Below, in pieces: positions 1-64,000 of a stretch of 64,000 nucleotides of DNA (positions are counted from its first letter, which is position 1; each line of letters begins with the position of its first letter). The translations under genes and the position numbers were made by a program. The notes below the pieces were generated by a model. The model did no database searches. It saw nothing but the letters and a program-made list of their open reading frames with translations, and had not been told where the DNA came from. The stretch is from Flavobacteriaceae bacterium (lineage in GTDB: Bacteria; Bacteroidota; Bacteroidia; Flavobacteriales; Flavobacteriaceae): contig JAQWSC010000004.1 in assembly GCA_029243385.1 (NCBI GenBank), positions 62,001-126,000 on the forward strand, read 5' to 3'.

Positions 1-1
1 A

Positions 2-487
2 GAAGCATATAAAACAGCTCAAGATCAACAAATCACTTGCCAATATCGTTTTCAAAACGGAGCTTTTTCTTTTTGGATAGAAGACCAATCGTTTGAGGTA
101 AAAATGGTGTCAATTACTGGTTCCAAAATCCATTTAGAAATTAATGGAATGCTTAGCTCGTTTGAAATCGTTAAAAACAAAACCGCCTATTTTATTCATA
201 ACGAATCTACAGGAGCTATTGAATTGCACCAACAAAGTCGTTTTCCTGAAATTAAAAAAGAAAAAAAACCGGGAAGTTATGAGGCTTCCATGCCCTCTCA
301 AATCATCAAAATTTTGGTGCAAAAAGGAGATGAAATCAATGAGAATGATCCGTTGCTTGTTGTTTCATCTATGAAAATGGAAAGCACTATTGTCGCCAAC
401 CAACAAGGTGTTGTTAAAAACATTACTGTGAGCGAAGGACAAAACGTAGAAGCTGGATTCTTATTGCTTCAAATTAAAGAAAAGTAG
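2..487 (+). CDS. Biotin-dependent acyl-CoA carboxylase, biotin-carrier C-terminal part (partial)
   Basis: The frame is open to the left edge, so this is the 3' end of a larger gene; the first ATG at 104 is internal. The last 70 or so residues form a biotinyl/lipoyl-attachment domain with the signature SSMKMES; the biotinylated lysine is encoded at 374-376. The domain sits at the C-terminus after a linker region, as in alpha subunits of acetyl-, propionyl- or methylcrotonyl-CoA carboxylases, where it carries the carboxybiotin between the biotin carboxylase and the carboxyltransferase. The substrate cannot be decided from this fragment. A stand-alone carrier protein is unlikely because the frame runs off the window. 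Confidence 0.85.
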   Translation, partial: EAYKTAQDQQITCQYRFQNGAFSFWIEDQSFEVKMVSITGSKIHLEINGMLSSFEIVKNKTAYFIHNESTGAIELHQQSRFPEIKKEKKPGSYEASMPSQIIKILVQKGDEINENDPLLVVSSMKMESTIVANQQGVVKNITVSEGQNVEAGFLLLQIKEK

Positions 488-537
488 GAATTTCAATTCT
501 ACAATGCATTTATTTGTCTAAAAATTGAAGATTTTTT

Positions 538-1029
538 TTATGGTTTATCCAAATAAGCAAGCCCAATAAATTCAGCAATACAAGCAGGTTTTTTTTCGTC
601 CTCAAGTTCAAAAACAATTTCCAATTTGTATTTCGCTCCTGCTGGAATGGGTGTGAATTCCATCAATGAAACTTTGGCTCTTACAGGAGAGGCAACTTTG
701 GTAGCTCTCATAAAGCGTACTTTGTCCAATCCATAGTTGATCCCCATATTTACGTCCAGGAAGGCAAAAGTTTCGTTGCAAAACTTAGGAATAAGAGATA
801 AAATAAAAAAACCGTGAACGACGGTTGTTTTGTAAGGCGAGTGAGTAGCTGCCATCTCAGGATCTGTATGGATCCATTGGTTGTCACCAGTTACTTTAGC
901 GAAGGCATTGATTTGCTCTTGAGAAATCGAATGCCAGTTGGAAATTCCTAATTCCTTTCCAACATAATGCTTCATTTCAGAAAGTTGTTTAAATTCCGTT
1001 TTGTAAGGGGCGTTGTTTGTATTGGTCAT
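538..1029 (-). CDS. MaoC-like hot-dog fold enoyl-CoA hydratase
   Basis: 163 residues, the usual length for a single hot-dog MaoC dehydratase. The hydratase-2 motif is clear: Asp49 and His54 in AFAKVTGDNQWIHTD are the catalytic pair, followed by the HGF motif of the central helix. Members of the family hydrate trans-2-enoyl-CoA to (R)-3-hydroxyacyl-CoA in the cytoplasm. The next gene upstream on the same strand, 87 bp away, is an SDR ketoacyl reductase. Together they suggest an (R)-3-hydroxyacyl-CoA module of fatty-acid or polyester type, but no polymerase is visible here. The substrate is not known. Confidence 0.85.
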   Translation of the reverse strand: MTNTNNAPYKTEFKQLSEMKHYVGKELGISNWHSISQEQINAFAKVTGDNQWIHTDPEMAATHSPYKTTVVHGFFILSLIPKFCNETFAFLDVNMGINYGLDKVRFMRATKVASPVRAKVSLMEFTPIPAGAKYKLEIVFELEDEKKPACIAEFIGLAYLDKP

Positions 1030-1116
1030 AGGTTAAATATTACATGGATTAAAGAAAAATAGCTTCTTTATTTGTTGGGTTTGTTATAATGATTATTTGT
1101 ATTTGCATGATTTTGT

Positions 1117-1860
1117 TCAAACTGTTAATGATCCGCCGTTGGCGTGCAACGTAATTCCGCTCACAAATCCAGCTTCTTTGGAGGCTAAAAAAAGATATAC
1201 GTGCCCCATGTCTTCTGGAGTTCCAATGCGTCCTACAGGAATTGAGGCAATGTTGGCTTTGATGACTTCTTCTGGCATGGAATCCGTCATTTCTGACTTT
1301 ACAAATCCTGGAGCCACTGCATTTACAGTGATATTGTATTTCCCAACCTCTTGAGACAATGCCCGAGTAAATCCAACAATTGCCGCCTTGGAGGCTGCAT
1401 AATTGGTTTGCCCAAATGCTCCTTGAAAAGCATTGACCGAAGAAGCCGAAATAATTCTTCCATAACCTGCTTCTTTCATATAAGGGAGTACGGATTTGGT
1501 GGTAACATATAACGAGTTGACATTAACATTCATCACCTGATTCCATTCATCAGGCGTCATTTTGAGAAACGAACGGTCTCTAATAATTCCTGCGTTGTTG
1601 ATGAGAATATCTATTTTTTTATGTGTAGAAATGATTTCTGAAACCGCATCGGAAACTGCTTTAGAGTCGGTCACATCCACTCTTTGAAAAAAAACGTTTC
1701 CGCCATCATTGGAAAGCAACTCGGCTGTTTCTTGACCTGAATCCAATACGTCCCAAAGAAAAACAGCGGCACCCTCATCGCAAAAAGCCTTACAAATTCC
1801 TGCTCCGATTCCACGGGCTCCTCCTGTAACTATAGCAATTTGTCCTTCTAATTTTTTCAT
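1117..1860 (-). CDS. fabG: SDR-family 3-oxoacyl-ACP / acetoacetyl-CoA reductase
   Basis: 247 residues, a classical short-chain dehydrogenase. The N-terminal cofactor motif TGGARGIG is at 12-19, NNAG at 88-91, and the catalytic Ser141, Tyr154 and Lys158 are present. It reduces a 3-oxoacyl thioester to the (R)-3-hydroxy form with NAD(P)H. Proximity to the MaoC hydratase, and the absence of the acpP/fabF neighbours usual for the fatty-acid-synthesis copy, make an acetoacetyl-CoA (PhaB-like) reductase as likely as a housekeeping FabG. The FabG family call is firm; the substrate is inferred. Confidence 0.8.
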   Translation of the reverse strand: MKKLEGQIAIVTGGARGIGAGICKAFCDEGAAVFLWDVLDSGQETAELLSNDGGNVFFQRVDVTDSKAVSDAVSEIISTHKKIDILINNAGIIRDRSFLKMTPDEWNQVMNVNVNSLYVTTKSVLPYMKEAGYGRIISASSVNAFQGAFGQTNYAASKAAIVGFTRALSQEVGKYNITVNAVAPGFVKSEMTDSMPEEVIKANIASIPVGRIGTPEDMGHVYLFLASKEAGFVSGITLHANGGSLTV

Positions 1861-2000
1861 ATCAGTAATTCCGTTTTAAAATTACAATTTTTTTATTTCA
1901 ACGATATAACAATTCGATTTGATTTGTACCAAACTCCCATAATTTTATCTTTTTTGCATAGATTTACATTTTACGATATTCATCTAGACAACTCTCTTTT

Positions 2001-3002
2001 ATGATCAACCGACAATATCTTTTAGCCAAACGTCCCAAAGGACTCCCTGAAAAAACTACCTGGAAATATGTAGAAACTTCGGTGGCAGAACTCCAAGAAG
2101 GAGAGATGCTAATAGAAAATCATTATGTATCGCTTGATCCTGCCATGCGCGCCTGGATGAATGAAACGCGTTCCTATATTGAACCCATTGGGCTTGGAAA
2201 GGTCATGCGTGCTGGAACTGTTGGGCAAGTCATTCGCACTAAGGGAAACACAAAATTTGAACAAGGAACTTTTGTAACCGGATGGGGCGGTGTACAAGAC
2301 TTTACCATTTCATCAGGAAATGATTTTTACCAAATTGATCCTGGTAAAGTCGGACTTCCTACTTTTGTTGGCACATTGGGAATGCCCGGAATGACTGCCT
2401 ATTTTGGAATATTAGAAGTCGGTAAAATCAAAAAGGGAGATGTTGTTTTGGTATCCGGAGCTGCAGGTGCTGTTGGAAGTATTGTGGGTCAAATCGCCAA
2501 AATAAAAGGATGTAAAGTCGTTGGAATCGCTGGTGGAAAACACAAATGCGCATATCTTGTTAACGAACTGGGCTTTGATGGAGCCATTGATTACAAAAAC
2601 GAATCGGTTCGAAAAGCTATCAAAAGAGAATGCCCAACTGGAATTGATGTGTATTTTGACAATGTAGGCGGCGAAATCCTTGATGCAGCACTGATGTTTT
2701 TGAGAATGCACGCGCGCGTTGTGGTTTGTGGGGCTATTTCTCAATACAACGAAACGGTCGCTAAAGGCCCTAACAATTACTTATCACTTCTTGTAAATAG
2801 AGCTTCTATGAAAGGGATGGTGGTTTTGGACTATGCCAAAAATTATCAACAAGCAATCCATCAAATGTCTGAATGGATGGCGAACGGAAAACTAAAAAGT
2901 AAGGAAGACGTGTATGAAGGAATGGATCAATTTTATGAAACTTTTCTTCGACTTTTTAGTGGAGAAAAACTTGGAAAACTCGTGTTGAAAATAAAACAAT
3001 GA
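2001..3002 (+). CDS. Zinc-independent MDR oxidoreductase (CurA/PTGR-like)
   Basis: 333 residues of the medium-chain dehydrogenase/reductase superfamily without zinc ligands. The N-terminal region contains SLDPAMRAWMNE, typical of leukotriene B4 dehydrogenase/curcumin reductase-like enzymes, and the Rossmann motif GAAGAVGS lies near residue 153. Such enzymes reduce the activated double bond of alpha,beta-unsaturated carbonyls with NADPH. The stop overlaps the start of the next gene (ATGA at 2999-3002), so the two are translationally coupled. The physiological substrate is unknown. Confidence 0.85.
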   Translation: MINRQYLLAKRPKGLPEKTTWKYVETSVAELQEGEMLIENHYVSLDPAMRAWMNETRSYIEPIGLGKVMRAGTVGQVIRTKGNTKFEQGTFVTGWGGVQDFTISSGNDFYQIDPGKVGLPTFVGTLGMPGMTAYFGILEVGKIKKGDVVLVSGAAGAVGSIVGQIAKIKGCKVVGIAGGKHKCAYLVNELGFDGAIDYKNESVRKAIKRECPTGIDVYFDNVGGEILDAALMFLRMHARVVVCGAISQYNETVAKGPNNYLSLLVNRASMKGMVVLDYAKNYQQAIHQMSEWMANGKLKSKEDVYEGMDQFYETFLRLFSGEKLGKLVLKIKQ

Positions 3003-3763
3003 GCAAAGCATTTTTATTTGATTTGGACGGCGTTTTTTATATTTCAAATCGACTTATTGAAGGAGGAAATGAAACCCTAGCATACCTCCGTTCCAAACAC
3101 ATTCCTTTTCGTTTTGTGACCAACACAACCACATTTTCTCGGAAGAAATTGTGGGAAAAACTCTCAGGACTGGGATTGGAGTTGTTAGAAACGGAAATTG
3201 TTAGCGCCAATTATTCGGGAGTGTTGTATTTGAAAAAACAACAAGCCAAATCCTGTAAATTAATTTTAGAAGAAACCGCAAAAGAAGATTATCGATCATT
3301 TAATATTGAAGAAAAGCATCCGGAATACATTGTCATTGGAGATATTGGAAATCGATGGAACTACGACTTAATGAACGAACTGATGAATGATGTCCTTGAG
3401 GGTTCCCAAATCATAGCGCTTCACAAGGGACGTTATTTTCAAACAGATGAAGGACTTAAAATCGACGCAGGAGCTTTTGTTGCGGGAATAGAATACGTAA
3501 CCAAAAAAAAGGCTGTTGTTATTGGAAAGCCAGTTGCTTCTTTTTTTGAGTTAGCTGCCTCTGAATTTGAATGTCTTCCTCATGAAATCACAATGGTAGG
3601 AGACGACCTTATTAACGATATATATGGAGCACAACAAATGGGCTATCGTTCGATTTTGGTAAAAACTGGAAAATACCGTGAGGAAATCTACAAAGCCTCT
3701 TCAATTCGCCCCGACTCCTTGATTCCTTCCATTGTAGACATTATTGAAGAATGCAAATTGTAG
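2999..3763 (+). CDS. HAD-superfamily (IIA) phosphatase, NagD/LHPP-like
   Basis: 254 residues. Motif I is FDLDGVF with nucleophile Asp8 and general acid Asp10; motif II is in RFVTNTTT; the distal metal-binding motif VGDDLINDI is near residue 200. The C2-type cap and length match the HAD-IIA group (NagD, pyridoxal phosphatase, phospholysine/phosphohistidine phosphatase). It is a cytoplasmic phosphohydrolase; substrate unassigned. It overlaps the preceding oxidoreductase by four bases and is convergent with the nuclease gene ending at 3809. Confidence 0.85.
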   Translation: MSKAFLFDLDGVFYISNRLIEGGNETLAYLRSKHIPFRFVTNTTTFSRKKLWEKLSGLGLELLETEIVSANYSGVLYLKKQQAKSCKLILEETAKEDYRSFNIEEKHPEYIVIGDIGNRWNYDLMNELMNDVLEGSQIIALHKGRYFQTDEGLKIDAGAFVAGIEYVTKKKAVVIGKPVASFFELAASEFECLPHEITMVGDDLINDIYGAQQMGYRSILVKTGKYREEIYKASSIRPDSLIPSIVDIIEECKL

Positions 3764-3808
3764 TTTGGGAAAAATATTCAAACACTTTGCATTCGCATTT
3801 TTAATGAA

Positions 3809-4855
3809 TTACTGAACCTCACGAAGCAAATAGACATAAACAGGAAAATGATCGCTGTAACCGCCTAAGTAACTTCCTGCAAAACTCCGATAAGGATAGC
3901 CTTTGTAACGCCCTTTGGGATTTAGAAGATACGGAGGATTGTAAATCCCTGACTTCCAATAGTACCAAGAAGATCGATTTTTTTTCAGTAATGACCCCGA
4001 CACAAAAATTTGATCTAGTAAAAACCAACTATCGCGATAAGCACTGGTTCCAAGCCCTTTCTTTTCCATGGCTTCCATGGGATTGTACATATGCTTCAGT
4101 TTGGCTTTATTGCGTTTGGCAACTGTTTGCAGCGTGTTCTTAAGACTTGCATTGGATGGGGTGTCATTAAAATCACCCATATCAATGATTTTGGCTTTTC
4201 GGTTTTGTTTCAGCAACGAATCAATAATTTTTTTATTCAATTCAGCTGCCTTGATTCGCTTCGGTTCGCTTCTGGCTTGTCCTCCGCTTCGGGATGGCCA
4301 ATGATTAACAATAAGGTGAATTTCTTCTCCATCTAAAAGCCCTGTAACCAACAATTGATCACGCGTGTAGTCACGTTTTCCATTGTCGTTATACAAATAC
4401 AACGGATGATTGTAATAGCTTGTTGGCACAAAATGATTTTTTTTGAAAAGCAAGGCAACATCAATTCCACGTTCATCAGGAGAATCGACATGAACAATCC
4501 CGTAGTTGGATGTCTTTAATTGCGGGTCTGCTATTAAATCTTCGACCACTTTACGGTTTTCGACTTCACAAAGACCTACCAAAGTAGGAGATGATTGGGT
4601 TACTTCTTTTCCAATGCCTGCAATGACTTTCGCCATACTTGACACTTTTTTATTGTAAATTTTGGTAGTCCAACGATCGCGCCCTTTGGGAGTTCTGTCG
4701 TCGTCAAAAGTCTTGGGGTCGTTGATTGTGTCGAATAAATTCTCAACGTTGTAAAATGCTACGGTATGAATATTAAACGTTTTTTTTGCGGGCGATTGAG
4801 CAAACAGTACGCCTGTAAAAAATATAAAAGGAAGGAATTGATAAAGGTGTTTCAT
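3809..4855 (-). CDS. Secreted endonuclease/exonuclease/phosphatase (EEP) family nuclease
   Basis: The open frame extends to 4954, but I place the start at the ATG at 4855 because it begins a good signal peptide (MKHLYQFLPFIFFTGVLFAQ); the upstream extension is a second hydrophobic stretch of unlikely sequence. A -7 promoter element lies just upstream of this start. EEP hallmarks are present in order: NVENLFD, a CEVEN motif, NHWPSR, MGDFNDTP and the terminal YSDHFPV, which supply the metal and catalytic His/Asp residues. The protein is predicted to be periplasmic or exported and to cleave nucleic acid phosphodiesters. It is divergent from a second secreted nuclease at 4963, which suggests shared regulation. 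Confidence 0.85.
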   Translation of the reverse strand: MKHLYQFLPFIFFTGVLFAQSPAKKTFNIHTVAFYNVENLFDTINDPKTFDDDRTPKGRDRWTTKIYNKKVSSMAKVIAGIGKEVTQSSPTLVGLCEVENRKVVEDLIADPQLKTSNYGIVHVDSPDERGIDVALLFKKNHFVPTSYYNHPLYLYNDNGKRDYTRDQLLVTGLLDGEEIHLIVNHWPSRSGGQARSEPKRIKAAELNKKIIDSLLKQNRKAKIIDMGDFNDTPSNASLKNTLQTVAKRNKAKLKHMYNPMEAMEKKGLGTSAYRDSWFLLDQIFVSGSLLKKNRSSWYYWKSGIYNPPYLLNPKGRYKGYPYRSFAGSYLGGYSDHFPVYVYLLREVQ

Positions 4856-4877
4856 GGTATGCAATTGTCTTGAACTC

Positions 4878-4885
4878 CAAAAGTA
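4878..4885 (-). promoter_or_regulatory. -7 promoter element for the EEP nuclease gene
   Basis: TACTTTTG on the minus strand matches the Bacteroidota -7 consensus TAnnTTTG exactly, 22 bp before the chosen ATG at 4855. It supports that start over the longer frame. No good -33 TTG was seen at the usual spacing. Confidence 0.5.
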
Positions 4886-4938
4886 TGTAAAAAAGGTAGT
4901 AAAAGAGAAAAAAACATCAAAAAGAAAAAGACAAACGG

Positions 4939-4946
4939 TATATTTG
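4939..4946 (+). promoter_or_regulatory. -7 promoter element for the endonuclease I gene
   Basis: TATATTTG matches TAnnTTTG exactly, 16 bp before the ATG at 4963. With the opposite-strand element at 4878-4885 it forms a compact divergent promoter region between two nuclease genes. A -33 TTG is not evident. Confidence 0.5.
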
Positions 4947-4962
4947 TTATTCAAATATTAAC

Positions 4963-6057
4963 ATGAAAGATTTTATAACATATACTGTTTTGGGGGTTTT
5001 ATTAATTATCCATCAATTCATGCAGGCACAAATTCCTGCAGGCTATTATAACGATGCAGAGAACACCTCTGGGAACCAACTAAAAACAGCCCTCAATAAT
5101 ATAATTGAAGGGCATACTGTATTTCCATATTCTTCCTCCAGCACCGATGTTTGGGACATCGTAAGGCATACCGATGAAGACCCTAACAACTCCAATAATG
5201 TAATATTACTATATACAGGTCGATCTCAAAACAAATATTACGTAGATGCCGGTTCTGATTATGACTACAGTCAATTCGACAACGGAAACGGAACTTATGG
5301 CAATTCATGGAATCGAGAGCATGTGTGGGCAAAATCGCATGGCTTTCCCAATGAACAGGATCACGCTTACACTGATGTACATCATCTGCGACCGACAGAT
5401 CGAAGTGTTAACTCAAGTCGAGGTAATAAAGATTTTGACAACAGCGAAAACTTTCATAGCGAGGCCACTCTTTGTAAAACAGATGCTGACAGCTGGGAAC
5501 CTCGCGATGCCGTAAAAGGGGATGTTGCGCGTATGATGTTCTATATGGTAGTTCGTTATGAGAATTCTGGAACGTATGACTTGGAATTGGTAAACTATAC
5601 AGGAACCTCTTCTACTCCTATTTTTGGAAAACTATCCACACTCTTAACTTGGCATAGTGAAGACCCTGTGGACGACTTTGAACGCAATCGAAACGAGATA
5701 ATTTATAGCTATCAAAACAACAGAAATCCTTTTATAGACCATCCCAACTTGGTGAATCATATCTGGGGAACTCAACAAAGTGTTCCTTGGAACAGCACTT
5801 TGTCTTTGGATTCAAAACATTTTATAAATTCAAATTTGTATCCCAATCCCACCCAAAATGGCACAGTAACTTTAGCTACTAAACACAATTTTATTCAGGC
5901 CACTGTATTTTCGGTTTCGGGCAACTTTATCAGCAAACAGCCATTGACAGGAATTCTGAAAACCATTCATTTGCCCAAAAATCCAGGAATTTATTTTGTA
6001 AAACTTACCGACACCAACCATAAGCAACGAATTCAAAAAGTAGCGGTAGGGTTTTGA
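4963..6057 (+). CDS. Secreted endonuclease I-family nuclease with T9SS sorting tail
   Basis: 364 residues. An N-terminal signal peptide ends about residue 22 (MQAQ). The endonuclease I (EndA/NucM) core follows, with WNREHVWAKSHG, DVHHLRPTD and NSSRGNKDF, the usual His/Asn metal-site motifs. The last 75 or so residues start with NLYPNP and end with a KVAVGF-like strand, a type A type IX secretion C-terminal domain. The enzyme is therefore predicted to be exported and anchored or released at the cell surface, where it would degrade DNA and possibly RNA. The EEP nuclease is divergent upstream, and a TonB receptor gene follows 110 bp downstream. Confidence 0.9.
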   Translation: MKDFITYTVLGVLLIIHQFMQAQIPAGYYNDAENTSGNQLKTALNNIIEGHTVFPYSSSSTDVWDIVRHTDEDPNNSNNVILLYTGRSQNKYYVDAGSDYDYSQFDNGNGTYGNSWNREHVWAKSHGFPNEQDHAYTDVHHLRPTDRSVNSSRGNKDFDNSENFHSEATLCKTDADSWEPRDAVKGDVARMMFYMVVRYENSGTYDLELVNYTGTSSTPIFGKLSTLLTWHSEDPVDDFERNRNEIIYSYQNNRNPFIDHPNLVNHIWGTQQSVPWNSTLSLDSKHFINSNLYPNPTQNGTVTLATKHNFIQATVFSVSGNFISKQPLTGILKTIHLPKNPGIYFVKLTDTNHKQRIQKVAVGF

Positions 6058-6118
6058 ACCACAACTGTTATCAACAGCTGTTTATAAGTATTAATCACTA
6101 TTAAAAATATAGTCATCT

Positions 6119-6126
6119 TAATTTTG
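6119..6126 (+). promoter_or_regulatory. -7 promoter element upstream of the TonB receptor gene
   Basis: TAATTTTG fits TAnnTTTG, 41 bp before the receptor ATG. This suggests the receptor/lipoprotein pair has its own promoter rather than relying on read-through from the nuclease gene. No clear -33 TTG. Confidence 0.45.
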
Positions 6127-6167
6127 TAATTTTAAACCTGAAACGAATTTCATAAGTCTCTGTTCCT

Positions 6168-8891
6168 ATGTATAAAACTCTCGCTTTCCTTTACTGCTGC
6201 ATGCTGAGTTCAGTAGCATTTGCCCAATCATACTCCGTTCAAGGTGTTTTGCTGGATGACGCTACCTCTCAACCGATAGACCAAGCTGTTATTTCTATTG
6301 ATACGTCCACAATCACTCAAAGTGATGCTGATGGGCGTTTTTTAATAGAAGGCATTGCGTCCGGAACCTACACCATGAGCATTCAGCACCCAGAATATGC
6401 CGATTTTACCCTTCTTATTGAACTCATTCAAGAAGACATCAATTTGGGAATATTGATACTGGAAAGCAATTACAGTTTAAATAACCTTGGAAATTTGATT
6501 AGTTTGAGCGAATCCGAATTGGGTGACGAAGAAAACGATTCTTATTCCTCTGCGGGACTGCTACAAGCATCCAAAGATTTGTTTCTCAATCGTGCTGCAT
6601 TTGATTTCGGTCAAGTATTTTTTAGAGTTCGTGGCTACGATTCTGGCAATGGAGAACTCCTTATTAATGGTGTTCGCATGAACAAAATTGCAACAGGTCG
6701 TCCGCAATGGAACAACTGGGGTGGATTAAACGACGCTACGCGCAATCAAGTATTCTCAAACGGCTTAGAACTTTCCGACTACGGGTTTGGAGGAATTTCA
6801 GGAACTACAAACATCAACACTCTTGCCTCTGAATATAGATCAGGTACCCGAGTAACTAGCTCTACATCCAACAGATCCTACACAGGAAGATTAATGGCTA
6901 CATATAATACTGGAGTTTTGCCTTCGGGGTGGGCTGCCTCGTTGTCAGCTTCACGAAGATGGGCAGAAGAAGGGTTTATGGACGGTACATTATATGACGC
7001 ATATTCTGTTTTTGGTGCGCTTTCTTACCAACCCAACGACTATCATCAAATCAATGCCACATTTATTTATGCCTACAATCGCAGAGGAAGTAGCAGCGCC
7101 ATTACCGAAGAGGTATATGATTTGGCTGGAAGAAGCTACAATCCAAATTGGGGAGAACAAGACGGAAGTATTCGAAACTCAAGAGAGCGAAAAATTGCAG
7201 AACCAATCGCTATGATTACGCATCAATACAACAAAGGAAAGGTGCAATTATCGTCCAGTTTTGCATACCAAACGGGGCAGTATGGGAAATCACGATTGGG
7301 ATATCAGAATGCGCCCAATCCGTATCCCAACTACTATCGCTACTTACCCTCATACAAGTTTAATGCAGGATCCCTAGAATACAATGTTGAAAATGCACAG
7401 TTAACCAAAGAACAATTTTTAGCCAATCCTCAGATTGATTGGGCAACCCTATATCGTTTAAATTTAAACAATCAAGATCAACAAAGTGTATATGTTCTCT
7501 ACGAAGACAGAAACGATGACACTCAAATAAGTTTTAGTTCAACATTGCAGCACAAAGTAGGTGATCGTCTTAAAATAATAGCAGGAATCAATGCCACTCA
7601 CTTGGAGTCGGAAAACTTTGCTGAATTATCTGATTTGCTTGGAGGTTCTTTTTACAAAGACTTTGACTCTTTTAGCAATACGTCCAACAACCTTGGAGGA
7701 AATGATATCAAAAATGTAGGTGATCGTATTTCATACAACTATACTATCGACGCATCGGTTTATGATGGGTTTTTGCAAGCAGAATATACTTCGCAAAACG
7801 CCAAGTATTTTGCCAGCGGTTTTTATTCCAACACCGTTTACCAAAGAACTGGTTTGTATGACAACGAACTCTTTACCAATGCCTTAGGAAAAGGGGAAAA
7901 ACTTACCTTTGATAATGTAGGATTTAAAGCAGGTTTGAATTACAACATGGGCGGAGGACACAATCTAAGTTTTCACACCGGATTTCTTACAAAAGCACCA
8001 AACTTAAGAAACGCTTATTCCAACGCAAGGACTAGCAACGACATCACTCCAGAAATTACCTCTGAAAAAATAATGTCGATCGATGCAAGCTATATCGTAC
8101 AAACTCCTAAAGTAAAAGCACGACTGACTGGTTTTCACACACAATTTGTTGATGCTACGGAAGTCTCATTCTTTTATGCAGAAGGAATTAGTGGCGCATC
8201 GGTAACCCAAGATTTCTTTTCCGAAGCCCTGGTAGGTGTAAACAAAACCCACATGGGTCTAGAATTGGGAACCGAAGTGCAACTCAATGCTTCTTTTAAG
8301 GCAACGGCCGTAGCTGCCGTTGGTCAATATACTTACTCGAACAATCCCGAAGTCTATTTGTCTTCAGACCAAATCAGCTCACGAAGTTTTGGCACTTCAG
8401 CGCTCACCGATTATCGAGTGGCCAATGGTCCACAACAGGCGTATTCGATTGGATTGGAATACCGGAGTCCAAAGTATTGGTGGACCAATTTGACTGCCAA
8501 CCACTTGTCTCGTAATTATGCCGATGTATCGCCTATTACAAGAACACAAAATTTTTATATCAACCCCGAAAGTCCCAACGGCTCACTTTTTCCTGACATT
8601 TCTGAAGATAAAACACGTGCTTTACTCCGCCAACATCGTCTCGACGATGTGTTTCTGCTCAATTTGACAGGCGGAAAATCTTGGCGATTGGAAGGAAATT
8701 ACCTCAGTTTGTTTGTAAGCATCAACAATCTTTTAGATGCATCCTATCGAACTGGAGGGTACGAACAATCCCGAGCAGGAAATTACGAGCAACTTAGCCT
8801 CGACAACGCCAACGGAACGACTTCGTTTGGCCCAAAATATTTTTACGGTTACGGAAGAACATATTTCATCAATCTAGCCTATAGTTTCTAA
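6168..8891 (+). CDS. TonB-dependent outer-membrane receptor with carboxypeptidase-like N-domain
   Basis: 907 residues. A signal peptide ends at AFAQ (about residue 20). A carboxypeptidase-D-like regulatory beta-sandwich (VQGVLLDDATSQPIDQA onwards) spans about 22-105, then a plug domain (FRVRGYDSGNGELLINGVRMN) and a beta-barrel rich in Tyr/Asn that ends in the aromatic FINLAYSF. It is an energised importer of a large ligand across the outer membrane. The lipoprotein gene starts 10 bp downstream, a SusC/SusD-like pairing in layout although the lipoprotein is not SusD. The neighbouring nucleases suggest nucleic-acid fragments as ligand; that is inference only. Confidence 0.9.
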   Translation: MYKTLAFLYCCMLSSVAFAQSYSVQGVLLDDATSQPIDQAVISIDTSTITQSDADGRFLIEGIASGTYTMSIQHPEYADFTLLIELIQEDINLGILILESNYSLNNLGNLISLSESELGDEENDSYSSAGLLQASKDLFLNRAAFDFGQVFFRVRGYDSGNGELLINGVRMNKIATGRPQWNNWGGLNDATRNQVFSNGLELSDYGFGGISGTTNINTLASEYRSGTRVTSSTSNRSYTGRLMATYNTGVLPSGWAASLSASRRWAEEGFMDGTLYDAYSVFGALSYQPNDYHQINATFIYAYNRRGSSSAITEEVYDLAGRSYNPNWGEQDGSIRNSRERKIAEPIAMITHQYNKGKVQLSSSFAYQTGQYGKSRLGYQNAPNPYPNYYRYLPSYKFNAGSLEYNVENAQLTKEQFLANPQIDWATLYRLNLNNQDQQSVYVLYEDRNDDTQISFSSTLQHKVGDRLKIIAGINATHLESENFAELSDLLGGSFYKDFDSFSNTSNNLGGNDIKNVGDRISYNYTIDASVYDGFLQAEYTSQNAKYFASGFYSNTVYQRTGLYDNELFTNALGKGEKLTFDNVGFKAGLNYNMGGGHNLSFHTGFLTKAPNLRNAYSNARTSNDITPEITSEKIMSIDASYIVQTPKVKARLTGFHTQFVDATEVSFFYAEGISGASVTQDFFSEALVGVNKTHMGLELGTEVQLNASFKATAVAAVGQYTYSNNPEVYLSSDQISSRSFGTSALTDYRVANGPQQAYSIGLEYRSPKYWWTNLTANHLSRNYADVSPITRTQNFYINPESPNGSLFPDISEDKTRALLRQHRLDDVFLLNLTGGKSWRLEGNYLSLFVSINNLLDASYRTGGYEQSRAGNYEQLSLDNANGTTSFGPKYFYGYGRTYFINLAYSF

Positions 8892-8901
8892 AAAAAATCC
8901 A

Positions 8902-11601
8902 ATGAAAAACAGCAAACTCACTCAAAAATTTGTATTATTATTCGCTTTTGTTACTTTATTCTCTTGTGTTGAAGATAGTGATTACAGCATTCCCGATCAG
9001 GCAACCGCTTGTGTTGAAACTGACTTAACTGCCAACGCTACCATTGCTGAGGTCAAAGCCTTGTACGACGGTTCAATTGTCCAAATAGAAGAAGATATGG
9101 TCATTGAAGGATTTGTCGTGTCCAACGACCGATCCGGAAACTTTTTCAAAACGCTTCAATTTCAAGATGCAATTGAGAATCCAACCGAAGGGTTTCAAAT
9201 CGACTTGGATGTTAGCGACTTGTACCTAATGTATCCCGTTGGAAGTCGTGTGCTTATTAGCGTTAAAGGCTTATATTTAGAAGACTACAACGGCGTTCTT
9301 AAATTGGGCGGAATTTATGAGCAAAGCAGCGGTTCTATTGCTGTTGGAAGACTGGATGCAGCCCGATGGAAAAACCATGTCTCAGGAACCTGTGATGAAA
9401 TCAAAACAATTACGCCAACGACTACTTCCATTGCAGAAATCACAGATGCAATGATCAACACGCTTATTACCGTTCAAAATACACAAGTTGACGTTTCCAA
9501 CCTTTGCCAAACATATGCAGTTGAGGGCTCCAATACCAATATCAATCTTGTTGACTGTAATGATGACGAATTATTAATGAGAAACAGTGGCTATGCCGAT
9601 TTTTACAACCAAACACTTCCTAGCGGAAGCGGAACCGTTACAGGAGTATTGGGTAAATTTGGAAGCGACTACCAATTATATATTCGTGACACTACAGACG
9701 TTACATTGAACGATACGCGCTGTGACGGAGTAGAATTTACCTGTTCAGCTCCCGAAGCAAATGCTACTATAGAAGACGTAAAAGACACTTATGTAGATAA
9801 TTTGGTGCAAATTTCAGAGAATCTGATTTTTGATGGGACTATTACTGCTAACGATTCAAGTGGAAATTTATACAAACTCGTTTACATTCAAGATGAAACA
9901 GGTGGTATTCGACTGCGTATCAATCAAACTCAATTGTATTTAAGAAATTACAAAGTAGGTCAAAAAATCACTGTTGCTGCGAAAGACCTTTACATTGACG
10001 ATTCCAGCGGTGAGTTGCACTTGGGTGGTTTGTACAATGGTAACATCGGAAACATGGAAGCAAGTGACGTTTACAAGCACGTTTTTATAGGAGATACCAA
10101 TGAGCCCATTGCCCCTGCCGAAATTAGTTTAGATGCATTGTCAGACGATTCTATAGGAATGCTTGTCAAAATCAGCGATGCGCAATTCAGTGATAGTGGA
10201 AATTTTGTAAATGACGGCGATTTCAACACCAACCGAATGCTTTCTGATTGTAGTGCCAATAAAATAATCGTTCGAACCAGTAAATATGCTACTTTTGCAG
10301 AAAAGCCACTTCCTACTGGAAACGGCCCTATTGTTGGTATTTTAGGTAAATTTAATAGTGATTATCAGCTATTATTGCGCTCCCAAAGCGATTATGCCGA
10401 AATGACCAATGCATCCTGTGATATTTATGCCAGTGCGACTGCAAAAACAATTGCCGAAATTAGAGCCATGCATTCTGGAAGCGATGTAACTATTGAAGAC
10501 AATTATGTAATCACAGTAACCGTTACTTCGGACAAGAACACTGGTAATATTTTTTCAAGAAATTTACATGCCCAAGACAGCTCTGCAGGAATCTTGCTTC
10601 GATTTACAGAAGATCACAATATTGAAATCAATCAAGAGATTAAGGTTGCCATAATGGGTACAACGCTTCAAACCTATAGCGGTCTTTTACAAATCAACAA
10701 CATCTCTTTAGGAAATATCGTTACTGAAACAGCAGGCACAGCGCCTAATCCAGTATCAGTAACCCTTGCCGAGGCACTTGCTGGAAACCACGAAAGTCAA
10801 TTGGTAACAATTAGCGGAGTTCAATTCAAATCGGGAACCACCTATTCGGGTTCCAATGCAATTACTGACTGTACGGACGAACTCACGGTGTTTGTAAATG
10901 CTGCAGCCACATTTTCTGGTGACACCTTACCTACTAAAAACGGAGCAATTACAGGAGTAATGTCAGTATTCAATTCACCGCAGTTGTATATAAGAAACAC
11001 CAACGATGTTAACTTTACTGCAGACGCTCTAAGTTGTGGTGGAGGCGGTGGTTCTGGAACAGGGGCGGTTGAAGGTCTTTATTTCTCAGAATATGCCGAA
11101 GGAAGTTCCAACAACAAATACTTGGAAATCTACAACGGATCTACTGAAACGATTGACCTCACGCAATACGCCTATCCGAGTGTATCCAATGCGCCCACAA
11201 CAGTAGGAGAGCATGAATTTTGGAATGAATTTGATGCTGGAGCCACCATTGCTCCCGGAGGATTTTATATCATAGCTCACGGTTCAGCTGATCCAACGAT
11301 TTTAGCCAAAGCGAATGAGACGCACAACTATTTGTCAAACGGTGACGACGGTTATGCCCTGGTTTATGGGTCCGAAAGTAGCTATGATATTGTTGATACC
11401 ATTGGAGATTTTAACGGAGATCCCGGTTCGGGTTGGGATGTAGCGGGTGTATCTACTGCCACCAAAGAACATACGCTTGTCAGAAAAACATCGGTAACCA
11501 AAGGAAATCCCAACTGGACAGCTTCTGCGGGAACCTCAGAAAGTGATTCTGAATGGATTGTTAAAGACCAAAACGATTGGACCAATTTGGGAGTTCGCTA
11601 A
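8902..11601 (+). CDS. Surface lipoprotein with three DUF5689-type repeats and a lamin-tail domain
   Basis: 899 residues with a lipoprotein signal (acylated Cys22 in LFSC). Three homologous blocks follow at about 25-276, 277-506 and 507-720. Each starts with an ATI-EVK/EIRAM motif, contains a GxxxKLxxIQD-like strand and ends in a cysteine-containing segment plus a GVLGKFxSDYQLxxR-like strand. They look like DUF5689, an OB-fold-like domain. After a glycine linker, residues 722-899 form a lamin-tail domain (FSEYAEGSSNNKYLEIYN). Lamin-tail and OB-like modules are known from secreted nucleases such as ExeM, but no nuclease domain is present here. It is probably the surface partner of the TonB receptor 10 bp upstream. 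Confidence 0.8.
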   Translation: MKNSKLTQKFVLLFAFVTLFSCVEDSDYSIPDQATACVETDLTANATIAEVKALYDGSIVQIEEDMVIEGFVVSNDRSGNFFKTLQFQDAIENPTEGFQIDLDVSDLYLMYPVGSRVLISVKGLYLEDYNGVLKLGGIYEQSSGSIAVGRLDAARWKNHVSGTCDEIKTITPTTTSIAEITDAMINTLITVQNTQVDVSNLCQTYAVEGSNTNINLVDCNDDELLMRNSGYADFYNQTLPSGSGTVTGVLGKFGSDYQLYIRDTTDVTLNDTRCDGVEFTCSAPEANATIEDVKDTYVDNLVQISENLIFDGTITANDSSGNLYKLVYIQDETGGIRLRINQTQLYLRNYKVGQKITVAAKDLYIDDSSGELHLGGLYNGNIGNMEASDVYKHVFIGDTNEPIAPAEISLDALSDDSIGMLVKISDAQFSDSGNFVNDGDFNTNRMLSDCSANKIIVRTSKYATFAEKPLPTGNGPIVGILGKFNSDYQLLLRSQSDYAEMTNASCDIYASATAKTIAEIRAMHSGSDVTIEDNYVITVTVTSDKNTGNIFSRNLHAQDSSAGILLRFTEDHNIEINQEIKVAIMGTTLQTYSGLLQINNISLGNIVTETAGTAPNPVSVTLAEALAGNHESQLVTISGVQFKSGTTYSGSNAITDCTDELTVFVNAAATFSGDTLPTKNGAITGVMSVFNSPQLYIRNTNDVNFTADALSCGGGGGSGTGAVEGLYFSEYAEGSSNNKYLEIYNGSTETIDLTQYAYPSVSNAPTTVGEHEFWNEFDAGATIAPGGFYIIAHGSADPTILAKANETHNYLSNGDDGYALVYGSESSYDIVDTIGDFNGDPGSGWDVAGVSTATKEHTLVRKTSVTKGNPNWTASAGTSESDSEWIVKDQNDWTNLGVR

Positions 11602-11692
11602 TGTTTTATTTAAATACTTGATTTCTTTTGTAACATTTACAACGTTTTTTGCGTATAACATACAGAAGCTATAAAAAAGAATCTTTTTTTAA

Positions 11693-12556
11693 ATGAGACA
11701 ACTAAAAATCACCAAACAGGTTACCAATAGGGAAACTGCTTCCTTAGACAAGTATTTACAAGAAATTGGAAAGGTAGACTTGATTACCGCCGAACAAGAG
11801 GTAGAATTGGCACAACGCATCAAGGCGGGTGACCAAGTTGCCTTGGAAAAATTGACCAAAGCCAATTTGCGTTTTGTGGTTTCAGTGGCCAAACAATATC
11901 AAAACCAAGGGCTTACCCTTCCTGACCTAATCAACGAAGGAAATTTGGGGCTCATAAAGGCAGCCAAACGTTTTGATGAAACACGTGGGTTTAAATTTAT
12001 TTCCTATGCCGTATGGTGGATTCGTCAATCCATCCTTCAAGCTTTGGCCGAACAATCGCGAATTGTTCGTTTGCCGCTAAACAAAATTGGTTCGATTAAT
12101 AAAATTAATAAAATGTATGCCTTTTTGGAGCAAGCGCACGAGCGCGTTCCTTCGGCTGAGGAAATTGCCAAAGAATTGGATATGACAGTTTCTGATGTCA
12201 AAGAATCCATGAAAAACTCAGGCCGTCATGTATCTATGGATGCACCTCTTGTGGAAGGAGAAGATTCTAACTTATACGACGTATTGCGAAGTGGAGAATC
12301 TCCCAACCCCGACCGTGTTTTGCTACACGAATCGTTGCGTACCGAAATTGAACGTGCGCTAGAAACCCTTACTCCTAGAGAAGCAGACGTAGTGCGTTTG
12401 TATTTTGGTCTCGGAAATCAACATCCTATGACTTTGGAAGAAATTGGAGAAACTTTTGATTTGACCCGAGAACGCGTGCGACAAATTAAAGAAAAAGCCA
12501 TTCGAAGGTTGAAACATACCTCACGAAGTAAAATATTAAAAACCTATTTGGGATAA
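11693..12556 (+). CDS. rpoD: Primary RNA polymerase sigma factor RpoD (sigma-70, Bacteroidota type)
   Basis: 287 residues, the usual short Bacteroidota form without region 1.1. Region 1.2 ([22 protein letters not shown]), the region 2.3/2.4 core-binding and -10 recognition helix ([15 protein letters not shown]), region 3 and region 4.2 ([27 protein letters not shown]) are all present. It directs housekeeping transcription from the TTG/TAnnTTTG promoters seen across this window. Monocistronic: preceded by a 91-bp spacer and followed by a strong hairpin terminator. Confidence 0.97.
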
Positions 12557-12562
12557 AGCAAC

Positions 12563-12590
12563 AAACTCCGATATATTCGGAGTTTTTTTT
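12563..12590 (+). terminator. Intrinsic terminator after rpoD
   Basis: A perfect 9-bp stem, AAACTCCGA (12563-12571) with TCGGAGTTT (12577-12585), a TATAT loop, and a run of eight T from 12583. It lies 7 bp after the rpoD stop codon. Confidence 0.9.
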
Positions 12591-12596
12591 ATTCCT

Positions 12597-12604
12597 TATT
12601 TTTG
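12597..12604 (+). promoter_or_regulatory. -7 promoter element for rpe
   Basis: TATTTTTG fits TAnnTTTG, 20 bp before the rpe ATG and right after the rpoD terminator. The -33 region would overlap the terminator and has no clear TTG. Confidence 0.45.
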
Positions 12605-12624
12605 CACTTTAAAACCATGCATCA

Positions 12625-13287
12625 ATGTCAAAAAAACTCATAGCACCTTCTGTTCTAGCCGCAGATTTCGCAAACCTTCAACGAGATATCGAAATGGTAA
12701 ACCATAGCCAAGCCGATTGGTTTCATATTGATGTTATGGACGGAGTTTTTGTTCCCAATATATCTTTTGGAATGCCTGTCATCAAGTCGATGGCAAAACA
12801 CACCCAAAAACCGTTGGACGTACATTTGATGATTGTAAACCCTGACCCATACATTCAAACTTTTGCGGATTTGGGCGCTGACATCCTTACGGTTCACTAC
12901 GAAGCGTGTACACACCTTCATCGAAGCTTACAGGCCATTAAAAATGCGGGTATGAAAGCCGGAGTAGCGCTCAATCCTCATACACCTGTCATTGTTTTGG
13001 AATCCATTATTAAGGAAGTCGATCTGGTATGTATTATGAGTGTCAATCCAGGATTTGGAGGGCAATCGTTTATAGAAAATACGTATGAAAAAGTGCGTCA
13101 ACTTTCCCAACTGATCCAAGAAAAAAAGGCTGCTACAAAAATTGAAATCGACGGAGGCGTAACAGATGTAAATATCCAGAAACTTGTCGAGGCCGGTGCC
13201 GATGTGTTGGTAGCAGGAAGTTTTGTTTTTTCTGCTGAAAATCCAACCCAAACCATCGCGAATTTGGATGCCTTGGCAAATTCCTAA
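12625..13287 (+). CDS. rpe: Ribulose-phosphate 3-epimerase
   Basis: 220 residues, a TIM barrel that interconverts ribulose 5-phosphate and xylulose 5-phosphate in the pentose phosphate pathway. The family signatures are clear: APSVLAADFANL at the N-terminus, FHIDVMDGVFVPNISFG with a metal-binding His and catalytic Asp, VHLMI, MSVNPGFGGQSF, and EIDGGV carrying the second catalytic Asp. Length and start agree with the family. It has its own promoter-like element after the rpoD terminator, and anmK follows 42 bp downstream. Confidence 0.97.
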   Translation: MSKKLIAPSVLAADFANLQRDIEMVNHSQADWFHIDVMDGVFVPNISFGMPVIKSMAKHTQKPLDVHLMIVNPDPYIQTFADLGADILTVHYEACTHLHRSLQAIKNAGMKAGVALNPHTPVIVLESIIKEVDLVCIMSVNPGFGGQSFIENTYEKVRQLSQLIQEKKAATKIEIDGGVTDVNIQKLVEAGADVLVAGSFVFSAENPTQTIANLDALANS

Positions 13288-13329
13288 CCCACTTCTATTT
13301 TTTGAGTATCTTGTATTGCTGTTACAGGC

Positions 13330-14391
13330 ATGGAAGAAAATCGCTTTGTTATCGGTGTAATGAGTGGCACTTCGTTGGATGGAGTCGATCTATGCTATGT
13401 TCGGTTTTCAAAATCCAATATTTCCGATTTTTCTATTCTTCAAGCCACCACAATTCCTTATTCCAAAGAACGTAAGAAAGCACTGCAAGACGCTTTTTTT
13501 GCAAACACTGAGGCACTGAATGCCTTAGACACAAGTTACGGCAAGTGGCTAGGAGAAATGATTGTATCATTTATCCAAAAAAACGGAATTCAAAAAGTAG
13601 ATTGTATTGCCTCTCACGGCCATACCGTTCATCATAGACCCGAAGAAGGATATACGCTGCAAATAGGCTGTGGAGAATCCATTAGCAAAACCACGGGAAT
13701 TACAACCGTTTGTGATTTTAGAACGCAAGATGTTCAGCTTGGCGGCCAGGGTGCTCCATTGGTTCCTATTGGAGATCAGCTTTTGTTTTCAGAATACGAT
13801 GCTTGTTTGAATTTGGGTGGATTTGCCAACATCTCTATGCAAGTAAACGGCAAACGCATTGCCTACGACATCTGTCCTGTCAATGTGATGCTCAACCGTT
13901 GGGCACAACAATTGGGAGCTTTGTATGACAAAAACGGTCAAATGGCTCGTAAAGGAGTCATGAGCTCAGACCTTCTCAAATCATTGGAGTCCATTCAGTT
14001 TTATTCTGAGGAACCGCCAAAATCCTTGGGTATTGAATTTGTTGAAAATACGGTAATGCCCATTATTAATAATAAAACTCTTTCTCCTCACGATTTACTT
14101 AGCACTTGGATAGAACATTGCGCTCTAAGAATCAGTGCTGAGTTGCCTGCCCACAAAAGCCACCGAACCCTCATTACGGGTGGTGGCGCTTTTAACACCT
14201 ACTTAATTGAGCGATTGAAAGAAAAAACAACCCATCAACTCTTTATCCCTAACGCTTTGTTGGTCAATTACAAAGAAGCCTTGATTTTTGCATTATTGGG
14301 ACTCCTAAAAATAACAGGTAAAGACAATTGTTTGGCCTCAGTAACAGGTGCTGAAAAAGATCATAGTTCGGGAAAAATTTATATTACCTAA
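13330..14391 (+). CDS. anmK: Anhydro-N-acetylmuramic acid kinase
   Basis: 353 residues. The ATPase motif MSGTSLDGVD is at 11-20, followed by SHGHTVHH, DFRTQDVQLGGQGAPLVP and a C-terminal LITGGGAFN. AnmK phosphorylates and hydrolyses 1,6-anhydro-MurNAc to MurNAc 6-phosphate, recycling peptidoglycan turnover products in the cytoplasm. It lies 42 bp after rpe. The next gene, a DUF885 lipoprotein, starts 38 bp downstream. Confidence 0.95.
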   Translation: MEENRFVIGVMSGTSLDGVDLCYVRFSKSNISDFSILQATTIPYSKERKKALQDAFFANTEALNALDTSYGKWLGEMIVSFIQKNGIQKVDCIASHGHTVHHRPEEGYTLQIGCGESISKTTGITTVCDFRTQDVQLGGQGAPLVPIGDQLLFSEYDACLNLGGFANISMQVNGKRIAYDICPVNVMLNRWAQQLGALYDKNGQMARKGVMSSDLLKSLESIQFYSEEPPKSLGIEFVENTVMPIINNKTLSPHDLLSTWIEHCALRISAELPAHKSHRTLITGGGAFNTYLIERLKEKTTHQLFIPNALLVNYKEALIFALLGLLKITGKDNCLASVTGAEKDHSSGKIYIT

Positions 14392-14429
14392 TTTTTTTTA
14401 ACTTCACTTCAACTTTTAAATCCCTAGTC

Positions 14430-16208
14430 ATGAATTATTTAAAAATTGTATTATTTACCGTTTTCCTCTCATTGCTATCTTGTCAAAACAATCCAAAAGA
14501 CAACTCAAAAAATATACAAGAAGCATTTCACAGTGCCTTGGAAGCCTATTATCAAAAATCGCTAAAGCTGTACCCGTTGAGTGCAACCTATCAGGGTGAC
14601 TATCGATACAACAACCAGTTACCTAATTATTTGACTCCAGAATTTAAGGATCGTGAAAACTCTTTTTATACTTTTTACAAAGAAGAAATGAATCGATTCA
14701 ACGACGAGAGCTTGTCGGAAGAAGATGTACTCAGTAAAAAAGTATTGCTATGGGAGTGCGAAACCAATCTTAAACGACTGACTTTCGAGCAAGAACTCAC
14801 ACCCATCAATCAAATGTGGACCTTGCAACTCACTATGGGGCAACTTGCAGGTGGAACCTCAGCGCAGCCTTTTAAGACTGTTAAAGATTATGAAAATTGG
14901 CTCGAAAGAGTAGATGCCTATTTGGAATGGATGCGATCTGCTGAAGACCGTATGCGCGAAGGAATCCAAAAAGGAGTTGTTTTACCAAAATCTTTAATTA
15001 AAAAAGTGGTCCCGCAACTGCAAAGCCTTACCAACACCAATATAGAAGAACATTTGTTTTACAGTCCAGTAAAAAAATTCCCTGACACTTTTAGCGAAAA
15101 AGACAAAAAACAGCTGACTGAAAAATACACTCACATGGTTTCCCAAAAAATAATTCCAGCTTACCGTCAATTGGCAGCTTTTATGGACAATGAATACATG
15201 AAAAATGGAAGGGGCAGCAGCGGAATTGGAGCGTTTGATTTTGGAAGCCGTTATTACGATTATTCCATACAACTTTATACCACAACCCGCATGACTGCCG
15301 ATGAAATTCATCAGTTGGGATTGAACGAAGTGGCTCGCATTTCAAAAGAAATGGAAGCCGTCAAAAAACAAGTGGGATATGAGGGAGATTTAAAATCGTT
15401 TTTTAATCATGTACGCGGTTTGGAAAAGTTGATTCCATTTACAGATCCGCAGCAAGTAGTTGATAACTTCAATGCAATTCATAAAAAGATGAAGTCTCGT
15501 GTCGATGCGCTTTTTGAATTACAGCCAAAAACCAAATTTGAAGTTCGCCGTACCGAAGCTTTCAGAGAAGCATCGGCTAGTGCAGAATACAGCCCTGGAT
15601 CGTTGGACGGAACACGACCGGGTATTTTTTACGTTCCTATTCCAGATGTAACCCAATACAATGTGTTCTCGGACGAAGACTTGTTTTTGCATGAAGCAAT
15701 TCCCGGGCATCATTTTCAAATTTCGCTACAACAAGAAAATACTGCACTTCCCTCCTTTCGAAAATCGCTTTGGTATAGCTCTTACGGAGAAGGATGGGCG
15801 TTGTATTGTGAATCGTTGGGAAAAGAATTGGGCTTATACGATGATCCGTATCAGTATTTTGGAATGTTGAGTGCTGAAATGCACCGAGCGATTCGTTTGG
15901 TTGTGGATACAGGCATTCACACTCAAGGATGGTCGCGTGAAAAAGCCATACAATATTCTTTGGATAACGAAGCCGAATCAGAGGCAAGTATTATTTCTGA
16001 AATCGAACGCTATATGGCCAACCCTGGGCAAGCACTTTCATATAAAATTGGACAGCTTAAAATATTGGAATTGCGAAAAAAAGCTACTGAAACTTTGGGC
16101 GATGGGTTTGATATCAAAGAGTTTCATGCCAAAGTATTGGAATCGGGTTGCATTCCGCTTCAACTTTTGGAAAACAAAATTAATAGTTGGATTGCCACTA
16201 AAAAATAG
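14430..16208 (+). CDS. DUF885-family lipoprotein, putative zinc metallopeptidase
   Basis: 592 residues. The lipoprotein signal ends at Cys18 (LSLLSCQN). The body is alpha-helical and carries HEAIPGHHFQ at about residues 421-430, an HExxxGHH motif like that of the zinc carboxypeptidase-like DUF885 family. A conserved YGEGWALYCESLG follows about 30 residues later and supplies the candidate third ligand Glu. The protein should sit on the periplasmic face of a membrane and hydrolyse peptides. Family members are known, but the substrate of this subgroup is not. Confidence 0.8.
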   Translation: MNYLKIVLFTVFLSLLSCQNNPKDNSKNIQEAFHSALEAYYQKSLKLYPLSATYQGDYRYNNQLPNYLTPEFKDRENSFYTFYKEEMNRFNDESLSEEDVLSKKVLLWECETNLKRLTFEQELTPINQMWTLQLTMGQLAGGTSAQPFKTVKDYENWLERVDAYLEWMRSAEDRMREGIQKGVVLPKSLIKKVVPQLQSLTNTNIEEHLFYSPVKKFPDTFSEKDKKQLTEKYTHMVSQKIIPAYRQLAAFMDNEYMKNGRGSSGIGAFDFGSRYYDYSIQLYTTTRMTADEIHQLGLNEVARISKEMEAVKKQVGYEGDLKSFFNHVRGLEKLIPFTDPQQVVDNFNAIHKKMKSRVDALFELQPKTKFEVRRTEAFREASASAEYSPGSLDGTRPGIFYVPIPDVTQYNVFSDEDLFLHEAIPGHHFQISLQQENTALPSFRKSLWYSSYGEGWALYCESLGKELGLYDDPYQYFGMLSAEMHRAIRLVVDTGIHTQGWSREKAIQYSLDNEAESEASIISEIERYMANPGQALSYKIGQLKILELRKKATETLGDGFDIKEFHAKVLESGCIPLQLLENKINSWIATKK

Positions 16209-16297
16209 AGCAATCAGCAAAGGCTTTGTTTGCTGTAATCAAAAAAAATATTATAGTATATTAGCTAGCGAAACGCACCCAAATCGATTCTACAATC

Positions 16298-16411
16298 ATG
16301 AAAAACCTACAATACAAACACAACTTTTACGACTATCTATCCATTGCCAAAGCAGTCATTGTTTTTGACAAAGGCTTCATTGGCTTCTACCTAAAACTAA
16401 AAAACATATAG
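16298..16411 (+). CDS. Possible 37-residue small protein
   Basis: An ATG-initiated frame of 37 codons, rich in Lys, Tyr and Phe (begins MKNLQYKHNFYDYL, ends in FYLKLKNI). It fills the end of a 205-bp gap and stops two bases before the ATG of the aspartyl-protease-like gene, a spacing that would allow translational coupling. There is no recognisable domain, signal peptide or clear promoter. It could be a leader peptide, a remnant of a lost gene, or chance. Confidence 0.25.
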   Translation: MKNLQYKHNFYDYLSIAKAVIVFDKGFIGFYLKLKNI

Positions 16412-16413
16412 CA

Positions 16414-16962
16414 ATGAAGAAAACAAGAAATTACATTAAAACACTAATCATTTTATTGATATATATCTCCTGTGACTCAAGTTCCTGCGGGACAACTGAG
16501 AAAATAGACGGCCAAAAATTTAATCTTGAAAATTATCTTACCAAAGCTGGATTTATGAAGATAAAAATGGAAAAAATGACATCAGGGCACTTGTATTTGT
16601 TTGGACAACTCAATGGAGTTGAGGGGAGTTTTATTTTAGATACTGGTGCAGGAGCGACAGTAATAGAAGAAAAGAATAAGGATAAATTTAAAATGAACAC
16701 ACAAAGTGCTGAAGAAAAAGCAACTGGTGTGGGTGGAACAGAAATACAAATGCAAGCTTCCTATGAAAACACGTTCAAAATAGAAAGTCTTGAATGGACA
16801 AAACAAAACCTATTGCTCATGGATTTAGATTATATCAATAATGCTATTGAAAATATGGGATTTGATAAAGTTGATGGAATTATTGGTTCCGATATTTTGA
16901 CTGACAGAGAAGCTATCATTGATTATTCAAACTTAATCTTGTACTTAAAAAAACACTGTTGA
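16414..16962 (+). CDS. Retropepsin-like aspartyl protease lipoprotein
   Basis: 182 residues. The N-terminus is a likely lipoprotein signal with Cys20 (IYISC), although the residue at -3 is a Tyr and so not ideal. The catalytic triplet DTGAGAT begins at Asp76 in FILDTGAGATVI, and a later DGIIGSDIL block matches the second half of single-domain retropepsin-like folds, which act as dimers. The family is widespread as periplasmic or membrane-bound proteases of unknown target. Neighbours give no further clue. It is more AT-rich than the flanking genes. Confidence 0.7.
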   Translation: MKKTRNYIKTLIILLIYISCDSSSCGTTEKIDGQKFNLENYLTKAGFMKIKMEKMTSGHLYLFGQLNGVEGSFILDTGAGATVIEEKNKDKFKMNTQSAEEKATGVGGTEIQMQASYENTFKIESLEWTKQNLLLMDLDYINNAIENMGFDKVDGIIGSDILTDREAIIDYSNLILYLKKHC

Positions 16963-17026
16963 TTCGAAAAAAAATAAATTACATCAAAAAAATGTACCTT
17001 TACCGACAATAATCAACTAACCTAAA

Positions 17027-17509
17027 ATGGTATCATCTCACCCAATTGAATCCCAACTAAAATCCCTAGGATTTGGAATATCACAAAAAGACTTTGATCG
17101 TCCTTGGGGCGGTTTTTTGGTCATCGACGAAACCCAAGCCCAAGCTTTTTCGGACTACTTTTTTGATGGATTGGATATAAACTCACTAAAAATTGGCGGT
17201 AAATTAAGCCCAAAGATTTTAATCGTTCAACCCGAAGCACGACTTTCGTGGCAATACCACCATCGAAGAGCTGAAATCTGGAGAGTTTATCAAGGTACAG
17301 TTGGCATCATTCGTTCTGACGACGATACCCAAAAAGAAGTAAAACACTATTCTGAAGGCGATCAAATAAAGCTATCACAAGGGGAACGTCATCGCTTGAT
17401 AGGATTGGATAAAGAAGCTATTATTGCTGAAATATGGCAACATACCGATCCTGAGAATCCGTCGGATGAAAACGATATTGTAAGGGTTCAAGATGATTTT
17501 GGTCGATAA
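17027..17509 (+). CDS. Cupin protein related to type II phosphomannose isomerase
   Basis: 160 residues, one cupin domain. Motifs typical of mannose-6-phosphate isomerase type II tails and similar flavobacterial proteins are present: DRPWGGF near the start, WQYHHRRAEIW providing the metal-binding His/Glu, HRLIGLDKE, and the terminal IVRVQDDFGR. It may isomerise or epimerise a sugar phosphate, but the exact reaction is not established. It converges on a sugar nucleotidyltransferase gene with only 9 bp between stops, consistent with a role in sugar activation. Confidence 0.65.
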   Translation: MVSSHPIESQLKSLGFGISQKDFDRPWGGFLVIDETQAQAFSDYFFDGLDINSLKIGGKLSPKILIVQPEARLSWQYHHRRAEIWRVYQGTVGIIRSDDDTQKEVKHYSEGDQIKLSQGERHRLIGLDKEAIIAEIWQHTDPENPSDENDIVRVQDDFGR

Positions 17510-17518
17510 TAGTTAGAG

Positions 17519-18427
17519 CTACCACAATTTCGTAGGATACACCCCTTGACTTTGTAAATTTTGAATGGCTGCCTTTACAATTTCTTTGTCTTCTTGGTAG
17601 GTTACCCCAAACCATTGTGCATTGGACTTTAACACCTTAACAGAGGCTATTCCAGAATTCAAAATTTCATTTACCACAGTAGGAATATAAAATTCGGCTT
17701 TGAGGTTGTCTGTATTGTCCTCCAAAAACTGATCGAAAAGCGCTTGTCCAAATTCAAAACATTTGGGGGTAAATCCCCAAAAGTTCATAGAAACTATGGT
17801 ATCTTCAGCAATAGGAACAAAATTTCCAAAGTCATCCTTTCGAACGAGCCCGTCTGCAACTTTTTCAATATGAGTTCGCTCGGTAACGTCAATTAAAAAT
17901 CCGTTTGAGTCCAAACGACACTCCCCTCTTGAAACATAGCCATGATCAGAAACGGTATTCTTTAAAAAATAAGCCATGGAAGAAAATTCATAGGAATTTT
18001 TGTCAGTTTGAATCAATTGGCTGGCCATTACTTCAAAGGCTTCTTTTCCATAGAAATCGTCTGCATTGATTACTGCAAAGTTTTCGGTGACTTTGTCTTT
18101 GGCCATCAATAAGGCATGACCAGTTCCCCAAGGCTTTGTTCGTTGAGGATTTTGAAAGGCTTTGGGCACACAATCTAGTTCTTGAAATACATAAGCGACC
18201 TCGGCTTTTCCTTTTAGTTTTTCATCAAACACACTTCGGAGTTCAGTTTCAATATTTTTTCGAATCACAAATACAAATTTTCCAAATCCGGCTTGAAGAG
18301 CGTCATGGACAGAAAAATCCATGATGGTAGCACCGTGATTTGTAAAGGTGTCTAATTGTTTCAATCCGCCATATCGACTTCCGACTCCAGCGGCTAAAAT
18401 GACAAGTGTGGGTTTATTTTTAATCAT
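17519..18427 (-). CDS. Sugar-phosphate nucleotidyltransferase family protein
   Basis: 302 residues with an N-terminal NTP-transferase Rossmann-like domain. The signature LAAGVGSRYGGLKQ is at 11-24 and binds the nucleotide triphosphate; WGTGHALLMAKD and INADDFYG provide the sugar and metal site. The C-terminal 100 residues are less typical. Enzymes of this fold make NDP-sugars from sugar 1-phosphates; the sugar and base are not deducible. It has its own well-formed promoter (18496-18525). Confidence 0.75.
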   Translation of the reverse strand: MIKNKPTLVILAAGVGSRYGGLKQLDTFTNHGATIMDFSVHDALQAGFGKFVFVIRKNIETELRSVFDEKLKGKAEVAYVFQELDCVPKAFQNPQRTKPWGTGHALLMAKDKVTENFAVINADDFYGKEAFEVMASQLIQTDKNSYEFSSMAYFLKNTVSDHGYVSRGECRLDSNGFLIDVTERTHIEKVADGLVRKDDFGNFVPIAEDTIVSMNFWGFTPKCFEFGQALFDQFLEDNTDNLKAEFYIPTVVNEILNSGIASVKVLKSNAQWFGVTYQEDKEIVKAAIQNLQSQGVYPTKLW

Positions 18428-18495
18428 AAACTAATTTGTATGCTATTGATTTACTACTTCAAAAAGACAAACTTCTGGTCTTTTAGTTCAGCACT

Positions 18496-18525
18496 CAAAT
18501 ATACAATAGTTCAGGGATAACCAAA
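18496..18525 (-). promoter_or_regulatory. Bacteroidota-type promoter for the nucleotidyltransferase gene
   Basis: On the minus strand, TTTG (18525-18522), 18 bp spacer, then TATATTTG (18503-18496). Both elements match the TTTG/TAnnTTTG consensus. The start codon is 69 bp downstream. Confidence 0.7.
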
Positions 18526-18528
18526 CTG

Positions 18529-20190
18529 TTAGGGCAATCGTATTTTTTCGATTAGTTTTTTAATGTCCTTAGGAATTTCAGGGGTAAATTGCGTAACAAC
18601 GACAGTTACAAGAAAATTGGCTAACATTGCAATGGTCCCAAATCCTTCTGGAGAAATTCCAAACCACCAATCGGCTTTGGTGCCACCTCCAAACCAACCG
18701 AATTTAAACTTAAGCATATAAAACAGCATAAAACAAACGCCAACAAGCATTCCACTGATAGCACCTTCTTTGTTGATACGTTTGGAGAAAATTCCGAGTA
18801 GTATCGCTGGAAAAAACGAGGAGGCTGCGAGTCCAAATGCTAATGCGACCGTAGCCGCCACAAATCCTGGCGGATTGATTCCAAAATAACCTGCCAAACA
18901 AACAGCTGCAGTAGCAGCAATGCGAGCAGCAATCAACTCGCCTTTGTCAGAAATGTTGGGCATTACCATCTTTTTCAATAAATCGTGCGATACAGCTGAG
19001 GAAATCACTAATAACAAGCCTGCTGCTGTAGAAAGTGCGGCAGCCAAGGCTCCGGCTGCTAGTAATGCAATCACCCAATTGGGTAAATCGGCTATTTCAG
19101 GATTGGCCAGCACCATAATATCGACATCTACGGTGAGTTCGTTAATTGTTGTATCGGCGGTGTATTGAATCAGTCCGTCTTTGTTTTTGTCTGTAAAACC
19201 TAGCAGTCCCGTTGTTTCCCATTTATTGAACCATTCGGGCATGTATTTATAGGGTTGATTGCTCACGGTTTCAATCAAATTTGTACGTGAAAATACAGCA
19301 ATGGCAGGTGCTGTTGTATAGAGTATGGCGATGAATAAAAGCGCCCATCCTGCAGACTTCCTTGCATCTCTTACTTTTTTAACGGTAAAAAAACGAACAA
19401 TCACATGCGGCAATCCAGCTGTTCCAACCATCAGTGCCATGGTGATACAAAAAACGTCCAACATTGATTTGCTCCCTGAGGTATATTCATGAAAACCGAG
19501 TTCTTTGTGCAAACCGTCCAATTTATCCAAAAGAAACACACCGTCTGCTCCACTGGAACCAAATCCGAGTTGGGGCACTAGGTTTCCCGTAACAAGAAAT
19601 GAAATGAATACGGCAGGCACCATAAAGGCAAATATGAGCACACAATATTGAGCTACCTGAGTATATGTAATGCCTTTCATTCCACCCAGTACGGCATAAA
19701 ACAACACGATGCCCATCCCTATGAGAACTCCTATTGTAATATCTACTTCAAGGTATCTAGAAAAGACGACTCCTACACCACGCATTTGACCCGCGATATA
19801 GGTAAAGGAGACAATTAATGCACAAAATACAGCTACTGAGCGGGCTGTATTGGAATAATAGCGATCGCCAATAAAATCAGGAACAGTAAACTTGCCAAAT
19901 TTTCGCAAATAGGGAGCCAATAATAATGCTAATAGCACATAGCCTCCAGTCCAACCCATTAAATATACGGACCCATCGTAACCGCTAAATGAAATGATTC
20001 CTGCCATGGAGATAAAGGAGGCTGCTGACATCCAATCGGCAGCTGTTGCCATCCCGTTAGCAATGGGGTGAACGCCTCCGCCGGCTACGTAAAATTCTTT
20101 AGTGGAAGCGGCTCGCGACCAAATGGCGATTCCTATATATAGAGAAAAACTCAACCCAACTGCAATCCAAATCCAATATTGCAATTCCAT
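18529..20190 (-). CDS. Sodium:solute symporter, cation/acetate type (ActP-like)
   Basis: 553 residues, polytopic, with about 13 predicted membrane helices of the SSS family. The first helices contain the [15 protein letters not shown] block, typical of acetate/propionate symporters, and later [22 protein letters not shown] hydrophilic insertion around residues 310-350 is usual for this group. It should take up a small monocarboxylate with sodium. The small membrane protein encoded immediately upstream (no intergenic base) is its customary partner. Confidence 0.88.
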
Positions 20191-20436
20191 TTATTTTTGA
20201 TTTTCAAGGGTTTTATCCAATCTGTTCATCAGGTAGATATAAGCAAATATAATAACGACAAACCCAAAAATAGAGCCTTGTTGAGCAAACCAAAATCCGA
20301 GTTTAAACCCTCCGACTTGAATGGTATTGAGTTGTTCAACAAACAAGATACCACAGCCGAAAGAGATGCTAAACCAAATGATTAACAGCACAACTATATA
20401 TTTAATATTCTTTTTCCAGTAGGTATTGTTCCGCAT
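20191..20436 (-). CDS. DUF4212 small membrane subunit of the sodium:solute symporter
   Basis: 81 residues with two membrane helices (ten or so residues after the start, and FGFVVIIFAYIYLMNRL near the C-terminus). DUF4212 proteins are encoded next to, or fused with, SSS-family acetate-type symporters. Here the stop directly abuts the ATG of the transporter, so the two are co-translated. Its role in transport is not established. Confidence 0.85.
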   Translation of the reverse strand: MRNNTYWKKNIKYIVVLLIIWFSISFGCGILFVEQLNTIQVGGFKLGFWFAQQGSIFGFVVIIFAYIYLMNRLDKTLENQK

Positions 20437-20463
20437 TTTTTAGGAAGTTTTATAAAAACCATA

Positions 20464-20495
20464 CTAATATAGTAAAAATATTTCCAATGAATCAA
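20464..20495 (-). promoter_or_regulatory. Candidate promoter for the DUF4212-symporter operon
   Basis: Minus strand TTG (20495-20493), 21-bp spacer, TATATTAG (20471-20464), one mismatch to TAnnTTTG. It lies 27 bp before the DUF4212 ATG. Confidence 0.45.
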
Positions 20496-20507
20496 TTCTC
20501 CGATTGC

Positions 20508-20525
20508 GTGACCCCGGCAGGATTT
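20508..20525 (-). repeat. Detached duplicate of the tRNA-Arg 3' end
   Basis: 18 bp, AATCCTGCCGGGGTCACG on the minus strand, identical to tRNA-Arg positions 59-73 plus two flanking bases at 20619-20636. No other tRNA part accompanies it. It may be a leftover attachment-site half or a decayed tRNA copy. The rest of the 20437-20760 gap holds an imperfect hairpin (20531-20561), a terminator, the tRNA and its promoter. Confidence 0.75.
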
Positions 20526-20569
20526 TTTTATGATCCTCATAAAGCTCCGCTTTGAAGATCAAACAAACA

Positions 20570-20600
20570 AAAAAACGCTCAAGCAAGCTTGGCGTTTTTT
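20570..20600 (-). terminator. Intrinsic terminator downstream of tRNA-Arg
   Basis: AAAAAACGC and CAAG (20570-20583, one bulged T) pair with CTTG and GCGTTTTTT (20588-20600) around a CAAG loop. T-runs flank both sides, so it can act on either strand. It lies 20 bp past the tRNA 3' end. Confidence 0.8.
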
Positions 20601-20620
20601 CTTATTGTGCGATTTATTCG

Positions 20621-20694
20621 TGACCCCGGCAGGATTCAAACCTGCAACCCTCAGAGCCGAAATCTGATGCGCTATTCAGTTGCGCCACGGAGCC
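20621..20694 (-). tRNA. tRNA-Arg (anticodon TCG)
   Basis: A complete 74-nt cloverleaf on the minus strand: acceptor GGCTCCG pairing with CGGGGTC (two G-U pairs), D stem GCGC/GCGC, anticodon stem TCAGA/TCTGA with loop TTTCGGC (anticodon TCG at positions 34-36), T stem GCAGG/CCTGC with loop TTTGAAT, discriminator A. CCA is not encoded. It reads CGA and, by wobble, other CGN arginine codons. Confidence 0.95.
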
Positions 20695-20704
20695 TTATTA
20701 GGTG

Positions 20705-20712
20705 CAAATTTA
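20705..20712 (-). promoter_or_regulatory. -7 promoter element for tRNA-Arg
   Basis: TAAATTTG on the minus strand matches TAnnTTTG and ends 11 bp before the tRNA 5' end. A TTG at -33 was not found. Confidence 0.5.
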
Positions 20713-20740
20713 GGAAAGTTTTTACATATCCCCTATAATT

Positions 20741-20761
20741 ATCCATTTTAAAAAAATGGAT
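20741..20761 (-). terminator. Candidate terminator at the end of the ftsZ-yqeY transcript
   Basis: A perfect 9-bp inverted repeat, ATCCATTTT and AAAATGGAT with a 3-nt loop, beginning within the yqeY stop codon. The stem is AT-rich and the following T-tract is poor, so termination may be weak. Confidence 0.4.
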
Positions 20762-21210
20762 TAGGTAAGTTGAGAACGAACAATATTGGAAATTGTTTTT
20801 CCATCCGCTTGACCTGCCAACTTTTGAGTAACCATACCCATTACTTTTCCCATGTCTTTCATTCCCGAAGCGCCCGTTTGTTCAATCACTTGATAAACCA
20901 CCGCTGTAATCTCCTCTTCACTTAATTGAGCGGGAAGAAATTGTTCAATAATTGCACACTGAGCCAACTCGGGATCAGCAAGATCTGTACGACCTTGTTC
21001 GTTAAAAATAGCCGCACTGTCTTTGCGCTGTTTTACAAGTTTCTGAAGTAATTTCAATTCTTCTTCAGCTGACAAAATATCGCTTGCGCCGCTTTGGGTT
21101 TGTGCTAATAAAATAGCTGACTTTACGGCACGTAAAGACTCCAATGCAACCGCATCCTTTGCTTTCATAGCTGTTTTAATCGCTTCGGTAATTTTTTGCT
21201 GTAAACTCAT
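20761..21210 (-). CDS. GatB/YqeY domain protein
   Basis: 149 residues, entirely the helical YqeY-like domain found at the C-terminus of the amidotransferase subunit GatB. Motifs AMKAKDAVALESLRAVKSAI near the start and KDMGKVMGMV near the end are typical. The domain binds tRNA in GatB; the stand-alone protein has no settled function. It follows ftsZ by 17 bp and closes the division cluster, as commonly seen in Flavobacteria. Confidence 0.9.
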   Translation of the reverse strand: MSLQQKITEAIKTAMKAKDAVALESLRAVKSAILLAQTQSGASDILSAEEELKLLQKLVKQRKDSAAIFNEQGRTDLADPELAQCAIIEQFLPAQLSEEEITAVVYQVIEQTGASGMKDMGKVMGMVTQKLAGQADGKTISNIVRSQLT

Positions 21211-21227
21211 AAATTTAAAATCTATTA

Positions 21228-23120
21228 TTAATCGACATTGTCGTGTAAAAACGAATTATTGGTTCTCAACTGAACACCCTCATTGCTATCGACACTAACG
21301 CTAGTTCGGGAAGTAGTCAAATCTTTTGAAGAAGTCGTCAAATCTACGCCTGCTCGTTTGAATGCTGGTTCTTTTTCAAGCTCTTCAATACGAGAGGTTT
21401 TGTAAAATTTATGGTTGAATTCTTTCAAAGTAATTTTACGCTCTGCGGTACGTTTTGCCAAATCAGAAATGGTGCTGTTTAATGGATTGACTTCTTTAGA
21501 AGGTGCTTTTGATGGATTCTTTTCCGTGGATTGTTCCTCTTTGGCTTTGGAATCCATTTGAGCTGTTTCTTGTTTATCTACATAATCGTCTAAACTGTAT
21601 TTTGTAGTTCCGTTTTCATCGATGTCAGTAACAGGAATCAATTGAATGGCTTCATTGACTTCGATTTCATTAACAGAATCTTCAAGGTCATAGACGATTT
21701 TGGACTCCGTTTGTTTAGGCTGTTGTTCTGCCAGTGGCAAATCAAATGATAAACTAAACTGATCGGGGGTTTCAAAAGCAACCGTTTCGGGATCCACCAC
21801 ATCAAAATCAACTACTTTGGGAGTAACGTCATTAATCACAAATTCATCTTCTGAAACTAATTCTTTTTGAATAGGAATCTCAATTTCTTCGAAATCAACG
21901 GGCAACTGTTTGAGCAATTCTGTAGTTGGAATAAGTTCGTCTGCTGTTTCTTGGTCTTCCTCCAATTGATACGTAATTTTCTCCTCAGTAATTCCCTTTT
22001 CTTCAGTAGGTAATGGTGACTGGATAGCCGATTCCACAGTGGCGTTGTTTGTCAAATCTTGAACAACACTTTGTTCATCGTTAAGGGTATGAATTATTTT
22101 TTGTGGATCTGCATGAACAATTTCTTGTTGCTGTTCGGCATTAAACCCTGTGGCTATTACGGTAACTGCGATGGAATTTTCCAATGAAGTATCTTCACCA
22201 ACTCCCATAATAATATTGGCTCCATGTCCCGCTTCGTTTTGAATGTATTCATTGATTTCACCGATTTCGTCAATGGTGATTTCTTCAGAACCCGAAACAA
22301 TAAGAAGCAATACGTTTTTAGCTCCAGCGATTTTGTTGTCATTGAGCAAAGGGGAGTCCAAAGCCTTAACAATGGCTTCTTGGGCTCGACTACTTCCGGC
22401 AGCAGACGCAGATCCCATAATCGCCGTTCCGCTATTAGAGAGCACTGTTTTTGCATCTCTTAAATCAATATTCTGGGTGTAATGATGGGTAATAACCTCT
22501 GCAATACCTCGGGATGCAGTAGCCAAAACTTCATCGGCTTTCGAAAATCCTTGTTTGAAGCCCAGGTTGCCATACACCTCACGCAGTTTGTTGTTATTGA
22601 TAACAATTAATGAATCTACGTGTTTTCTTAATTTTTCAACACCTATTTGCGCTTGATCGTTTCGAGTTTTACCTTCAAACTGAAAAGGAATGGTTACGAT
22701 TCCTACCGTAAGAATTTCCATTTCTCGAGCCATTTTAGCAATAATGGGAGCAGCGCCTGTTCCGGTTCCACCGCCCATTCCAGCCGTAATAAAAATCATT
22801 TTGGTATTCGATTCTAACATCCCTCGAAGTTCTTGGTCGCTTTCAATGGCAGACTGAGCTCCAATTTCTGGGTTGGCTCCAGCGCCCATTCCCTCTGTAA
22901 GATGCAATCCTAACTGAATTTTATTGGGTACCGGACTGTTTTGTAAAGCTTGAGCATCGGTATTACAAACAACAAAATCAACGCCATTGATTCCTTGCGA
23001 ATACATATGGTTGATTGCATTACTACCACCCCCTCCTACTCCAATTACTTTAATGACATTGCTTTGATTTTTTGGTAAATCAAATGATAAATTCTCGAAA
23101 TCTGAATTTGACTGTATCAT
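21228..23120 (-). CDS. ftsZ: Cell division GTPase FtsZ
   Basis: 630 residues, much longer than the 380-400 of most FtsZ. The GTPase core occupies about 20-340, with VIGVGGGGSNA and the tubulin signature GGGTGTG at 116-122, then the T7-loop region NNNKLREVYG. The remaining 290 or so residues are an acidic, low-complexity linker, and the chain ends in NSFLHDNVD as a short conserved tail. FtsZ polymerises into the Z ring and recruits the divisome through FtsA, encoded 11 bp upstream. The long linker is usual for Bacteroidota. Confidence 0.97.
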   Translation of the reverse strand: MIQSNSDFENLSFDLPKNQSNVIKVIGVGGGGSNAINHMYSQGINGVDFVVCNTDAQALQNSPVPNKIQLGLHLTEGMGAGANPEIGAQSAIESDQELRGMLESNTKMIFITAGMGGGTGTGAAPIIAKMAREMEILTVGIVTIPFQFEGKTRNDQAQIGVEKLRKHVDSLIVINNNKLREVYGNLGFKQGFSKADEVLATASRGIAEVITHHYTQNIDLRDAKTVLSNSGTAIMGSASAAGSSRAQEAIVKALDSPLLNDNKIAGAKNVLLLIVSGSEEITIDEIGEINEYIQNEAGHGANIIMGVGEDTSLENSIAVTVIATGFNAEQQQEIVHADPQKIIHTLNDEQSVVQDLTNNATVESAIQSPLPTEEKGITEEKITYQLEEDQETADELIPTTELLKQLPVDFEEIEIPIQKELVSEDEFVINDVTPKVVDFDVVDPETVAFETPDQFSLSFDLPLAEQQPKQTESKIVYDLEDSVNEIEVNEAIQLIPVTDIDENGTTKYSLDDYVDKQETAQMDSKAKEEQSTEKNPSKAPSKEVNPLNSTISDLAKRTAERKITLKEFNHKFYKTSRIEELEKEPAFKRAGVDLTTSSKDLTTSRTSVSVDSNEGVQLRTNNSFLHDNVD

Positions 23121-23131
23121 GTTTTTACGGT

Positions 23132-24442
23132 TTATTCTGCGTTGTCTAAAAATTCTTTTAATTTTTCTGTAAATCGATCAAAAATAGATCGTCTTGCATC
23201 GGAAGTGCTAGGGGTCATCACTGCTTCCTCTTCTTCATTTCCCACTTCGACAGAAACTTCTTGTTCTATCTCTTGAAATTTATTTTCTTTTGCGGCTTTC
23301 ATAACCAAACCTACTGCGGTAGCATACATAGGACTTGTAGTTTCTTGGTTTGAGTCTCCAGCTAAATTCTCGCTAGGATACCCTATTCGTGTATCCATAC
23401 CTGTAATGTATTCAACCAGTTGTTTTAAGTGCTTGAGTTGGCTCCCTCCTCCTGTCAATACAATTCCGGCTATAAGCTTTTTCTTTTGCTCCTCGTGTCC
23501 GTAGTTTTTGATTTCAACGTACACCTGTTCAATGATTTCAACGACCCGCGCATGAATGATTTTGGATAAGTTTTTCAACGTAATTTCTTTAGGCTCTCTG
23601 CCTCGTAGCCCTGGAATGGAAACAATTTCGTTTTCCTTATTTTCTCCGGGCCACGCAGAACCAAATTTTACTTTCAAAAGTTCGGCTTGTTTTTCAATAA
23701 TGGAACAGCCTTCTTTGATATCTTCGGTAATAATGTTTCCACCAAACGGAATTACCGCAGTGTGCCGAATGATTCCATCTTTAAAAATCGCTAAATCGGT
23801 TGTTCCGCCTCCGATATCTATCAAAGCAACTCCCGCTTCTTTTTCTTCTTGATTCAAAACCGCATCGGAAGAGGCAAGAGGCTCTAGGGTGATTCCTCCA
23901 AATTCCAAACCGGCACTTTTTACACAGCGAGCAATATTTCGAATGGACGAAACCTGTCCTACTACAACATGAAAATTAGCTTCCAATCTTCCACCATACA
24001 TTCCTATAGGCTCTGTAATTTCGGCCTGACCGTCGACCTTAAACTCTTGAGGAAGCACGTGGATTATTTCTTCACCTGGTAGCATTACCAATTTATAAAC
24101 TTGATTGATGAGCTTGTCTATATCTTCTTCATTAATAACCTCATCTGCATTGGAACGCGTGATGTAATCGCTGTGTTGCAGGCTTCGAATGTGTTGACCC
24201 GCTATTCCTACGACTACCTCATTGATTTTTTGTCCCGATAGCGCTTCAGCGTCCTCAACAGCTTGTTGAATAGACTGAATGGTTTGCGTTATATTGTTGA
24301 CTACGCCTCTATGAACTCCCAAACTTTTAGACTTACCGATTCCTACGATTTCAAGTTTTTTATACTCGTTTTCCCGACCCATCATAGCAACAATTTTGGT
24401 GGTCCCAATGTCCAATCCTACAGAAAATTTTTGTTGTTCCAT
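23132..24442 (-). CDS. ftsA: Cell division protein FtsA
   Basis: 436 residues from the ATG at 24442. The frame could open at a TTG at 24460, but that overlaps ftsQ and the family begins at this MEQQKFSVGLDIGTTK. It is an actin-like ATPase: phosphate 1 motif VGLDIGTTKI, phosphate 2 ALIDIGGGTTDLAIF, adenosine motif GIVLTGGGSQL. The C-terminal helix RSIFDRFTEKLKEFL is the amphipathic membrane anchor that tethers FtsZ filaments. The gene starts 2 bp after the ftsQ stop and is followed by ftsZ. Confidence 0.96.
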   Translation of the reverse strand: MEQQKFSVGLDIGTTKIVAMMGRENEYKKLEIVGIGKSKSLGVHRGVVNNITQTIQSIQQAVEDAEALSGQKINEVVVGIAGQHIRSLQHSDYITRSNADEVINEEDIDKLINQVYKLVMLPGEEIIHVLPQEFKVDGQAEITEPIGMYGGRLEANFHVVVGQVSSIRNIARCVKSAGLEFGGITLEPLASSDAVLNQEEKEAGVALIDIGGGTTDLAIFKDGIIRHTAVIPFGGNIITEDIKEGCSIIEKQAELLKVKFGSAWPGENKENEIVSIPGLRGREPKEITLKNLSKIIHARVVEIIEQVYVEIKNYGHEEQKKKLIAGIVLTGGGSQLKHLKQLVEYITGMDTRIGYPSENLAGDSNQETTSPMYATAVGLVMKAAKENKFQEIEQEVSVEVGNEEEEAVMTPSTSDARRSIFDRFTEKLKEFLDNAE

Positions 24443-24444
24443 GC

Positions 24445-25155
24445 TTATATTTTTTTGCAAACGACTTGGTTGGAATACTCCAAACTTACGCTCGCATATG
24501 ATGATAAATTTTGATCCTCAAGCGCCTTGATATAAAACGCTTTGTAAAAGTTAAACTTTCGTTCCAAGTCTTCCTGATTGCCCAGTTCTATAGTGAGTGA
24601 ATGATTACGTGTTGTTAAAAACCATTTGGCATTTTGTTGCTCGATAGCTACAATGTGGGTTTTTAAAAATCCATCATTGGAAATAAAATCAAGCAAAGAA
24701 TATACAGCTTCCCTATTTTGTTGGGTTACTTGAGAGGTCACAAAAGGAACCCGTGCCGAATAAAAAGGCGACAATGGCATTTGATTTCCATGGTCGTCAA
24801 TGTAAAAACCAGGAGACCCCATAACTCTTCCGATAGGAGTTTTCTCTTGAATTTTAACACCCACGTTGCCTTCAATTGCTAAATATACGTGAGCTGATTC
24901 GATGAAGTGGTTTTGATTAAGTATTGATTCCATCTTCCTCAAATTTAATTCACTTTTCAATAAATTGGTAGTGTCTGTTTTCTTTACTGTTAACAATTTA
25001 TTAACCGAATCAAGGGTCATAAAACGCGCTCCATTTTCCTCAAAACGAACCTTTATACCCAGCACATCTCTGGACTGATTTTGCTGAAAAGAAAACACAG
25101 ACAAGCCTATCAATATTATAGATAAAATGCTTATTTTAAGGTGTTTATATTTCAT
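24445..25155 (-). CDS. ftsQ: Cell division protein FtsQ
   Basis: 236 residues. A short cytoplasmic N-terminus, one membrane helix (SILSIILIGLSVFSF) and a periplasmic part with a POTRA-like region (LNLRKMESILNQNHFIESAHVYLAI) and beta domain (PFVTSQVTQQNREAVYSLLDFI). It belongs to the FtsQBL divisome complex. Sequence conservation is weak, as normal, and position between murC and ftsA is decisive. Its start overlaps murC by four bases (ATGA). Confidence 0.9.
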   Translation of the reverse strand: MKYKHLKISILSIILIGLSVFSFQQNQSRDVLGIKVRFEENGARFMTLDSVNKLLTVKKTDTTNLLKSELNLRKMESILNQNHFIESAHVYLAIEGNVGVKIQEKTPIGRVMGSPGFYIDDHGNQMPLSPFYSARVPFVTSQVTQQNREAVYSLLDFISNDGFLKTHIVAIEQQNAKWFLTTRNHSLTIELGNQEDLERKFNFYKAFYIKALEDQNLSSYASVSLEYSNQVVCKKI

Positions 25156-26501
25156 TTTTGCGCGGCAATTAGTTGTTGAACAGAACGAACTTCATCGGCA
25201 ATATCCCCCGCACCCATCATCACAACAACCTCAGAAGTAAGCAACTGAGACTGATGAATGAGTTGTGGTTTGGAAACCAATGACTTATTTTTTAAAGAAA
25301 TTTTATCGAGCAAAACCGCTGAGCTAACATTTGGAATGGGCTCTTCTCGTGCTGGATAAATATCTAACAGGATTACAGCGTCAAACTGAGACAAACTTTT
25401 TGCAAACGCATCACAAAAATCACGCGTACGACTAAACAAATGAGGCTGAAATACAGCCACATTTTTTTTGTCAGGATAAAACGTTGAAACAGCTTGATAA
25501 ACAGCGTCTATTTCGCTAGGGTGGTGTGCATAATCGTCAATCAAAACTTGGGGACTTTTTAGGCGATAACTAAACCTTCTATGCACTCCCTGAAAACTAG
25601 AAAGTGCTTCTGCGAGTTGTTCTTTAGAATCGCATACGTTCAGCGCCATGGCAAAAGCTGCTAAAGCATTGGCAATGTTATGATATCCAGGCAATGCAAA
25701 GCGTACCGAGCGAATTATCTCATCCCCTGCATGAATATCGAACGTATAACCACCGTTTTCAACACAAATTTGTTGAGCGGAAATTGTAGCACTGGAGTCC
25801 AAACCAAACGTAATTCCATCCAAAGGAAGCCCTTGTCGGACATACAAAGCCTGTGGTTTTTTTATCCGCTGGGCAAATTCTTTAAAAGTTGCTTGTAAAT
25901 TTTCATGAGAATCATAAATATCCAAATGATCGGCATCCATTGAAGTAATACAGGCTACATCGGGCTGAAGTTGTAAAAACGAACGGTCAAATTCGTCTGC
26001 CTCAACAACCATCACATCGTTGCCTTCCAGCACCAAATTGGAGTTGGTGTTTTCTAAAATTCCACCTAAAAAAGCAGTTACTTTAATTCCGCATTCTTTT
26101 AGCAAATGAGCAAGAATAGCTGATGTTGTTGTCTTTCCGTGCGTTCCTGCAACAGCCATACAATATCCTTGATTAGCAATCATTCCTAAAACGTGAGATC
26201 TTTTTAAAATAGTAAAATCTTGTACTTGAAATGCATTTAATTCTTGGTGAGAAGCTGGAATAGCCGGAGTATAAACCACTAGAGTTTTGGAAGCGGCCTT
26301 AAACACTTCAGGAACCATGTTAAAACTGTCTTGATAATGAATTTCAGCACCCAGAGAAGACAATGTTTGGGTAATAGCGGTTGCTGTTCGATCATAGCCG
26401 CCTACTTGTTTTCCTTGTTGTAAAAAATAACGTGCCAATGCAGACATACCAATTCCTCCGATCCCTATGAAATATATCCGCTCTGCATTTAAAACACTCA
26501 T
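25152..26501 (-). CDS. murC: UDP-N-acetylmuramate-L-alanine ligase MurC
   Basis: 449 residues. N-terminal UDP-binding loop [17 protein letters not shown]-loop [14 protein letters not shown], catalytic region [11 protein letters not shown], and [10 protein letters not shown] in the third domain. It adds L-alanine to UDP-MurNAc, the first of the stem-peptide ligations, in the cytoplasm. It overlaps ftsQ downstream and murG upstream by four bases each, so translation of the three is coupled. Confidence 0.97.
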
Positions 26502-27586
26502 GACAACAAGGTTTCTATTTCGTTTACAATGGCCTTCGTTGCGTTAGGCAAAGCCATTTTTTTGATATTTGTTTTCAGTTGTTCGATCTTTATGCTATCG
26601 TTTAAAAGCTCCAGAAAAAAGGGCCTAAACTGCTGATCCAAGTTACTTTCTTTAATCATAATCGCTGCGTTGTTATCAACTACTGCATTCGCATTTTTGG
26701 TTTGATGATCTTCAGATACATTGGGAGATGGGATGAAAATAACAGGTTTGCCAACAATACACAGTTCGGACACTGCCGATGCACCAGCTCTTGAAATAAT
26801 AATATCGGCAGCCGCATAGGCAACATTCATTTCATCTATGAAAGCTTTTACTTGAACAGATTTGGAGGAAAAGCGTTTGTATTGGTCTAAATAAAATTTA
26901 CCACACTGCCATACTACCTGAATATGCTGTTCTTTGAAAAAATCAAGCTGACTTTCAATGAGTTGATTGATTCTTCGTGCCCCTAGACTTCCGCCTAAAA
27001 CCAATAATGTTTTTTTGTTGGAATCCAATCCCATTTTTTGGTGAGCAAAAGCTTGAGAAACTTTCATTTCTCGTAAATTTTTACGGACTGGATTGCCCGT
27101 AACTATAATTTTCTGCTTGGGAAAAAACCGCTCCATGTTTTGATACGCAACACAAATTCTGTCAACCGACTTGGAAAGCCATTTGTTGGTAATTCCCGCA
27201 TAGGAGTTCTGCTCTTGAATGAGGGTAGGAATATTTTTTTTAGAGGCTACATACAAAAGCGGACCGCTAGCAAATCCTCCTGTACCGACCACTAAATCGG
27301 GACGAAAAGAACGAATGATTTGTAAAGACCTCCATAAACTGGCCAGAAGCTTGAAAGGAAAAAGAAAATTTTTAAAAGAAAATTTTCTTTCAATTCCTGA
27401 TATCCAAAGCCCTTTAATGGAATAACCCGCAGCAGGTACTTTGGTCATTTCCATACGATTTTTGGCTCCTACAAATAAAAATTCAGTATTCGGATGCCGT
27501 TCTCGAATTTCGTCAGCAATGGCTATCGCAGGATAAATATGACCTCCTGTCCCTCCTCCCGATATGATGCATTTATAAGGTTTCAC
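26498..27586 (-). CDS. murG: Lipid II-forming glycosyltransferase MurG
   Basis: 362 residues, starting with GTG at 27586 and overlapping the ftsW 3' end by 14 bp. The N-terminal [13 protein letters not shown] loop binds the lipid I diphosphate. The C-terminal domain has [13 protein letters not shown] and [17 protein letters not shown], the donor UDP-GlcNAc site. It works at the inner face of the membrane, adding GlcNAc to lipid I to make lipid II. The GTG start and overlap suggest translation coupled to ftsW. Confidence 0.96.
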
Positions 27587-28766
27587 TGAGTACGGCTAAA
27601 GGGTTATCGTTTTCGTCATTCATTATAGGTTTTGGACTTCTGTTGGCACTGACGCTCAAAACAATCCCGAGAGCTAAGAAAGTCATCCAAATCGAGGTCC
27701 CTCCACTGCTTATCAATGGCAAAGGTTGACCTGTGACTGGAAACAACTCAACAGCCACAGCCATATTTACAAGTGCCTGAAAGACAATAGGCAGTCCAAC
27801 GCCCATTACTAATAATTTTCCAAAAGGAGTTTCGGCTTTGTGCGCAACAACCACAATTCTGAATAGAAGCAATAGATAAAAAAATAGCAGTGATAAAGCT
27901 CCCAAAAGACCGTATTCTTCAGCTATGATTGCATAAATAAAATCCGATGTACTTTGCGGTAATAAATTTTTCATAACACTTTTTCCAGCTCCAACACCCA
28001 CAAGACCTCCAGAAACTATGGCGGTTTTTGCTCGCTCGATTTGATAATCAGAATCTAAAGTACCTCCATTATAAAAAGAATCCAATCGACTCATCCATGT
28101 ATCAACCCGATTGGGCATTGCCTCTGGATACGCTTTGGCCAATAAAACAAAGAGCGTCAATCCGATCATTCCTGCTACCAAAATTCCCGCCAAATATTTT
28201 AATGGATATCCTCCCAAAAAAGCCAAAACTAAGACCATCAAAAACATCATAGCTGCCGTAGAAAAATTGGAAGGAAGAACCAATCCAACTATCAAAAAAA
28301 CAGGAAGCCACAACGGAAGAATACTTTCTCCAAAACGAATTATTTGTTCTCTTTTCTTTGACAAATAGCCCGAAATATAAATCATCAAAACAACCATTGC
28401 CAAAGTAGATGGCTGGAAAGTAATTCCCATTAATGGGATTCGAATCCAGCGACTGGCGTTGGCACCGCCTATGGTAGATCCCTGCAATGCAGTATACAAC
28501 AGCAACAATAAAACAACTGGGAGAAGCATGATTGACAAACCCTTAAAATAGCGGAAAGGCATTCTGTGAATTCCAAACATAATCGTCATACCGACCACCA
28601 CAATAACAATGTGCTTTAAAATATGACCCACTACAGAACCATTTCCAACGACATACACCAAATTTGAACTGGCACTATAAACAGGCAAAAAAGAAAATAT
28701 TGCCAACAAAACCACTAGGGCCCAAATGGCTTTATCTCCGTATATGTTGTTTAAAAGTTGTTTCAT
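27573..28766 (-). CDS. ftsW: SEDS peptidoglycan polymerase FtsW
   Basis: 397 residues with about ten membrane helices. SEDS signatures include the periplasmic [12 protein letters not shown] block near the C-terminus and the [11 protein letters not shown] motif. FtsW polymerises lipid II into septal glycan strands together with FtsI, which is encoded five genes upstream in the same operon. Its ATG overlaps the murD stop by one base (TAATG) and its own 3' end overlaps murG. Confidence 0.95.
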
Positions 28767-30106
28767 TATAGCTTTCTTACGGCTTCTTTAAATTGATTTC
28801 CTCGATCTTCATAGTTTTCAAACAAATCAAAACTAGCACAGGCTGGAGAAAGCAGTACATTATCTCCTGAACTCGCAATCTTGTAAGCAATTTTTACCGC
28901 TTCGGACATGCTGTTGGTTTCGACCATCAATTCTGAAACTGGCGCAAAAACATCAATTAATTTCTCGTTGTCTTCGCCCAAACAAATGATAGCTTTTACC
29001 TTTTCTCGAACCAAAGGCAACAAAGGTTCGTAATCGTTTCCTTTGTCTGTTCCTCCTACAATCCAAACAGTAGAAGAAGTCATACTGTCAAGCGCATAAA
29101 AAGTTGCGTTGACGTTGGTTGCCTTGGAATCGTTAATATAACTGACCTTATTAATGGTCAATACATTTTCCAAACGATGCGATGCGCCTTGAAAATTTTC
29201 CAAGCAATCTTTGAGCGTTTGTTTTCGAATGTTAATGAGCTGGGTCACTGTTGCAGCTGCCATTGCATTTTTGGCATTGTGCTGACCCTTTAGCGATAAA
29301 CTTTGAATGGGTATCATAAAATGGTTGTTTTCTAGTGTTGAATGAATTTGATTGTCTTTTATATAAGTGGCTTCGGGCGGAATGAAGCCCTTTGAATAAG
29401 GAATTTTTTTTGCTTGTATTTGGGTATGTTTGATTCCTTCTTGAATTGCAGTATCGTCTGCATCAAAAATGAAATAATCGGATGGCTGTTGATTTTTTGT
29501 AATTCGAAACTTCGAATTTCTATATGCTTCAAAAGAATTGTTATATCGATCCAAGTGATCGGGCGTGATATTGGTAATTACGGCTATATGGGGTCTGAAA
29601 TTTTGAATTCCATCAAGCTGAAAACTGCTCAACTCCAACACAAAATAATCGTAATCATTTTCTGCTACAGATTTGGCAAAACTATCTCCAATATTTCCTG
29701 CCATTCCCACATGAATTCCAGCGGATTTTAAAATATGATGAATCAACATCGTGGTAGTGGTTTTTCCATTACTTCCTGTAATTCCAATAAGCGTCGCATT
29801 GGTATAACGCGCTGCAAACTCAATTTCAGAGATTACGGGAATGCCTCGATCACGAATTTGTTGTATGATTGCAATATGATCGGGAATACCTGGGCTTTTT
29901 ACCACCTCATCAGCCTGTAAAATACGTTCCATCGAATGTTGGTTTTCTTCCCATTCAATTTGGTTGTTATCCAATTCTTTTTGGAAATGATCGGATACAA
30001 CTCCTCGATCAGACACCCACACACGATACCCGTTTTTCTTAGCTAGAATGGCTGCTCCCACTCCGCTTTCACCAGCACCTAATATGACGAGGTCTTTTCC
30101 TTGCAT
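28766..30106 (-). CDS. murD: UDP-N-acetylmuramoyl-L-alanine-D-glutamate ligase MurD
   Basis: 446 residues. N-terminal domain VILGAGESGVGAAILA, ATP P-loop GITGSNGKTTTTM, central LELSSFQLDG and NITPDHLDRY, and the C-terminal NDSKATN motif all match MurD. It adds D-glutamate to UDP-MurNAc-L-Ala in the cytoplasm. It directly abuts mraY upstream and overlaps ftsW by one base, as usual for this operon. Confidence 0.97.
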   Translation of the reverse strand: MQGKDLVILGAGESGVGAAILAKKNGYRVWVSDRGVVSDHFQKELDNNQIEWEENQHSMERILQADEVVKSPGIPDHIAIIQQIRDRGIPVISEIEFAARYTNATLIGITGSNGKTTTTMLIHHILKSAGIHVGMAGNIGDSFAKSVAENDYDYFVLELSSFQLDGIQNFRPHIAVITNITPDHLDRYNNSFEAYRNSKFRITKNQQPSDYFIFDADDTAIQEGIKHTQIQAKKIPYSKGFIPPEATYIKDNQIHSTLENNHFMIPIQSLSLKGQHNAKNAMAAATVTQLINIRKQTLKDCLENFQGASHRLENVLTINKVSYINDSKATNVNATFYALDSMTSSTVWIVGGTDKGNDYEPLLPLVREKVKAIICLGEDNEKLIDVFAPVSELMVETNSMSEAVKIAYKIASSGDNVLLSPACASFDLFENYEDRGNQFKEAVRKL

Positions 30107-31324
30107 TTATCGAAGTTTTAAAGTAACTAGTGAAACAATCGCTAATAAGATTCCAACAATCCAAAATCGAGTGACAATTTTGCTTTCATGGTATCCCAGT
30201 TTTTGATAGTGGTGGTGTAAGGGAGCCATTTTGAATATACGTTTGCCCACCCCATATTTTTTGCGTGAATATTTAAAATATCCCACTTGTAAAATCACTG
30301 ATACATTTTCTATTAGAAAAATTCCACACAAAACAGGAATCAATAATTCTTTTCTGACGGCAATAGCTATAACCGCTATAATTCCTCCAATGGTTAGACT
30401 TCCTGTATCGCCCATAAATATTTGGGCAGGAAACGTATTGTACCATAAAAACCCGATAAGAGAGCCCACAAAGGCAGCAATATAAATTACCAATTCACTT
30501 ACCCTTGGTATGTACATAATGTTGAGATAATCACTGAAAATAATGTTTCCAGATACCCAAGCAAAAATCCCTAACGTAAGCACAATAATAGCTGACGAAC
30601 CGGCAGCCAAGCCGTCAATTCCATCAGTAAGATTGGCACCGTTTGAAACTGCGGTAATAATGAAAACGACAATTGGAATAAAAATCAGCCAGGCATAATG
30701 CGAAAAATCACTGTACATCCACCCTATTAAATCTGCATAATCGAACTCATTGTTCTTTAGCATGGGAATGGTTGTTTTTAGGGATTTGGCTTCCTCATCA
30801 AATACCTGAACTTGTTGAGAAACCGAAATTGTTTCTTGTAACTTTTCTTTGATCGTAACTTGAGGATGGAAATAAAGAGTAACTCCCACGATAATTCCCA
30901 ATCCGACTTGTCCTATAATTTTGAAACGCCCTTTGAGTCCTTCTTTGTCTTTTTTAAATACTTTGATATAATCATCCAAAAATCCAATCGCTCCCATCCA
31001 AAGCGTGGTAATTAAAAGCAGCTGAATGTAAACATTATCGAGTTTTGAAAACAGAAGCACCGGAACAATTGTTGCCATAATAATTATAAGACCTCCCATT
31101 GTAGGAGTTCCTGATTTTTGGGCTTGACCGTCCAACCCCAAATCACGAACGCTTTCTCCTACTTGTTTTCTTTGTAAATACAAGATGATTCGTTTTCCAT
31201 AAACAGTTGAGATGAGCAGTGAAGTAAGGATCGCCAAGGCAGCACGAAAAGACAGGAACTGAAACAAGCTTGCCCCTGGCAACTGATAGGTTTTTTCGAG
31301 ATATTCAAATAAATAATACAACAT
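30107..31324 (-). CDS. mraY: Phospho-N-acetylmuramoyl-pentapeptide transferase MraY
   Basis: 405 residues and about ten membrane helices. Catalytic signatures: GTPTMGGL, the [12 protein letters not shown] cytoplasmic loop with the metal-binding Asp pair, [12 protein letters not shown], and MGDTGSL. A periplasmic insertion near residues 175-225 makes it about 45 residues longer than the E. coli enzyme; this is common in Bacteroidota. It transfers phospho-MurNAc-pentapeptide to undecaprenyl phosphate, giving lipid I. No murF lies in this cluster. Confidence 0.96.
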
Positions 31325-31336
31325 ATTTTTTATTGT

Positions 31337-32794
31337 TTAGGTTCTTTTTAATAGTTGTGTGACTATTTCCATATCATCAAAGTCGTGCCGAACACCTTCT
31401 ATTTCTTGATAGGTTTCGTGTCCCTTTCCTGCAATCAAAATAATGTCATTCTTTGAGGCAAATTGACAGGCAGTTTTAATGGCTTGCTTACGATCTAAAA
31501 TGGAAACTGATTTTTTAAAATCAACAGGATTGATACCCGCTTCCATTTCATTGATTATTTTTTGGGGATCTTCATTTCTAGGATTGTCAGAGGTTAAAAT
31601 CACTTTGTTGCTAAGCGTAGCAGCAATATTGGCCATTATGGGTCTTTTTTGAGCGTCACGGTTTCCTCCACACCCAACTACAGTAATTAGGGTCTCATTT
31701 CCTGTTCTTAATTGATTGATGGTTGTTAGCACATTTTTTAGCGCATCGGGAGTATGCGCATAATCGATAACAGCTGTAATGTTGTCATTTGAAACAATGT
31801 ATTCGAATCGACCATCGACAGGTCGCAACACACTCAATACTTGCAATACTTCCAACGGATTGCAATTCAATAATTGTGAGGCCGCATATACTGCCAAGAT
31901 ATTGTAGGCATTGAAAGTTCCAATCAACCGACTCCATACTTCTTGATGATTGACCTTTAGTAACATTCCACTAAATTGGTTTTCTAAAATTTGACCTTTG
32001 AAGTCTGCGATGGACTTAAGTGCGTAATACGTTTTTTTGGCAACCGTATTTTGAAGCATTACTTTGCCATTTTTATCATCGGCATTGGACAATGCGAACG
32101 CAGATTTTGGCAACTGATCAAAGAATGATTTTTTAACATCTCGATAAGCCTTAAACGTTTCGTGATAGTCCAAATGATCGTGAGAAAGATTGGTAAAAAT
32201 ACCTCCTGAAAATTCGAGTCCTTCAATTCTTTTTTGATGAATTCCATGCGAAGACACTTCCATAAAACAATACGTAACTCCCGATTCCATCATTTTTTGC
32301 AAATAGCTTTGAATAGCTATCGAATTGGGGGTGGTGTGCGTGGAGGGATAGGTTTGATCGTTGATTTTAATTGCCACAGTAGAAATCAAACCTACCGAAT
32401 GCCCCAGTTGCTGGAACAACTGAAACAAAAGACTGGCAACAGTAGTTTTTCCATTGGTTCCCGTAATTCCTACTAATGATAATTTTTTGGAGGGATGATC
32501 AAAATAATTAGCCGATAACAATGCCAAAGATTGATGAGAATCTGTTACTTCCACATACGTAACTCCATTAATAATTTTCTTAGGAAGTACCTCACAAACG
32601 ATAACCAAAGCACCGTTTTGGGTAGCTTGATCAATATATTCGTGTCCATCTATGGCATTTCCTTTGAGTGCTACAAAGACATCGTTGAGCGCTACGTTTC
32701 TAGAATCAAACTGTAATGAAGATATAGATACCTGCGTACTCCCCAAAACACTTTGAAGCGGAACTTTGTACAATATATCTTTAAGTAAAATCAT
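31337..32794 (-). CDS. murE: UDP-MurNAc-tripeptide synthetase MurE (meso-DAP specific)
   Basis: 485 residues. P-loop GITGTNGKTTVASL, lysine-carbamylation region EVSSHGIHQKR, NLSHDHLDYH, and DYAHTPDAL in the third domain. The DNPR motif (SDNPRNEDP, about residue 400) is the signature for meso-diaminopimelate as third amino acid, so the peptidoglycan is DAP type. Its start overlaps the ftsI stop by four bases. The reaction is cytoplasmic. Confidence 0.96.
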   Translation of the reverse strand: MILLKDILYKVPLQSVLGSTQVSISSLQFDSRNVALNDVFVALKGNAIDGHEYIDQATQNGALVIVCEVLPKKIINGVTYVEVTDSHQSLALLSANYFDHPSKKLSLVGITGTNGKTTVASLLFQLFQQLGHSVGLISTVAIKINDQTYPSTHTTPNSIAIQSYLQKMMESGVTYCFMEVSSHGIHQKRIEGLEFSGGIFTNLSHDHLDYHETFKAYRDVKKSFFDQLPKSAFALSNADDKNGKVMLQNTVAKKTYYALKSIADFKGQILENQFSGMLLKVNHQEVWSRLIGTFNAYNILAVYAASQLLNCNPLEVLQVLSVLRPVDGRFEYIVSNDNITAVIDYAHTPDALKNVLTTINQLRTGNETLITVVGCGGNRDAQKRPIMANIAATLSNKVILTSDNPRNEDPQKIINEMEAGINPVDFKKSVSILDRKQAIKTACQFASKNDIILIAGKGHETYQEIEGVRHDFDDMEIVTQLLKRT

Positions 32795-34791
32795 GACAAT
32801 TCAAGAATTATAGATGCTTTGTTTGTAATTTTTTTTCCAGGGGCTAACGACTGTTTTTTGACATGCCCTTTTCCTTTTATTGTGACCCTAACACCCCGAT
32901 TTTCTAGCAAGCTTACAGCATCCATAGCCGGGAGCCCCACTACATTCGGGATTTGTTGTTGTGGAAAACTAGTTAGCTCCTGTTTTGAAGGAAAAGAAGC
33001 ATCTGCCAATTGATTCAACGATGCGGTTTCAATCTTTTCTTCTGTAGGAATACTTCGATACATTTTATCAGCAATCTTTTTGAAGACGGGCGCTGCTACC
33101 GTAGATCCGTAATATCCTTTTTTCTTGTTGGGTTTATGAATAACCACTATACACGAATATTGGGGCTTATCTGCTGGAAAATATCCTACAAAACTCGAAA
33201 TATATTGAAGATCGTCTGTGTTGTAATCGCGTTGACAAGTACCCGTTTTACCTGCAATAGAAATATTGTCAGAATATATATTATGAGCTGTTCCTTGTTC
33301 ACTTTCAACAACCATTTTCATCATTTTTTGAAGTTTTCTAAGGGTTTCTTCGGAACAGATTGAAGGGTTTATTATTTCTTTTTCAAATTGTTGAATGGGT
33401 TGATTTCCCAGTTGTCGCACAGCATCTACAAATCGAGGTTTTACCATTTCCCCATTATTGGCAATGGCATTGTAAAATGTTAATGTTTGCATGGGAGTCA
33501 TAGAAACTCCATATCCATAAGCCATCCAAGGCAACGAAAGCCCATTCCAATCCGTATCTGAAGGATGTGGAATTTTAGGAAGTCCTTCGCCAGTAATTTT
33601 GAGTCCTAATGGCTGATTCATTCCGATGTTATACAATCGGTTTACAAATTTTTCTGGATCTGACTGGTAATGTTCACTAATCATTTTCACAATCCCTGTA
33701 TTGGAGGACACCTGAAAAACTTCGTTAACAGAAATCTTTCCATAGCCACCTACTTTGGAATCTCTTACTTTGTATTTGTTAAAAAAAGTAAGCTCTCCTT
33801 TGCCTGTATTGACAATATCCATAGTATCAATCACCTTATCCTCTAAAGCCACCATCATTGCCATCAACTTGAATGTAGAGCCAGGTTCGTGAGATTCGCC
33901 AACCGCATAGTTGAGCTTTTCGTAGTATTTTCCTGATGCTGTTCTGCCCAAATTGGCAATCGCTTTTATAGCACCCGTTTGGGTTTCCATGACGACAACC
34001 GATCCATGATCCGCCTCATATTTTTCCAATTGAGCCAATAAGGCATTGTGAGCTACGTCTTGAATGTTCACATTGATTGTAGAAATCAAATCGTATCCGT
34101 TTTGAGGTTCTTTTTGGCTAGCATCACTAATCGGACGCCACTCACCATTCGCCACTTTTTGCATCAAACGTTGACCGTCTTTACCTCTCAAAATAGTGCC
34201 GTAACCGCCTTCTAATCCAACACGTGTATAATAACCGTCTTTATCTTTACGCTCATAACCAATCGTTCGTTCCGCCATTTTGTCAATAGGATGTTCTCTA
34301 AGAAGCTTACGCTCCACAATCAAACCTCCTCGGGTTCCTCCCATTTTAAACAAAGGCATTTTTATGATTTTCGAATACTGTGAATAAGGAATGTTTCGAG
34401 CAATCAACTGATAGCGATTGCTTGCACGTCTTGCATTTAGCAGTATAGACTCGTAATGATTTGCAGGTTTGTTCAATACCTCTGAAAGCGCTTTGGAAAG
34501 CGGCTTTAGATTGGATTGAAAATGATGTTGCTTGACCGTTACAGCATCAAAGCGTATGGTATATCTCGAAACACTCGTGGCCAATAAGCTTCCATCATCA
34601 GCATATATATTTCCTCTTGCAGGTGCAATGGTAAAGTTTTGAATGGTTCGTTCTTCTGCGAGTGCTCGGTACTTATCTCCTTCTACGAATTGTAAAAAAA
34701 ATAACCGATACGTAATCCCGCCACCAAGCAACATCAGTACCGCAGCTATCAAGTACAATCGGTAAAGTGTATGTTTTTCTTGAATAGCCAT
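32791..34791 (-). CDS. ftsI: Septal penicillin-binding protein FtsI (PBP3) with PASTA domain
   Basis: 666 residues. One N-terminal membrane helix (LYLIAAVLMLLGGGITYRLFF), a PBP dimerisation domain, and a transpeptidase domain with all three active-site motifs: STFK near residue 300, SSN, and KTG in IAGKTGTC. A single PASTA domain (NVVGLPAMDAVSLLENRGV) closes the chain, a feature absent from enterobacterial FtsI. It crosslinks septal peptidoglycan with FtsW. The ftsL-like gene lies 5 bp upstream. Confidence 0.95.
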   Translation of the reverse strand: MAIQEKHTLYRLYLIAAVLMLLGGGITYRLFFLQFVEGDKYRALAEERTIQNFTIAPARGNIYADDGSLLATSVSRYTIRFDAVTVKQHHFQSNLKPLSKALSEVLNKPANHYESILLNARRASNRYQLIARNIPYSQYSKIIKMPLFKMGGTRGGLIVERKLLREHPIDKMAERTIGYERKDKDGYYTRVGLEGGYGTILRGKDGQRLMQKVANGEWRPISDASQKEPQNGYDLISTINVNIQDVAHNALLAQLEKYEADHGSVVVMETQTGAIKAIANLGRTASGKYYEKLNYAVGESHEPGSTFKLMAMMVALEDKVIDTMDIVNTGKGELTFFNKYKVRDSKVGGYGKISVNEVFQVSSNTGIVKMISEHYQSDPEKFVNRLYNIGMNQPLGLKITGEGLPKIPHPSDTDWNGLSLPWMAYGYGVSMTPMQTLTFYNAIANNGEMVKPRFVDAVRQLGNQPIQQFEKEIINPSICSEETLRKLQKMMKMVVESEQGTAHNIYSDNISIAGKTGTCQRDYNTDDLQYISSFVGYFPADKPQYSCIVVIHKPNKKKGYYGSTVAAPVFKKIADKMYRSIPTEEKIETASLNQLADASFPSKQELTSFPQQQIPNVVGLPAMDAVSLLENRGVRVTIKGKGHVKKQSLAPGKKITNKASIILELS

Positions 34792-34796
34792 TGCGG

Positions 34797-35114
34797 TTAC
34801 TTTTTGGGTTGGATACTGATTTTTAGCGGTGGATGCAATGTGGGTTGCAATCCTCTCTTTTGCATTTTTGCCGTAACTACCGACTCCATCTTAAGATGCA
34901 TAACAGCTTCTCTTCCTTCAACAAACTTGCTCCTAAGTGCCTGAATATCATCATTTAATTGAGCGATTTCAAGAATTTTTTGTTCAGCACGGTGAGCCGA
35001 TGAAATCATAACAATGGCTAAAAAAAACAAGAATACAATGAACCGCCAGTTTTTGGTAGCTCCTTCATTGACAAGGAATGCGCCTCTCAAAATGTCTAAT
35101 ATTCTATTTTTCAT
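34797..35114 (-). CDS. ftsL: FtsL-like divisome protein
   Basis: 105 residues: a short cytoplasmic segment, one membrane helix (FIVFLFFLAIVMISSAH) and a coiled-coil-like helix (ILEIAQLNDDIQALRSKFVEGREAV). Primary sequence similarity in the family is low. The call rests on topology, length and location between rsmH and ftsI, exactly where ftsL sits. It would scaffold the FtsQLB complex and FtsWI activation. The start overlaps the rsmH stop by four bases. Confidence 0.85.
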   Translation of the reverse strand: MKNRILDILRGAFLVNEGATKNWRFIVFLFFLAIVMISSAHRAEQKILEIAQLNDDIQALRSKFVEGREAVMHLKMESVVTAKMQKRGLQPTLHPPLKISIQPKK

Positions 35115-36004
35115 ATTTTTTCCGCCACTCTTAGTTTTGCACTTCGAGCTCTACTGTTGTTTTTTATTTCTTTTTCGGAAGGCAATACAATACCTCCTAT
35201 TTTTTTAAACGAAACCAAAGGGTTTCCGAAGTCGTCTTTTTTAGGTTCTCTTTCAAAACAGCCGTTTTGAATAAATCGCTTTACCCATCGATCTTCCAAA
35301 GAATGGTAACTGATAAGACTCAATCTTCCGCCTACTTTCACAACATCTTGTGTTTGTAATAAAAATTCCTTGAGCACTTCCATTTCTTGATTAACTTCAA
35401 TTCGAATTGCTTGATAAATTTGAGCAAGAATTTTGTTCTCGTGTTTTTTAGGAAGAAGCGATTGCAAAGATTTGTTAAGCTCTAGGGTTGTGTTGATCGG
35501 CCCCGATTTTCTGCTTTCGCAAATCCGATTTGCTATCCCTCTTGAGTTCCTCAACTCACCGTATTCAAAAAACAAATCGCTTAACGCCTTTGAGTCGTAA
35601 TGATTTACCACTTGATGAGCAGAAAGGCTTTGATCAGCGTTCATCCTCATGTCTAATTCACCTTCAAAACGAGTAGAAAAACCTCGCGAAGGCTCATCAA
35701 ACTGATGAGAAGACACCCCAAAATCCCCCAATATTCCATCCACCTGTTGAATACCGTAAAATTTTAAGAATCGTTTTAGGTGGCGAAAATTCTGATGGAT
35801 TAAAACCAATCTGTCATCATTCCATTGATTTGAAAGAGCGTCTTTATCTTGATCAAAAGCAAAGAGCTTTCCCTCTTCGCCCAACTGATTCAATATAGCT
35901 TTGGAATGTCCTCCGCCACCAAAAGTGACATCAACGTATATTCCATTTTGTTTTATTTCCAACGCGTTTACCGACTCTTGAAGCAAAACAGGATCATGAT
36001 ACAT
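35111..36004 (-). CDS. rsmH: 16S rRNA (cytosine1402-N4)-methyltransferase RsmH
   Basis: 297 residues. The SAM-binding motif YVDVTFGGGGHSKAIL is near the N-terminus, followed by ILGDFGVSSHQFD, RGFSTRFEGELDMRMN and the C-terminal ISYHSLEDRWVKRF. It methylates C1402 in the ribosomal P site. The gene, formerly mraW, is conserved as the second gene of the division cluster; it overlaps mraZ by 11 bp and ftsL by 4 bp. Confidence 0.97.
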   Translation of the reverse strand: MYHDPVLLQESVNALEIKQNGIYVDVTFGGGGHSKAILNQLGEEGKLFAFDQDKDALSNQWNDDRLVLIHQNFRHLKRFLKFYGIQQVDGILGDFGVSSHQFDEPSRGFSTRFEGELDMRMNADQSLSAHQVVNHYDSKALSDLFFEYGELRNSRGIANRICESRKSGPINTTLELNKSLQSLLPKKHENKILAQIYQAIRIEVNQEMEVLKEFLLQTQDVVKVGGRLSLISYHSLEDRWVKRFIQNGCFEREPKKDDFGNPLVSFKKIGGIVLPSEKEIKNNSRARSAKLRVAEKI

Positions 36005-36458
36005 CTTCAGAATCTTTACCCATTACTTCTTCAACGAGCTCTGCAAAATCTATAGCAGCGTCATCAATAGCTTGCTCGTACAAATCTTTATCCCAAATCT
36101 CAATAATATTTACCGCCGAAGACAAAACAATATTTTTTTGAATTTTAGCGATTCTCAATAAATCTTTAGGAATCAAAAACCGACCGGTTGCGTCAACATC
36201 TATACGCTTTACTCCAGCAGTAAAACGGCGTATGAAATCATTATTTTTTTTCTTAAATCGATTGAGCTTGTTGACCTTGGACATCAACTCATTCCACTCC
36301 TCCATGGGGTACATCTCCAAACAAGGTTGAAAAACTGCTCTTTTCAATACAAAACCTTGTTGGTAAACAGAAGCTAGCTGCTTTTTTAGCGAAACAGGCA
36401 TCATGACACGTCCTTTTGCGTCTGCCTTACACTCGTATGTACCTAAAAGAGGTGCCAA
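35994..36458 (-). CDS. mraZ: Transcriptional regulator MraZ, with non-ATG start
   Basis: 154 residues with two SpoVT-AbrB-like half-domains. The first begins LLGTYECKADAKGRVMMP, the conserved MraZ N-terminus; the second holds VDATGRFLIP. No ATG or GTG precedes this conserved start: the only candidates are TTG at 36458 or ATT codons just before it, since an in-frame TAA lies at 36476-36474. The first internal ATG would remove the first half-domain. I use TTG. MraZ binds repeats in its own promoter and controls the dcw operon; matching repeats lie at 36507-36531. Confidence 0.92.
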   Translation of the reverse strand: MAPLLGTYECKADAKGRVMMPVSLKKQLASVYQQGFVLKRAVFQPCLEMYPMEEWNELMSKVNKLNRFKKKNNDFIRRFTAGVKRIDVDATGRFLIPKDLLRIAKIQKNIVLSSAVNIIEIWDKDLYEQAIDDAAIDFAELVEEVMGKDSEDVS

Positions 36459-36487
36459 AATAATAGTATTGAATTAGTTGCTTTTTT

Positions 36488-36495
36488 CAAAGATA
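36488..36495 (-). promoter_or_regulatory. -7 promoter element of the mraZ/dcw operon
   Basis: TATCTTTG on the minus strand fits TAnnTTTG exactly, 29 bp before the TTG start of mraZ. There is no -33 TTG at the expected distance; instead the phased GTGGT repeats occupy that position. Confidence 0.6.
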
Positions 36496-36506
36496 TTGAA
36501 AATATT

Positions 36507-36531
36507 ACCACTTTTTACCACTTTTTACCAC
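36507..36531 (-). promoter_or_regulatory. MraZ-box-like operator: three GTGGT repeats at 10-bp spacing
   Basis: On the minus strand GTGGT occurs at 36531-36527, 36521-36517 and 36511-36507, each separated by five A/T bases, giving a perfect helical phase. The unit AAAGTGGTAA resembles published MraZ boxes (direct repeats of a TGGG- or AAAGTG-type core at 10-bp spacing). It ends 11 bp upstream of the -7 element, so bound MraZ would overlap the -33 region. Confidence 0.75.
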
Positions 36532-36696
36532 ATTGTTAATAAGTTTTCAATCAAATCATCAAAAAAAATACCTACGTAATTGATTATAAGGTGTTTAATC
36601 ACAAATCTTGGTTTCTTGATTTCGTTCAGTAATAGAAAAGAATAAATAAGTTGCGGCGGGTTTGTAAGTATTGAATTAAACTAAATCATAAATGCC

Positions 36697-36704
36697 TATA
36701 TTTG
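36697..36704 (+). promoter_or_regulatory. -7 promoter element for the alpha/beta hydrolase gene
   Basis: TATATTTG fits TAnnTTTG, with a TTG 23 bp upstream at 36671-36673. The element overlaps the in-frame TTG at 36702, which argues that translation starts at the ATG at 36723 instead. Confidence 0.55.
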
Positions 36705-36722
36705 CGTTTTGGAGAAAGAAAT

Positions 36723-37487
36723 ATGAAACATCAATTCATAGATGAAGGTGGATTTAAATACGTCGAAGAAGGTGCAGGAACCCCTATTATTCTGCTCCAT
36801 GGTTTGATGGGTGGTTTGAGTGATTTTGAAAGTGTATTTTCTCACTTTCCGAATCAAGGTTTTCGGGTTATGATTCCGCAACTTCCACTTTATGATAATC
36901 CCATCTTAAAGACAAATGTCAAAGCATTTTCAAACTACTTACACCGCTTTATCGAGCACAAAAAGCTAGATCAAGTTATCTTGCTTGGAAATTCTTTGGG
37001 CGGGCATATTGCTTTGGTTTACACCAAAATGCATCCCGATAAAGTCAAGGGACTGATCCTTACAGGAAGTTCTGGACTATACGAAAACTCTATGGGTGAA
37101 AGCTATCCTAAGCGTGGCGATTATGAGTTTATCAAACAAAAAACTGAAGATGTTTTTTACGATCCAAAAGTAGCTTCTAAGGAGTTAATCGATGAAATTT
37201 TTGCCTTAGTAAATGATCGCAGCAAACTTATAAAAGTATTGACTATTGCTAAGAGTGCTATCCGTCACAACATGGCTAAAGATTTGCCAAATTTCAACGT
37301 TCCAACGGCAATCATTTGGGGAAAGAACGATAAAGTGACACCTCCCAAGGTTGCAGACGAGTTTCACGAATTATTACCCGATTCAAACTTATTTTGGCTT
37401 GATAAATGTGGGCATGCTCCCATGATGGAACATCCTGAAACCTTTAATCAAATTATGGGTGATTGGCTTGTTGAGCGAAAACTATAA
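36723..37487 (+). CDS. Alpha/beta-fold hydrolase
   Basis: 254 residues from the ATG at 36723. A TTG seven codons earlier lies inside the promoter -7 box and is rejected. Alpha/beta hydrolase features: oxyanion region PIILLHGLMGG, nucleophile elbow GNSLGGHIA, Asp in IWGKNDKVTPP and catalytic His in CGHAPMMEHPE near the end. The substrate is unknown. It is transcribed away from mraZ. A repeat element starts 9 bp after its stop and separates it from engB, with which it was probably once directly co-transcribed. Confidence 0.85.
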   Translation: MKHQFIDEGGFKYVEEGAGTPIILLHGLMGGLSDFESVFSHFPNQGFRVMIPQLPLYDNPILKTNVKAFSNYLHRFIEHKKLDQVILLGNSLGGHIALVYTKMHPDKVKGLILTGSSGLYENSMGESYPKRGDYEFIKQKTEDVFYDPKVASKELIDEIFALVNDRSKLIKVLTIAKSAIRHNMAKDLPNFNVPTAIIWGKNDKVTPPKVADEFHELLPDSNLFWLDKCGHAPMMEHPETFNQIMGDWLVERKL

Positions 37488-37496
37488 TTTTATTCC

Positions 37497-37647
37497 ATGA
37501 AACGAACATTAACAAATTTTAAAAATACATTCACAAAATAGAATGTTTAAAATTTTTAATGAGAGAACGAGTACAGCGAGTGGTTGCATACGTTCTCAAT
37601 TTTATAATTATCATAAAATTAATTACTAAAATTTAAACGTGTGAAAA
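37497..37647 (+). repeat. Start-codon-associated repeat element, copy A (upstream of engB)
   Basis: About 150 bp, shared with copies at 39676 and 54607. It begins ATGAAACGAACATT, contains an AT-rich stem (AAATTTTAA and ACATTC pairing with GAATGT and TTAAAATTT, about 37513-37552), then a GAGAACG/CGTTCTC hairpin (37563-37597), and ends TTTAAACGTGTGAAAA. The last GTGAAA is the engB start. The opening ATG begins a 14-codon frame ending at TAG. It is flanked or bounded by TGAAA at both ends. No promoter consensus is visible inside. A non-autonomous mobile element or a cis-acting RNA are both possible. Confidence 0.85.
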
Positions 37648-38243
37648 TTACTTCTGCAACATTTGTGATGAGCAATTCACAGGTTGCGCTTTGCCCTAAA
37701 GATCGTTTGGCAGAATATGCTTTCATAGGAAGGTCAAACGTTGGGAAATCGTCTTTAATCAATATGCTTACACAGCGAAAAAGCCTTGCCAAGACCTCAG
37801 GCCGACCAGGAAAAACTCAGCTAATCAACCATTTTCTTATTAATAAAAAATGGTTTCTAGTGGATTTGCCCGGATACGGTTATGCGCGAGTTTCTAAAAA
37901 ATCAAAAAAAACATTTCAAAAGTTTATCACCTCTTATTTTGAAGAGCGAGAACAACTCGTAAACGCTTTCGTGTTGATTGATATTCGTCACGAACCCCAA
38001 AAAATTGATTTTGAATTTATGGAGTGGCTTGGAACACATCAAATCCCTTTTTCAATTGTTTTTACAAAGGCAGATAAATTGAAAGCTTCTGAAGTTGAAA
38101 CTCACGTTGCTAACTACCTAGCCAAAATGACTGAAGAAGCATGGGAAGAAGCTCCAAAGCACTTTGTCACATCTTCTTCAAAATATACAGGAAGGGATGA
38201 CTTGCTCCATTATATTGAACAAGTAAACGCCAGTCTCTCTTAG
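37641..38243 (+). CDS. engB: Ribosome biogenesis GTPase YihA/EngB (YsxC)
   Basis: 200 residues, starting with GTG at 37641 that lies in the end of repeat copy A; the protein start MKITSATFVMSN matches the family. GTPase motifs: G1 GRSNVGKSS (30-38), G2 within KTSGRPGKTQ, G3 DLPGYG, G4 TKAD, G5 TSSS. EngB assists late assembly of the large ribosomal subunit and is usually essential. Its stop codon overlaps the convergent gldC stop (TTAG at 38240-38243). Confidence 0.95.
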   Translation: MKITSATFVMSNSQVALCPKDRLAEYAFIGRSNVGKSSLINMLTQRKSLAKTSGRPGKTQLINHFLINKKWFLVDLPGYGYARVSKKSKKTFQKFITSYFEEREQLVNAFVLIDIRHEPQKIDFEFMEWLGTHQIPFSIVFTKADKLKASEVETHVANYLAKMTEEAWEEAPKHFVTSSSKYTGRDDLLHYIEQVNASLS

Positions 38244-38584
38244 CTTTTTCGAACTTTTTTGAGCTCCAGTTTTTCGGAAAAATAATCACAAAAATCTTGA
38301 AATGACCCTGCCATCTTATCATCGTTGGTAGCGCGATAATAACTCTCTTTCATCCCTGTTAAGACTTGATGAAAAAACACTTGCATCTGATCCACAGGCA
38401 TGTCTTTTACCCACAAATCCATCCGCAAAGTTTCTTGTTGATCGGCATCCCACATGGACAAAAACATAGCTTTAGAATCTTGCGATTCTACACCGCCATC
38501 GGGTGCAGACCATGTGATTTTTTCTGGAATTTGATTTTCGTCCAATCCAACTTGAATTTGTATTGTTGTTTCCTTTCGACTCAT
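38240..38584 (-). CDS. gldC: Gliding motility protein GldC
   Basis: 114 residues, soluble, with no signal peptide. The whole chain matches GldC: begins MSRKETTIQIQVGLDENQIPEK and carries ITWSAPDGGV and FQDFCDYFSEKL. GldC is a small accessory protein of the Flavobacterium gliding/T9SS machinery, encoded with gldB. Its start overlaps the gldB stop by four bases, so the two are coupled. The T9SS-tailed nuclease at 4963 shows the genome uses this secretion system. Confidence 0.92.
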   Translation of the reverse strand: MSRKETTIQIQVGLDENQIPEKITWSAPDGGVESQDSKAMFLSMWDADQQETLRMDLWVKDMPVDQMQVFFHQVLTGMKESYYRATNDDKMAGSFQDFCDYFSEKLELKKVRKS

Positions 38585-39582
38585 TTTCTTGATGGTTTGT
38601 ATTTTGATTTTTGAAACAATTCGTTGGCAGGCATAGCCAATAGTTCAGGCAAAGATACGTCATTATTTTGGGCAAAAGAACGAACAATCATCCATCCCAA
38701 CCATTGCCCCACTCTACCCGGTGACTCCTGATCGATATCTAGATAAAATTTGGTAAAAGGAGCCGGATCAATAAATCGATAAATTTGATTGGTATTGGAA
38801 GAAAACAATAGCTTTTGCTCTACGAAAAATCGCCATATATGAGCCTCATTTTCTTGAACCCACGACAATTGCTTTTGACTGTAACCAATTTTCAAATGAT
38901 TAATGGTTGAAGGCAAAAAAAGATCTTTTAGATACAGTTGTTTGCCTCTAAAAATCATTTGGGACAACAAGGTTCTGTCCTGCGGAGAGGATATGTAGCG
39001 TTTTGATAACACCGAAACCATATCAGGAATTATTTGTTCTTTGTTTAGATTTGCTGAGATATACTTGGGAATTCCACTGTACAAATGATTGTCTTTTCCA
39101 AGATACGTGTCAATAGAAACCAACAGTAACGAATCTGCATCGATTATCTTGTTGTGATAATCAACATCCGAAACAACCGTAATTATTTTTGGAATATTCG
39201 TTTCTGGAAAATAGTATTTTATATGTTGAAAAAGAGACTTGGCTTGTGCCTGAAGAGAATCAATTGAAAGAAAAACCTTGTTTATTTGATCAAACAATTC
39301 AAGTTGTAAAGAATCGACAAGTCGCTGCTCCCAAATTTCATCTGAGTATTGAGACGGAAAAAAATAAGGAAAATCTTTTTTTAAAGCTGGCAGTTCTTGT
39401 GGCGAAGATCTATAAAACTTTTGTTCAAAACGCACCCATTCGATAGCTACTGGAATTTCTGAAATTTCCTTTTTGGAGTCAGAAAATTGACACCCCATAA
39501 AAACAAATACAACAAAACAAACAAGAAGCAATCTATTTAGAACACTTTTTCTAACTATAAAATCTTTATTTTTGTGAAACAT
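38581..39582 (-). CDS. gldB: Gliding motility lipoprotein GldB
   Basis: 333 residues with a lipoprotein signal ending at Cys31 (FMGCQF). The mature chain has EWVRFEQKFY, FPYFFPSQYSDEIW and SIDTYLGKDNHLYSGIPKYI blocks typical of GldB; the C-terminal part includes GRVGQWLGWMIV. GldB is required for gliding and T9SS function in Flavobacterium and is probably anchored at a membrane. It is the first gene of gldB-gldC and divergent from nadE, an arrangement conserved in the family. Confidence 0.92.
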   Translation of the reverse strand: MFHKNKDFIVRKSVLNRLLLVCFVVFVFMGCQFSDSKKEISEIPVAIEWVRFEQKFYRSSPQELPALKKDFPYFFPSQYSDEIWEQRLVDSLQLELFDQINKVFLSIDSLQAQAKSLFQHIKYYFPETNIPKIITVVSDVDYHNKIIDADSLLLVSIDTYLGKDNHLYSGIPKYISANLNKEQIIPDMVSVLSKRYISSPQDRTLLSQMIFRGKQLYLKDLFLPSTINHLKIGYSQKQLSWVQENEAHIWRFFVEQKLLFSSNTNQIYRFIDPAPFTKFYLDIDQESPGRVGQWLGWMIVRSFAQNNDVSLPELLAMPANELFQKSKYKPSRK

Positions 39583-39675
39583 TAACTTATAGAGGTTTAG
39601 TAAAAAACAATCACGTTACAGTAAAGTGTAAAATTACGCTTTTTTTACGCATACTCTAGTTATGAGATTAACACT

Positions 39676-39836
39676 ATGAAACAAACATTAACAAACATTA
39701 ACAAATTTTAAAAATACATTCCCAAAAGAGAATGGTTAAAATTTTTAATGAGAGAACGCGTACAGCGATTGATTGTACACGTTCTCAATTTTATAATTAT
39801 CATAAAATTAATTACTAAAATTTAAACGTGTGAAAA
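39676..39836 (+). repeat. Start-codon-associated repeat element, copy B (upstream of nadE)
   Basis: A second copy, about 160 bp. It differs from copy A by an internal tandem duplication of ACATTAACAA near its left end, and has the same AT-rich stem and hairpin (39730-39787). The hairpin stem reads GTACAG/TTGTAC here where copy C has GCACAG/TTGCGC, a paired change that keeps base pairing. It begins ATGAAACAAACATT (an 11-codon frame) and ends TTTAAACGTGTGAAAA, whose GTG is the nadE start codon. It lies 93 bp from the divergent gldB start; that 93-bp stretch has no clear consensus promoter. Confidence 0.85.
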
Positions 39837-40618
39837 ATAAAGAAACAATTGATTTTATTGTAAGTTGGCTTCTTGATTACGCCAAAGAATCGGGGGTAAA
39901 TGGATTTGTAGTCGGGGTTTCAGGAGGTATTGACTCTGCTTTGACATCAACTCTATGCGCCAAAACTGGGTTGCCCACTATGTGTTTGGAGATGCCAATT
40001 CATCAAGAAAAAAAGCAACAAAATCGTTCCTTACTTCATCTAGAATGGTTGAAAAAAAACTTTGGAAACGTACAAACCCAAAGCGTTGAACTTACTCAAG
40101 TTTTTGATGCATTTCAACAAACAGTTGGAAGCGACGGCTCACAAGAAAACCGATTGCTTTCATTAGCAAACGCAAGGGCGAGGATTCGTATGACTACTTT
40201 ATATTATTATGCAGGAGTACACGGTTATTTGGTAGCAGGAACTGGAAACAAAGTAGAAGATTTTGGAGTCGGATTTTATACAAAATATGGAGATGGAGGT
40301 GTTGATATTAGCCCTATTGCAGACCTTATGAAGTCAGAAGTGCAATCTCTAGCAAAAACACTGGGCGTTGACATGTCGATTGTTACAGCAGCTCCAACAG
40401 ATGGGCTTTGGGGAGATGACAGAACCGACGAAGACCAGCTTGGAGCTTCCTATCCCGAATTGGAATGGGCTATGAATCAACGCGATCTTGGAAAGCAGGT
40501 TTCTGATTTCGAAGGAAGACAAAAAACAGTCTTTGAGATTTTAGAACAACTCAATAAAAAAAATCTACACAAAATGATTCCCATCCCTGTTTGTGAAATT
40601 CCAAACAGTTTACGGTAA
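39830..40618 (+). CDS. nadE: NAD+ synthase (ammonia-dependent)
   Basis: 262 residues with GTG start at 39830, supplied by the right end of repeat copy B. The ATP pyrophosphatase P-loop SGGIDSA is at 31-37; GTGNKVEDFGVGFYTKYGDGGVDI forms the substrate and second ATP region, and PTDGLWGDDRTDEDQLG lies near the C-terminus. There is no nitrilase domain, so ammonia is the nitrogen donor. It amidates deamido-NAD in the last step of NAD synthesis. Confidence 0.95.
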   Translation: MKNKETIDFIVSWLLDYAKESGVNGFVVGVSGGIDSALTSTLCAKTGLPTMCLEMPIHQEKKQQNRSLLHLEWLKKNFGNVQTQSVELTQVFDAFQQTVGSDGSQENRLLSLANARARIRMTTLYYYAGVHGYLVAGTGNKVEDFGVGFYTKYGDGGVDISPIADLMKSEVQSLAKTLGVDMSIVTAAPTDGLWGDDRTDEDQLGASYPELEWAMNQRDLGKQVSDFEGRQKTVFEILEQLNKKNLHKMIPIPVCEIPNSLR

Positions 40619-40716
40619 ATATTTTGTAGGAAAATATTGCAAACCATGTAATTTTTTGCTAGGTTTACTCAACTTTAAATTCATTTAAGTTAACTTTTTA
40701 ACCTATTACACTCCCA

Positions 40717-41352
40717 ATGATTGAAGTATTAATTGCCGATCCACATCCAATAATCCATAAAGGGATTCAATCGGTTTTTAAAGACTCTTCAGAGGTATCC
40801 ATCACTGGGAATGCTTTTTCAACAGAAGAACTTCACTCTTTTTTGGAAGCAACTCCCATAGATGTTCTTGTTATAGAGCTCGACATTCCCTCTTCCGATG
40901 GAATAAGTGCGATTCAAAGAATTAAAAAAGATCATCCAAACATTCGAGTTGTTGTTTTTAGCAATCAACCCGAAGAAGTTTTTGCTATTAGTTCTTTAAA
41001 AGCCGGGGCGTCGGGGTACTTGCCTAAGAATGCACCTACACAAAGTCTCGTTGACGCTGTGCTTAAAGTGTATTCTGGAGGTGTATTTATTACCAATGAA
41101 TTGGCGCAAACCATTGCCTTTGACGAATCAACTGGAAGCCCCAGAAGGATGTTCAGCAAACTTTCTATGAGAGAGGTCGAAGTTCTCAAGCTTTTATATG
41201 CTGGAAAGCGTAACAAAGATATTGCCTTTGAGCTAAACATCAACAACAAAACCGTTAGCACTTATCGAACGCGAATTATGAAAAAACTCAATGTCAAAAC
41301 TGTCATTGAATTGATTCGAAAAGCGCAAGATTTAAAAATTGATTCGTTTTAA
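40717..41352 (+). CDS. LuxR/NarL-type response regulator with an atypical receiver domain
   Basis: 211 residues: receiver domain about 1-120 and LuxR-type HTH about 145-208 (LSMREVEVLKLLYAGKRNKDIAFELNINNKTVSTYRTRIMKKL). The phosphoacceptor Asp expected in DVLVIELD is Glu54, and the second acidic-pocket residue is Pro9 (ADPHP instead of DDHP), while the conserved Lys (GYLPKNA) is kept. It therefore probably works without phosphorylation, perhaps in a constitutively active-like form. No histidine kinase is adjacent. The stop is shared with the convergent dnaG stop (TTAA at 41349-41352). Confidence 0.88.
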   Translation: MIEVLIADPHPIIHKGIQSVFKDSSEVSITGNAFSTEELHSFLEATPIDVLVIELDIPSSDGISAIQRIKKDHPNIRVVVFSNQPEEVFAISSLKAGASGYLPKNAPTQSLVDAVLKVYSGGVFITNELAQTIAFDESTGSPRRMFSKLSMREVEVLKLLYAGKRNKDIAFELNINNKTVSTYRTRIMKKLNVKTVIELIRKAQDLKIDSF

Positions 41353-43310
41353 ACGACTCGATTGAGCTTATTGGATAGCAATTTCTTTAGTTGGTGGTAA
41401 TTGATAATTTCTTCCAAAACGTCTTGATGGGTTTGTTGTTTTTTCTCAGCTGTTTTTTGCTGTAACTCTCTAACTTTTTCATCAATTAAAAAGCACCGAA
41501 GGTTTAACACCGTTTCCATAACCAATTGATTGATTACTTTGTCTTTTTTCTTTACAAAAATATTTTTGCTCTCCCAATCGTGTAACTGATACAGTTCTTC
41601 TTTCATCAATATGCGAGTTACATGATCGGACAGCTCTGGGGACAATTTGTTTATAAAAACTTCTATACTCAAAGCTCCATTCTTTTGAAGCTCCTCTAAT
41701 ATTTGATGATAAAGCATTCGGAAAGAATCATTGGTCAAAGCAATTTCATCTTGCTGTAGATCCAAAAATAATTTTTCATACACAGTGGATTTGATAATAA
41801 CAGGCTCTAAAACCAATTCTCCTTGGTCGTTTTCTTTTAGCACCAATTCCTCAAAATCTTCTTGTTCTGAGCCATACAATAGGAGTATTTCTATAATCTT
41901 TTGTTCAAGTTCGTATTGGATGTCAACTTTTGAGACAGATTCAGCATCCGCTTTTACAACTTGAAACGACTGCTGTTGTTGTTGTTGTTTTTTATACGCA
42001 TCTTGGACTTCCTTTTTTCCAATTTGTGCTAGCGTATTGAATAGCACTTCCTCAGAAATATCCATAATTTGGGCACATGTTTTCACATATACTTCTTTTT
42101 TGATACGGTCCGGAATTTTTGAAATGCTCTTAACTATTTCTCGGATTGTTTCCGCTTTTTTGATGGGATCATTGCCTGACTGTTCTGCTAATAAAGAAGC
42201 TTTGAATTGGATAAAATCTTTTGCGTTTTCTTGAAGAAAAAGTACCAAGGTTTCAAAAGGGGTATTTTTAGCAAAACTATCCGGATCCTCACCTTCTGGA
42301 AACGAACACACACGCACATTCATACCAGCCTCTAAAATCAAATCAATTCCTCGTAGAGAAGCTCGAAGACCCGCTGCATCGCCATCAAACAAGACCGTGA
42401 TATTGTTGGTTAAACGGCGAATCAAACGAATTTGATCAGTTGTTAAAGCGGTTCCCGAAGAAGCGACTACATTTTTAACACCCCTTTGATGCATTTGAAT
42501 GACATCTGTATAGCCTTCTACAAGATAACACACATCTTCTTTGGCAATGGCTTGTTTTGCATGATAAATTCCATACAACACCTTGCTTTTGTGGTAAATT
42601 TCACTGTCGGGTGAATTCAAGTATTTGGCTGCTTTTTTGTCGTTGGTTAGAATACGACCTCCAAACCCTAAAACACGACCGGACATACTTTGAATAGGAA
42701 ATAGAACACGCCCTTTGAATCGATCAAATTGCTTGGTGTCCTTGACGATAGTTAGGCCTGTTTTTGCAAGATAATCCAACTGATATCCTTCTTCAATAGC
42801 TTTGTCGGTAAAGGCGGTCCACTCATCCAATGAATATCCCAATCCAAAGGTTTTGATAGTTTCCTCTGTAAATCCACGTTCTAAAAAGTAACTTTTTCCA
42901 ATGGCTTTTCCCTTCGGATGATTCCATAGAATGTCTTGAAAATAGGTACGTGCATATTCTGAAACCAAATACATACTCTCACGCTCATTGGCCTGTTCTT
43001 TTTGTTCGTCAGACTGAACCGTTTCCTCAATTTCAATATTGTATTTTCTTGCCAAATATTTGATGGCTTCTGGGTAAGAAAAATGCTCGTGCTCCATTAA
43101 AAATGCAACTACATTCCCTCCTTTACCACTACTAAAATCTTTCCAAATCTGCTTTGCAGGTGAGACCATAAAACTGGGCGTGCGCTCATCACTAAAGGGA
43201 CTGAGACCTTTAAAGTTGGACCCCGATTTTTTGAGCTGTACAAAATCCCCGATTACTTCCTCTAATCGAGCGGTTTCAAAAACACTATCTATGGTTGATT
43301 TTGCTATCAA
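41349..43310 (-). CDS. dnaG: DNA primase DnaG, lacking canonical zinc ligands
   Basis: 653 residues starting at TTG 43310, the position where family members begin (IAKSTIDSVFETARLEEVIGDF). No in-frame ATG precedes it. The N-terminal zinc-ribbon fold is kept in outline (SPFSDERTPSF, then KDFSSGKGGNVVAF), but the four Cys/His ligand positions are Ser37, Ser40, Asp58 and Ser61. The TOPRIM core follows with LVEGYTDVI and VLFDGDAAGLRAS. The C-terminal part contains a glutamine run (KKQQQQQQ) and a DnaB-interaction-like region. It makes replication primers. Confidence 0.94.
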   Translation of the reverse strand: MIAKSTIDSVFETARLEEVIGDFVQLKKSGSNFKGLSPFSDERTPSFMVSPAKQIWKDFSSGKGGNVVAFLMEHEHFSYPEAIKYLARKYNIEIEETVQSDEQKEQANERESMYLVSEYARTYFQDILWNHPKGKAIGKSYFLERGFTEETIKTFGLGYSLDEWTAFTDKAIEEGYQLDYLAKTGLTIVKDTKQFDRFKGRVLFPIQSMSGRVLGFGGRILTNDKKAAKYLNSPDSEIYHKSKVLYGIYHAKQAIAKEDVCYLVEGYTDVIQMHQRGVKNVVASSGTALTTDQIRLIRRLTNNITVLFDGDAAGLRASLRGIDLILEAGMNVRVCSFPEGEDPDSFAKNTPFETLVLFLQENAKDFIQFKASLLAEQSGNDPIKKAETIREIVKSISKIPDRIKKEVYVKTCAQIMDISEEVLFNTLAQIGKKEVQDAYKKQQQQQQSFQVVKADAESVSKVDIQYELEQKIIEILLLYGSEQEDFEELVLKENDQGELVLEPVIIKSTVYEKLFLDLQQDEIALTNDSFRMLYHQILEELQKNGALSIEVFINKLSPELSDHVTRILMKEELYQLHDWESKNIFVKKKDKVINQLVMETVLNLRCFLIDEKVRELQQKTAEKKQQTHQDVLEEIINYHQLKKLLSNKLNRVV

Positions 43311-43364
43311 TGGTGTAAAATATTGCTCTAAAATAATGGATTTAAACTACATTTAGAAGTTCTT

Positions 43365-44342
43365 TTACTTCTTTCGTTCGATTACATAATTAACGAGTGT
43401 CTCTAAAGCGTCTCTGTAATCGCTTTTTGGGTATTTCATAAGAAGATCGAGGGCTTGCTCTTGAAAATCTTTCATTTTTGAAACAGCGTATTCCAATCCA
43501 CCCTTGTTTTTTACAAATTCAATGACTTTTGAAACCACTTTTTTATTTTTATTGTGATTTCGAACGGCATTTAATACCCATTTCCGCTCTGATTCCGTGC
43601 AATTATTGATTGCATAAATTAGGGGAAGTGTTAGCTTTTTTTCTTTAATATCTATCCCTGTGGGTTTGCCAATTTCTTTAGATCCATAGTCAAACAAGTC
43701 GTCTTTGATTTGAAAAGCCATACCTATCAATTCTCCAAAATTTCGCATTTCCTCAACTTCTTTTTCGGAAGCATTCACAGAACATGCACCCAAGGCACAA
43801 CAAGAGGCCACTAAAGAAGCTGTTTTTTGACGAATAATGTCGTAATAAATTTCCTCGGTTATGTTAAGTCTTCGAGCTTTTTCTATTTGCAACAATTCAC
43901 CTTCACTCATTTCACGAACGGCAACGGAAATAATTTTAAGCAAATCAAAGTCTCCAGAATCAATACACAACAACAACCCTTTTGACAGTAAAAAATCTCC
44001 AACTAAAACGGCAATTTTATTTTTCCAAAGCGCATTGATGGAGAAAAATCCACGTCGCTGATAACTTTCATCGACAACATCGTCGTGAACCAAGGTCGCC
44101 GTGTGAATCAACTCAATTACAGATGCAGCTCGATACGATCGTTCGTTAACAACTCCCTTTCCAGCCATTTTTGCTACCAAAAAAACAAACATGGGGCGCA
44201 TTTGCTTCCCTTTTCGATTGACTATATAGTGGGTGATTCGATTAAGAAGGGCAACTTTAGAGGACATTGAATTGGAAAACTTTTTTTCAAAAAGTTCCAT
44301 TTCTTCATAAATAGGCTGCTTAATTTGTTCAACTATCTTCAT
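43365..44342 (-). CDS. Long-chain polyprenyl diphosphate synthase
   Basis: 325 residues, an all-helical trans-prenyltransferase. The first Asp-rich motif is in TATLVHDDVVDES and the second in MAFQIKDDLFDYGSKEIGKPTG; RKGKQMRPMFVFL holds the diphosphate-binding Arg residues. No bulky residue pattern of short-chain farnesyl synthases is obvious, so it likely makes the C35-C40 side chain of menaquinone. It lies 22 bp past a divergence-free gap from dnaG on the same strand. Confidence 0.88.
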   Translation of the reverse strand: MKIVEQIKQPIYEEMELFEKKFSNSMSSKVALLNRITHYIVNRKGKQMRPMFVFLVAKMAGKGVVNERSYRAASVIELIHTATLVHDDVVDESYQRRGFFSINALWKNKIAVLVGDFLLSKGLLLCIDSGDFDLLKIISVAVREMSEGELLQIEKARRLNITEEIYYDIIRQKTASLVASCCALGACSVNASEKEVEEMRNFGELIGMAFQIKDDLFDYGSKEIGKPTGIDIKEKKLTLPLIYAINNCTESERKWVLNAVRNHNKNKKVVSKVIEFVKNKGGLEYAVSKMKDFQEQALDLLMKYPKSDYRDALETLVNYVIERKK

Positions 44343-44391
44343 AGCACATCAAATATACAACAACGATTTCAATTGATGCATAGATTGGTTG

Positions 44392-45444
44392 TTAGGCGGT
44401 CGGTGCTTTTTTATTGGCCAATTGACCGCAAGCTGCATCAATATCTTTTCCTCGAGATCGCCTTACAGTTACGGGAATACGATTGCGTTCCAACGTATTT
44501 ATGTATCTGTTTAAAGCGGCCGTGTCTGCTTGTAAAAAATGGGGGTTGTCTGTTGGATTGTATTCTATCAAATTAACCTTTGAGGGCGTTGTTTTGCAAA
44601 AATCTACAAGAGCGTTTACATCTTCTTGTTGGTCGTTAATACCTTTCCAAACCACATATTCGTAGGTTACTCGAGATCCTGTTTTTTCGTACCAATAGGC
44701 AATCGCCTCTTTCAATTCTTCAAGAGGAAATTTACGGGTAAAAGGCATGATTTTATTTCGAACCTCTTCAATTGCAGAATGAAGCGAAACAGCCAAATTA
44801 CATCGAACTTGATCATCGGCCATTTTTTTTATCATTTTAGAGACTCCTGATGTTGAGATCGTAATTCGTTTGGGTGACATTCCTATAGTTTCTGGGTCTG
44901 TGATTTTGTCAACAGCCTTCATTACATTGTTATAATTCATAAGAGGCTCTCCCATACCCATAAACACAATATTGGATAGCGGACGATCGAAATAAAGAAG
45001 ACTTTGTTGATTGATCGTAGTTACTTGGTCAACGATTTCGTCTGGATTAAGATTTCGCATTCTTTTAAGGCTGGCTGTCGCGCAAAACTCACAGTCTAGG
45101 CTACAACCTACTTGACTTGAAACACAGGCTGTAGTTCGTTGCTTAACTGGAATCAATACCGATTCAACAATCAAATTATCGTGAAGGCGAATCGCATTTT
45201 TGATCGTACCATCCTTACTCCGTTGAAGCGATGAAACCTCAACGTGATTGATAACAAAATGCTTTCTGAGTAGAGCTCTTTGGTCTTTTGACAAATTGGT
45301 CATGTCGTCAAAATCATAGCACGCTTTGTTCCACAACCACTCGTAAACTTGGCTTCCTCGAAAGGGAGCTTCATTGTGGGTAGCAAAGAAGTCTTTTAGC
45401 TCTTCTTTGGTCAAGGCGCGAATGTCTTTTTGAGCTGTACTCAT
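44392..45444 (-). CDS. rlmN: Dual-specificity 23S rRNA/tRNA adenine-C2 methyltransferase RlmN
   Basis: 350 residues. The radical SAM CxxxCxxC motif is at Cys114, Cys118 and Cys121 (GCSLDCEFC), the GMGEPLMNY motif follows, and the C-terminal Cys339 (DAACGQL) is the methylated catalytic cysteine. It methylates A2503 of 23S rRNA and A37 of some tRNAs. It starts just after the queA terminator; the next gene downstream on the strand is the polyprenyl synthase 49 bp away. Confidence 0.96.
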   Translation of the reverse strand: MSTAQKDIRALTKEELKDFFATHNEAPFRGSQVYEWLWNKACYDFDDMTNLSKDQRALLRKHFVINHVEVSSLQRSKDGTIKNAIRLHDNLIVESVLIPVKQRTTACVSSQVGCSLDCEFCATASLKRMRNLNPDEIVDQVTTINQQSLLYFDRPLSNIVFMGMGEPLMNYNNVMKAVDKITDPETIGMSPKRITISTSGVSKMIKKMADDQVRCNLAVSLHSAIEEVRNKIMPFTRKFPLEELKEAIAYWYEKTGSRVTYEYVVWKGINDQQEDVNALVDFCKTTPSKVNLIEYNPTDNPHFLQADTAALNRYINTLERNRIPVTVRRSRGKDIDAACGQLANKKAPTA

Positions 45445-45450
45445 AGATAT

Positions 45451-45476
45451 AAAAAAGCCCTTAAAAAAAGGGCTTT
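45451..45476 (-). terminator. Intrinsic terminator after queA
   Basis: A perfect 9-bp stem AAAGCCCTT/AAGGGCTTT with a 5-nt loop, followed on the minus strand by a run of T (45454 downward). It lies 6 bp past the queA stop and just upstream of rlmN. Confidence 0.85.
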
Positions 45477-45482
45477 GTTGGT

Positions 45483-46532
45483 TTAAATAATCAACATCGC
45501 ATCACCGTACGAGTAAAATTTATATTTTTCTTTGATAGCTTCCTTATAGGCTTTTTTGATAAAGTCATGATCCGCAAAAGCAGAAACCATCATCAATAGA
45601 GTTGATTTGGGTGTGTGAAAGTTGGTTATCATCGCGTCCGCAATACTAAAATCGTGCGGAGGAAAAATAAACTTATGAGTCCATCCTTCATAAGTATTTA
45701 GTGTATTGCTTGAAGAAACAGAGCTTTCCAATCCACGCATAACGGTAGTTCCTACAGCGCAAATTTTCTTTTTATTTTGTTTTGCTTGATTGATTGTGTC
45801 AACTGCTGATTGATCAATAATCAATTCTTCTGAATCCATTTTATGTTTTGACAAGTCTTCAACCTCAACTGGATTGAAGGTTCCCAATCCAACATGAAGG
45901 GTAATTTCGGCCATGTCAATGCCTTTAATTTCAAGTCGTTTCAACAAATGTTTTGAAAAATGCATCCCTGCCGTTGGGGCTGCAACAGCGCCTTCATGCT
46001 TGGCATAAATGGTTTGATATCGCTCGCGATCAAATTCTTCTTCGGCTCGCTTAATGTACTTAGGAAGTGGTGTTTGCCCCAATTCTGATAGCTTTTGACG
46101 GAAGTCGTCATACGTACCATCGTACAAAAATCGTAGTGTTCTTCCTCGTGAAGTGGTATTGTCAATCACCTCAGCCACTAAACTTTCGTCCTCTCCAAAG
46201 TATAATTTGTTTCCTATTCTTATTTTTCTTGCAGGATCAACCAAAACATCCCAAAGTCTTTGCTCCTCGTTGAGTTCTCTTAATAAAAACACTTCGATAC
46301 GCGCTCCTGTTTTTTCTTTGTTTCCTATCAAACGTGCAGGAAAAACTTTGGTGTTATTAAGCACCATAACATCTCCTTCATCAAAATAATCGATAATATC
46401 TTTAAAATGTTTATGCTCAATAGTTTGATCTTTACGGTTCAACACCATCAATCGTGAACCGTCCCTTAGGTCAGAGGGATATTCTGCTAATAAATTTTCG
46501 GGGAGATCGAAATTGAAATGAGATAACTTCAT
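45483..46532 (-). CDS. queA: tRNA preQ1 ribosyltransferase-isomerase QueA
   Basis: 349 residues. Signature blocks: [23 protein letters not shown] near the start, [21 protein letters not shown] and [10 protein letters not shown], and the C-terminal [15 protein letters not shown]. It transfers the ribosyl group from S-adenosylmethionine to preQ1 at tRNA position 34, giving epoxyqueuosine. It is preceded by a good promoter and followed by its own terminator, so it is probably transcribed alone. Confidence 0.97.
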
Positions 46533-46606
46533 CTAAGTGACTTCTTTTTAATTATTAATTATTGGAATGCGCCCAACTGGATTGTAAACATTCCTTTTAA
46601 GGTTTG

Positions 46607-46638
46607 CAAATATACTATTGTGAAAGGGGCGTTGTCAA
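46607..46638 (-). promoter_or_regulatory. Bacteroidota-type promoter for queA
   Basis: Minus strand TTG (46638-46636), 21-bp spacer, TATATTTG (46614-46607), an exact TAnnTTTG. The start codon is 75 bp downstream. It lies in the 124-bp gap after aroA. Confidence 0.65.
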
Positions 46639-46656
46639 GTAAAAGCGGGATTTATT

Positions 46657-47886
46657 CTAACTTATTTTTAAAACGGTAAAATGCATGGCTTGAAGATCTG
46701 CCCAGAAGTCAGGGTATGACTTGCTTACCACCTCTGCATCGTTAATAGAGATGGACGTTTTTAAAGCCAAGGGTGCAAAGGCCATTGCCATACGGTGATC
46801 GTTATAGGTGTCAATAGCAATATTTTCAGCAATAATTGATGTGCTTTTTAAATGGAGACTATCGTTGGTCACAGTAATTTTAGCTCCCAATTTTGAAAGT
46901 TCTGTGTTGAGTGCTTCCAAACGGTCGGTTTCTTTGATTTTGAGTGTATGCAGGCCCGTTAAATCGCATGAAATTCCCAACCCAAAACAGCTTACAGCTA
47001 TAGTTTGAGCAATGTCGGGAGCGTTGGACAAATCCAACGAAATGTTTTTGGGAAGCACCGTGTTTTTTTTCTTAGAAAGCACCAAGCTGTGTCCTTGGAA
47101 ATTGGTTTCAACTCCAAGTTGACAATAGATTTCTTGCAATACACTGTCGCCTTGCAAGCTCTCTTTTTTATAGCTTTCAATTTTAATTTCAGATTCCTCT
47201 GACAAAGCGGCTATGCTATAAAAATAAGATGCAGAACTCCAATCGGATTCTACTCTGACAACCTGATCTTTGATACTTGAAGCGGCATGAACCTTAATGG
47301 TATTTCCTTCGAATGAACTGGAAACGCCTATTTGGTTTAATAGCGATAGGGACATTTTTATATAAGGAATGGAAGTGATTTTTCCTTCCAAAACAACGGT
47401 CAATCCATTGGGTAGTGAAGGCGCTATTAGCAATAGAGCCGTGATATATTGACTGCTAACATGAGCAGGCAAGGTCACTTGACTTCCTTTAAGTTTTTTT
47501 CCACGAATCTTTAGAGGAGGAAATCCTTTGTTTTTTTCATACTCAATATCCGCTCCGAGTTGACCTAGAGCCTCTACCAATATTTGAATCGGTCGTTCTT
47601 GCATTCGCTGTGAACCCGTTAGACTAAACTCTTTACCTTCTTGTATAGACAAATACGCTGTCAAAAACCGCATGGCAGTTCCTGCATGATGAATATCAAT
47701 AAGTCCGTGTGAAGTAGCAAGAGCTGTCTGCATAGTTACTGTATCATCGGAATTGGATAGATTTTCTAAAACCAAATTCGGAAACAGTGCTTGTAACAAC
47801 AACAAACGGTTGGATTCACTTTTGGAACCTGTAACGGATAAAGATTGCTGAATTTTTTTGGATAGATGCTGAAGCGATACGTTCAT
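46657..47886 (-). CDS. aroA: 3-phosphoshikimate 1-carboxyvinyltransferase (EPSP synthase)
   Basis: 409 residues, two-domain EPSP synthase. Family blocks: VTGSKSESNRLLLLQAL, HHAGTAMRFLTAYL, RMQERPIQILVEAL, and LKIKETDRLEAL with YNDHRMAMAFAPLAL near the end. It joins PEP to shikimate 3-phosphate, the step before chorismate synthase. It is the last gene of a seemingly continuous minus-strand operon starting at pheA, so its supply of chorismate precursor may share the phenylalanine-responsive leader. Confidence 0.95.
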   Translation of the reverse strand: MNVSLQHLSKKIQQSLSVTGSKSESNRLLLLQALFPNLVLENLSNSDDTVTMQTALATSHGLIDIHHAGTAMRFLTAYLSIQEGKEFSLTGSQRMQERPIQILVEALGQLGADIEYEKNKGFPPLKIRGKKLKGSQVTLPAHVSSQYITALLLIAPSLPNGLTVVLEGKITSIPYIKMSLSLLNQIGVSSSFEGNTIKVHAASSIKDQVVRVESDWSSASYFYSIAALSEESEIKIESYKKESLQGDSVLQEIYCQLGVETNFQGHSLVLSKKKNTVLPKNISLDLSNAPDIAQTIAVSCFGLGISCDLTGLHTLKIKETDRLEALNTELSKLGAKITVTNDSLHLKSTSIIAENIAIDTYNDHRMAMAFAPLALKTSISINDAEVVSKSYPDFWADLQAMHFTVLKIS

Positions 47887-47892
47887 GAAGAA

Positions 47893-48219
47893 TTATTGCA
47901 ATTTTGGATTGTTCTGATGGCGATCGTGATCGCGTTCTGTTTTTAGTTGTAATTTTTTGTCGAAAGAGGCTTGTAAATCAACTCCGGTTTGGTTGGCTAG
48001 GCACAAAACTACAAACAGCACATCGGCGAGTTCTTCTCCCAAATCCTTTGATTTGTCGCTTTCTTTTTCGGACTGCTCTCCATATCGCCTGGCAATAATT
48101 CGAGCTACTTCGCCTACTTCCTCTGTGAGCTGCGCCATGTTGGTAAGTTCATCAAAATAACGAACTCCGTGTTTTTTTATCCAGAAGTCAACAGCTTCTT
48201 GTGCGGCTTTTAAATTCAT
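47893..48219 (-). CDS. MazG-like nucleotide pyrophosphohydrolase
   Basis: 108 residues, a single all-alpha NTP pyrophosphatase domain. The metal-binding pairs EEVGEVAR and EELADVLFV are present, typical of the MazG/iMazG superfamily. It likely hydrolyses non-canonical or surplus NTPs to NMPs in the cytoplasm. It sits 17 bp after dtd and 6 bp before aroA, inside the operon. Confidence 0.88.
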   Translation of the reverse strand: MNLKAAQEAVDFWIKKHGVRYFDELTNMAQLTEEVGEVARIIARRYGEQSEKESDKSKDLGEELADVLFVVLCLANQTGVDLQASFDKKLQLKTERDHDRHQNNPKLQ

Positions 48220-48236
48220 CTTTCAAATATACTTTA

Positions 48237-48689
48237 TTATTCTTTTTGTTTGGAATCCATAACGATGGTAACGGGACCGTCATTTAGCAAGCTTACTTTC
48301 ATGTCGGCACCAAACACTCCTGTTTGAACAGGATTTGCAGAAAAACCTTGAAGTTGTTCTACAAAGTAGTTGTACAAAGTGGTTGCTTGCTCATGCTTGG
48401 CTGCCTTGATATAGGAAGGGCGGTTTCCTTTTTTGGTAGCTGCATGCAACGTAAATTGACTCACTACAAGAGCCTCTCCATTAATATCTGTCATGGAGCA
48501 ATTCATAACACCCTTCGTGTCATTAAAAATTCGCAATTGTACAATTTTCTTTGCTAACCAGTCAGCGTCCTCTTTTGTATCAGCCGTTTCAACTCCGATT
48601 AAAATCATTAAACCGGATCCAATGGATGCGATTGTTTGGTAGTTTACCACTACCGAAGCTTCTGAAACACGTTGGACTACTACTCTCAT
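48237..48689 (-). CDS. dtd: D-aminoacyl-tRNA deacylase
   Basis: 150 residues, the normal DTD length. Motifs MRVVVQRVSEASV at the N-terminus, SQFTLHAATKKGNRPSY, and the cross-subunit NDGPVTIVMDS near the C-terminus. It strips D-amino acids (D-Tyr, D-Phe and others) and mischarged Gly from tRNAs. Its start overlaps the rsgA stop (ATGA). Its place in an operon for Phe and Tyr synthesis is fitting, although similar rsgA-dtd pairs also occur elsewhere. Confidence 0.96.
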   Translation of the reverse strand: MRVVVQRVSEASVVVNYQTIASIGSGLMILIGVETADTKEDADWLAKKIVQLRIFNDTKGVMNCSMTDINGEALVVSQFTLHAATKKGNRPSYIKAAKHEQATTLYNYFVEQLQGFSANPVQTGVFGADMKVSLLNDGPVTIVMDSKQKE

Positions 48690-49633
48690 TCAATCCAAAA
48701 ATCAATTCGGTAATGTTCTTCTTCTCCCGCAAGCAATGAACAATAGCTTTTATAACGCGAAAGAGCAATTTCTCCCTTATCAAGTGCTTTTTTAACAGCA
48801 CATTGGGGTTCTTCTTTGTGCAAGCAATTATGAAACTTGCACTCCGCTTTTCGTTCGAAAAATTCTGGAAAAAAATCTCCAATTTCAGGTTTTTCTATAT
48901 CTACTACTCCAAATCCTTTGATTCCGGGCGTATCAATAATCTTGGCATCAAAATCAAGATCATACATTTGAGCAAATGTTGTGGTGTGTTGACCTTGAGA
49001 ATGTTGGGTAGAAATCGAAGCTGTTTTGATGGCTAAAAAAGGGGCTATGGTATTAACCAATGTGGATTTCCCAACACCACTATGACCCGAAAACATAGAA
49101 ACTTTTCCTTTCATTTTCGACTGAACACGATCTACATTGAGCCCATTGAGCGCAGAAATTTCAATACATTCATAACCGATTTTTTCATAAATGGCTTTCA
49201 AATCACGCACTTGTGTCAGTTCGGTTTTTGAATAAACATCTTCTTTGTTAAAAAGCAATACTACTGGAACTCCATAGGCTTCGGCAGCCACCAAAAATCG
49301 ATCTATAAAAGCTGGATGTGTTGGTGGATTGTTGAGCGTAATCATCAAAAAAACACAATCAATATTGGCAGCAATAATATGTGTTTGTTTGGATAAATTA
49401 ACAGACTTACGAACGATATAATTTTTTCGATCGTAAATCTGATGAATAACTCCTTGCAGTTGATTCTCGTTGTCCTCTATTTCAAAGTCAACCCAATCAC
49501 CAACAGCGACTGGGTTTGTACTTTTAATACCTTGAATGCGAAACTTTCCTTTGATTCGACATTCGTAAAAAGAATCGTTTTCTGCCTTAACAGTGTACCA
49601 ACTTCCCGTAGATTTGTAAACAAGTCCTTTCAT
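48686..49633 (-). CDS. rsgA: Ribosome small-subunit-dependent GTPase RsgA
   Basis: 315 residues with OB-fold N-terminus (YKSTGSWYTVKA), a circularly permuted GTPase domain (NKED precedes the P-loop GHSGVGKSTLVN; DTPGIKGFG is G3) and a C-terminal zinc-binding module (CKFHNCLHKEEPQCAVKKA). It checks 30S subunit maturation. A 54-bp gap separates it from the DAHP synthase gene, where I see no convincing promoter, only a short GTTAC/GTAAC inverted repeat. Confidence 0.96.
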   Translation of the reverse strand: MKGLVYKSTGSWYTVKAENDSFYECRIKGKFRIQGIKSTNPVAVGDWVDFEIEDNENQLQGVIHQIYDRKNYIVRKSVNLSKQTHIIAANIDCVFLMITLNNPPTHPAFIDRFLVAAEAYGVPVVLLFNKEDVYSKTELTQVRDLKAIYEKIGYECIEISALNGLNVDRVQSKMKGKVSMFSGHSGVGKSTLVNTIAPFLAIKTASISTQHSQGQHTTTFAQMYDLDFDAKIIDTPGIKGFGVVDIEKPEIGDFFPEFFERKAECKFHNCLHKEEPQCAVKKALDKGEIALSRYKSYCSLLAGEEEHYRIDFWIE

Positions 49634-49687
49634 AGTTACAAAGTAACAATTTTTTGAAAGATGGCAGTATTAAAGCGCTCAAACATA

Positions 49688-50770
49688 TTATCCGTTGATA
49701 ATACGCTCCTGATGGTTGATCGATTCTTGATGAATTGCTTTAAACATTCGAAGAATAAACTCTTCACTCAATCCTTTTTCTTGCCCTTCTAGGATCATTT
49801 TTCCTAAAATTTCATTCCATCGTTTGGATTGGAGAACAGCTACATTGTTTTGTTTTTTCAGCTCACCGATACTCAAAGCAACTTTCATACGCTTTCCAAG
49901 GGTATCAATCATTCCATGATCAATAACGTCGATTTGCGTACGAAGGGTATTGAGTTTGTTGGTAAATTCAACGGCATCGCTTGTTTCGGTACGAATTTTC
50001 AAGTCTTTCATCATTTGAATCAATACTGCGGGCGTGATTTGCTGTGCAGCATCACTCCATGCATTGTCTGGATCCCAATGTGTTTCCACCATCAATCCAT
50101 CAAAATTAAGATCCAAAGCGGTTTGACAAATCTCTTGTAAAATATCTCTACGTCCAGCAATATGGGAAGGGTCGCAAATCAAAGGAAGGTCTGGAAAACG
50201 GTTTTGGAACTCAATAGCCAATTGCCATTCAGGATTGTTTCTGTAACGGGTTTTTTCATAAGTAGAAAATCCGCGATGAATAGCTCCTAATTTTTTAATA
50301 TTAGCAGAATACAAACGTTCAATTCCGCCCAACCAAAGTGCCAAATCTGGATTAACAGGGTTTTTTACCAATACTATTTTATCGGTTCCGTTAAGAGCAT
50401 CTGCAATTTCTTGAACAATAAATGGACTTACCGTAGATCGGGCTCCAATCCAAAGAATATCAATGTCGTGTTCCAAAGCCAATTTAACATGAGCTGCGTT
50501 GGCAACCTCAGTAGCAATCAACATTCCTGTTTCTTTTTTTACACGCTGAAGCCATTTCAATCCGATAGCACCTACGCCTTCAAACATACCAGGGCGTGTT
50601 CGAGGTTTCCATATTCCCGCTCTGAATACCGTTGCATCTGTGTCTTTTAGCTCGTGAGCAATTTTAAGAACCTGATCTTCTGTTTCTGCGCTACACGGTC
50701 CTGCGATTACGAGAGGATGACTCAATCCAAAGTCATTTAGCCATGTTCTCATGTCTTTATTGTTTTCCAT
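49688..50770 (-). CDS. Bifunctional DAHP synthase / chorismate mutase
   Basis: 360 residues in two parts. The first 260 or so form a type I-beta (KDOPS-like) DAHP synthase: VIAGPCSAETEDQ, FRAGIWKPRTRPG, WIGARSTVSPF, CDPSHIAGRRD. The last 95 are an AroQ-type chorismate mutase helix bundle (LNTLRTQIDVIDHGMIDTLGKRMKVA). It thus joins the first step of the shikimate pathway to the branch step to prephenate. The mutase domain may serve as an allosteric sensor, as known in related fusions. It follows tyrA by 7 bp. Confidence 0.93.
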   Translation of the reverse strand: MENNKDMRTWLNDFGLSHPLVIAGPCSAETEDQVLKIAHELKDTDATVFRAGIWKPRTRPGMFEGVGAIGLKWLQRVKKETGMLIATEVANAAHVKLALEHDIDILWIGARSTVSPFIVQEIADALNGTDKIVLVKNPVNPDLALWLGGIERLYSANIKKLGAIHRGFSTYEKTRYRNNPEWQLAIEFQNRFPDLPLICDPSHIAGRRDILQEICQTALDLNFDGLMVETHWDPDNAWSDAAQQITPAVLIQMMKDLKIRTETSDAVEFTNKLNTLRTQIDVIDHGMIDTLGKRMKVALSIGELKKQNNVAVLQSKRWNEILGKMILEGQEKGLSEEFILRMFKAIHQESINHQERIING

Positions 50771-50777
50771 AATTTAT

Positions 50778-51650
50778 CTATTTATTATTTTTTGATGTTA
50801 TTCCGTTTAAAATATTTTTTATGTGATTGGTGTTTGCCATACTTTCATACACTTTCTGAAAATCGTCATTCTCTACCCATGTTTTGAAAGCTTCTAAGTT
50901 GGCTATGTATTCTTTTAGCGATTCTACTACATTGGCTTTGTTTTCCTCAAAAATAGGCGTCCACATTGCCGGCGAACTTTTAGCGAGTCGAACGGTTGAC
51001 TCGAATCCACTTCCTGCCATATCAAAAATGTTTCGTTCATCTTTTTCTTTTTCAATGACTGTTTTTCCCAGCATAAAAGAGCTAATGTGTGACAAATGGG
51101 ATACGTAAGCGATGTGACGATCGTGTTCAATGGGATCCATATAGCTCAAACGCATTCCGAGTTTGGTAAATAATAAAACTGCTTTTTCGAGCAATTTTGA
51201 ATCTGTTTTGTGCGACTCGCACAAAATATTCGTTTTATGTTCAAACAAATTTTCCACAGCCGCTTTTGGTCCAGAAAACTCGGTTCCTGCAATCGGATGA
51301 GCTGCCAAAAAATGATTCCGATGTTTGTGATTGGCAATTTCTTGGCACAAAGATGCTTTGGTAGAACCTACGTCAAAAACAAGGGTGTTTTTTCCAATAT
51401 TGTCCAATACACTCGATAGTATCTTTTTGCAAGCTCCAACGGGAATTGCTATGACAACCATATCGTTATCTGCTAATTGATCCAAAGTGGTTTCTTCATC
51501 GATGATACCCAGTTCAATGGCTTCAGATATATGACCCGCATTTTGGTCGATCCCCAAACGCTTGGTGTTTGGAAACAGTCGCTTCATGTCCAATGCCATT
51601 GAGCCTCCTATCAATCCTATACCGATAAAAGTTATTTTTAAGGGTTCCAT
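50778..51650 (-). CDS. tyrA: Prephenate dehydrogenase
   Basis: 290 residues. The N-terminal NAD-binding motif is IGIGLIGGSMALDM, then FDVGSTKASLC and AAHPIAGTEFSGP with the catalytic His in HPIAG. It oxidatively decarboxylates prephenate to 4-hydroxyphenylpyruvate for tyrosine. There is no mutase or ACT domain fused. It overlaps the aminotransferase gene upstream by 13 bp and belongs to the Phe/Tyr operon. Confidence 0.94.
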   Translation of the reverse strand: MEPLKITFIGIGLIGGSMALDMKRLFPNTKRLGIDQNAGHISEAIELGIIDEETTLDQLADNDMVVIAIPVGACKKILSSVLDNIGKNTLVFDVGSTKASLCQEIANHKHRNHFLAAHPIAGTEFSGPKAAVENLFEHKTNILCESHKTDSKLLEKAVLLFTKLGMRLSYMDPIEHDRHIAYVSHLSHISSFMLGKTVIEKEKDERNIFDMAGSGFESTVRLAKSSPAMWTPIFEENKANVVESLKEYIANLEAFKTWVENDDFQKVYESMANTNHIKNILNGITSKNNK

Positions 51651-52792
51651 CTAATCAATGCTTCTTTAATTAATTCTTCTGACACACATAGAGAGAATCG
51701 AATGTATCCTTCTCCTTGAGAACCAAAGATAGTTCCTGGGGTAATGAATACGTGTTTGTTATACAAAATCTCATCAATAAATTCTTCTGAGCTTGGCGCT
51801 CCTTTGGGCAATTTTGCCCAAACAAACATTCCTGAAGCCGAACGGTCATATTGACATCCCAATACATCGGCCAGTTTCCAAACCCATTCTCTTCGCTTAC
51901 GATACAAATCGTTCATTGAATCATACCATGTTTCTGCGCTACGAAGTGCTGCGATAGCTCCCTTTTGTATCCCATAAAACATTCCCGAATCCATGTTGCT
52001 TTTGACTTTCAGTACGTTCTGAATAAGAGCTGCAGGCCCTACAAGCATTCCAACACGCCATCCTGCCATATTGAAAGTTTTGCTCAACGAGTTCAGCTCC
52101 ATAACTGGATCGTCATTTTGGGCGTGAGTTAATAAACTCATGGGAGCGTCGTTTAAAATAAAACTGTAAGGGTTATCATTTACAATGAGGATATCGTGTT
52201 TTTTAGCGAAAGAAATCAAATCAGAGAATAAGGCAACTGTTGCCGATGCGCCTGTCGGCATGTGTGGGTAATTAATCCACATCAGTTTGACTTTAGAAAG
52301 ATCTTGCATTTCCAGTTTTTTCAAATCTGGCAACCAGTTTTCATTGGCTGACAGGTCATAAAACAAAGGTTCTGCTCCAACCAATCGAGTAACCGAAGTG
52401 TATGTTGGGTATCCTGGATTGGGAATCAATGCTTGATCGCCCTCATTCAGAAAAGCCATAGAAATATGCATAATTCCTTCTTTGGAACCCATTAACGGAA
52501 GAATCTGATTGTTATGATTGACTGCTACCTTGTATTTGTCTTTGTAAAAATTAGCAATTGCCATACGAAAGTCAGGTAGCCCTTGATAGCTTTGATATTT
52601 GTGAGCAGTTGCCATAGTCAAACTGCTTTTTAGAGCTTCAACCACTTGAGTTGGAGGCTCCGTATCTGGGCTTCCAATTCCCATATTAATAATAGGATTT
52701 CCCTTTGCCGCAAGCGTTGCCACTTCTCTTAACTTTTTGGAGAAATAATATTCTTCAACCGTATGCAGTCTATTGGCTATTTCAATACTCAT
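51638..52792 (-). CDS. PLP-dependent aminotransferase (class I/II), probably aromatic
   Basis: 384 residues, fold type I. The PLP lysine is in NSLSKTFNMAGWRVG; NPGYPTYTS, WINYPHMPTG and the C-terminal RFSLCV Arg for the substrate carboxylate are present. Its location between pheA and tyrA indicates it transaminates phenylpyruvate and 4-hydroxyphenylpyruvate to Phe and Tyr. Family assignment is strong; substrate is by context. It overlaps pheA by four bases (ATGA). Confidence 0.9.
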   Translation of the reverse strand: MSIEIANRLHTVEEYYFSKKLREVATLAAKGNPIINMGIGSPDTEPPTQVVEALKSSLTMATAHKYQSYQGLPDFRMAIANFYKDKYKVAVNHNNQILPLMGSKEGIMHISMAFLNEGDQALIPNPGYPTYTSVTRLVGAEPLFYDLSANENWLPDLKKLEMQDLSKVKLMWINYPHMPTGASATVALFSDLISFAKKHDILIVNDNPYSFILNDAPMSLLTHAQNDDPVMELNSLSKTFNMAGWRVGMLVGPAALIQNVLKVKSNMDSGMFYGIQKGAIAALRSAETWYDSMNDLYRKRREWVWKLADVLGCQYDRSASGMFVWAKLPKGAPSSEEFIDEILYNKHVFITPGTIFGSQGEGYIRFSLCVSEELIKEALIRWNP

Positions 52793-53610
52793 TGTTTCTC
52801 GTTTTTATAAGCGCCATGAATCTTGAACGATTCGGTCATGATTACTAAAACACTTTTTGCTTTTTCATAATGTAGCAGGTCATCAAAAGTTACATCGACA
52901 AAAAAGGCATATTTCCAGGGGGATTTTATAATCGGAAGCGATTGAATTTTCGTCAAGTTAATTGAGCAATCACTCAATACGTTCAAAATAGCTGCTAAAC
53001 TTCCTCGCTTGTGATCCAAAACAAACTTAAAAGAGGCTTTGTTAATTCCAGAAATATCATCAACTGGCTGTGCTTTAAGAATCACAAAACGGGTGGCATT
53101 ATTTTCTATGGATTGAATGTTTTTTGCCAAAATTTCCAATCCGTACAATTGGGCTGCCGATTGGCTAGCAATAGCTGCAACTCCTTCCAGTTTTTGCGTA
53201 CTGATTTTTTGAGCTACCTCTGCTGTATCTTTATCTTCCAGCAAGCGAATGTGTGGGTATTGATCAAAAAAATCTTTACACTGCAACAACGCCATCGGAT
53301 GAGAGGCCACCTCCTTTATGTCGGAAATAGCAGTTCCAGGAAGTGCCATCAGCTGATGATGAATGTTTAAATAGTGTTCGCCAACAATTTGCAAATTGTA
53401 ATCATCAATCAAGGCATAGTTAGGAATAATGGATCCCGCTATGGAATTCTCAAGTGCCATGACAGCATAGTCGCTTTTTCCACTATGCAAACTTTTTGCA
53501 AGTGAATCAAACGTCAAGCACTCTTCCCACAACTGATCGTCTCCAAAATACTCACAAGCAACTTGGTGATGATAAGAGCCTTTAATTCCTTGTATGGCTA
53601 TGGTCTTCAT
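52789..53610 (-). CDS. pheA: Prephenate dehydratase with ACT domain
   Basis: 273 residues. The PDT catalytic domain covers about 1-180 (IQGIKGSYHHQVAC, ALENSIAGSI, and NNATRFVIL with the catalytic Thr). The ACT regulatory domain follows (KRGSLAAILNVLSDCSINLTKIQSLP). The usual ACT motifs GAL and ESRP are GSL and QSLP here, so Phe binding may differ. No chorismate mutase is fused; that activity is encoded downstream. It is the first structural gene behind a Phe leader peptide and terminator at 53625-53764. Confidence 0.95.
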   Translation of the reverse strand: MKTIAIQGIKGSYHHQVACEYFGDDQLWEECLTFDSLAKSLHSGKSDYAVMALENSIAGSIIPNYALIDDYNLQIVGEHYLNIHHQLMALPGTAISDIKEVASHPMALLQCKDFFDQYPHIRLLEDKDTAEVAQKISTQKLEGVAAIASQSAAQLYGLEILAKNIQSIENNATRFVILKAQPVDDISGINKASFKFVLDHKRGSLAAILNVLSDCSINLTKIQSLPIIKSPWKYAFFVDVTFDDLLHYEKAKSVLVIMTESFKIHGAYKNEKQ

Positions 53611-53624
53611 AAAATTGTTTTAAC

Positions 53625-53654
53625 AAAAAAAAGCCCTGATGTTTATCAGGACTT
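53625..53654 (-). terminator. Regulated intrinsic terminator of the phe attenuator
   Basis: Minus strand AAGTCCTGAT (53654-53645), loop AAAC, ATCAGGGCTT (53640-53631): 10 bp with one G-U pair, followed by six T. It sits 14 bp before the pheA ATG. Its 5' arm can alternatively pair with CAGGGCTTT at 53703-53695, inside the leader-peptide frame. Confidence 0.92.
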
Positions 53655-53683
53655 TACTTTGTATGTTTTTGATTGTTTGTCAA

Positions 53684-53764
53684 CTACACTAACGAAAGCC
53701 CTGCTTTTTTTCCATAAAAGAAAAAAAAGAAGAAAAGGCTTTTGAAATAAGTTGATTGCAACAT
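53684..53764 (-). CDS. Phenylalanine leader peptide (attenuator)
   Basis: 26 codons from ATG at 53764 to TAG at 53686-53684. The sequence starts MLQSTYFKSL, continues with six consecutive Phe codons (11-16) and then Tyr17; seven Phe and two Tyr in total. Region 1 (AAAAGCC, 53743-53737) lies just before the Phe run and can pair with region 2 (GGGCTTT, 53701-53695) near the end of the frame; region 2 can alternatively pair with region 3, the terminator 5' arm. Ribosome stalling at the Phe codons would free region 2 to form the antiterminator. It controls pheA and probably the whole downstream operon. Confidence 0.92.
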   Translation of the reverse strand: MLQSTYFKSLFFFFFFYGKKAGLSLV

Positions 53765-53781
53765 TATTTTTAATTAAGTTG

Positions 53782-53811
53782 CTAAAGTACTACTCCCAAG
53801 CGAAATAGCAA
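53782..53811 (-). promoter_or_regulatory. Promoter of the phe leader and operon
   Basis: Minus strand TTG (53811-53809, within a T-run), 19-bp spacer, TACTTTAG (53789-53782), one mismatch to TAnnTTTG. Transcription would begin only about ten bases before the leader-peptide ATG. Confidence 0.65.
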
Positions 53812-53866
53812 AAAATGAAGGGTTTTTTTTGAAAAAAAATTATTAGAGAACCAACACATTGACTTT

Positions 53867-54613
53867 CTAATCAATGATAAGACTTCCTTTATAATGTTCG
53901 GTCACATCAATAATTGGAGGTGTATTTTTAAGAATTACATTTCCTGTTGCGTATAAATTTCCAGAAATCTTGTCGATAGGATGCAGAATTAAATCATTGG
54001 AACCTCTATGATATATCACGATTTCGTCTGCCTCCAAATTTTCTCCTTCAAAACGAGTGCTTCCCGATGCAACAAATATATTGAGTGTTTTAACGTGCCC
54101 CGAAACAATAAAGTTTGAAAAACCATTGGTAACCGTTCTCAATGAATTGCACATCAATTCGAGATTAAAATCTCCCGTATTATTTAAGGATGTGTCTCGA
54201 TGATTTTCTGAAAGCAACACCAAAGAAGGATATGCCAACAACCCCTCAGAATTTATATTGTACTGGGTAGAACTTCTTATTTCAGTCAAATTTGGAGCAC
54301 TAATTTTTACGTGTACAGGAGCGTAGTTCCTTACCCAATCGCAGTTATTGGGGTCTTCAATAATCAACTGACCTTCCACGACTCTGAATGAAACGTCATC
54401 AACTAAATTAGAACCCGTAGTAACTTCTACTTTTTGGCTGTCCGCTTGAGTGATTGTCAATGCTATGCCTTCATGTACCAATATTTTAGTGAATATTTCC
54501 AGCTTAACTTCTTGAGTGACCTCACGCCCACTAGATTGAAAGCAATCCTTAACTGATACTTTCATACAGGACTGAAAAACCAGTAAAACGAGTATGTAGC
54601 TAATTTTTTTCAC
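53867..54613 (-). CDS. GIN-domain (DUF2807) putative lipoprotein
   Basis: 248 residues, GTG start at 54613 within the right end of repeat copy C. The lipoprotein signal ends at Cys16 (LVFQSCMKV). The mature part is a repetitive beta-helix-like fold, matching the head GIN domain (DUF2807): LEIFTKILVHEGIALTITQ, then NLELMCNSLRTVTNG and FEGENLEADEIVIYHRGSN. Such proteins are secreted or membrane-anchored, and their function is unknown. The 5' end was probably once directly joined to the PagL-like gene (TGATG overlap) before the repeat arrived. Confidence 0.78.
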   Translation of the reverse strand: MKKISYILVLLVFQSCMKVSVKDCFQSSGREVTQEVKLEIFTKILVHEGIALTITQADSQKVEVTTGSNLVDDVSFRVVEGQLIIEDPNNCDWVRNYAPVHVKISAPNLTEIRSSTQYNINSEGLLAYPSLVLLSENHRDTSLNNTGDFNLELMCNSLRTVTNGFSNFIVSGHVKTLNIFVASGSTRFEGENLEADEIVIYHRGSNDLILHPIDKISGNLYATGNVILKNTPPIIDVTEHYKGSLIID

Positions 54614-54761
54614 ACATTTAAATTTTAGTAATTAATTGATTGTATGATAATTATAAAATTGAGAACGTGCGCAACCACTCGCTGTGCTCGTTCTCTCATT
54701 AAAAATTTTAAACATTCTCTTTTGTGAATGTATTTTTAAAATTTATTACTGTTCGTTTCAT
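54607..54761 (-). repeat. Start-codon-associated repeat element, copy C (upstream of the GIN lipoprotein)
   Basis: A third copy, about 155 bp, on the minus strand. It starts at the ATG at 54761 (overlapping the previous gene's TGA as TGATG), ATGAAACGAACAGT, continues with the AT-rich stem and the GAGAACG/CGTTCTC hairpin (54695-54661), and ends TTTAAATGTGTGAAAA with GTG at 54613 as start codon. The opening frame runs 17 codons. A 4-base insertion and several substitutions relative to copy A show it is an independent, older or diverged copy. Confidence 0.85.
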
Positions 54762-55843
54762 CAAAAACGAATTCCTATTCCCCACTCCAAAGCTTCCGCT
54801 TTGAACCCGTGTGTTTTAACGCTAACTGACCCAAACCATTGTTTATTAAAATACCTTTTCAGTCCTCCTCTAAAATATACATCCGACTCGAATCTTGAAG
54901 GACTATAGATATAATATCCAACTTGTTTAATTAAAGACCATTTATTGATAAACAATTCATGTCCAAAATAAATTCCTAACCTTAAAAAATCTTCGTCTCC
55001 CTTTATTCTTCCCTCAGGATAAGCGATAGAACTGTATTTAATTTGTTCTTTTAAAAAATAAGACACAAAGAAATCGGTTCCCAATTGTAAGGCTGATTTG
55101 CGATTGAGTCTTTTATCTGCGGACGCAGACAATATAAAAAATGGATATTGACCACTTTCAATAATGTCACCTTCATTAATCCCTGAACTAAGCTTAATCT
55201 GAAAACGTGTTTTTTCTTGTAAATCGATGTGAGCGGGCAACTCGGAGGGCTCTCTTTTATTATTGGAGTTCAGTGTGTAATGAATTCCAAAATTGACATT
55301 GAGGGTGTTTACTCCTTTATTGGGAGATTTAAAGCTTGCATTGGAATAATGGGTCATCATAATACCTGCCTGTACACCCCATTGTTTCCAAAGATTGGGA
55401 TGGTCATAGTTGAGCATTGCGTATGTCGAGGCTATAATATGCGTCCCGTAAAACAAGTTTCGGTAGTTTTCGGATTTATGATATGCTTTACTGGCATAAG
55501 CCACTCCTTGACCCAGTCGAAAGACCATTTTTCGATTCCAAAAATAAAAATTGTAGTGCCTGTAAATACCCATGTTAGTTCCGATACCATTGTTCTTAAA
55601 ATTTTGAATTATTAAGGACGTTCCAACATCGGGATAATTGAATGCTTTGGCCCATGCGTCGGCTTCAGAGGTTTGTTGACTGTAAGAAAAAAGAATGCCC
55701 TCTGGGTGGTGGGTAATCAAATGAGCTATGTCTTTATCATGACGAGCAATATTGCCTGTAAAATAGGTAAGGTCAAGAGTTTGTGCAAATGAGAAATACG
55801 AGAACAGACTGATTGTTACAACAAAAAAGAATTGGGACGTCAT
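54761..55843 (-). CDS. PagL-like acyloxyacyl hydrolase / outer-membrane lipid A deacylase family protein
   Basis: 360 residues with a signal peptide (MTSQFFFVVTISLFSYFSFAQ). The mature chain is beta-rich and aromatic, consistent with an outer-membrane barrel, and ends GIGIRF. MTHYSNASF carries the HxSN-type motif used by PagL for lipid A 3-O-deacylation, and the QWGVQAGIMM strand precedes it. It is longer than classical PagL. It follows metF by 13 bp on the same strand, so it may be the last gene of the methionine transcript. Confidence 0.65.
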   Translation of the reverse strand: MTSQFFFVVTISLFSYFSFAQTLDLTYFTGNIARHDKDIAHLITHHPEGILFSYSQQTSEADAWAKAFNYPDVGTSLIIQNFKNNGIGTNMGIYRHYNFYFWNRKMVFRLGQGVAYASKAYHKSENYRNLFYGTHIIASTYAMLNYDHPNLWKQWGVQAGIMMTHYSNASFKSPNKGVNTLNVNFGIHYTLNSNNKREPSELPAHIDLQEKTRFQIKLSSGINEGDIIESGQYPFFILSASADKRLNRKSALQLGTDFFVSYFLKEQIKYSSIAYPEGRIKGDEDFLRLGIYFGHELFINKWSLIKQVGYYIYSPSRFESDVYFRGGLKRYFNKQWFGSVSVKTHGFKAEALEWGIGIRF

Positions 55844-55856
55844 AGCTCGAAGTTAC

Positions 55857-56813
55857 TTAAAAAATTTCACTGGCAATAGTTTTAATATTGTCAGATTTTC
55901 CCATAGAATAATAGTGTAACAGAGGAACACCCGCCTTTACCAAAGATTTGCTTTGTTCAATACACCATTCGATTCCCACTTTTCGAACTTCTTGATTGTC
56001 CTTACACTTGACAACTGTTTTTACCAAATCATCGGGTATATCTACATGAAAACGGTGTGGAATCATGTTTAATTGTTTGATGGTGGACAAGGGCTTAAGA
56101 CCGGGTACAATGGGAATAGTAATCCCAGCAGCTCTACATTTATCGACAAATTCAAAATATTTTTGATTGTCAAAAAACATTTGGGTGATGATATAATTGG
56201 CACCTGCGGCTATTTTTTTCTTTAAAAAATGAATGTCGCTCTCCAAGCTAGGAGCTTCCATGTGTTTTTCAGGATATCCTGCAACTCCTATACAAAAATC
56301 TGTTGAAGATGAATTCAGCAAATCTTCATCCAAATACACACCTTGATTCAAATCTTGAATTTGTTTTACCAAATCCACAGCATAGGCATGTCCTTCTTGC
56401 TCGGGCTTAAAATACGTTTCAGACTTGACGGCATCTCCCCTTAGAGCTACTACATTATCTATTCCTAAAAAATGTAAATCAATTAATAAATTCTCTGTAT
56501 CTTCCTTGGAAAATCCTCCACATAAAATGTGCGGAACGGCATCGACTTGGTAACGGTTTTGAATTCCTGCACAAATACCAACAGTTCCGGGTCGTTTTCG
56601 AATGATCTTTTTTTCCAAAAGCCCATTGGCAAGCTCTTTGAAATTGTATTCTTCTCTGTGATAGGTCACGTCAATAAAAGGAGGTTTGAACTCCATCAAT
56701 GGATCGATATTATCAAAAATTGATTGAATATTTTGCCCTTTCAATGGCGGCAGAATCTCAAAAGAGAATAAGGTTTTTCCGTTTGCATTCTTAATATGAT
56801 CTATAACTTTCAT
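55857..56813 (-). CDS. metF: 5,10-methylenetetrahydrofolate reductase
   Basis: 318 residues, FAD-dependent TIM barrel. Motifs TLFSFEILPPLKGQN, DVTYHREEY, VALRGD, and GANYIITQMFFDN match MetF. It reduces methylenetetrahydrofolate to the methyl donor used by MetH, encoded directly upstream with only 2 bp between. It completes the methionine operon. Confidence 0.96.
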   Translation of the reverse strand: MKVIDHIKNANGKTLFSFEILPPLKGQNIQSIFDNIDPLMEFKPPFIDVTYHREEYNFKELANGLLEKKIIRKRPGTVGICAGIQNRYQVDAVPHILCGGFSKEDTENLLIDLHFLGIDNVVALRGDAVKSETYFKPEQEGHAYAVDLVKQIQDLNQGVYLDEDLLNSSSTDFCIGVAGYPEKHMEAPSLESDIHFLKKKIAAGANYIITQMFFDNQKYFEFVDKCRAAGITIPIVPGLKPLSTIKQLNMIPHRFHVDIPDDLVKTVVKCKDNQEVRKVGIEWCIEQSKSLVKAGVPLLHYYSMGKSDNIKTIASEIF

Positions 56814-56815
56814 AA

Positions 56816-59500
56816 CTATTCGTTTAAATTAGGAGCAAGCCATTTTTCAGCACTTTCCAATGATATATTTCTTCTTTTGTGATAGGCTATTAGTTGATCT
56901 CTACTGATTTTACCCAATCCAAAATACCGCGCCTGAGGGTGCGCAAAATAGTATCCCGATACGGAAGCCGCAGGCCACATGGCCAAACTATCCGTAAGCG
57001 TTACACCTATATTTTCTTCGACTTTTAACAACTCCCAAAGAGTGTTCTTTTCCAAATGATCAGGACAAGCTGGATAGCCAGGAGCCGGGCGAATTCCTCG
57101 ATACGATTCTTTGATGAGATCTTCGTTTGTCAATTGTTCGTTGGAGGCATATCCCCAATGTTGGGTTCGAATGTTTTGATGAAGATACTCTGCAAATGCT
57201 TCTGCCAATCGATCTGCCAATGCTTTAATCATAATGCTGTTATAATCATCGTTGTTTTTTTCAAACTCTTCGGCCAATTGCTGAGTTCCAAAACCAGTAG
57301 ATACACAAAATCCTCCCATATAATCTGCAACAGACGAGTCTTTAGGCGCAATAAAATCAGCCAGTGCAAATTGAGGCTTACCTTGACTTTTTTTCAACTG
57401 CTGTCTAAGAGTTATAAATGTTGCAATGGGGTTTTTTCTGGATTCATCTGCATACAATTCAATGTCGTCCCCAATTGAATTTGCCGCAAAAAGTCCAAAC
57501 ACAGCTTTGGCTTTTAAAAGCTTTTCATCCACAATACGGTTTAATAAAACAGAGGCGTCTTGGAACAACTCTTGTGCTTGAGCACCCACCACTTCATCTT
57601 TTAAAATATTTGGATATTTTCCATGCAAATCCCACGATCTGAAAAAAGGACTCCAGTCTATAAAGGGAAGTAATTCTTTCAAATCCAACGAATCGATAAC
57701 CTGAACACCAAGTTGGTTGGGTTTTGAAATATCTTCTTGTTTCCAGTCAATTGAGAATTTTCGTTGACGTGCCAGCTCTAAAGAAATATATTCTTTACTC
57801 TTTGTACGCTTTGCATAGTTGACCCTAAATTTCTCATAATCTTGTTTGATGGATTCTATATAGGAAGCTTTGGATTCTTTTTGCAATAAATTTCCAGCTA
57901 CTGTTACCGCTCTCGAAGCGTCATTAACGTGCACAACCGAGTGATTGTATTCAGTATCGATTTTGACCGCAGTATGCGCTCTTGAAGTTGTTGCTCCACC
58001 TATTAACAACGGAATATCGAGCTGGTTCTTTTTCATTTGTTTGGCCAAAAAAACCATTTCATCCAACGAAGGGGTGATCAGTCCACTCAAACCAATTATA
58101 TCTACTTGCTGCTCAACAGCGGCTTCAATAATTTTTTCGGGAGGAACCATAACTCCCAAGTCAATGATTTCGTAATTGTTACACCCAAGAACAACTCCCA
58201 CAATATTTTTTCCAATATCATGAACATCGCCTTTTACAGTTGCCAATAGTATTTTGCCTGCTGATCTGCTCAGCCCATCTTTTTCGTTTTCAATAAAAGG
58301 CAATAAATAAGCGACTGCTTTTTTCATTACCCGAGCCGATTTAACTACTTGGGGTAAAAACATTTTTCCGCTTCCAAACAAATCTCCTACCAAATTCATT
58401 CCATTCATCAAATGTCCTTCGATGACTTCGATGGGTTTGTTAACCGACTTGCGAGCTTCTTCTACGTCAATCTCAATAAATTCGTCAATTCCTTTAACCA
58501 ACGAATGCGTAATTCTGGATTGTAAATCTTCGTTTCTCCACTTTTGAACGGTTTTTTCCACATTCTTGGATTGTCCTTTAATCTGCTCTGCATAATCCAA
58601 CAAGCGATCGGTAGCGTCTGCTCTTCTATCGAGCAAAACATCTTCAACTAAATCCAACAAATCTTTTGGAATTTCGTCGTAGATTTCAAGCATCGATGGA
58701 TTGACAATACCCATGGTCATCCCATGTTGAATGGCATGATACAAAAAGGAAGAATGCATGGCTTCTCGGACAATATTATTTCCTCGAAACGAAAAAGAAA
58801 CGTTGCTAACACCCCCGCTTACGTGTGCATGGGGTAAATTATTACGAATCCATTTTGTAGCTTTAAAAAAATCGAGCGCATTCTTTCGGTGCTCTTCCAT
58901 ACCCGTAGCAACTGGGAAAATATTGGGGTCAAAAATAATATCGTGGGGAGGAAATTGAAGCTGATCTACTAATATTTTATACGATCGCTCGCATATTTCA
59001 ACACGTCGCTCAAAAGAATCAGCTTGTCCTTTTTCGTCAAATGCCATCACAATGACAGCCGCTCCGTAACGTTTAATTTTTTTGGCTTGAGCAACAAAAA
59101 CATCAACCCCTTCTTTAAGGCTAATTGAATTAACAATACTTTTTCCTTGTACAACCTTGAGACCTGCTTCCAAAATTTCCCATTTGGAACTATCAATCAT
59201 AATCGGAAGTTTGGCAATGTCTGGCTCTGCTGCAATTAGATTTAAGAATCGGGTCATTGCTTTTGCTCCATCTATCATCCCTTCGTCCATATTGACATCA
59301 ATGATTTGAGCGCCTCCTTCTACTTGTTCTCTTGCTACTTCTAAAGCTTGACTGTATTTATCTTCCTTTATCAACCGTAAAAACTTTCGAGAGCCAGTGA
59401 CATTGGTTCGCTCCCCAATATTCACAAAATTGGTTTCTGGAGTTACCACCAGTGGCTCAAAACCAGCTAAAGACAAGTGTTTATTACAGTCAGACTCCAT
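56816..59500 (-). CDS. metH: Cobalamin-dependent methionine synthase, C-terminal half
   Basis: 894 residues from the ATG at 59500; a GTG at 59563 would run into the preceding gene and is rejected. Domains in order: pterin-binding barrel ([16 protein letters not shown], about 15-270), cobalamin cap and Rossmann domain ([11 protein letters not shown] with the cobalt-ligating His427), and the AdoMet reactivation domain ([15 protein letters not shown]) to the end. The homocysteine-binding domain is absent and encoded separately at 59798-60784, so the enzyme is split into two polypeptides. A small monooxygenase-like gene lies between the halves. Confidence 0.95.
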
Positions 59501-59502
59501 TA

Positions 59503-59784
59503 TTAAGCGTAGTGTTCTACCAGTGTTTCGGATGTTAAAAAGGGATGTACCAATGCTTTCCACTCCAGAAAATCCTTAGACTTTCTAAAGCCTATTTCGT
59601 GATCCTCTAAGGTATCCCATTCAACAATTAAAATATATTTATCAGCAGTTTCTATGCATTTTTTGAGTTGATGAGAACGGTAACCCTTTGCTCTAGAAAT
59701 AATAGGTTTTGCCAACTCGTAATTTTTTTCAAAATCACTTGATTGGTTTTCTTTAATATGTAAAATGGCTACTTCTAAGATCAT
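59503..59784 (-). CDS. Antibiotic biosynthesis monooxygenase (ABM)-domain protein
   Basis: 93 residues, a single dimeric alpha/beta ferredoxin-like ABM fold: begins [23 protein letters not shown] and includes [19 protein letters not shown]. Such proteins act as small cofactor-free monooxygenases or heme-degrading/quinol-modifying enzymes, but many have no known activity. It lies between the two halves of metH, 13 bp after the first and 2 bp before the second. A role in methionine synthesis is only suggested by position. Confidence 0.85.
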
Positions 59785-59797
59785 ATCGAAATAAGTT

Positions 59798-60784
59798 TTA
59801 TAGTTTTCGAGGGGAGTGTTTTAGTGTTTCCTCAGCAATTTGTTTGATGTGTTCGGGATTGGTTCCGCAACATCCACCAATAATATTGAGTAAATTTTCT
59901 TCAAGATATGGAGCAATCAAAGCGCGCATTTCTTGTGGAGTTTGGTCATATGCACCAAACTCGTTGGGCAATCCTGCATTGGGATGAGCAGAAGTATATA
60001 TGTTTGCAACCCGACTCAGTCGTTGGATATAAGGCTTGAGTTGATCCGCACCTAATGCACAATTAAGTCCAATACTAAACAACGAAATGTGAGAAATGGA
60101 AATGAAAAATGCCTCAACGGTTTGCCCAGACAAGGTACGTCCACTCGCATCGGTTATGGTCCCGCTTACCATGACAGGAGTATCTATTTTTCGCTCTTCC
60201 TTTACCTCATCAACGGCGTACAAAGCAGCCTTGGCATTGAGCGTATCAAAAACGGTTTCAACCAGTAATGCATCCACTCCGCCATCCAACAATCCTTCTA
60301 CTTGCTCTCGGTAGGAAGCAACGAGTTCGTCGAATGTAATTGCGCGGAAACCAGGATCGTTCACGTCTGGAGACATGCTGGCTGTTTTGTTGGTCGGTCC
60401 AATTGAACCTGCAACAAATCGAGGTTTCAGGGGATTTTTAAGGGTTATCAATTCAGAAGCTTCTTTTGCAATCTTGGCTGATTCATAGTTCAATTCATAA
60501 ACCAATCCCTCCATTTGATAATCAGCCATGGCAATAGAAGTGCTCGAAAACGTATTTGTTTCCAAAATATCGGCTCCAGCTTCCAAATATGCAATGTGGA
60601 TATCACGAATGGCTTTGGGCTGTGTTAATGAAAGCAAATCATTGTTTCCTTGCAGAGGAACAGGATGGTTTTTAAAACGAGATCCTCTAAAATCATCTTC
60701 AGAAAAAGAATAGGCCTGAAGCATGGTTCCCATGGCGCCATCCAAAACTAAAATACGATTTTTAACGGCCTCATTTAAGTTCAT
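59798..60784 (-). CDS. Homocysteine S-methyltransferase domain protein (MetH N-terminal half)
   Basis: 328 residues. The whole chain is the homocysteine-binding barrel of MetH: VLDGAMGTMLQ at the N-terminus, FVAGSIGPTNKTASMSPDV, and zinc-binding cysteines, one in GLNCALG and the pair in IIGGCCGTNPEH near residues 305-306. It activates homocysteine and works with the separate pterin/B12 subunit. Its start overlaps metZ by four bases. Confidence 0.94.
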   Translation of the reverse strand: MNLNEAVKNRILVLDGAMGTMLQAYSFSEDDFRGSRFKNHPVPLQGNNDLLSLTQPKAIRDIHIAYLEAGADILETNTFSSTSIAMADYQMEGLVYELNYESAKIAKEASELITLKNPLKPRFVAGSIGPTNKTASMSPDVNDPGFRAITFDELVASYREQVEGLLDGGVDALLVETVFDTLNAKAALYAVDEVKEERKIDTPVMVSGTITDASGRTLSGQTVEAFFISISHISLFSIGLNCALGADQLKPYIQRLSRVANIYTSAHPNAGLPNEFGAYDQTPQEMRALIAPYLEENLLNIIGGCCGTNPEHIKQIAEETLKHSPRKL

Positions 60785-61959
60785 GACTTCACATTTTTAA
60801 GTGCCTGATCTATATCCTGAATAATGTCATCTGCATGCTCTAAGCCTACTGAAACTCGAATCAAACCGTCGGTAATCCCAACTGCCAATCGATCCTCTTC
60901 AGAAAGTTTGCTATGAGTCGTGGATGCAGGATGAGTAACAATGGTTCTGGAGTCACCCAAATTGGCAGAAAGGGAACACAATTGTATGCTGTTTAAAAAC
61001 TGTGTTCCTGACGCAATTCCACCCTTCAATTCAAACGTAACAATATTTCCTCCGCGCTTCATCTGTTTTTTGGCTACTTGAACTTTTGGATGAGAATCCA
61101 AAAAAGGGTACGTAGTTTTATTGACTGCAGGATGTTTTTCGAGATAAACCGCTAATTTTTCTGCGTTGTCACTATGACGTTCCAACCGAACAGAAAGCGT
61201 TTCAAGACTTTTGGATAACACCCATGCGTTGAAGGGGGAAAGTGCAGGACCTGTATTTCGAGAAAACAAATAAATCTCTCTAATTAACTCTTTCTTTCCT
61301 ACGGCAATTCCGCCCATAACACGACCTTGTCCGTCGATTAATTTAGTTGCTGAATGAATGACTATATCTGCTCCGAATTGAATGGGGTTTTGCAAATAAG
61401 GCGTCGCAAAACAGTTATCTATTACTAATATCAATTGGTGTTTTTTGGCTATTTTAGAGAGTCGTTCTAGGTCTACAATATCCAATCCCGGATTGGTTGG
61501 AGTTTCAGCGTAAATAATTTTTGTATTAGGCTGAATTAAAGATTCCAATTCGTCTAACTCATCAATCTGAAAATAGGTAGTGTCAATATTCCATTTTGGC
61601 AAATATTTGCTGAACAAACTGTGGGTAGATCCAAAAACCGCTCGCGCCGAAATGATGTGATCTCCACTCTTTAACAGCGCTGCAAATGTCGAAAACACAG
61701 CCGACATTCCACTGGCAAATGCGAAGCCGTCTTCTGCACCTTCTAATGTGCAAATTTTTTGAATAAATTCTGAGGTAGAAGGGTTCGAAAACCGACTGTA
61801 AATATTGCGTTCTTTTTCCTCGGCAAACGAAGCTCTCATTTCTTCAGCATCATCAAAAACAAAGCTTGATGTCAAATATATTGGGCTTGAATGTTCTTTA
61901 TATTGAGAACGGTCTAATTGGCTTCTAATAGCGGCAGTTTCAAATTTTTTTGAACTCAT
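60781..61959 (-). CDS. metZ: O-succinyl/acetylhomoserine sulfhydrylase (Cys/Met metabolism PLP enzyme)
   Basis: 392 residues of the gamma-family of PLP enzymes. The PLP lysine lies in IHSATKLIDGQGRVMGG; YSRFSNPST, FASGMSAVFS and ETPTNPG are present, and the C-terminus has HPASTTHSKL. The GQGRVMGG variant (rather than GHSDV-GG) points to MetZ-type direct sulfhydrylation. The acyl group is not certain. Overlaps the OsmC gene by four bases and the metH N-half by four. Confidence 0.9.
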   Translation of the reverse strand: MSSKKFETAAIRSQLDRSQYKEHSSPIYLTSSFVFDDAEEMRASFAEEKERNIYSRFSNPSTSEFIQKICTLEGAEDGFAFASGMSAVFSTFAALLKSGDHIISARAVFGSTHSLFSKYLPKWNIDTTYFQIDELDELESLIQPNTKIIYAETPTNPGLDIVDLERLSKIAKKHQLILVIDNCFATPYLQNPIQFGADIVIHSATKLIDGQGRVMGGIAVGKKELIREIYLFSRNTGPALSPFNAWVLSKSLETLSVRLERHSDNAEKLAVYLEKHPAVNKTTYPFLDSHPKVQVAKKQMKRGGNIVTFELKGGIASGTQFLNSIQLCSLSANLGDSRTIVTHPASTTHSKLSEEDRLAVGITDGLIRVSVGLEHADDIIQDIDQALKNVKS

Positions 61960-62375
61960 ATTTTTTTTCCGTTTACGATAACTTGATAGGTGATTTCAGC
62001 CGTAGCTTCTAAAGTTTTGGATACCGAGCAATATTTCTCAAAAGATAATTTGGCTGCGCGTTGGGCTTTTTCTTCAGGAATGTCCCCATCTATAAAAACC
62101 TGAACATGAATCCTATCAAACAAAGAGGGGACTTTCCCTTCTTGTCGATGTCCTTCCACTTCCATTCGTAAGGAACTAGGATCTAGTTTTTGTTTGTTGA
62201 GAATAGCAACAATATCGATGCTGCTACAACCAGCGATTCCCATGAGTAAAAGCTCCATAGGGCTGGCGCCTTGCGGCTCAGAAGAGGCCGATTTGTTATC
62301 CAAATGTATTTCGTGCCCTGTGTCGTTTGCAACGCTTACATGGAAATTATCAATTCGATTTAGTGTAACTTTCAT
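61956..62375 (-). CDS. OsmC/Ohr family protein
   Basis: 139 residues. The OsmC fold is recognisable: SPMELLLMGIAGCSSIDIVAIL with the first conserved Cys, and the second in SFEKYCSVSKTLEATAEI. Two cysteines allow peroxide reduction as in Ohr/OsmC, although many members act otherwise. It is embedded in the methionine operon, with a 12-bp gap to metX and a 4-bp overlap with metZ. This suggests a link to thiol or sulfur chemistry, by context only. Confidence 0.88.
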   Translation of the reverse strand: MKVTLNRIDNFHVSVANDTGHEIHLDNKSASSEPQGASPMELLLMGIAGCSSIDIVAILNKQKLDPSSLRMEVEGHRQEGKVPSLFDRIHVQVFIDGDIPEEKAQRAAKLSFEKYCSVSKTLEATAEITYQVIVNGKKI

Positions 62376-62387
62376 TGAATGTTGGAT

Positions 62388-63356
62388 TTAGGATTTGTTT
62401 ATAGTAAACACTTCTTTAAGAAGTTGATTGAGTTGTTCAAACTCAATTAAGAAAGCATCGTGGCCGTGAATAGAGCGGATGCATTTGTAAAAAATATTCT
62501 TTTTGAATTTAGACAATCTCAAATAAGTTTCTCTATTTTCTTCGTCTGTAAAAAACAAGTCTGTATCAATAGAAACTAGGTATATATTGGATTCGATTTT
62601 CGCAACTACGGATTCAAAATCACCGTTTTGAGATATATCAATTGTTCTTAACAAATGATTCATCAATTTGTAGGCGCCAACTTGAAAACGTTGCTGTAAT
62701 TTCTCTCCATGATGCAACAACCAGCTCTCAACATTGTAAATTTTCAACTCTTCATTGATTGATCGATCAAATCGAGATTTAAACGACCCAGGGGTTCGAT
62801 AACACAACATGGCATGGAGTCTTGCGTCGTGGATGGGGCTGGATGAATTGTCAAGTATTTGGTCTTGCAAAAAAGCATTGGCAATTACCCAGTCCGATGA
62901 TTTCCAATCGGTAGCAATTGGAATCAGATTCTTAATAAAAGAAGGGTATGCCGCTGCCAATTCCCAAGCCAAACCACCGCCAATAGAACCTCCAATAGCT
63001 GCATGCAAGGAAGCAATGTTGAGCATTTGAAGCCCTTGATGCACCATATGGGCCACGTCTGCTAAAATAAGATCTTGATAATCCTCAATCAACAAACCGT
63101 CATAGCCATTTCCCGGAATATTAAAAGAAATTACGGTATAGTGTAACGTGTCGATGAGTTTATTATCACCAACAATATCATTCCACCAACCATTTTCTCC
63201 CAATAAGGTAGAATTCCCGGTAAGTGCATGATTAACAAGCACTACCGGTGCATCTCCTATGGGAAGCCCAAAGGTTTCGTATGAAATTCGAACCGGAAAA
63301 TCAGTACCTTTTAATGTCTTAAAAGAAGCCAATTCTATGTACTTTAGGGCCTTCAT
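62388..63356 (-). CDS. metX: Homoserine O-acyltransferase (MetX-like alpha/beta hydrolase)
   Basis: 322 residues. The nucleophile elbow is IGGSIGGGLAWELA with Ser124, the first conserved block is VNHALTGNS, and the catalytic His is in SIHGHDAFLIE at the C-terminus. It is about 40 residues shorter than many MetX, mainly in the lid. The reaction would be acetyl (or succinyl) transfer to homoserine, providing the substrate for MetY/MetZ encoded on both sides. The acyl donor is not decided by sequence alone. Confidence 0.87.
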   Translation of the reverse strand: MKALKYIELASFKTLKGTDFPVRISYETFGLPIGDAPVVLVNHALTGNSTLLGENGWWNDIVGDNKLIDTLHYTVISFNIPGNGYDGLLIEDYQDLILADVAHMVHQGLQMLNIASLHAAIGGSIGGGLAWELAAAYPSFIKNLIPIATDWKSSDWVIANAFLQDQILDNSSSPIHDARLHAMLCYRTPGSFKSRFDRSINEELKIYNVESWLLHHGEKLQQRFQVGAYKLMNHLLRTIDISQNGDFESVVAKIESNIYLVSIDTDLFFTDEENRETYLRLSKFKKNIFYKCIRSIHGHDAFLIEFEQLNQLLKEVFTINKS

Positions 63357-63382
63357 AAAAAGTGTATTTTAGAGCTTATCTA

Positions 63383-64000
63383 TTAAATTGTATCAAAAGA
63401 AGCTTGAAGATCTGCTTTCAAATCTTCGATGTTTTCAAGTCCTACCGACAATCGAATTAAGTCAGTACTAACCCCAGTGCTTTTTTGCTGCTCAGCGTTC
63501 AATTGTTGATGAGTAGTACTAGCTGGGTGAATGATAAGTGATTTGGAATCTCCAATGTTAGCAAGCAACGAAAACAACTTTGTTTCATCAGCGACTTTTT
63601 TGGCCGATTCAAAACCGCCTTTGAGACCAAAAGTTATAATTCCACTTTGGCCGTTTGGTAAGTAATGATCCGCCTGTTTTTTATAGCTACTTGAAGCCAG
63701 TCCAGGGTAATTTACCCAAGTTACTTGTTCATTATTTTCAAGCCATTGCGCTAATTCGAGCGCATTTTCACTATGTTTTTTCATACGAATATCCAAGGTT
63801 TCAAGTCCTTGAATAATTTGAAATGCATTGAGTGGACTTAAAGCTGCTCCATGATCGCGCAATCCTTCAATTCTTACTTTAGCAATAAAAGCTGCGGCTC
63901 CGAGTGCATCGTGATAAACAAGTCCGTGATATCCTGGAGAAGGCTCTGTAAATTCTGGGAATTTTCCGCTTGACCAGTCAAATGTACCTGCGTCAATAAT
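63383..64000 (-). CDS. metY: O-acetylhomoserine sulfhydrylase (MetY), C-terminal part (partial)
   Basis: The frame continues off the right edge; only about 205 C-terminal residues are here. IIDAGTFDWSSGKFPEFTEPSPGYHGLVY at 64000-63910 and the RDHGAALSPLNAFQIIQGLETLDIRM block match the MetY family. The end, VGLENIEDLKADLQASF, is typical. The apparent TTG at 63862 is internal. With metX and metZ it would provide direct sulfhydrylation of acyl-homoserine to homocysteine. Confidence 0.93.
   Translation of the reverse strand: MIDAGTFDWSSGKFPEFTEPSPGYHGLVYHDALGAAAFIAKVRIEGLRDHGAALSPLNAFQIIQGLETLDIRMKKHSENALELAQWLENNEQVTWVNYPGLASSSYKKQADHYLPNGQSGIITFGLKGGFESAKKVADETKLFSLLANIGDSKSLIIHPASTTHQQLNAEQQKSTGVSTDLIRLSVGLENIEDLKADLQASFDTI

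Follow-up and report, generated by a model that had tools for sequence, protein, structure and literature searches.

The pheA locus and its leader region

The sequence considered here, the window, is the whole of a 64,000-nucleotide stretch of Flavobacteriaceae DNA (assembly GCA_029243385.1, contig JAQWSC010000004.1, positions 62,001 to 126,000), and positions are given relative to its first nucleotide. Its minus strand carries a close-packed series of genes, all in the same direction, i.e., pheA, an aminotransferase gene, tyrA, a DAHP synthase-chorismate mutase gene, rsgA, and the gene for D-Tyr-tRNA deacylase, dtd (Table 1). The latter two (48237-49633, minus strand) lie after the aromatic operon, as also is seen at L239, L240, L227 (another family), L229, and L230, such that dtd, a D-Tyr-tRNA proofreading gene, is found close to an aromatic amino-acid operon.

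Ahead of pheA is a short leader frame encoding seven Phe, six of them consecutive, versus two Tyr (codons 6 and 17). Between its stop codon and pheA are 73 nt, and within these 73 nt is a hairpin followed by a U-tract. Region 4 proper spans 53640-53630, with the T-tract continuing to 53625, the terminator loop between regions 3 and 4 is AAAC, and 14 bp separate the last T of the tract from the pheA ATG (53610). A first-pass annotation of this DNA had described the 26-codon frame with Phe at codons 11-16 and Tyr flanking, the 3:4 terminator with its T-tract 14 bp ahead of pheA, and a 9-bp alternative pairing of regions 2 and 3. The frame is right in detail, the terminator coordinates agree, and the alternative pairing indeed is found (53703-53695 with 53655-53645).

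Table 1. Features of the pheA leader and of the operon behind it, in window positions
Feature	Position	Strand	Basis or remark
Candidate Bacteroidota-type promoter: TTG (53811-53809), 19 nt, TACTTTAG (53789-53782)	53782..53811	(-)	Sequence; weak statistics
Leader peptide ORF, ATG...TAG, 26 codons, translation MLQSTYFKSLFFFFFFYGKKAGLSLV	53684..53764	(-)	No Shine-Dalgarno-like stretch upstream; A at -3 and -6
Phe codons 11-16 (six)	53717..53734	(-)	Tyr17 next (53716-53714); Tyr6 ahead of the run
Region 1	53735..53742	(-)	Pairs with 53702-53695 (predicted fold)
Region 2, CAGGGCTTT	53695..53703	(-)	Antiterminator with region 3, 9 bp
Region 3, AAAGTCCTGAT	53645..53655	(-)	Partner-swap test
Region 4, ATCAGGGCTTT, and T-tract	53625..53640	(-)	Intrinsic terminator with region 3, 11 bp; covariation, 76 leaders
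pheA, prephenate dehydratase	52789..53610	(-)	Pfam; ACT domain match below Pfam cut-off
Class I/II aminotransferase	51638..52792	(-)	Pfam
tyrA, prephenate dehydrogenase	50778..51650	(-)	Pfam
DAHP synthase fused to chorismate mutase	49688..50770	(-)	Pfam

Promoter-like elements had been noted as well. The candidate in the window, TTG-N19-TACTTTAG, has one mismatch relative to TAnnTTTG. Allowing no more than one mismatch, 121 of 124 real stretches ahead of relatives' leaders have such a box versus 78 of 124 shuffled ones, and for exact boxes the counts are 16 versus 4. A candidate box thus is present as had been claimed, but the enrichment is modest, and a promoter at 53811-53782 therefore is only plausible. 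Among those 124 leaders with enough upstream sequence, just one has a Shine-Dalgarno-like stretch. In 73% the base at -3 is A, and in 60% that at -6 is, both being positions found to favor initiation in Flavobacterium johnsoniae (PMC6847099).

Conservation of the leader frame

Given dinucleotide shuffling of the 250 nt preceding pheA, an ATG-to-stop frame containing six consecutive Phe codons arose in 2 of 5000 shuffles. A search for relatives covered 99 genomes, including the window's own, and found a pheA match in 69. ATG frames with at least seven of nine codons aromatic are present in 53 of these 69 real regions versus 0.14% of 2760 shuffles and none of the 69 reverse strands, and with the requirement relaxed to at least five of nine the equivalent numbers are 58 of 69, about 5.7%, and 2 of 69. 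On the basis of these shuffle and reverse-strand controls, a chance frame in T-rich DNA was rejected.

Inclusion of 80 additional loci from named records (Kordia, Winogradskyella, Algibacter, Maribacter, Flavobacterium, and others) results in 149 loci or, less 8 copies that are identical over the last 250 nt, 141 distinct regions. An aromatic-rich leader frame (at least five of nine codons) is found in 127 of these 141 pheA-upstream regions, the window included, and a terminator passes the script's filter in 126 of the 127, with that of the remaining one (L062) visible by eye. The script found no leader in 14 of the 141 (L007, L110, L017, L037, L043, L054, L057, L060, L066-L069, L078, and L097). 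Two of these, L007 and L110, are cut by contig ends, and L066-L069 are from four genomes of family f5, the PheA of which is distant. Within Kordia the leader is absent from two of six distinct regions, i.e., L078 (Kordia algicida) and L097 (Kordia aestuariivivens), and present in L071, L077, L079, and L091.

An alignment of pheA-upstream regions from related genomes had been suggested along with the first-pass annotation, with a Phe run not shared by near relatives to count against an attenuator. What is found is that the sole same-genus relative identified (L002) has kept all six consecutive Phe codons along with the two for Tyr, and that an aromatic run is present at this same position in most of the regions examined from the family, as well as outside of it.

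Alternative pairings in the leader RNA

The terminator stem was assessed using an alignment (A1) of 76 diverse leaders, over which all 7 counted pairs have changed on both sides somewhere. Pairing is seen in 95.9% of cells, and all five measures exceed those of 500 shuffles and of slid controls; the terminators were picked by a script that seeks pairing, which inflates the percentage paired while two-sided changes are less affected. Because region 2 sits in two registers on this alignment, pair counts for 2:3 were replaced by a partner-swap test, in which the search for region 2 was confined to the 30 nt that follow the aromatic core, and the region 2 so found was scored against the region 3 either of its own or of another leader. 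L065 was left out of the pairing tests, as in its case the script had combined the first of two leaders with the second of two terminators.

For 125 leaders, complementarity to the own region 3 averages 17.3, versus 13.8 (sd 0.18) upon swapping and 10.4 upon shuffling of the sequence. The subset of 37 leaders possessing an uncommon region 3 gives 17.1 versus 12.9 (sd 0.37; maximum of 200 draws, 13.9). A few leaders do pair 2:3 poorly, with L042 scoring 10. As own partners outscore swapped ones, and as the terminator pairs covary, regions 2, 3, and 4 have, as judged by these comparisons, changed together, that is, evolved in step across lineages. The two pairings, 2:3 and 3:4, are mutually exclusive, and the terminator with its U-tract stands ahead of the first gene, just as is the case with an attenuator.

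Folding of the 171-nt leader RNA yields -46.2 kcal/mol (z -5.73), with none of 200 shuffles equally good. Within this minimum-energy fold is the 1:2 hairpin, which contains also an inner 10-bp stem consisting of most of the Phe run, as a U-run (53729-53720), paired with an A-run (53713-53704). The 1:2 segment of the window comes to -16.7 kcal/mol (z -4.25 versus codon shuffles). Across the family the mean z for this hairpin is -1.62, with values below -2 in 56 of 161 leaders. The claim that region 1, immediately before the Phe run, pairs with region 2 hence is clear in the window but weak in the family.

A further question is what an untranslated leader would do. Folded to the end of region 3, such a leader is predicted to form 2:3 (8.87 bp in the window), with at least 4 bp of 2:3 predicted for 127 of 161 leaders, although folding at equilibrium does not represent an RNA that is still being made, which limits how this fold can be read. 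With 2:3 forming in the modelled untranslated leader, a default-off state in which 1:2 acts as protector finds no clear support.

Ribosome placement relative to region 2

A ribosome was modelled as covering 12 nt from the first base of its A-site codon. At least 4 bp of 2:3 with the ribosome in the aromatic core, and less than 2 with the ribosome at the stop codon, is predicted for 143 of 161 leaders. The window lies outside of these 143, with 2:3 at 8.95 given stalling and 2.70 at the stop, where region 2 itself is covered. By codon, the window's 2:3 score stays at approximately 8.95 through Tyr17 and then declines to 6.95 at Gly18, 2.44 at Lys19, and 0.65 at Lys20. Measured from the last aromatic codon, the final codon to spare region 2 lies 0, 1, or 2 codons further on for 147 of 161 leaders, and for 115 the distance is exactly 1. 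Use instead of a margin of 9 or 15 nt moves this peak by one codon while leaving its sharpness unchanged.

As modelled, then, ribosomes stalled on the regulatory codons should spare region 2, while those at the stop should cover it, as attenuation calls for. This geometry would seem to be the strongest reason for favoring ribosome-mediated attenuation over a passive terminator. The earlier proposal that a ribosome reaching the stop masks region 2 agrees with the model, in which ribosomes beyond codon 18 cover that region. The companion proposal, of stalling that masks region 1 and thereby allows the antiterminator, fares less well. The antiterminator is indeed predicted to form upon stalling, but masking of region 1 is not clearly decisive, with 2:3 forming also when region 1 is free.

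What the leaders may read

Leader peptides were compared as a set of 165 distinct sequences from 180 leaders, using one leader per region and dropping repeated peptides. Not part of this set are a second, Tyr-free leader of G082 and five leaders from the last set of regions considered below, the latter being outside of the 161 as well. The aromatic cores total 733 Phe, 397 Tyr, and 69 Trp codons. Trp, either in the core or in the six codons ahead of it, is found in 98 of the 165, and the six-Phe run is unusual, occurring in four including that of the window. Third bases vary synonymously (TTT 494, TTC 239, TAT 276, TAC 121). Among neighbors of Phe codons at the second position, the core holds only 13 TCY-coded Ser and 4 Cys versus its 397 Tyr, and given this rarity of Ser and Cys the Tyr codons look to be maintained rather than products of drift. 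A phenylalanine attenuator had been proposed, and while the leader's richness in Phe is confirmed, Phe alone is too narrow a description for the family, with both Phe and Tyr present in 164 of the 165 peptides.

The frame thus is rich in codons for what the operon makes. Of 20 operon stretches, 13 have pheA, the aminotransferase gene, tyrA, and the DAHP synthase-chorismate mutase gene; another lacks only the aminotransferase gene, in G082 tyrA is the one gene missing, four consist of just pheA and DAHP synthase, and G024 has pheA alone. In total, 19 of the 20 stretches hence have DAHP synthase and 14 have tyrA. In G024, a single case, pheA is away from the other operon genes and has no leader.

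A strict link between Tyr codons and tyrA is not supported, the result being mixed: G082 fits such a link, but G013, G040, and G233, for which there is no tyrA match, speak against it by having kept their Tyr codons. The shared DAHP synthase, found in nearly every operon, fits better as an explanation for Tyr codons. G082 itself (L065/L225, G082:C25, 18770-19035) possesses tandem Phe-run leaders without Tyr, each with its own terminator. Its pheA encodes 185 residues, which is too short for an ACT domain, and no tyrA match is found in this 83%-complete genome. Perhaps the tandem leaders provide sharper control where allosteric feedback has been lost.

It could be argued that, in the lineage of the window, the same mechanism reads Phe only, with the two Tyr codons incidental. 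The window's excess of Phe, with seven such codons (six of them consecutive) to only two for Tyr, is consistent with this, as are the Tyr-free Phe-run leaders of G082, lacking as it does a tyrA match. Nevertheless, a stall at Tyr17 is predicted still to spare region 2, which becomes covered only over the following codons (8.95 at 17, 6.95 at 18, 2.44 at 19), both Tyr codons are retained in L002, and in family cores Tyr far outnumbers TCY-coded Ser and Cys. A Phe-only reading of this leader consequently strikes us as rather unlikely, if still the best placed of the alternatives.

Probable mechanism and its alternatives

The anatomy of the region, its conservation, its pairings, and the ribosome geometry all support the reading offered by the first-pass annotation, that is, of ribosome-mediated attenuation. 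We consider that the element controls the pheA-aminotransferase-tyrA-DAHP synthase operon by ribosome-mediated attenuation of transcription, and put the probability of this at roughly nine in ten. Frame, pairings, geometry, and conservation are features of the sequence itself; from them we infer that the frame is translated, that ribosomes stall on it, that transcription terminates in vivo, and that there is a response to amino acids.

The process may be envisaged as follows. RNA polymerase would transcribe the leader with a ribosome following behind on the 26-codon frame. Were charged Phe-tRNA (or Tyr-tRNA) scarce, then the ribosome would stall within the aromatic run, leaving region 2 uncovered. 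Region 2, being free, would then take up region 3 as the latter emerges, no 3:4 terminator would form, and the operon would be read. With ample supply, by contrast, the ribosome would reach the UAG and cover region 2, such that 3:4 would pair before the U-tract. Transcription would then end 14 bp before pheA.

Alternatively, the leader might mainly control translation of pheA, via coupling or reinitiation, instead of termination. Reinitiation following leader genes has been proposed for many phyla, including for Bacteroidetes at spacings of 11-14 bp (PMC4833913). Here, however, 73 nt with an intervening U-tract hairpin lie between leader stop and pheA, and the terminator stem covaries, making control of this kind quite improbable. 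Least probable of all, indeed barely credible, is a plain intergenic terminator of an upstream transcript that is accompanied by an accidental frame in U-rich DNA, for although the region is very T-rich, and a covariance model of the element matches also sites that lack an aromatic leader, mostly gene-end terminators, the shuffle and reverse-strand controls, the conservation, the synonymous third-base variation, and the fixed spacing all argue against it.

Attenuation being the favored reading, the element can be viewed more broadly as a widespread, multivalent aromatic attenuator. A single peptide would sum up how fully tRNA-Phe and tRNA-Tyr are charged, with tRNA-Trp included in about 60% of the forms found, its start would be Shine-Dalgarno-less, and it would set the expression of an operon joining pheA with DAHP synthase-chorismate mutase, usually also with tyrA, with the same pheA type carrying it in a few genomes outside the class. 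We consider this broader view somewhat better than an even bet. Textbook leaders read one aromatic amino acid. If working as inferred, then here a single element senses both Phe and Tyr, often Trp too, on behalf of a shared aromatic operon and does so in many Bacteroidota. A multivalent switch of this kind, without Shine-Dalgarno sequences, would need the ribosome to be close behind RNA polymerase in these bacteria. As the geometry requires a ribosome that paces the polymerase, the leader offers a test case for transcription-translation coupling without Shine-Dalgarno sequences.

Spread through the phylum

A sample of the phylum consisted of 296 genomes, 258 with pheA, from which 25 further same-family loci along with 40 chosen regions, mostly the next-scoring ones, were examined. 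Using the same frame rule but over 400 nt, a leader is found at all 25 of the same-family loci and in 28 of the 40 chosen regions, or in 9 of 25 and 26 of 40 given the stricter rule of at least seven of nine aromatic codons. The 28 include families f17, f18, f19, f22, f23, and f25 of the window's class, which we take to be Bacteroidia, plus one genome (G111) of another class. No leader was found in 12 of the 40, i.e., in four f22 genomes, one of f18, and seven of other classes. At L205 and L209 the script missed a terminator that is visible by eye.

Finally, 20 more regions were examined, of which six had been passed over earlier and 14 ranked lower. Of these, 18 could be judged, and 5 have both leader and terminator. 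These are G203, of the same family, and G229, G163, G375, and G251, which are outside the class. Among the same 18, no leader was found in G367 nor in 12 lower-scoring regions. Outside the class, Phe/Tyr leaders with terminators hence are seen at L210, L271, L272, L273, and L275 (G111, G229, G163, G375, and G251, respectively), all with a PheA that is close to the window's, whereas no leader precedes any of the examined pheA genes from other classes that score lower.

In families f30, f33, and f48, the PheA of the lone leader-bearing genome matches that of the window with E values of 1e-63 to 1e-70, versus 1e-36 or weaker for the family mates listed. As the PheA of leader-bearers is so much closer to the window's than is that of family mates, the switch may, outside the class, have moved together with this type of pheA. 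The element thus is widespread though not universal, as based on an examined subset of the lower-scoring pheA matches.

Other leaders in the same genome and covariance-model matches

Other amino-acid genes of the window's own genome are preceded by leader-like sequences. Upstream of hisG (L245, G000:C8, hisG match at 98819-99283) the frame MTKTNNHIHHSSSFAQAR, containing HIHH, is followed by a terminator and is a probable His attenuator. Upstream of trpE (L247, G000:C11, trpE match at 10466-11218) is a Trp-Trp frame, MKNNNTHIGWWKLRNALSQ, with terminator, this region scoring 51.2 bits for Rfam Bacteroid-trp (cut-off 49). The hisG and trpE leaders count in favor of attenuation at pheA as well. 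Upstream of ilvD (L250, G000:C2) is a short frame, MKRKIHIVISIVGY, with a hairpin and T-tract, which is a possible branched-chain leader but a weaker one than those of hisG and trpE.

The covariance model gave 44 matches in 38 of 148 genomes of the order, 31 of them at located pheA. Aromatic leaders before other genes were considered as well and rejected: the 12 non-pheA matches (G396 left out) have no aromatic-run frame and mostly are plain terminators after genes. The model is insensitive, having missed the leader-bearing G067 and G080. In the window's own genome it gave 16 weaker matches (E 0.08 to 8.4), and in the five of these that were inspected (L151, L152, L153, L155, and L157) no leader was found.

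Comparison with known systems

Among Rfam families the best match to the window region is RF01859, Phe_leader, which we take to be a model of the enterobacterial pheL leader. The two are alike in possessing a Phe leader, alternative pairing, and a terminator. Nonetheless, the match is sub-threshold, at 28.4 bits versus a gathering threshold of 55 and with numerous pairs of the upstream stem disrupted (the leader of one relative, L012, scores 19.8 bits), and relatives' leaders differ further by mixing in Tyr and often Trp and in being without Shine-Dalgarno-like stretches. Membership in Phe_leader accordingly was rejected, there being no match at the gathering threshold. The leader peptides of the window and L012 have no Pfam match and, in NCBIfam, have only a weak, chance match to YidC (13.3 versus 891 bits), though profiles serve such short peptides poorly. 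As a candidate for a new family in Rfam, the leader is a clean one.

Closer at hand is a 2021 study of F. psychrophilum, reporting a structured 5' element before pheA that is conserved in other genera and has no Rfam hit, as well as strong clues for leader-peptide attenuation at amino-acid operons (PMC9723704). This is the same gene in the same bacterial family as the window leader, and with that element and that proposal in hand an attenuator at pheA was so far foreseeable. The section of that study dealing with the element is without peptide sequence, codon content, or pairing scheme, which its supplements may give (PMC9723704). Bacteroid-trp (RF01692) was listed in 2010 (PMC2864571) and has been noted ahead of the F. 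psychrophilum trp operon (PMC6414381). Like the window leader it is an amino-acid-operon leader of Bacteroidetes, with one found before trpE of the window's own genome, but it differs in serving the trp operon, in using Trp codons, and in being a separate RNA family. A 2020 transcriptome map of Bacteroides thetaiotaomicron describes long 5' UTRs along with short frames that are reminiscent of leader peptides (PMC7366714). The first-pass annotation regarded attenuation of this type as best known from Proteobacteria, and while an attenuator in Bacteroidota is supported here, such attenuation had been reported for the phylum already (PMC2864571, PMC6414381, PMC9723704).

Searches of full-text literature, mostly from outside of the subscription journals, turned up no account of a Bacteroidota leader in which Phe, Tyr, and Trp are mixed. 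What may be new, then, is the widespread, multi-aromatic form of the leader, its Shine-Dalgarno-less start, and its lack of a matching Rfam family. Multivalence in itself has precedent, since the leaders of the enterobacterial ilvGMEDA and thr operons carry, within one peptide, codons for several operon-linked amino acids. In those systems, however, the amino acids are branched-chain or Thr and Ile, whereas with the pheA leader they are aromatic.
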